Source: a virus. Taken from it: DNA of 21,262 nt. Below the pieces are notes generated by a model. It made no database searches. It had not been told where the DNA came from and saw nothing but the letters and a program-made list of their open reading frames with translations. Made by a program: the position numbers and the translations under genes. Position 1 is the first letter of the stretch. Every line of letters starts with the position of its first letter. The stretch spans positions 1 to 21,262 of IMG/VR virus record IMGVR_UViG_3300020442_000854; one strand, given 5' to 3'. This document shows positions 1-21,262 of this stretch, one piece after another.

Positions 1-506
1 TTTTGCGTCACCGTTCGTTCTGCTTTCAAGAGTTTTCCCAACGCTATGCTGATTCTTCCTTACTCGGTGAGACGATCGCACTCCCAGAACTCCGTCTTCA
101 AGACCACAAGAATCGGCAGAATTCTATCGATGCTATTGACCCTTGGAAGAAGCAGAAGTATGAGATTCTGATGCAGCAATACTTCAAGCAAGGTATGGAA
201 CTCTACCAGCAGATGCTTGAAGATGATATTGCAAAGGAGTGTGCTCGTTTTGTGCTCCCTCTCGCCGTAGGGACAAAACTCTACATGACGGGAAATCTTA
301 GGTCATGGATCCATTACATCAATCTGCGTACCGCCAACGGCACCCAGAAGGAGCATATGGACATTGCTGAACTCTGTAAGCAGCATTTCATCTGTCAGTT
401 CCCAGTCGTCTCTGAGGCGCTTGGGTGGTGTCCTGAGGGTGACTGCGGATGTTCTCAGCATCTTGATGAGTGCGACTGTCTACAACCATCATTGAGGATC
501 GACTAA
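1..506 (+). CDS. thyX: FAD-dependent thymidylate synthase ThyX (C-terminal part, cut by window edge)
   Basis: ThyX methylates dUMP to dTMP using FAD/NADPH and methylene-tetrahydrofolate, feeding phage DNA synthesis. The reading frame is already open at base 3, so the start lies outside the window. The first visible residues carry the ThyX signature RHR-x7-S (RHRSFCFQEFS, then QRY), which builds the flavin/dUMP site. The segment NLRSWIHYINLRT further on is the conserved helix that carries the substrate-binding arginines in this family. After the usual end (SEALGW) there is an extra tail of about 27 residues with five cysteines. The next gene's ATG overlaps this stop codon. Family assignment is firm; the role of the tail is unknown. 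Confidence 0.93.
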   Translation, partial: LRHRSFCFQEFSQRYADSSLLGETIALPELRLQDHKNRQNSIDAIDPWKKQKYEILMQQYFKQGMELYQQMLEDDIAKECARFVLPLAVGTKLYMTGNLRSWIHYINLRTANGTQKEHMDIAELCKQHFICQFPVVSEALGWCPEGDCGCSQHLDECDCLQPSLRID

Positions 507-736
507 TGCCTACTTACCCCGTAATAAATAAGACCACTGGGGAGACAAAAGATCTCCGCATGACCGTTGCTGAATATGAGCAATGGAAAATTGACAACCC
601 TGACTGGGATAAAGACTGGAGTCAAGGTATCGCAGGTACAACCTACGGCACCCCCAAACAATCTGATGGATTTAAGGAAGTAATGTCCAAAGTCCAGAAA
701 GCACATCCCCGAGCAAACTTGAGCCGTTTTACTTGA
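506..736 (+). CDS. FmdB-like small conserved phage protein
   Basis: A 76-residue protein. The start at 506 is chosen because GAGG lies at 494-497, 8 bases upstream, and the ATG overlaps the thyX TAA; an earlier in-frame ATG at 470 lies inside thyX. The N-terminus (MPTYPVINKTTGE) and C-terminus (DGFKEVMSKVQKAHPRANL) resemble small phage relatives of the FmdB zinc-ribbon family. The zinc-binding cysteines of true FmdB proteins are absent, so a zinc ribbon cannot form. The middle is acidic and tryptophan-rich. Function is unknown; the family resemblance is from memory and moderate. Confidence 0.75.
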   Translation: MPTYPVINKTTGETKDLRMTVAEYEQWKIDNPDWDKDWSQGIAGTTYGTPKQSDGFKEVMSKVQKAHPRANLSRFT

Positions 737-737
737 T

Positions 738-1499
738 ATGCCTAGAGCACGTAAAAGGAATACAACTAGTAATCCTGTCCCTTCCAACATGACTGCTAAG
801 CAAATTCGCAGAAAGAAACCGATTGATAAGTCCTACATGGTTCCTATCAATCCTTTGACTCCCAATCAGGAGACTGTGTTCCAGCAGTATTCTGAAGGTC
901 AAAACATTTTGCTGCACGGTGCTGCTGGTACAGGTAAAACCTTCATCACTCTTTATCTTGCTCTACAAGAAGTGCTTGACGAAAATAGTCCTTATGATAA
1001 GATCTATATTGTAAGGTCTCTTGTACCTACCAGAGAGATTGGTTTCCTTCCTGGAGACCATGAAGATAAGTCTGCACTTTATCAGATTCCATACAAAAAC
1101 ATGGTTAGATACATGTTCAGTATGCCTGATGACAATTCCTTTGATATGTTGTATGACAACCTCAGAGCGCAGGAAACTATTAGTTTCTGGTCTACAAGTT
1201 TTATCAGAGGTGTTACTCTTGATAATTGTATTGTTATTGTAGACGAGTTCAGTAACTTGAACTTCCACGAACTTGATTCGATGATCACCCGTATTGGTGA
1301 AGACTCTAAAATTATGTTGTGTGGTGATATTACACAGACCGACCTTGTTAAAGAGAATGAGAGGTCTGGTATTGCAGACTTCATTAAAATTCTTCAGAAC
1401 ATGCGTGAGTTTACTTGCGTTGAGTTTGGTATTGAAGATATCGTTCGCTCTGGTTTAGTTAAATCTTATCTGCTTACCAAATATAATCTAGGATACTGA
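738..1499 (+). CDS. phoH: PhoH-like P-loop ATPase
   Basis: A 253-residue P-loop NTPase of the PhoH family, common in marine phages including ones whose hosts lack a Pho response. Walker A is GAAGTGKT at about residues 61-68. Walker B is VIVDE at about 166-170, followed by FSN. The GDITQTD segment matches the family's sensor region. The basic N-terminal 30 residues may bind nucleic acid. The true role is unresolved; phosphate stress and RNA metabolism have both been proposed. It starts 2 bases after the previous stop, and its TGA overlaps the ATG of the exonuclease gene, indicating a co-transcribed unit. Confidence 0.92.
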   Translation: MPRARKRNTTSNPVPSNMTAKQIRRKKPIDKSYMVPINPLTPNQETVFQQYSEGQNILLHGAAGTGKTFITLYLALQEVLDENSPYDKIYIVRSLVPTREIGFLPGDHEDKSALYQIPYKNMVRYMFSMPDDNSFDMLYDNLRAQETISFWSTSFIRGVTLDNCIVIVDEFSNLNFHELDSMITRIGEDSKIMLCGDITQTDLVKENERSGIADFIKILQNMREFTCVEFGIEDIVRSGLVKSYLLTKYNLGY

Positions 1500-2179
1500 T
1501 GTTTAATTTTGTTGATGTTGACCTTCACGAACATGTGGAAGTTGAACCTGTGACTCAAAATGGTACTCGATTTTACCCCATCCCTGGAGCAGATAAATAT
1601 TATCCGAGTGTTACCTCAATCACATCGTTTAAGAACGCACAATTTTTCCAGAAATGGAGATCTAGAATTGGTGAAGAAGAGGCTAATCGCATTACTGCTA
1701 GAGCAACACAGAGAGGCACTGCCTTTCACGGATTAGCAGAAGACTATTTCAAAGGCACAGTAGACATCGATAGGTACTTGGAAAATAATCCATTGTCTGT
1801 TAGAATGTTTCAGTCCGCAAAGTCTACGCTAGACCGTATTAATAACATTCACTGTTTAGAGACTTTTTTATATTCACATTATCTCGGTCTGGCAGGTCGT
1901 GTAGACTGCATTGCTGAGTTTGATGGCGAGTTGGCAGTAATCGATTTCAAAACTTCAACTAAAGAAAAAAAGGAAGATTATATCGAGCACTACTTTGTGC
2001 AAGAGACTGCATATGCAGCGATGTTCCTTGAGCGTTCTGGTTTAAAGGTAAAGAAAATTGTCACACTTATCGCCACCGAAGAGGGCACTATTCAAATTTT
2101 TGAGAAGTACAATCTTGATGACTATTTACAATTACTCAAGTCCTATATTGAAGAATTTGTTAGGGGAAGACATGCCTAA
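1499..2179 (+). CDS. PD-(D/E)XK exonuclease (RecB/MGME1-like)
   Basis: A 226-residue single-domain nuclease. The motifs of the RecB-type PD-(D/E)XK fold appear in order: GTAFH with H77, E121, GRVD with D136, the catalytic D149-x-K151 in VIDFKT, and Q168-x3-Y172. The D, D-x-K triad would hold the metal ions that cleave DNA. Size and layout match the small exonucleases found in cyanophages and the mitochondrial MGME1 type. A role in recombination, processing of replication intermediates or host-DNA breakdown is inferred. It overlaps phoH by one base, and gp33 begins inside its last codons. Confidence 0.82.
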   Translation: MFNFVDVDLHEHVEVEPVTQNGTRFYPIPGADKYYPSVTSITSFKNAQFFQKWRSRIGEEEANRITARATQRGTAFHGLAEDYFKGTVDIDRYLENNPLSVRMFQSAKSTLDRINNIHCLETFLYSHYLGLAGRVDCIAEFDGELAVIDFKTSTKEKKEDYIEHYFVQETAYAAMFLERSGLKVKKIVTLIATEEGTIQIFEKYNLDDYLQLLKSYIEEFVRGRHA

Positions 2180-2423
2180 AGAACAAGCAGAGGATAAATT
2201 CCTCACACCCACCAAATTCTCTCAAGAGATTGAGCGTTTGGTAAAACGTAGTAACGGTTTGATTACATACGTTGAAGCAGTAGTAACTTACTGTCAAGAG
2301 AATGATATTGAACTGGAAACAGTTCCAAAACTCATTTCTAAACCTCTAAAAGAACGCCTGCGCCATGAAGCAGAGCGTCTAAACTATATGAAGAAACGAT
2401 CTAAGGGAGTTCTACCATTGTGA
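2172..2423 (+). CDS. 33: Late-transcription coactivator, gp33-like
   Basis: An 84-residue protein starting MPKEQAEDKF. In T4, gp33 binds the flap of host RNA polymerase and couples it to gp55 and the sliding clamp for late transcription. The segment TPTKFSQEIERLVKRSN, a YVEAVVTYCQEN helix, and KLISKPLKERLRHEAERLN match the compact gp33 of cyanophages (T4 gp33 is about 112 residues). An SD-like AGGGGAAG lies just before the 2172 ATG; a longer in-frame start at 2058 lies inside the exonuclease gene and is rejected. The stop overlaps the GTG start of gp59. Confidence 0.82.
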   Translation: MPKEQAEDKFLTPTKFSQEIERLVKRSNGLITYVEAVVTYCQENDIELETVPKLISKPLKERLRHEAERLNYMKKRSKGVLPL

Positions 2424-3019
2424 CTGGATTTGAAGTGTATAAGATGTACCTTGCATTGAGAATGCACTTCACTAATGATAAATATGATTATGTAAAATAC
2501 AGAGGCAAAGTAAACGCTTCTGAAAAGGCATTTGAACAGAGGAGAGACCGTTATTTCTTTAAAAAATTAGCGACGAAGTATGACGGGAATCAAATCCTGA
2601 ATTACTTTGTCGCTAATTTTATGGTCGATCCTCAAGGTTATATTAAATCCTTTAGTGACGGTAATTACTCTGCTTGGAAAGCAAAACAAGAGTCTTTCTC
2701 TTATAAATTTAGACAGGACGTAGACCTTCTGCTAACATACTTTGAATCTCCTTACCAAGACAAATTCGACAAAATTTTTGAAGTAAAAGAAGGACAACAC
2801 CCACCTCTTATCAGACATTATCTTTCTGGAGAAATATCATTAGAGACTCTGGTTGTATTTGAAACGTGTTTGCGATATATTAAACGGTTTGATGCACGAT
2901 TATCCGATCCAATTTGGAAAGACATCAGAAAAAGGGTAATAAAATATAGACCATTCTTGAATATTGATTGTACTACTTATAGAGGTGTGATACTAACAGT
3001 TATACGGACGAAGCTATGA
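2420..3019 (+). CDS. 59: gp59 loader of gp41 DNA helicase
   Basis: A 199-residue protein with a GTG start overlapping the gp33 stop (GTGA). The opening MTGFEVYKMYLALRMHF is the characteristic gp59 N-terminus. T4 gp59 (217 residues) loads the gp41 replicative helicase onto gp32-coated forks, and its gene likewise sits beside 33 and 32. The protein is all-helical in prediction by eye and rich in Lys/Tyr, consistent with fork binding. The replication neighbourhood (gp33 before, gp32 close after) supports the call. Confidence 0.85.
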   Translation: MTGFEVYKMYLALRMHFTNDKYDYVKYRGKVNASEKAFEQRRDRYFFKKLATKYDGNQILNYFVANFMVDPQGYIKSFSDGNYSAWKAKQESFSYKFRQDVDLLLTYFESPYQDKFDKIFEVKEGQHPPLIRHYLSGEISLETLVVFETCLRYIKRFDARLSDPIWKDIRKRVIKYRPFLNIDCTTYRGVILTVIRTKL

Positions 3020-3351
3020 GTAATTTTTTTAAGTCTGAACAGGTTCAGGCAAACTTACAAGACATCTTTGAAACTTATCAAGAGATTGCATCTATGACCT
3101 CTCAACTAGGGAGTATGAATAAGAAAGAAAAGTTGAGTCACATTGAAGATTGCAAGGTGCTGATTGATAAACAAAAAACTTTCTATGGTAGACTGTGCCT
3201 TGCTGCATCGGAGGATTCTGAAGCAGCAGACATGAAGACAAGGATCAATGCCTTGTCAAATGCATTTGGGTATCGAGACCTCGCTGAGTGCATGGATGCT
3301 ATGGTCATGACACTCGAACAAGCGGCACAAAGGGAGGTTGACGAGACCTAA
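3016..3351 (+). CDS. DUF1825-like conserved cyanophage protein
   Basis: A 111-residue, helix-rich acidic protein (MSNFFKSEQVQANLQDIFET...) whose start overlaps the gp59 stop (ATGA). The pattern of an initial phenylalanine pair followed by SE-V-Q and amphipathic helices resembles the DUF1825 family shared by cyanobacteria and their phages. No catalytic motif is visible. Its position between gp59 and gp32 suggests a replication-linked role, but no function is known. The TAA stop lies inside the CCTAAATA motif listed separately. Confidence 0.72.
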   Translation: MSNFFKSEQVQANLQDIFETYQEIASMTSQLGSMNKKEKLSHIEDCKVLIDKQKTFYGRLCLAASEDSEAADMKTRINALSNAFGYRDLAECMDAMVMTLEQAAQREVDET

Positions 3352-3366
3352 ATACTATGCTATCCT
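3338..3366 (+). promoter_or_regulatory. Sigma70-like promoter of gp32
   Basis: TTGACG at 3338-3343, a 17-bp spacer, and TATCCT at 3361-3366 preceded by TGC, giving an extended -10. The expected start falls near 3373 in GGGTAGTCAA (3371-3380). The same decamer occurs in identical register at the promoter before 19498. The -35 lies in the last codons of the upstream gene. Confidence 0.6.
3347..3354 (+). promoter_or_regulatory. Possible late promoter motif CCTAAATA before gp32
   Basis: CCTAAATA differs by one base from the NATAAATA late consensus reported for T4-like cyanophages, and lies about 67 bases before gp32. It sits inside the sigma70 spacer, so gp32 might be transcribed both early and late. 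The match is imperfect and the DNA is AT-rich. Confidence 0.3.
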
Positions 3367-3420
3367 TACAGGGTAGTCAATCAAATACAACTACACACAA
3401 CTAATACGGAGAATACGAAC

Positions 3421-4377
3421 ATGTCTTTTGCATCTCTCAAGAAGGCGTCTGCCGAGGGCAACACCTTTGCAAAACTCACTCGTGAGATTGAGAAACTGAA
3501 CCAACCTGCTGCTGGTTCTTCTGCTGACGAACGTTTCTGGAAACCAGAAATGGACAAGTCTGGCAATGGTTATGCTGTTATTCGATTCCTTCCTGCTCCC
3601 AATGGCGAAGAAATGCCTTGGGCAAAGGTCTGGAGTCATGCTTTCAAAGGTCCTGGTGGACAATGGTACATCGAGAACTCTCTGACCACTCTCGGTAAGG
3701 ATGACCCCGTGGGTGAACTGAACCGCGAACTGTGGAACAGTGGTCGTGATTCTGACAAGGAGATTGCTCGTGCTCAGAAGCGCAAGCTCTCTTACTACGC
3801 TAACATCTATGTTGTGCAAGACCCCGCACACCCTGAGAACGAAGGTCGTGTCTTCCTGTACAAGTTTGGCAAGAAAATCTTTGACAAACTGACCGAAGCA
3901 ATGCAACCTGCATTTGCTGACGAGACTCCCATCGACCCCTTCAACTTCTGGAAGGGTGCTGACTTCAAACTGAAGATTCGCAAGGTCGAAGGTTACTGGA
4001 ACTACGACAAGTCTGAGTTTGCTTCCCCCAGCACTCTGGGTAACTTTGAAGATGACAAACTGGAGTCTATCTGGAACCAGGCATACTCTCTTGCAGAGTT
4101 TGAAGACCCCAAGAACTTCAAGTCCTATGAGCAACTGCAAGCACGTCTGAACCTGGTGCTTGGCAAGGGTGCTGCTCCTGCTCCTCGTGTCGATGAGTCC
4201 CTTGAGGACGAGTCTGAAGGTCGCGGTTCTTTCAATGATCCTGATATCACTCCTTCCAATCAACCTGATTGGGGAACTGAAGTGAGTAACTTCCGAGAGA
4301 AAGCAGTTGCTGCTTCTCCTGTCCAAGACGAAGATGACACTCTGTCTTACTTTGCTAAACTTGCTGAGGAGGACTGA
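3421..4377 (+). CDS. 32: Single-stranded DNA-binding protein gp32
   Basis: A 318-residue gp32, which coats single-stranded DNA at forks and recombination intermediates and recruits gp59. The N-terminal basic segment (MSFASLKKASAEGN) is the cooperativity domain. The core contains RKLSYYANIYVVQDP and EGRVFLYKFGKKIFDK, matching the T4 core (ANILVVKDPAAPENEGKVF). The C-terminal 70 residues are strongly acidic, the usual partner-binding tail. There is no cysteine in the whole protein, so the T4-type zinc site (His plus three Cys) is missing. GGAG at 3410-3413 is 7 bases before the ATG. Codons are richer in C-ending choices than in the tail genes, in keeping with high expression. Confidence 0.95.
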   Translation: MSFASLKKASAEGNTFAKLTREIEKLNQPAAGSSADERFWKPEMDKSGNGYAVIRFLPAPNGEEMPWAKVWSHAFKGPGGQWYIENSLTTLGKDDPVGELNRELWNSGRDSDKEIARAQKRKLSYYANIYVVQDPAHPENEGRVFLYKFGKKIFDKLTEAMQPAFADETPIDPFNFWKGADFKLKIRKVEGYWNYDKSEFASPSTLGNFEDDKLESIWNQAYSLAEFEDPKNFKSYEQLQARLNLVLGKGAAPAPRVDESLEDESEGRGSFNDPDITPSNQPDWGTEVSNFREKAVAASPVQDEDDTLSYFAKLAEED

Positions 4378-4589
4378 TGAAAACTCTTACCGTCGAAGAC
4401 TATCAGAAGGCGGGAGAAGAGTTTTGGCCAAAGTATTGGTACGTTGCCAAAGAACTTGGTGAAGGTGCCAAACCTGAGGACGTTCTAAAAGTTATGGAGG
4501 CGGTCGGTACGGTCGCCCTCAAACTTAAACTAGAAGATAAACTCGCTCCCTTCGGTTTCAATAAGAAAAAGGAGAATGATGATGGGTGA
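4377..4589 (+). CDS. Conserved small cyanophage protein of unknown function
   Basis: A 70-residue protein whose ATG overlaps the gp32 stop, so it is translationally coupled to gp32. It is charged and helical (VEDYQKAGEEFWPKYW, then EDVLKVMEAVGTVALKLKLEDK) with a Lys/Asp-rich end. No domain is recognised. Coupling to gp32 and its small size suggest a replication or early-phase accessory; this is inference only. Confidence 0.75.
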   Translation: MKTLTVEDYQKAGEEFWPKYWYVAKELGEGAKPEDVLKVMEAVGTVALKLKLEDKLAPFGFNKKKENDDG

Positions 4590-4701
4590 AGCAGTTCACG
4601 CTTGGAATACCATGACATACGCTGAGGGAGCACTGTTCTCCCTCTGGGTCATCGGTATGTACTATATAAAGTTACGAATGGATAGGAGATTCGGACGATG
4701 A
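4582..4701 (+). CDS. Small single-span membrane protein
   Basis: A 39-residue open frame. There are three consecutive ATGs (4576, 4579, 4582); the last is preferred because GGAG at 4571-4574 is 7 bases away. It starts MGEAVHAWNTM and has one hydrophobic stretch (ALFSLWVIGMYYI), followed by a basic end (KLRMDRRFGR), giving a probable N-out/C-in membrane topology. It overlaps the stop of the preceding gene, and its TGA overlaps the ATG of the secreted protein that follows. It reads as a real coupled small gene, function unknown. Confidence 0.6.
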   Translation: MGEAVHAWNTMTYAEGALFSLWVIGMYYIKLRMDRRFGR

Positions 4702-5120
4702 AACTTGCACTCGCTGCTTTGATGATGCTCTCTGCCCTACCTGCTAGTGCAGAAAGTATTGGTGACCGAAGCAATCGGTTGGCATATCAATCGCAAAGAG
4801 GATATGCTCATCAACAAAAGTGCTATCGCACTGAGTATCGTGAAGAGTATGTGCCAGGTACTATGAGAAGTCCTGGATATGTAAAGACTTATAAGGAGCG
4901 AGTGAAGGTCCCTTGTAATAACAATGTGTATCGTCGTGATGATGCTCCGCAAAAACAGCATCAAACTGACGACAATTCCTGCATCGAAGGTTCTATCTTA
5001 GGTGGAATCCTTGGTGGTGGTGCAGGTGCTGCAGCATCTAGGGGTGATGGTCGCTACTGGGCAATCCCTCTAGGTATTGTCGGTGGTGCGATGGTTGGAT
5101 GTCAAATTGATGGGGGCTAA
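4698..5120 (+). CDS. Secreted glycine-zipper protein
   Basis: 140 residues. The first 18 form a classic signal peptide (MKLALAALMMLSALPASA, cleavage before ESIG). The middle is basic/tyrosine-rich with two cysteines (KCYRTEYREEYVPG, KVPCNNN). The C-terminal third is a glycine-zipper pair (SILGGILGGGAGAAA and IPLGIVGGAMVGC), as in 17-kDa-antigen-like envelope proteins. AGGAG at 4684-4688 gives the start, which overlaps the small membrane gene. A role in envelope interaction (for example lysis or superinfection exclusion) is possible but not shown. It is the last gene before the convergent terminator. Confidence 0.75.
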   Translation: MKLALAALMMLSALPASAESIGDRSNRLAYQSQRGYAHQQKCYRTEYREEYVPGTMRSPGYVKTYKERVKVPCNNNVYRRDDAPQKQHQTDDNSCIEGSILGGILGGGAGAAASRGDGRYWAIPLGIVGGAMVGCQIDGG

Positions 5121-5127
5121 AACGAAA

Positions 5128-5155
5128 TTCGACTTTTAGTTACCAAAAAGTCGAA
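5128..5155 (-). terminator. Hairpin terminator for the minus-strand baseplate unit
   Basis: A perfect 10-bp inverted repeat, TTCGACTTTT (5128-5137) and AAAAGTCGAA (5146-5155), with an 8-nt loop, lies between convergent genes. On the minus strand it is followed by TTTCGTTTT, a U-rich tail. On the plus strand it is followed by A residues, so it should terminate mainly leftward transcription from gp48-gp53. Confidence 0.7.
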
Positions 5156-5174
5156 AAAAAATTCCCGCCAAAAA

Positions 5175-5378
5175 TTAGGACTCTAAGGTTTTTTCCAGAA
5201 TAATCCTAAACAAATTATCTTTCATCATAACGAGGGCTTCTTGCTCTCTAGGGTCGCCACCAGGCCATTTTTCTAGATGAAAACAGACGGACCTGTACAC
5301 AAGTGCAAGTCCGTCTTTTGATATGTCTAGACTATAAAAGTCGTTAGGATCAATATCCTCCACCGTAACCTCCGCCAC
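5175..5378 (-). CDS. Conserved small cyanophage protein of unknown function
   Basis: 67 residues if it starts at the GTG at 5378, inside the 3' end of gp53; a GTG at 5363 would give 62 residues and cannot be excluded. There is no ATG near the front. The sequence (DPNDFYSLDISKDGLALVYRS, HLEKWPGGDPREQEAL) is acidic at the start and ends in a helix. It is the last gene of the minus-strand unit, directly before the terminator. No domain is recognised. Confidence 0.65.
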   Translation of the reverse strand: MAEVTVEDIDPNDFYSLDISKDGLALVYRSVCFHLEKWPGGDPREQEALVMMKDNLFRIILEKTLES

Positions 5379-6330
5379 TAGGAGAAGGACTTGGAGAAGG
5401 AGAGGGACTTGGAGAAGGCGAAGGTGAAGGTGAAGGTGACGGAGATGGACTGGGGCTAGGTGAAGGACTAGGTGAAGGTGTTGGAGATGGAGATGGGGTG
5501 CTAGTAGTTGTCCCAGAACCTCCAGAGGAAGCAGTTGATGTGCTGCTAGATGTACCAGTCTGAACTACAGTTGCGACAACACCTTCTGTTGCTGTTGCGC
5601 CAGCAGTAGTGCTACCATAATCGAAAGATGTTACAGCACCAACAGCAGTAGTACGTGCAGAACTTGCATATACTGTTGATTTTCTATTTAAGAAGAGTTG
5701 TGCGAGGCTTAGTCTGGTTTGCTTATTGTTATTGACATCCAACTCTCTATTTGGAGCATATTCAACCAGATCATCAAACTCTTCAATAATCAATTCAATA
5801 ATTGAAGAGTTTGGTAATAAAATATTTCTATTCAACTCATTTTGGAACTCTTCATGCTCATAATTTGAAACAGGATACACCGATGCTTCTTTTGTTAAAG
5901 TAGTTCCATCAGGCATTACAGTTCTATATGTTTCATTAACCTCAATGCCCTCTTTTACATATACAATATCATTGTATAAAACTTCGTTTGTTTCCCAATG
6001 ATGGATGCCATCTACTGAGTCATATTTTTCTTCTACAAACTTTTGCAATGCATCCGAAGATTTTGGCCATTGTTCGTAGAAATCTGTAATATTATTGACT
6101 AGTAAGATTACCCAATCTTTGAATGGATCTCCACAAATATCATCAGCAAGACTGGATGGTGTATCTCCATCTCTGATAGAATAAGTCTCAAATAATGTAA
6201 TGTACTTATCCAAATCTTCTCTTGCGAGAACTCTTCTGAATAGATTTTTTACTAGACGATACTTGAAATTTTCTGAAGACGTAATGCCTTCAGCAACGTA
6301 AATATTTGGTAATTGTGAGAAGTATGCCAT
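5350..6330 (-). CDS. 53: Baseplate wedge subunit gp53 with Ser-Pro repeat tail
   Basis: 326 residues. Residues 1 to about 215 match gp53, a wedge protein needed for closing baseplate wedges around the hub. Family features are an N-terminal FKYRLVKNLFRRV segment, the DTPSSLADDICGDPFKDWVILLVNNI block (compare T4 PEELANAIYGNPQLYWVLLMCN) and an FYEQWP motif. T4 gp53 is only 196 residues. Here about 110 residues are added: a Ser/Thr/Gly-rich linker, about 20 consecutive S/T-P dipeptides, then GGGYGGGY at the end. The ATG directly follows the gp48 stop. Confidence 0.87.
   Translation of the reverse strand: MAYFSQLPNIYVAEGITSSENFKYRLVKNLFRRVLAREDLDKYITLFETYSIRDGDTPSSLADDICGDPFKDWVILLVNNITDFYEQWPKSSDALQKFVEEKYDSVDGIHHWETNEVLYNDIVYVKEGIEVNETYRTVMPDGTTLTKEASVYPVSNYEHEEFQNELNRNILLPNSSIIELIIEEFDDLVEYAPNRELDVNNNKQTRLSLAQLFLNRKSTVYASSARTTAVGAVTSFDYGSTTAGATATEGVVATVVQTGTSSSTSTASSGGSGTTTSTPSPSPTPSPSPSPSPSPSPSPSPSPSPSPSPSPSPSPSPSGGGYGGGY
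5377..5502 (-). repeat. Ser-Pro dipeptide-coding repeat in gp53
   Basis: 42 codons give 20 S/T-P dipeptides. Serine is encoded by both TCN and AGY codons, and proline by all four CCN codons, so the array is not a simple DNA microsatellite and looks maintained at the protein level. The plus strand is a nearly continuous purine-rich tract of GGA/GAA units. Confidence 0.85.
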
Positions 6331-7362
6331 TTAGAATCCGCCGAGAACGTCGTCTAGAGTGATGATAGAAGTTTCAATAAATGTTAGTCCCAGTGTAACT
6401 GAGGGTACATGAACTTGAGCAAACTGATTACGGTCTACAAGATTGCCTCTAGTTCTTAGGTTCCTAAAAGCATTATAAGAACCATCTGGAGTGTAGTTTA
6501 CACTGATTCCAGCACACACAGAATCTTTAATTTTATGGTGAAGTTCAAGACCACCCTCTCCATCGCCATCAGGATTCAATCTCTTGTAGGAAAGTTCAAA
6601 TTTATCAGGAACCTCAAAGAACCTGGAATTTAATGCTGTTTGGAAGGATTTAGAACTTTGAATAGCTTTGCTAAAACCAGAAGGATCATCGATGTCAGTA
6701 TCACCACCAATTAATTTACCAGTACCAATCTTAGGTACAGCACCAATTTTTATCCATTGAATAATATCATAAATTTCTGCTGCTTCATCCGCACTACGAG
6801 CAAATAACTTAAAATTAAAGTTATGAGTTCTAAATGCCATATTCTTAAAAATTTGCTCTTGGAAAGGGTTGAATACTTTTCCTGTAGAAAGAGCTTGTAA
6901 AGAATTGGCATCGAGATTACCTGCTAATCCCAGCATTTGAGACAGATTGTTTGCAGCACCTGCAATAGCACTAGAAACGAATTCGTTACCAGCTCCACCT
7001 GCAAAACCCTGAACTGTATCAACAATCGAATCAAGATTACTACCACCCGATCCTGCCAATCCAGCAGCTGCAACACCAGCAACACCTAAATCAACCTGAT
7101 TGTATTGAGGTTGATAAGATGTAGCAACATTGTTGGGTATTGCAAGATATACTCTAGTATCAGACCCATATTTCTTCTGGATTTTATTACCAGGAAGATT
7201 CTGTCCAAAGTATGATGTTGATGAATCAGAATAATCGATCTGATATCGACGCATCGATAAGTAATCAATAAATTCTGTGGGTGACTCTACATCGTCACTA
7301 CCAGAGAGATTAGATACAGGTGGTTTTATTGGATATCTCAGGATTTTAGAATTGCGTGCCAA
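6331..7362 (-). CDS. 48: Baseplate gp48-like tail-tube cap protein
   Basis: 343 residues. In T4, gp48 sits on top of the hub and, with gp54, starts the tail tube. The pattern FNFKLFARSADEAAEIYDII and the ending VTLGLTFIETSIITLDDV match the family (T4: WDLTPRSTEDLMAIINIY and TLEITMREIITLNRA). A Gly/Ala-rich stretch at about residues 92-170 is a probable flexible insert. The start appears to be a TTG at 7362, with AGGTG five bases upstream on the minus strand; the first ATG would remove about 36 residues. It is transcribed away from gp4 and followed directly by gp53. Confidence 0.82.
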   Translation of the reverse strand: MARNSKILRYPIKPPVSNLSGSDDVESPTEFIDYLSMRRYQIDYSDSSTSYFGQNLPGNKIQKKYGSDTRVYLAIPNNVATSYQPQYNQVDLGVAGVAAAGLAGSGGSNLDSIVDTVQGFAGGAGNEFVSSAIAGAANNLSQMLGLAGNLDANSLQALSTGKVFNPFQEQIFKNMAFRTHNFNFKLFARSADEAAEIYDIIQWIKIGAVPKIGTGKLIGGDTDIDDPSGFSKAIQSSKSFQTALNSRFFEVPDKFELSYKRLNPDGDGEGGLELHHKIKDSVCAGISVNYTPDGSYNAFRNLRTRGNLVDRNQFAQVHVPSVTLGLTFIETSIITLDDVLGGF

Positions 7363-7369
7363 AATTACA

Positions 7370-7377
7370 CCTAAATA
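7370..7377 (+). promoter_or_regulatory. Possible late promoter CCTAAATA for gp4
   Basis: CCTAAATA is one mismatch from NATAAATA and lies 22 bases before the gp4 ATG in a 36-base divergent gap. There is no clear Shine-Dalgarno sequence between it and gp4, so the leader would be very short. Confidence 0.4.
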
Positions 7378-7393
7378 CTATGTGACCTCTATG

Positions 7394-7401
7394 TATTTAT
7401 G
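7394..7401 (-). promoter_or_regulatory. Late promoter CATAAATA for gp48-gp53
   Basis: On the minus strand this reads CATAAATA, an exact NATAAATA late-promoter match, 31 bases before the gp48 TTG. The plus-strand ATG of gp4 (7399-7401) is part of the motif. Confidence 0.6.
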
Positions 7402-7818
7402 AGATATCAAGGTAAGTACCGACCTTCCTTTCCTAGGAAGTATAAAGGAGACCCAAGTAACGTGATTTATAGGTCATCTTGGGAATATAAATTCATGAAA
7501 TGGTGTGATATCACCCCCTCTGTCGAAGAATGGGGTAGTGAAGAAATTATTATTCCATATACATCTCCTGTTGATGGAAAACGTCATAGATACTTTCCTG
7601 ATTTTTATGTTAAAGTAGGAAGGAAAAAGTATTTGGTAGAAGTGAAGCCGTTCAAGCAAACACTGGAGCCAAAAACTCAGAAACGACACACTAAACGCTA
7701 CATTAATGAAGTTGTAACGTATGCTGTAAATCAAGCAAAGTGGAAAGCAGCAACTGAATTCTGCACAGATAATGGATGGGAATTTATGCTAATCACGGAA
7801 AAGGAACTTAAGGTATAA
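7399..7818 (+). CDS. 4: Head completion protein gp4 (nuclease-like fold)
   Basis: 139 residues. T4 gp4 finishes the filled head before tail joining. The opening YQGKYRPSFPRKYKGDPSNVIYRSSWE, and an IIIPYTSPVDGKRHRYFPDF segment, are typical. The residues E29, PDF with D68, and E81-V-K83 form a TnsA-like/PD-(D/E)XK nuclease constellation, so it may trim DNA at the portal; that activity is inferred from the motif. The TAA overlaps the ATG of gp54 (TAATG). No convincing SD precedes the start. Confidence 0.82.
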   Translation: MRYQGKYRPSFPRKYKGDPSNVIYRSSWEYKFMKWCDITPSVEEWGSEEIIIPYTSPVDGKRHRYFPDFYVKVGRKKYLVEVKPFKQTLEPKTQKRHTKRYINEVVTYAVNQAKWKAATEFCTDNGWEFMLITEKELKV

Positions 7819-8639
7819 TGACAATTCCAAATAAAGAATCAGCACAATATAATTCTCTACAGGATTTTATTGGATTTTTTAAAGAGAAGGATAATGCACC
7901 TTCCTTTACTAATCTATACTCTGTGCATTTTTCCACTCCTCCAATGTTGGAAAATGGCGCATATGGTAGGGGTGGAAAGTACGTTCCTGAAACAGGTGAT
8001 TTAGTTAAACTATTGAATTACTATGCAGATAGTGTAAATCTTCCTAGTAAACAAGTTACTACAGGTACTTACAATCAGTTAGGATCTGCTGTTAGATATG
8101 CAACAGGTTCGACATTCAGTCAAATCAGCATCAACTTCAGAATACCTCGCTCTGGAGAAACTAGAGCATTCTTTGAACGTTGGGTTGCTTTGATGGCAAA
8201 TGATGCAAGTCAATACACTGAATATTATGAAACTTATGTATGTCCCACTTTAAGAATCTATAAGTGGGAAAGAGGTGGAGGAGACCTCGCAATTACAGAT
8301 AGAAAAATGTTGCGACAGGTTAGAGATTCTGGAATTACTAGGAACACTGCAATGACTCCTAAGTTAGATCAACTTACTGGTGTGTATGAGATGCGAAACG
8401 TATTTCCATATAATATTGGTTCAGTGCAACTAGATAATAGTCAAAATAAACTGATGACTCTTAGCGTTCAATTTTATTATGAGCGTTATAGATTCTTCCA
8501 AGACAAAAAGTTTAGCGTACCAGGTTTTAATCTAAGTATTCCAAATATTACAGATACAAATACGACACCTGGAACTGACCCACTTGTCAATAATGCTCTA
8601 TTCAGCGGATTTGTACAGTCCCTTAGCAACTTTGCCTAA
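7818..8639 (+). CDS. 54: Baseplate tail-tube initiator gp54-like
   Basis: 273 residues. gp54 joins gp48 on the hub and nucleates the tail tube; both resemble tail-tube proteins. Visible features are LYSVHFSTPP near the start, the central FSQISINFRIPRSGETRAFFERWVALM block, and a FPYNIGSVQLDNSQNKLMTLSVQFYYERYRF segment typical of tube-like beta-barrel subunits. Position after gp4 and before gp26 fits cyanophage order. The stop TAA lies inside a CCTAAATA motif before gp26. Confident as a tube/initiator protein, a little less as gp54 specifically. Confidence 0.78.
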   Translation: MTIPNKESAQYNSLQDFIGFFKEKDNAPSFTNLYSVHFSTPPMLENGAYGRGGKYVPETGDLVKLLNYYADSVNLPSKQVTTGTYNQLGSAVRYATGSTFSQISINFRIPRSGETRAFFERWVALMANDASQYTEYYETYVCPTLRIYKWERGGGDLAITDRKMLRQVRDSGITRNTAMTPKLDQLTGVYEMRNVFPYNIGSVQLDNSQNKLMTLSVQFYYERYRFFQDKKFSVPGFNLSIPNITDTNTTPGTDPLVNNALFSGFVQSLSNFA

Positions 8640-8642
8640 ATA
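8635..8642 (+). promoter_or_regulatory. Possible late promoter CCTAAATA for gp26
   Basis: CCTAAATA lies 21 bases before the gp26 ATG and contains the gp54 stop codon. It is one mismatch from NATAAATA and repeats the form seen at 3347 and 7370. Confidence 0.4.
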
Positions 8643-8663
8643 AAATTACTGAATTGAATTGCT

Positions 8664-9377
8664 ATGGCATTACCTAAACTAAATGTTCCTCAGTATAAAA
8701 CTACATTACCATCGACAGGCAAAACTGTAAATTACAGACCCTTTTTGGTTAAAGAGGAAAAACTCCTGTTGATTGCTACAGAAACTGGAGAACAGGCAGA
8801 ACTTGTGTCTGCTATTAAAAAGATTATTACAGATTGCACTGACTTGAAAGACATTTCGTCTTTGGCAACATTTGACATTGAATATCTTTTCTTGAAGATT
8901 CGTACTAAATCTGTAGGTGAATCTGTCAATGTAACTGTAACTTGTACTGATGATGGTGAAACCGAGGTTGAAGTAGATATTCCCTTGGAAGAAATCAAGG
9001 TTCACAAAACCAGAGGTCATAAATCTGAGATTAAATTATCTGATGAAATTGCAATTACTATGGGATACCCTTCCCTTGAGAGTTTTGTTGCAATGAACTT
9101 TGATGATGGTTCTACAAGTCAAGTTGATCAGATTTTTGAAATGGCAGCAGGATGCGTTCAAACCATCTCTGATGCTAATCAAGTATATGATTGTAAGGAT
9201 TCTACAAAGAAAGAATTGCTGGAATTCTTTGACCAACTAAGCAGCAAGCAGTTTGGTATGATTCAAAAATTCTTTGAAACTATGCCTAAGTTATCACACA
9301 CAGTAAAGGTAACTAATCCCAATACTGGAGTTGAAAGTGAGATTGTTCTAGAAGGTCTGGCATCTTTTTTCGGATAG
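8664..9377 (+). CDS. 26: Baseplate hub protein gp26-like
   Basis: 237 residues in the zero frame. The N-terminus (PKLNVPQYKTTLPSTGK then YRPFLVKEEKLLL) and FDIEYLFLKIRTKSVGE match the T4 gp26 baseplate family. gp26 is required for hub assembly in T4. The C-terminal helical region (MIQKFFETMPKLSHTVKV) precedes LEGLASFFG and a TAG at 9375-9377. The last codons contain the slippery heptamer described separately, so a minority of ribosomes may extend the protein in the -1 frame. Neighbours are gp54 upstream and long tail proteins downstream. Confidence 0.85.
   Translation: MALPKLNVPQYKTTLPSTGKTVNYRPFLVKEEKLLLIATETGEQAELVSAIKKIITDCTDLKDISSLATFDIEYLFLKIRTKSVGESVNVTVTCTDDGETEVEVDIPLEEIKVHKTRGHKSEIKLSDEIAITMGYPSLESFVAMNFDDGSTSQVDQIFEMAAGCVQTISDANQVYDCKDSTKKELLEFFDQLSSKQFGMIQKFFETMPKLSHTVKVTNPNTGVESEIVLEGLASFFG
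9365..9371 (+). other. Candidate programmed -1 ribosomal frameshift site (T_TTT_TTC)
   Basis: The heptamer TTTTTTC is in register as T_TTT_TTC relative to gp26 (X_XXY_YYZ form), two codons before the gp26 TAG. An SD-like AGAAGG at 9350-9355 lies 9 bases upstream, the arrangement that stimulates -1 shifting in bacterial dnaX. A -1 slip enters an open frame that runs to 9565. No strong downstream stem-loop was seen. Confidence 0.65.
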
Positions 9378-9565
9378 CACTCCTTCACACTAATCTTCGC
9401 GCTTATTATGAGGGCAATTTTGCATTAATGCATCATCATAAATGGAATATAGAACATATTGACAATCTCATGCCCTGGGAGAAAGAAATTTATATAACTC
9501 TATTAGTTCAATTCCTAAAAGAAGAAGAAAAACGGATGAAGGAGCAACAAACAGCAAGTGGCTAA
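9371..9565 (+). CDS. 51: gp51-like hub-assembly domain, -1-frame extension of gp26
   Basis: This is an open frame of 64 codons after the slip point (RIALLHTNLRAYYEGNFALM, then a WNIEHIDNLMPWEKEIYI block, ending in a Lys/Glu-rich helix). The frame is open from 9341, but no ATG, GTG or TTG occurs before the Met at 9428, which lies inside the conserved-looking part and has only a distant GAGGG. Expression as a gp26 fusion of 300 residues by -1 frameshift explains this best; independent initiation at 9428 (45 residues) or from an AUA/AUC codon is the alternative. The W-x-I-x2-I-x3-MPWE pattern recalls T domains of tail-assembly chaperones. The gp51 name rests mainly on position after gp26. Confidence 0.62.
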   Translation, partial: RIALLHTNLRAYYEGNFALMHHHKWNIEHIDNLMPWEKEIYITLLVQFLKEEEKRMKEQQTASG

Positions 9566-11999
9566 AATTACCGCATACAAACTAGTTAATCCAGAGGTGT
9601 CTGCAAAGGGCAACTCAACGGTTTTTGCGGTAAATCAAAATACACTTGCTGTTAATAATTTAGGGGTTGCTGTCAGTAGTATTGCAGATACTGTTACAGA
9701 TCTTGCAAAAGTTTCTGCATTAAAAGATAAGTTAGATAAGAAAAATCTTATCATTAAAAGAAGACAAGAAAGATTAGAAAAAGATAGGGCAGCAGAAGAC
9801 GCAGAAGAGACACCTGCACAAAAGAAAAAAACTGAAAAGAAATTATCGGCGGGACTAAAGAAAAGTGCCAAGGGTGCATTTGGTTGGATATCTAATTTTT
9901 TAGGACCTATTGGTAGTTTCTTGGTTGATTTGGGTGCATTTGCTATAACCAAAGAGGTATTAGATTATTTTGCAGACGAAGAGAATAGGGAGAAGATATC
10001 AACATTCTTAGAAAGAACTGAATTTGTCTGGAATAAATTAAAAGAAATTGGCACCGATATCAAGGAAACGCTCTCAGATGGAATGGATGCCATCTTTGGC
10101 AAAGAGACAACGATTGAAGAAAGATTAGAAGCGTTTGGTAAGATCGCTCTGGCAATTGGTGGCATTGGTGCTTTACTTGCAGCTGCTAATAGTCTTCCTG
10201 ATAGAGGTTTAGATAGAAATAGAAATCAAAATCAAAGAAACACTCAGAGAGCAGCAAATGCTGCTCAGTCTGGGAATGCTGCTAGAACACAAGTAAGAAG
10301 CACATCTCAGGGCAATCAAATAAATCAGGCAGGTCGTCAATATAGACAAAATCTAGACAGAGCTGTTAGACCTGGACAAACTCCTTCGGGAATAAGGCAA
10401 CCTGTCAGACCAAGTAGAATGGCAGGATTCAGGGCAAACCTGCAGACAGGTACTGCCAATGTTCCTTTAACGCCTGGTCTGCAGAAAGCAGCATATAGAG
10501 TAGGTCCGCAAGCACAAAAACTTGCTAGGGGCGCTTCAATGGCAGCGAAGAATGCCATGGGTAGAATACCTTTCGTTGGTGCTCTCATCTCTGGTATCTA
10601 CACATATTTTGAAGACGTTGACCCCATGGATGGGGAACCCGATAAGAAATTAGATAAGGCATTATTTGTAGCAGGTGGTACTGCTCTTGGTGGACTGCTG
10701 GGCAGTTTCATTCCTATTCCTGTCCTTGGTACTGCTCTTGGTGCTATCCTTGGTGAATATGTTGGCGAACTCATGTATATCCTCATCAGAGGGGATGGCA
10801 TCGGTGCAGTTGGTGAAAAGTTAAAGAAAGATATTGCAAAACTTTTTGAAGCAGGCAAATTATTTGTTGGTTGGGCAGGAGACGGATTCCAGAGATTTAT
10901 GGAAGGAGCGCCAAAGATTAACATCTTTGGTAGAAGTGTTCCAGATCCTTTCTTCATGATTAATCCTCTGAATGTTGTTGATAAAGTAAAACTTATCGCT
11001 AAGGCATTCTTCTCTAGAGATACGATGAATCTCAATGACAAGAAGATTGGTGAAAAAGTAACTATTGATGGTCAGGAAAAATATTTTGCTGGTGATAATT
11101 ATGGATTCCAATCATTAGATGCATATAATAAATTAGTTAAAGATGGCGTTTTACCTCATCCCGCTGGTGAAGCACCTCCAATGGGTAAATCTGGAGGTGG
11201 TCTTGTACGACCTCAAGAGATGTTCCTTGGTGGTATTGTTAAAGGTATTGGTAAAGCAGTCAGCGGTGTTACAAACACAGTTAAAAAGATTGGTGGTGCA
11301 GTTAGTGGGATTGTAAATAACCCCATTGTTCAAGCAGTAGCACCAATGATTCCTGGTGTTGGTCCAATCGTTGCTGGTATTGGTGCAGTATCAGGTTTGA
11401 TGTCAGGCAATCCTATGGCAGCAATTGGTGCTGGTCTTGGTATGATACCTGGAATGAGTGGAATAATGGGGCAGGTGGGCAACTTTATGAATAGTCCACT
11501 TGGTCAGATTGGTGGTTCATTGTTAAGTGGCAATTTCATGGGTGCTGCTATGCAAGGACTTGGAATGATTCCTGGACTAAGCGGACTTATGTCTGGTGGT
11601 CTGGGTAGTATTGTAGGTAGTGTTATGGGCGGTGATCTTGGTAGTGCTATTTCAACTGGAGCAGGAATGTTGGGGCAGCAGTTAGGTATTCCCTCTGGAC
11701 TGATGGGTATTGCTAAAGCAGCACTTACTGGAGGTGATATGACCGAAGGTATTGCTGAAACTGCAGCACAAGCTGGTATTGACCCTAAAATTATTGGAGC
11801 AGTCAAGAGAACTAGTAATGAGTTAGGTAAAGGTGGATTATCTGCCGAATATGCAATGCAAGAAGCAATCCAATTCATACCAATTCCAGTTGTTATCAAG
11901 GAAGCTCTAGTAGTTCCTAAGGCAGTACCAATAAATAGTTCACCCCCTCCTGCTGCACCTAGCGCACCTTCTACCTTAACGCAGAGAATGCAACAATAA
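9558..11999 (+). CDS. Long tail structural protein, candidate tape measure or hub component
   Basis: 813 residues from a GTG start overlapping the end of the gp51-like frame; AAGGAG at 9539-9544 is 13 bases upstream. In order: a short N-terminal motif (AVNQNTLAVNNLGVAV, residues 24-39); a charged coiled-coil-like stretch (about 53-105); a hydrophobic/helical block (108-210); a Gln/Asn/Arg-rich linker (215-290); hydrophobic Gly/Ala segments (365-412); and a long Gly/Met/Pro/Ile-rich region (about 560-720) of repeated GMIPG-like units. Length, hydrophobic repeats and position after the gp26/51 pair suggest a tape measure, the role of gp29 in T4. No direct gp29 similarity is claimed. Residues 22-206 resemble the next gene's N-terminus. 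Confidence 0.75.
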   Translation: MAKITAYKLVNPEVSAKGNSTVFAVNQNTLAVNNLGVAVSSIADTVTDLAKVSALKDKLDKKNLIIKRRQERLEKDRAAEDAEETPAQKKKTEKKLSAGLKKSAKGAFGWISNFLGPIGSFLVDLGAFAITKEVLDYFADEENREKISTFLERTEFVWNKLKEIGTDIKETLSDGMDAIFGKETTIEERLEAFGKIALAIGGIGALLAAANSLPDRGLDRNRNQNQRNTQRAANAAQSGNAARTQVRSTSQGNQINQAGRQYRQNLDRAVRPGQTPSGIRQPVRPSRMAGFRANLQTGTANVPLTPGLQKAAYRVGPQAQKLARGASMAAKNAMGRIPFVGALISGIYTYFEDVDPMDGEPDKKLDKALFVAGGTALGGLLGSFIPIPVLGTALGAILGEYVGELMYILIRGDGIGAVGEKLKKDIAKLFEAGKLFVGWAGDGFQRFMEGAPKINIFGRSVPDPFFMINPLNVVDKVKLIAKAFFSRDTMNLNDKKIGEKVTIDGQEKYFAGDNYGFQSLDAYNKLVKDGVLPHPAGEAPPMGKSGGGLVRPQEMFLGGIVKGIGKAVSGVTNTVKKIGGAVSGIVNNPIVQAVAPMIPGVGPIVAGIGAVSGLMSGNPMAAIGAGLGMIPGMSGIMGQVGNFMNSPLGQIGGSLLSGNFMGAAMQGLGMIPGLSGLMSGGLGSIVGSVMGGDLGSAISTGAGMLGQQLGIPSGLMGIAKAALTGGDMTEGIAETAAQAGIDPKIIGAVKRTSNELGKGGLSAEYAMQEAIQFIPIPVVIKEALVVPKAVPINSSPPPAAPSAPSTLTQRMQQ
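11930..11937 (+). promoter_or_regulatory. Possible internal late promoter AATAAATA
   Basis: AATAAATA is an exact NATAAATA match in the last codons of the 813-residue gene, 62 bases before the next ATG. It could boost the downstream amidase gene, but it lies in coding AT-rich DNA and may be chance. Confidence 0.25.
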
Positions 12000-14641
12000 T
12001 GGCGACTGTATCTAAAAGTAGCAAAATCAATTTCTATAAATTCGTTCAGGTAAAGAAACCTAGTAACGATGCGAAGAGTGCTGGCGACATACAATTAACA
12101 AACGCCTTAAATACTAACACAAAAGCACTCAATAATCTAGGAGCAACTGTCAATTCATTATCAAAGGTATTAGTAGATCTTAAGAAGATTGCGATAATTG
12201 ACCTTGAGAGGGAACAGAAGAATCAGAAAACATTTACAGCAAAGTTTGCCAAAGAAAAGGAACAAAGAAAGAAACTTGGTTTTTCAGGAAATCTTGGAGC
12301 AAATCAGGTAAAGGGTTTCTTTGAAAGTCTCTTAGGTGTCCTTGGAAATTTATTCAAAGTTGTTATTGGAAAAAAAGTTTTAGATTGGATTGCAGACCCA
12401 AAAAATAGAGAGACATTAAAATCTGTTATTAATGGTATCGTATCATTTGGTAAATTTGTATTTAAATGGGCTAAATTTGGTGTTACCAGTACCATTGATG
12501 GTTTATATGAATTATTCAGCGGAGAAACTACTTGGTGGGAAAAAACACTAGGATTTGGTAAAGCAATTGTAGGTATTGGTACAATTTTATTAGGTATTAG
12601 ATATCTAAAAAATCCTCTTAAAATTATTAAAGATATTAGCACCAGTATTAAATTATTGATTGCATTCACAAAGGGTAAAGGTGCTCTTGGAATGCTTGGA
12701 AAGATTGGTCTTGGTGCTGGTGCTCTTTGGTTATTATCTGAAGGAGTCTTTACTCGTCCTGCAGGTGATGGCACAATGGACAATATGCCAGAACTGACAC
12801 CTGAGCAGAAAAAACTATCTGAAGAATTACGTAGACAAAGAATTGAAGCAGGACTGGAGCGAGAGGTTCCTCAACGTGCTGGCGGCGGTTGGATCAGTGG
12901 TCCTCAGTCTGGTTATCCTGTATCCCTGGATGGCGGCAGAAGTACATCATTTATCGGTCACGGTACTGAGTATGTTGCCCGTAAAGCAGGTGGTGGAGCA
13001 TTTGTTGTTCCGTTCAACACTTCTGCTACAAAGAGAATGCCTGGACTCACTGAGAAGAGAATCGGTGAGGCAAAGAAAGCAGGATTTAAACTTCCTGGAT
13101 TCGCTGCTGGTGGTAATTTAAATAAGCAGATTTATCTTCACTGGACTGCTAGTAGATATAACTGGAAGAATGGTCCGTATCATACTACTGTTCAAGGTGA
13201 CGGTTCTTTATATAAGCATAAAAAATATAATCAACATACTCCTCATACCTACTATAGAAATAGTGGCAATGTAGGTCTCTCCATGGCTGGTATGAAGGGA
13301 TGGGATTGGGAGAACTATGGTCCCAAGAAAGTTCAACTTGAAGCAATGATGGCAGAAGCAGCAAATGTTGCTAAGACTTGGGGTTGGACTGCAAATGATG
13401 TAAACATCAAACGTGTTATGACGCACGCAGAAGCAGCGTCAAACAAGGATGGTAGAAGACCTCATGATAACTATGGTCCTGTCTTTTGGGGAGGCACTGG
13501 TGAGCGTTCTGACTTACATAAGTTATCCAGAAATGACAGAGATGGTTCTGGTGGTGATAAACTTCGTCAGATGATGAAAAAATATATGGGAATGGAAAAT
13601 CCTCCTGTATTGAATGAAGCGGGTCCTGGTACTGATAACTCTGGTGCTAATGGACAAATTAGCAATAAGGAGTATGCCCTATTACAAAAACTCGTTATTG
13701 CTGAAGCAGGTGGCGAAGGTGAACTTGGTATGGCACTTGTTGCTCGTTCTATCATGAATAGAGCAGGTTTGATTCAGAAAGGTATTGTTGGTAAGGGCAT
13801 GTTTATGGCAAATGACAGTAGCATTACTGGTGTCATTATGGGTAAAAATCAATATCAACCAGTTAGAGATGGTTCGCTCGATAAACCTAGAACACAGGCA
13901 CAAATGGATGCTGCAAAGAGAGCAATCGAGATGGCAAGACATCCAGCATCCCTTAGAGCAAATCTTGAATCAAAAAATATTGCTGCTGAACAGATTAACT
14001 ACTTGTTAGCATCAACTGGATTTAGAACTGGTTCTGCTTTTAAAGATGAATCTCAAAATATTAATGTTGTTCAATTCGGCAATCATTTCTTCAATACTGC
14101 TGGCAATAAAGACCTCAAGACTCCTGAATCAGAACTTGCCTTAGGTGGTACTGGTGGTGGTAGACCTAGAGGTGGTGTTGATAGTGTTGACAATAGTGCA
14201 ACATTCTCGATGGATAAACCTAAATTAGTTGGTGCGGGATTACTTGGTTCAAGATCTACAAGAGGTGATACATCTATGGGAGACTACTCACAGTCTACCA
14301 CTGGAGTTCGTCCTGGTCAAAGTATGAGTAGTCGTAATATAAATGGAACTGGGTCAGGTTCTCCTCAAGAGATGCTAAGAGCAACTCAGCAACGTAATGA
14401 TGCAAAACAACTTATTGTTCAGTTTGCTCAACAGGGTGTTCAGGCAACTGTTGCTCAAGTTACTCAAAATAATGCTGCTGCTGGTCAGATAGCACAACAG
14501 GCGACATCTCTAATTGGAACCATGATTAATAATGCATCTAGTGGTGCTCCTGTAATGCAGGGTACTGCTTCTGGCATAGTTAAAACTACTGCCTCTGTGT
14601 TGAATTCTTTCAACAACCCACTTAAAGGTATTCTAAAATGA
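11999..14641 (+). CDS. Tail protein with amidase and SleB-like peptidoglycan hydrolase domains
   Basis: 880 residues. Residues 1-250 repeat the N-terminal plan of the preceding protein (NTNTKALNNLGATVNSL; VLDWIADPKNRE; hydrophobic helices). Residues about 375-530 look like an N-acetylmuramoyl-L-alanine amidase of the Amidase_2 type, with likely zinc ligands H381 (IYLHWTAS), H476 (VMTHAEAA) and D505 (ERSDL). Residues about 558-700 look like a SleB/CwlJ-type hydrolase: KLVIAEAGGEGELGMALVARS with a candidate catalytic Glu at 569, and the closing FGNHFFNT. The C-terminus is Gln/Ala-rich and helical. It probably opens the cell wall during DNA entry. The ATG overlaps the previous TAA, and the stop overlaps gp27 (ATGA). 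Confidence 0.8.
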   Translation: MATVSKSSKINFYKFVQVKKPSNDAKSAGDIQLTNALNTNTKALNNLGATVNSLSKVLVDLKKIAIIDLEREQKNQKTFTAKFAKEKEQRKKLGFSGNLGANQVKGFFESLLGVLGNLFKVVIGKKVLDWIADPKNRETLKSVINGIVSFGKFVFKWAKFGVTSTIDGLYELFSGETTWWEKTLGFGKAIVGIGTILLGIRYLKNPLKIIKDISTSIKLLIAFTKGKGALGMLGKIGLGAGALWLLSEGVFTRPAGDGTMDNMPELTPEQKKLSEELRRQRIEAGLEREVPQRAGGGWISGPQSGYPVSLDGGRSTSFIGHGTEYVARKAGGGAFVVPFNTSATKRMPGLTEKRIGEAKKAGFKLPGFAAGGNLNKQIYLHWTASRYNWKNGPYHTTVQGDGSLYKHKKYNQHTPHTYYRNSGNVGLSMAGMKGWDWENYGPKKVQLEAMMAEAANVAKTWGWTANDVNIKRVMTHAEAASNKDGRRPHDNYGPVFWGGTGERSDLHKLSRNDRDGSGGDKLRQMMKKYMGMENPPVLNEAGPGTDNSGANGQISNKEYALLQKLVIAEAGGEGELGMALVARSIMNRAGLIQKGIVGKGMFMANDSSITGVIMGKNQYQPVRDGSLDKPRTQAQMDAAKRAIEMARHPASLRANLESKNIAAEQINYLLASTGFRTGSAFKDESQNINVVQFGNHFFNTAGNKDLKTPESELALGGTGGGRPRGGVDSVDNSATFSMDKPKLVGAGLLGSRSTRGDTSMGDYSQSTTGVRPGQSMSSRNINGTGSGSPQEMLRATQQRNDAKQLIVQFAQQGVQATVAQVTQNNAAAGQIAQQATSLIGTMINNASSGAPVMQGTASGIVKTTASVLNSFNNPLKGILK

Positions 14642-16023
14642 CGTTAAACAGATCAGAAGCAGGTGAAGTATCTATTCGCGTACAAGTGTATCGCGATGGT
14701 GAAGTTTTGACGAATAAAGAGGGAGCGTCAGATATTAATGAATTTATTGTTGGTGTTGAAGTTTATGAAAGTATTACTTCCGCGACTCTTGAGGCAAAAC
14801 TCGTTATCCAAGATAATGCGGGTTTGATTGATAGATTCACTGGGTCTGAATTATTTAAAATTAGTGTTACAGGTAGTGTTTACGATAACACTTACTATAT
14901 GAGAGCGTATAATCTTGAGTCTCGCTCAAAAATTAATCAGACAAGTGATGTATTCATTATCAACTTAAGTTCTGATGAATACATCAAGAATGAAGTTTCA
15001 AATGTTTTTGGAAACAGTGAAGTTATTTTCAAAGATACTAGTTCTAAAAATATTGTTGAGAAACTTATTAGAAGTAATTTATACCTGAATAGTAAAAAAC
15101 GAGTATATGCTGAACAGAGTTTGAATAAACATCAGTTTATTATTCCAAATTGGAGACCATTTGATTGCATTTATTGGTTATGCAATCGTTCTATTAGAAA
15201 AAAATCACCTGGCAAAAATTTGCAAGGAGGTTACGTTTTCTTTGAAAATAGATTGGGGTATCACTTCAAATCTGTTGACCAGATGATTGATGATGCTAAT
15301 TCGCAAAGTCCTGATGTGGAAACTAATCCTAGTGGCACAGAATCTGCAGCAAAGGTAAGACTTTACAGATATGAGTATACACCTAAAAATAGCTCAGACG
15401 ATAAGTCGATGGAGCAATTTAAAATTGAAAGCATTACGTTTCCTGAAGAAAGAAACTTTTTGATGGGATTAAGACATGGTACATGGTCTGGATTTAGTAT
15501 TGGTTTGGATCCTGTAACTGTATCATCGTCGAAGATGGGTCAGAGCACAGACTTGTCTGTTGATGCATATCGTTATTCGATTAAAGATTCGTGGAATAAA
15601 ATGTCTCACTTGAAAGGTGGTAAGAACAAAAACCCAATCACATCTATGGATAAAGGTATTCAAGACATGACGGATTTTCCAAAGAGAGTGCGTTATTCAA
15701 TTCTACCAAATCAAGTTTTCGACCCTAAGTATAGCACAAATCCTCAGAAAAATTATGAGCAATTAGTTGAACTTCAAGCATATCAGTGGATGAGAATTGA
15801 ATCTCTTAAAAATATCAAACTACAAATTGTAGTTCCTGGCAACTTAGATTTGTATGCAGGATATGGTATTGACGTTACGATTCCCACTACAGGAAGAAGT
15901 GGAACAACGACCAAGATTGACAAGAGATATAGTGGAAGATACTTAATTGCTGGAGTTTCTCATAAGATTGTTAAAAACAATATGTCCACGGAGTTGCTTT
16001 TATTGAAGGATTCTATACAATAA
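14638..16023 (+). CDS. 27: Baseplate hub protein gp27-like
   Basis: 461 residues. T4 gp27 (391 residues) forms the trimeric torus that carries gp5 at the tail tip. The N-terminal beta-rich domain (VEVYESITSATLEAKLVIQD) and the C-terminal block (IVVPGNLDLYAGYGIDVTIP, then GRYLIAGVSHKIVKNNM) parallel T4 gp27 (IGNFNLTPGVKIIFND ... FYVDEVIHELSNN). An insert of Lys/Asp/Ser-rich sequence around residues 220-260 may explain the extra length. The ATG overlaps the stop of the hydrolase gene. Pairing with gp5 is interrupted here by the cp12-cpeT-tRNA cassette. Confidence 0.78.
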   Translation: MTLNRSEAGEVSIRVQVYRDGEVLTNKEGASDINEFIVGVEVYESITSATLEAKLVIQDNAGLIDRFTGSELFKISVTGSVYDNTYYMRAYNLESRSKINQTSDVFIINLSSDEYIKNEVSNVFGNSEVIFKDTSSKNIVEKLIRSNLYLNSKKRVYAEQSLNKHQFIIPNWRPFDCIYWLCNRSIRKKSPGKNLQGGYVFFENRLGYHFKSVDQMIDDANSQSPDVETNPSGTESAAKVRLYRYEYTPKNSSDDKSMEQFKIESITFPEERNFLMGLRHGTWSGFSIGLDPVTVSSSKMGQSTDLSVDAYRYSIKDSWNKMSHLKGGKNKNPITSMDKGIQDMTDFPKRVRYSILPNQVFDPKYSTNPQKNYEQLVELQAYQWMRIESLKNIKLQIVVPGNLDLYAGYGIDVTIPTTGRSGTTTKIDKRYSGRYLIAGVSHKIVKNNMSTELLLLKDSIQ

Positions 16024-16029
16024 TAAATA
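16022..16029 (+). promoter_or_regulatory. Late promoter AATAAATA for cp12
   Basis: AATAAATA is an exact NATAAATA match overlapping the gp27 stop, 20 bases before the cp12 start. A perfect AGGAGG ribosome site (16040-16045) follows, 4 bases before the ATG. Confidence 0.5.
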
Positions 16030-16049
16030 GTATTGTATTAGGAGGTACT

Positions 16050-16277
16050 ATGGACAGTATCGAACAACATATCGAGAAGGATAAGGAAATCCTTCAAGAT
16101 CCAACCGTTTCCCCTCAGATGCGCCGTCACATCGAAGGCGAACTACATGACTTAGAAGAATATGTAGAGCATCATAAAAAAGAAATCGAAGCAGGAGACC
16201 ATCACGACCCAAGTTATCTTGAATTGTTCTGTGATCAAAATCCTTCAGAACCTGAGTGTTTAGTTTACGACGACTGA
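16050..16277 (+). CDS. cp12: CP12-like Calvin-cycle inhibitor
   Basis: 75 residues. CP12 ties GAPDH and phosphoribulokinase into an inactive complex, shutting down the Calvin cycle; phage copies are thought to steer carbon to the pentose phosphate pathway for nucleotide synthesis. The C-terminus, LELFCDQNPSEPECLVYDD, is the GAPDH-binding module, with a redox cysteine pair C61-x8-C70 and the YDD end (host CP12: CDDNPEAAECRIYDD). The N-terminal cysteine pair of full host CP12 is absent. The first 50 residues are a charged helix. AGGAGG lies 4 bases before the ATG. It lies between gp27 and cpeT in a late structural run. Confidence 0.88.
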   Translation: MDSIEQHIEKDKEILQDPTVSPQMRRHIEGELHDLEEYVEHHKKEIEAGDHHDPSYLELFCDQNPSEPECLVYDD

Positions 16278-16278
16278 C

Positions 16279-16307
16279 TTGACACTTGCGTAAATCCTCA
16301 GTAGAAT
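16279..16307 (+). promoter_or_regulatory. Sigma70-like promoter of cpeT
   Basis: TTGACA at 16279-16284, a 17-bp spacer, and TAGAAT at 16302-16307 give a near-consensus host-type promoter directly after the cp12 stop and about 38 bases before the cpeT ATG. Confidence 0.65.
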
Positions 16308-16344
16308 AACACTGTCAGGGTTCAGAGAAAATATAGGTTTTATT

Positions 16345-16803
16345 ATGAGACTTGAAGATTACTTGCTAGGGCACTGGACAAATAGATACCAAGCACAATC
16401 AGATCCTACAAATTGGGTATCTGTAGAAATCATTTGGAAAGAGCACGAGGAAGGATATCAGTCTTGTAACTATAAAAGATGTGATGGACCCGACAATCCT
16501 TATAGAAGAAAGAATCACAAAATGGTTTATCTTTCTGATACGGAAGTTCTTGTCGAAAATTATCATCTAGACTGGACAAGACATAAGGATTGTGATATAC
16601 TATTCACATTCGATGGTCATGCATGGAACGGGAGACTTGCGTATCCTGGAAAATGTAGAGGTTATCGAGGAGATGAAGTAATCTCTGAAATTCGTGCATA
16701 TGGTGATAAGTTACATACTTGTGATCGTGGCATTGATTTAGAATCAGGTAAAATGGTTTGGGGTTCTACAGAACTCTATCGTTTTACCCGTATGGGCGAA
16801 TAG
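16345..16803 (+). CDS. cpeT: CpeT-like phycobiliprotein lyase family protein
   Basis: 152 residues. CpeT/CpcT proteins attach or handle bilin chromophores on phycobiliproteins. Family marks are the N-terminal GHWTNRYQAQSDP segment, YKRCDGPDNPYR, VENYHLDW, and the C-terminal DRGIDLESGKMVWGS block (host form: DRGRDPETDEHVWGS). Host CpeT is about 200 residues; this is the shorter phage form. It would act on the host light-harvesting antenna during infection, but whether it is an active lyase is not shown. Its own sigma70-like promoter precedes it. The last two codons and the stop are part of the tRNA acceptor and D-arm region. Confidence 0.87.
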   Translation: MRLEDYLLGHWTNRYQAQSDPTNWVSVEIIWKEHEEGYQSCNYKRCDGPDNPYRRKNHKMVYLSDTEVLVENYHLDWTRHKDCDILFTFDGHAWNGRLAYPGKCRGYRGDEVISEIRAYGDKLHTCDRGIDLESGKMVWGSTELYRFTRMGE

Positions 16804-16865
16804 CTCAGCGGTAGAGCTACTCGTTTACACCGAGTCGGTCGGGGGTTCGATCCCCTCTTCGCCCA
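16794..16865 (+). tRNA. tRNA-Val (anticodon UAC)
   Basis: A full cloverleaf can be drawn. The acceptor stem GGGCGAA (16794-16800) pairs perfectly with TTCGCCC (16858-16864). The D stem is GCTC/GAGC, the anticodon stem ACTCG/CGAGT, with loop TTTACAC giving UAC at 16826-16828. The T arm is GGGGG-TTCGATC-CCCTC with one G-U pair. The discriminator is A16865 and CCA is not encoded. It would read GUA (and other GUN) valine codons, useful in an AT-rich phage in a host with different codon use. It overlaps the last 10 bases of cpeT. Confidence 0.95.
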
Positions 16866-16871
16866 TAAATA
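16864..16871 (+). promoter_or_regulatory. Late promoter CATAAATA for gp5
   Basis: CATAAATA is an exact NATAAATA match, 25 bases before the gp5 ATG. Its first two bases are the last acceptor base and the discriminator of the tRNA. Confidence 0.55.
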
Positions 16872-16896
16872 AATTTGTTATAAGTTCAACAACGCA

Positions 16897-19449
16897 ATGC
16901 AAACCATTGACGGTATTATTAATGAACCTACAGTAAACTTCGTTGGTAAAGACGGATTTTTCTGGTGGGTTGGTGAGGTAGAAGATAATGAAGACCCTAT
17001 GGAGTTGGGTCGTGTCAAAGTTCGTGTACTTGGATATTATACGAACGTTCGTGGTGGCACTACAAACTCTTTGCCTACTGATAATCTTCCTTGGGCAACA
17101 GTTCTTCAACATACTTCTCAGGCAGGTAACGATGGTCAGGGTGAATCCTCTGGTCAGTTACAACCTGGTGCTATTGTCATGGGATTCTTCATGGATGGAG
17201 AATCTGCACAGATGCCTATTGTTATTGGTGTCATGCGTGTAAATAAATCTGCAGATACAGCAGAAAAGAAAGTATTTGCATTTACTGGTGAGAACATGGA
17301 ACCAGGCATTGCACCAAACGCATCTGCATTGCCACCTGGTGAAACGAATACCATGGCTAGAAAATCTGACGGTAGTTCGACATATCAGCGTCCATCTGGT
17401 CAGAATAATAGTGTTTCTGTTCCTGGACAAAAAACTACTCGACCTGGAGGATACGGATCACCTTCTAACATTGGTACGATGCCAGGTATTGCTGGTAGTT
17501 CGGGCAATCCCCAAAAACCTAGAAATCCTGAAAAACCTATTCCTGCAGCAAATGGTGTTGGTGGTCCATGGAAAACCCTAGAGTATAAGTTATCATATCT
17601 TATTGAAGATATTGCAGATACTGCTGGCACTCTAGTAAAAGCAGAAAATGGAGACTTCCTTGACATTGTTACTGGTAAGTTAGTTACAGCACAATCTCTC
17701 ACCAATAAGTTACAAAATTTCCTTAGTTCTGTATTTGCACAGGTTGTTTCTGCAATTAGGCAGCAACTATCAAACCTTGCTGACCAGTTATCTCTTGTCA
17801 ATCTTCTTGGTGGTGCAACTGGAGCTCCATACATTATCTTTACCGCTATTCAGTCAGCAATCACAACAATTTTAAGTTCTCTTTGCAGTATTGACCAGCA
17901 ACTGATTGGTTTTATCAATGATCCTATTGGTTCATTGCTTGGTATCCTTGAAGGATTTTTGAACTCTGCTATTAGTAAAGCAGAAATGGTTCTTCAGGGT
18001 GTTCAATCTGTTATTGATAGCGTTGTTTGTCAGGTTCAGGGCATCATTGACACCATGCTGAGCATTGTCGATACTGTTTCAACCATTGTTGAGGGTGTAG
18101 GTCAGGCAAAAGAAATTCTTGATGCATGGAAAGCAGGTAGCGAAATTTTTGAAGAAGGCACAGACCTGATTAAAAATGGCATTAACAGCATCACTGGCAT
18201 CATTTCTTTCTTCTTGAAGTTCTTCAGCAGTGGTTGTAATCGTACCGCACATGGTGGACAGGATACTGTTGGTTGGTTCCCTCTCTTTGGTGTAACACAT
18301 TGTACTGAAGCTGAGTTAGACAAAATTAATAAGATTAGAGGAAAGCAACGAGGGGGTTGTGGTGATAATGGTGGTGGCGGAAGTTTAATTGATAATATTA
18401 TTAATCAAGCAGATCCATATCTGACTGCAGCAAAAACCATGCTGGATGGTTCATATGAGATGTGGGTTGGAACTCCTGGTCGTCAAGCATCAATCAAAAA
18501 GAGTGGTAATGGAACTACTCATACATCAGTATCTCTCAACAATAACACTTATTCCGAATACACGTTCCAGAAAAAACTGAGAGAAGATAATCCCGATATT
18601 ACAAGTGAAGAATTAGAGAAAAAATTAGCACAACATAAAAAGACTGGTACGGATAGTAAAGGTGATAGTGGTAATTTAGTTGCTGACCACACATCGTATG
18701 CAGGTAACTATACTAGTGAGGTTCATGGTGACCGTTGTGAAATCGTTGATGGAACAGAAACAATTACAGTTGAAGGTGATTATCACTTGAAAATTACTGG
18801 AAACTGTCACCTTGAAGTTGGTGGTGGTTTCTTTTTGAATGCTGCTGGTGCTCCTCAAGTTGCTCCTAAAGAAGGTGCTAGTAAGAATGATAAAATTCAA
18901 AAGCACACCATGGTATTTGGATCTGATGTTGATGTTAACGTAGCAGGTGCTAAGTTTGCTCTGCAATCATCTGAGATTGAATTGGGTGCTCAAGCACACA
19001 AAATTGCTGGTGCAAGTTACGAAAACTCCTGTGGTAATCAGAGTTATTCTGGTGCTGAGGTTATGATCAATGCTAATAACTCTATTGAATTTAACACAGT
19101 ATCAGAATACCACTTTGTAAACTTCCCAAGCACCAATCCAGTTTCTGCTAAATCGGGTATCTTTAATATGGTTAGAGGTTCTATTGACTCGGTTCTTGTT
19201 CCTGGTTCTGGTGGTTCTGATACTGTACCTAGATATAGTGTTACTAATCCTTCTGGTCCTGTAAGTTACGTCTGTGGTGCAACTGGTTACAACTGTAGCG
19301 TTACTACTGGTGCATTTAACGTTGATGTTGTTGCAGGTCTATTCAGAATCTCTGCAAAAACTGTTGGCACTATTGATGCCTTGGCAGCACTCAACCTCAG
19401 TTCTGAAGGAATCGTTAGAGTTTCTGGTAAGTCCATCTTCCTGAATTGA
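16897..19449 (+). CDS. 5: Baseplate hub/tail spike gp5-like protein without lysozyme domain
   Basis: 850 residues. Residues about 18-115 form the OB-fold domain of gp5/VgrG-like hubs: WWVGEVEDNEDPMELGRVKV, LPWATVLQHT and LQPGAIVMGFFMDGESAQMP. Residues 120-230 are a Pro/Gly/Asn-rich linker. Residues 230-430 are long hydrophobic helices rich in Ile/Leu/Gln. Residues about 600-850 are a repetitive beta region (ETITVEGDYHLKITGNCHLEV and similar), fitting the triple beta-helix needle. T4 gp5 has a lysozyme domain between the OB fold and needle; no such sequence is visible here. It probably forms the membrane-piercing tip with gp27. No strong SD precedes the ATG. Confidence 0.83.
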   Translation: MQTIDGIINEPTVNFVGKDGFFWWVGEVEDNEDPMELGRVKVRVLGYYTNVRGGTTNSLPTDNLPWATVLQHTSQAGNDGQGESSGQLQPGAIVMGFFMDGESAQMPIVIGVMRVNKSADTAEKKVFAFTGENMEPGIAPNASALPPGETNTMARKSDGSSTYQRPSGQNNSVSVPGQKTTRPGGYGSPSNIGTMPGIAGSSGNPQKPRNPEKPIPAANGVGGPWKTLEYKLSYLIEDIADTAGTLVKAENGDFLDIVTGKLVTAQSLTNKLQNFLSSVFAQVVSAIRQQLSNLADQLSLVNLLGGATGAPYIIFTAIQSAITTILSSLCSIDQQLIGFINDPIGSLLGILEGFLNSAISKAEMVLQGVQSVIDSVVCQVQGIIDTMLSIVDTVSTIVEGVGQAKEILDAWKAGSEIFEEGTDLIKNGINSITGIISFFLKFFSSGCNRTAHGGQDTVGWFPLFGVTHCTEAELDKINKIRGKQRGGCGDNGGGGSLIDNIINQADPYLTAAKTMLDGSYEMWVGTPGRQASIKKSGNGTTHTSVSLNNNTYSEYTFQKKLREDNPDITSEELEKKLAQHKKTGTDSKGDSGNLVADHTSYAGNYTSEVHGDRCEIVDGTETITVEGDYHLKITGNCHLEVGGGFFLNAAGAPQVAPKEGASKNDKIQKHTMVFGSDVDVNVAGAKFALQSSEIELGAQAHKIAGASYENSCGNQSYSGAEVMINANNSIEFNTVSEYHFVNFPSTNPVSAKSGIFNMVRGSIDSVLVPGSGGSDTVPRYSVTNPSGPVSYVCGATGYNCSVTTGAFNVDVVAGLFRISAKTVGTIDALAALNLSSEGIVRVSGKSIFLN

Positions 19450-19474
19450 CAAGGGTTGACACCTGTGCTATGAT
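19446..19474 (+). promoter_or_regulatory. Strong sigma70-like promoter of the small-gene cluster
   Basis: A consensus TTGACA (19446-19451), a 17-bp spacer and TATGAT (19469-19474) with an upstream TGC. GGGTAGTCAA follows at 19479-19488 in the same register as at gp32. The -35 overlaps the gp5 stop (TGA 19447-19449). A second TTGACA at 19456-19461 is out of register for this -10. Confidence 0.75.
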
Positions 19475-19497
19475 ATGAGGGTAGTCAAGAGACACTC

Positions 19498-19689
19498 ATG
19501 GATTCCCTCGCACACGTCTTTGTCAATTTCTCAAAGCGTAAGATGACCCTCGTCGATGACGAAGGTTATGAAAACGAAGTACAATGGAAGATGGATATGG
19601 AGGGCGCTGCTGGATTTTCAGAAACTATTTCTGAAGTTCAAGAAATTGTTGACAATGATTTGATTACTTATTGCTTTGCTGTAAAATGA
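19498..19689 (+). CDS. Conserved small protein of unknown function
   Basis: 63 residues, starting 24 bases after the -10 of the strong promoter and so near the 5' end of its transcript. It opens MDSLAHVFVNFSKRKMTLVDDEGYENEVQW, reads as a small beta-sheet followed by an acidic helix, and ends ITYCFAVK. No family is recognised. Its TGA overlaps the next ATG (ATGA), so it leads a coupled cluster. Confidence 0.75.
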   Translation: MDSLAHVFVNFSKRKMTLVDDEGYENEVQWKMDMEGAAGFSETISEVQEIVDNDLITYCFAVK

Positions 19690-19913
19690 ATGAACCAATC
19701 CGAGTAACAGAAGCAGAAGCAGAACAGTATCTTGAGTTTCTGGTTGATATGTGTGAGCGCAATCGTTGCGTTTGGCGTATCGAAAGACCCGATGGTGCTG
19801 CTGTAATTCTCGCTCCTGTAGTTCAGTCAGGTCCTCCTCTCTCCGAGGATGTAATTGACCAAGTAGAAGAATTTCGTAAACAATTTATTGAGGCAATCGA
19901 TGAAACTTCGTAA
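19686..19913 (+). CDS. Conserved small protein of unknown function
   Basis: 75 residues from the ATG at 19686, chosen because it overlaps the previous stop; a TTG 15 bases earlier is in frame but less likely. It opens MNEPIRVTEAEAEQYLEFLV and contains CERNRCVWRIERPDGAAVIL, a beta-hairpin-like segment, then an acidic C-terminal helix. No domain is recognised. Its last codons overlap the start of the metallopeptidase-like gene. Confidence 0.72.
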   Translation: MNEPIRVTEAEAEQYLEFLVDMCERNRCVWRIERPDGAAVILAPVVQSGPPLSEDVIDQVEEFRKQFIEAIDETS

Positions 19914-20577
19914 TGCAATTTTGTCTGGACTTATGTTCGGAATGGCACATGGTATTGCAGCAAATGCTGAACCTACCAAGGGTTACTACAGCATGGATGC
20001 AATGGGTTGTATGCTCCTTCGTGAATGCACCAAAGATGTAGAAGAAGTTTATTCTCTACTTGATATCTCTTCCAACTATGATAATACAGAAGAGTTTACA
20101 CCAGTGGCACAAGAGTTTAATAACATGCTCATGTCACTAAATCAAATCGGTGTCAAAGTATATCTTGCCGATGAACGTTACTTCCCTAAGATGCACCGTG
20201 GAGTATATCACACGGTAAGCAATAACTTCTTTTTGAACAAGAAGTTTATGGATGATCCTGGAACTTTGATGATGGTAATGCGTCATGAAGGGTGGCACGC
20301 TGCTCAGGATTGTATGGCAGGTTCTATTAAGAATAATATGATTGCCATTATCCTACCTGAGGAAGATGTTCCTATGTTGTGGCGGGTTATGGTAGAACGT
20401 ACATATCCTGCAAGTGCAGTGCCCTGGGAAGCAGAAGCACAGTGGGCAGGAAGAACTGAAGGTATGACCATGAAAGCACTTAAGAGTTGTGCTGCTGGCA
20501 CTATGTGGACTGATTATGAAATCACTCCTATGACTCGTGAGTGGTTGGAAGAAAACAACTACATAAAGAAGCAGTGA
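19900..20577 (+). CDS. Secreted HExxH (zincin-like) metallopeptidase candidate
   Basis: 225 residues from the ATG at 19900. An upstream in-frame TTG at 19888 would only lengthen the signal region. Residues 1-23 are a signal peptide (basic MKLRN, hydrophobic core, ANA cleavage site before EPTKG). HEGWH at 129-133 is a zincin HExxH motif in the context MVMRHEGWHAAQDC. A glutamate in WEAEAQWAGR (about 177-179) is a plausible third zinc ligand. Several cysteines (37, 42, 138, 197) could form disulfides, fitting export. Substrate unknown; a periplasmic protease or peptidoglycan/envelope role is possible. The start lies inside the end of the preceding gene. Confidence 0.78.
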   Translation: MKLRNAILSGLMFGMAHGIAANAEPTKGYYSMDAMGCMLLRECTKDVEEVYSLLDISSNYDNTEEFTPVAQEFNNMLMSLNQIGVKVYLADERYFPKMHRGVYHTVSNNFFLNKKFMDDPGTLMMVMRHEGWHAAQDCMAGSIKNNMIAIILPEEDVPMLWRVMVERTYPASAVPWEAEAQWAGRTEGMTMKALKSCAAGTMWTDYEITPMTREWLEENNYIKKQ

Positions 20578-20584
20578 CAGACCG

Positions 20585-20773
20585 ATGGGAATGTATGAGT
20601 CTCTGAATTGTTTTGAGGAAGCACTTAAACATTTTGGCACACGAGTGGAGATGATCACTGCCATGGAAATGGCAAAGAGAATCTCTGCTGAAGATGCATA
20701 CCAAATGATTAAGGAAGAGTTGAAAGAGGTAAAAAAGTGTCGTAAAATATTGAAAAAAGAAGAGGATTGTTGA
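20585..20773 (+). CDS. Conserved small helical protein of unknown function
   Basis: 62 residues, starting 7 bases after the previous stop; a second Met two codons in (20591) is an alternative. The sequence MGMYESLNCFEEALKHFGTR, then EMAKRISAEDAYQMIKEELKEVKKCRKILKKEEDC, is helical with a Lys/Glu-rich coiled-coil-like end. No family is recognised. The TGA overlaps the next ATG. Confidence 0.68.
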   Translation: MGMYESLNCFEEALKHFGTRVEMITAMEMAKRISAEDAYQMIKEELKEVKKCRKILKKEEDC

Positions 20774-21123
20774 TGGGAATGTTCGACACAGTAAGGTCTT
20801 CTTATGACCTTGGACCTGGGTATCACAAAGACCTTCAAACAAAAGATTTGGAGTGTCTTATGGGTGAATATTGGATTGACCCTAACGGCAATCTATTTGA
20901 GGTTGATTATTCTCATACTCAAGACTTTACTGATGATTTTGCCCACTATACATGGAACGGAAATCATGGTAAAGTAAGACCCTGTTACTGGACAGGTCTT
21001 GTCGAAGTTTACCCAGCAAAATGGGATTGCTATTATGCTCCTTTTCCATCTTGCTTTTTACACTTTCGATATGGTACAATTGTAGAGGTCACACACAATG
21101 ATAAACGTCAACGAACTTCCTGA
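20773..21123 (+). CDS. Conserved protein of the MGMFD-type small phage family
   Basis: 116 residues from the ATG at 20773, which overlaps the preceding stop (TGATG). The pattern MGMFDTVRSSYDLG, then LQTKDLECLMGEYWIDPNGNLFEVDY, is recognisable from unnamed proteins in phages and bacteria that start MGMFD and carry an 'FQTK.L.C....Y.I...G.L' core. Tyr/Trp-rich beta strands fill the rest. No function is known. The next gene starts within its last codons in another frame. Confidence 0.75.
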   Translation: MGMFDTVRSSYDLGPGYHKDLQTKDLECLMGEYWIDPNGNLFEVDYSHTQDFTDDFAHYTWNGNHGKVRPCYWTGLVEVYPAKWDCYYAPFPSCFLHFRYGTIVEVTHNDKRQRTS

Positions 21124-21262
21124 TGGCAAACTCCAAATCGAATGGGACGAAAACGACCCGATCGAAAGCATCCTCAACGACTGGACGGAAAAAGACTTCC
21201 AAGACTTCTTCGCGTACCGCCTCAGTCAAGACTCAGGAAAATCTGAAGAAGAATTTGGAGAA
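21098..21262 (+). CDS. Start of an acidic small protein (cut by window edge)
   Basis: 55 codons are open from the ATG at 21098 to the end of the window without a stop. GAGG at 21085-21088 is 9 bases upstream. It begins MINVNELPDGKLQIEWDEND and continues acidic with SILNDWTEKDFQDFFAYRLS. Codons favour C-ending forms (AAC, GAC, TTC), unlike the preceding gene. It overlaps the upstream gene by 26 bases. No family is recognised. Confidence 0.65.
   Translation, partial: MINVNELPDGKLQIEWDENDPIESILNDWTEKDFQDFFAYRLSQDSGKSEEEFGE

Follow-up and report, generated by a model that had tools for sequence, protein, structure and literature searches.

A candidate exported gluzincin-like metallopeptidase encoded by T4-like cyanophages

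The structures closest to the predicted fold of the phage protein described here, though only weak matches, are those of the IrrE/PprI gluzincins (ImmA/IrrE, M78-like). IrrE is a cytoplasmic protein with additional domains, whereas the phage protein carries a predicted signal peptide and likely disulfides; the Pfam profile for IrrE/ImmA (M78) did not match it or eight of its relatives at the gathering score. SprT and Spartan are likewise zincins, and Spartan structures were recovered in our structural comparisons with VIA Z scores of 4.2 and 4.0, but these proteins are DNA bound and the phage protein is predicted to be exported. The Pfam SprT-like profile matched neither the phage protein nor the S-SCSM2R copy that bears the SprT name. 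Peptidase M76 (Atp23, PF09768) enters the comparison through sub-threshold Pfam matches in two distant relatives (E values of 5e-4 and 1.5e-3), the better of which reached 20.3 bits against a cutoff of 25.2; the phage protein itself gave no such match. In function, the nearest precedent is the secreted Listeria metzincin of phage origin, likewise a phage-derived zincin that acts outside the cytoplasm (PMC8235301). That enzyme is a metzincin and not a gluzincin, has a lipoprotein partner, and belongs to another host, so the analogy holds at the level of function only.

The window, by which we mean the whole stretch of DNA analyzed (21,262 nt, the full length of its record), covers part of the genome of a T4-like cyanophage, with genes for PhoH, a baseplate wedge protein, a tail protein, the gp5 baseplate hub, and CpeT. 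The wedge protein (positions 5350 to 6330, minus strand, PHROG 232) has a C-terminal tail consisting of a long Ser-Pro repeat. The initial annotation had proposed that the gene at 19900 to 20577 (plus strand) encodes an exported HExxH protease, and the frame indeed yields a 225-residue protein with HEGWH at residues 129 to 133 (20284 to 20298, plus strand). A TTG codon 12 nt upstream of the ATG at 19900 could also serve as the start; we favored the ATG because the signal peptide then falls at the beginning of the protein. Open frames of at least 50 codons on both strands of the window comprise 15,956 amino acids and contain two HExxH motifs, the second of which lies in a reverse-strand open frame, and HExxH by itself is therefore weak evidence. 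What lifts HEGWH beyond chance is its conservation among related loci.

The protein matches PHROG 591 along its whole length (E value of 8.1e-125; profile positions 1 to 226 of 226, residues 2 to 224 of 225) and does not differ from that family, which is also known as T4-GC 945 and includes Syn9 gp219 and its relatives; the S-ShM2 copy is labeled T4-LIKE GC 945. The function label of PHROG 591 is "unknown function," and our literature searches, which covered open-access sources, found no published description of the family. A tblastn search at an E value of 1e-3 returned 366 phage records, every one with at least 80% coverage and many of them near-identical isolates, with the names Synechococcus phage (301), Cyanophage (61), and Prochlorococcus phage (4). 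Using search patterns that did not include the HEGWH motif, we also collected 163 relatives from viral contigs and retained the best 80. HEGWHAAQDC was identical in all of these 80 loci and in the window and was kept in each of nine named phage records examined. For the mature part of the protein, comparison of the window copy with four relatives gave dN/dS values of 0.119, 0.087, 0.102, and 0.086; in a fifth comparison, synonymous sites were saturated. Others have already noticed the motif, as isolated GenBank names show: S-SCSM1 and WH25-B each have a "proteolytic enzyme," S-CREM2 has a "metallopeptidase," and S-SCSM2R has a "SprT-like" protein. Pfam gave nothing above cutoff for the window protein or eight relatives, NCBIfam gave no match near cutoff for seven proteins, and the PADLOC defense models matched none of four. 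A sequence search of the PDB found no match for the window protein, and the A4 query returned two unrelated, nonsignificant hits.

A 31% match between the window protein and S-CRES3 gp61 led to a second, more distant set of proteins. A search at an E value of 0.01 recovered 70 phage records, including that of the query itself, and a pattern scan recovered 40 viral contigs, one of them actually PHROG 591. The members of this set that were tested are assigned to PHROG 16003 or PHROG 3541, and for several there was a weak match to PHROG 591 as well. When the two families were aligned with hhalign, the probability was 98% (E value of 2.6e-13), and by these sequence comparisons PHROG 591 is remotely related to PHROGs 16003 and 3541. 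The latter two include S-CREM2 gp108 ("metallopeptidase") and share with the window protein a predicted signal peptide, the HExxHxxQD motif, and the ExEA motif, but they are shorter, are only 16 to 26% identical to it, lack the N-terminal part that contains C37 and C43, and contain a separate cysteine pair. Both families occur together on one 141-kb contig (L199 and L059; positions 55690 to 56343 and 62144 to 62683 of G001), about 6 kb apart.

In an alignment of 61 sequences from the two families, G84, G101, Y103, H129, E130, H133, Q136, D137, E177, E179, and A180 were invariant. The invariance of HExxHxxQD is partly by construction in the distant set (42 loci, one of which, L205, proved to be PHROG 591), since the scan pattern contained that motif and the frame filter required [LIM][RT]HE..H..QD. 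The ExEA motif (residues 177 to 180; 20428 to 20439, plus strand) was absent from both the pattern and the filter, and its invariance in the distant set is thus unbiased. H129, E130, and H133, whose conservation had been set as the check on the protease proposal, are retained in the homologues, and the downstream glutamate cited in support of that proposal corresponds to E177 and E179, both invariant in 61/61 sequences.

An AlphaFold2 model of the window protein based on the 61-sequence alignment had a pLDDT of 91.0 and a pTM of 0.84, and a model of a distant-family protein had values of 87.1 and 0.80. In both, the helix with HExxH precedes the one that carries ExEA (predicted helices 120 to 139 and 171 to 184, respectively, in the window protein). 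Foldseek searches of the PDB gave no match at an E value of 0.001; the best values were 0.20 for the window protein, with lethal factor in the top rows, and 0.11 for the distant family. Among viral models, the best Foldseek match was the "Proteolytic enzyme" of S-SCSM1, and a further match (E value of 3.2e-6) was to a 182-residue protein of ACG-2014f, a phage whose PHROG 3541 member has that length. VIA-align ranked IrrE first for both models, with a Z score of 6.1 for the window protein (3.4 Å over 90 residues) and 8.0 for the distant family (2.9 Å over 87 residues), values in the range of 6 to 8 that the tool flags as ambiguous and that may reflect only a common arrangement. The matches after IrrE included PprI, an IrrE-like regulator, lethal factor, ArdC, and PPEP; they were mostly zincins for the window model and nearly all zincins for the distant-family model. 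The zincin fold is predicted, and in these models the argument for it is carried by the consistent lists of zincins together with the invariant residues and by no single match. The structural check on the earlier proposal thus came out in its favor as to the kind of fold recovered but with individual matches that were weak.

Both VIA alignments end at residue 124 of IrrE, opposite residues 188 (window) and 178 (distant family) of the models. If the ends of the alignments are ungapped, E177 and its distant-family counterpart, E167, fall opposite residue 113 of IrrE, the third zinc ligand of that protein. On the models, then, E177 is likely the third zinc ligand, with H129 and H133 as the other two putative ligands and E130 as the putative catalytic glutamate.

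The suggestion that the protein is exported is supported by its N-terminus (MKLRNAILSGLMFGMAHGIAANA, followed by EP), which is signal-like in having a net charge of +2 and a best 10-residue mean hydropathy of 1.89. The predicted signal peptide covers residues 1 to 23 (19900 to 19968, plus strand), with cleavage likely after A21-N22-A23. A hydropathy above 1.6 was found in only 1 of 19 other frames checked in the window, at 4698 to 5120 (plus strand). That frame encodes a second clear signal-peptide protein, of 140 residues and with a glycine-rich C terminus; it belongs to PHROG 767, labeled cAMP phosphodiesterase, a label for which we saw no obvious sequence support. Among relatives of the zincin-like protein, the N-terminal sequence is highly variable and the signal pattern is maintained. 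We scored export by a simple rule (positive charge, hydrophobic stretch, and cleavage-like motif) in the proteins that passed filters on start and length, namely, 52 distinct sequences of 81 in PHROG 591 and 33 distinct sequences of 42 in the distant set. All three elements were present in 44 of the 52, as in the window protein, and in 32 of the 33; by this rule, 8 of the 52 N-termini lacked a net positive charge. No lipobox or RR was found in either group.

Exactly four cysteines were present in the mature part of all 52 distinct PHROG 591 proteins and of 31 of the 33 distant-set proteins. C138 (20311 to 20313, plus strand) and C197 (20488 to 20490, plus strand) are likely disulfide partners; both were present in 59/61 aligned sequences, with one relative lacking both and one ending before C197. 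This pair is common to the window protein and the distant families, except for the PHROG 3541 member. In L203 and L169, PHROG 3541 relatives of the ACG-2014f type, the counterparts of both C138 and C197 are missing. C37 and C43 (20008 to 20028, plus strand) form the second conserved pair, which was seen only in PHROG 591 members and was invariant in an alignment of the window protein with 35 of the 80 loci (picked by eye for diversity). This pattern of cysteines fits disulfides that would form outside the cytoplasm.

Neither family was found in any of seven Prochlorococcus phages (P-SSM4, P-RSM4, P-SSM2, P-HM1, P-HM2, P-SSM7, and P-SSM3) or in Synechococcus phage S-PM2; the remaining phage records of that comparison, except Syn33, had been preselected as known carriers. 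Two of the four matching records named Prochlorococcus phage could be identified (Syn1 and Syn33), and both list Synechococcus hosts. By name, records bearing PhoH include 24 Prochlorococcus phages and 373 Synechococcus phages. These figures are suggestive of a bias toward Synechococcus phages, in records that are redundant and were compared by name and not one by one. In a control set of cellular genomes, the PHROG 16003 profile matched Synechococcus elongatus at E values of 0.01 and 1e-6 and had no match at 1e-30, which suggests a cellular relative. PHROG 591 matched S. elongatus and Methanocaldococcus jannaschii at 1e-3 and nothing at 1e-8, and PHROG 3541 had no match in the same genome set. 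Scans of bacterial contigs with the window protein and the A3 queries found no relative, a weak negative given the strict DNA-pattern step, and a search of plasmids gave no match.

The strong host-type promoter that the initial annotation had placed ahead of the gene is present at 19446 to 19474 (plus strand), where TTGACA and TATGAT are separated by 17 nt, with TG before the −10 element. This sigma-70-like sequence matches 11 of 12 consensus positions and overlaps the stop codon of gp5. We surveyed 217 sequences with a narrow pattern for the end of gp5 and found the layout after gp5 repeated in four other contigs (L010, L016, L028, and L084, of which L010 and L084 are alike), that is, in five distinct places including the window; the 17-nt spacers were counted by eye. 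T4-late-like motifs (CTAAATA or CATAAATA) occur in the window at 3348, 7371, 8636, and 16864 on the plus strand, starting 28 to 73 nt before gene starts. The last of these, CATAAATA, lies upstream of gp5, and none of four T4-late-type motifs tried was found on the plus strand from 16872 to the end of the window. Given the host-type promoter and the lack of a late motif of those tried farther downstream, early or middle expression of the zincin-like gene is likely from the sequence, and the early timing proposed previously gains indirect support.

Two small genes separate the promoter from the zincin-like gene. One (19498 to 19689, plus strand) encodes 63 residues and belongs to PHROG 662, labeled unknown function. 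The other (19686 to 19913, plus strand) encodes 75 residues, belongs to PHROG 375 ("Phd-like antitoxin"), and overlaps the start of the zincin-like gene by 14 nt. Across 77 distinct loci for which 1.5 kb of upstream sequence was available, none of six neighbors from the window that were tested proved to be a fixed partner; CpeT, for example, lies within 1 kb in 10 of them. The Phd-like gene adjoins the zincin-like gene in only 3 of the 77, and we rejected a toxin-antitoxin reading on that ground.

The initial annotation placed the candidate in the periplasm and raised envelope remodeling, processing of receptor proteins, and a block to superinfection as conceivable roles. Several other functions could be envisaged for the protein. 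It might bind zinc without being a protease, for example as a decoy or inhibitor, and both an HExxH oxygenase domain and the N-terminal domain of lethal factor were among the structural matches. The latter domain is proteolytically inactive, and zincin folds without proteolysis exist. However, inactive copies of zincins usually lose the catalytic glutamate, and here that residue and all candidate ligands are invariant in 61/61 sequences, so we regard a nonproteolytic role as quite unlikely. A protease might instead work in the thylakoid lumen, to which cyanobacterial signal peptides also lead, processing or removing photosynthesis proteins of the lumen while photosynthesis is maintained by the phage. 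Genes for photosynthesis or carbon metabolism lie within about 5 kb in six of nine annotated neighborhoods (psbA, psbD, and hli in Syn9; petE and gnd in S-ShM2; petE, PTOX, zwf, and gnd in S-SCSM1; hli and petE in S-TIM54; talC, zwf, and gnd in S-SCSM2R; and CP12 and cpeT in ACG-2014b). In the window, a CpeT-like gene also precedes the zincin-like gene. Against a lumenal role, the seven Prochlorococcus phages tested do not have the gene, though Prochlorococcus possesses thylakoids. Moreover, such regions are known insertion hot spots for unrelated genes (PMC3037559), which makes closeness a weak argument, and no partner is fixed. Action in the lumen is therefore possible but not probable.

The precedent from Listeria raises the further idea that the protein helps lysis by weakening the envelope late in infection, since there an exported, phage-derived zincin sensitizes cells to lysis (PMC8235301). 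The nearest promoter, however, is of host type and not of late type, no neighbor tested is a fixed partner, and a link to lysis genes was not seen; we think this role unlikely. Proteases also process phage heads, and zincin-like peptidases have been suggested for head processing in other phages (PMC7824862). In the window, moreover, the gene follows gp5, the baseplate hub gene, so the protein might be a virion or head maturation protease whose export is only apparent. But signal-like N-termini are found in both families, gp5 lies within 1 kb in just 11 of the 77 loci, and the distant relative S-CREM2 gp108 is not listed in the virion proteome of its phage (Table 3 of PMC10665884). The zincin-like protein is probably not part of the virion, and a role in head maturation is very unlikely. 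As to the initial annotation's placing of the gene outside the virion genes, the gene lies beside gp5 in the window but is no fixed part of the virion genes across loci.

Taken together, the sequence argues well, and the predicted fold moderately, for a candidate exported gluzincin-like metallopeptidase, in line with the earlier proposal of an exported zincin. The reading we prefer, with a probability of roughly 0.68, is that it is a disulfide-stabilized enzyme of this kind that acts on host proteins outside the cytoplasm to favor infection. The protein would be produced in the infected Synechococcus cell from the host-type promoter, sent across the plasma or thylakoid membrane by its signal peptide, which would then be removed, and stabilized in its mature form by two disulfides. 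H129, H133, and E177 would bind zinc and E130 would activate water for cleavage of a peptide bond, so that one or a few host proteins would most likely be clipped outside the cytoplasm to the advantage of the infection. The periplasm or envelope is a more probable site for this than the thylakoid lumen.

The best-known host takeover genes of cyanophages work within the cytoplasm or target photosynthesis complexes. Here, a conserved candidate enzyme, predicted to be exported, is encoded in hundreds of records of Synechococcus phages and turned up in none of the Prochlorococcus phages that were tested; if it is indeed sent out of the cytoplasm, the periplasm and lumen of these cells would become a field of phage action. 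More tentatively, and as an idea that may well prove wrong, PHROGs 591, 16003, and 3541 could together form a large superfamily of exported gluzincins, derived from a cyanobacterial zincin and used as a tool for extracytoplasmic host takeover that is needed against Synechococcus and not against Prochlorococcus. If so, Synechococcus and Prochlorococcus would differ in the target, be it a protein or a feature of the envelope.
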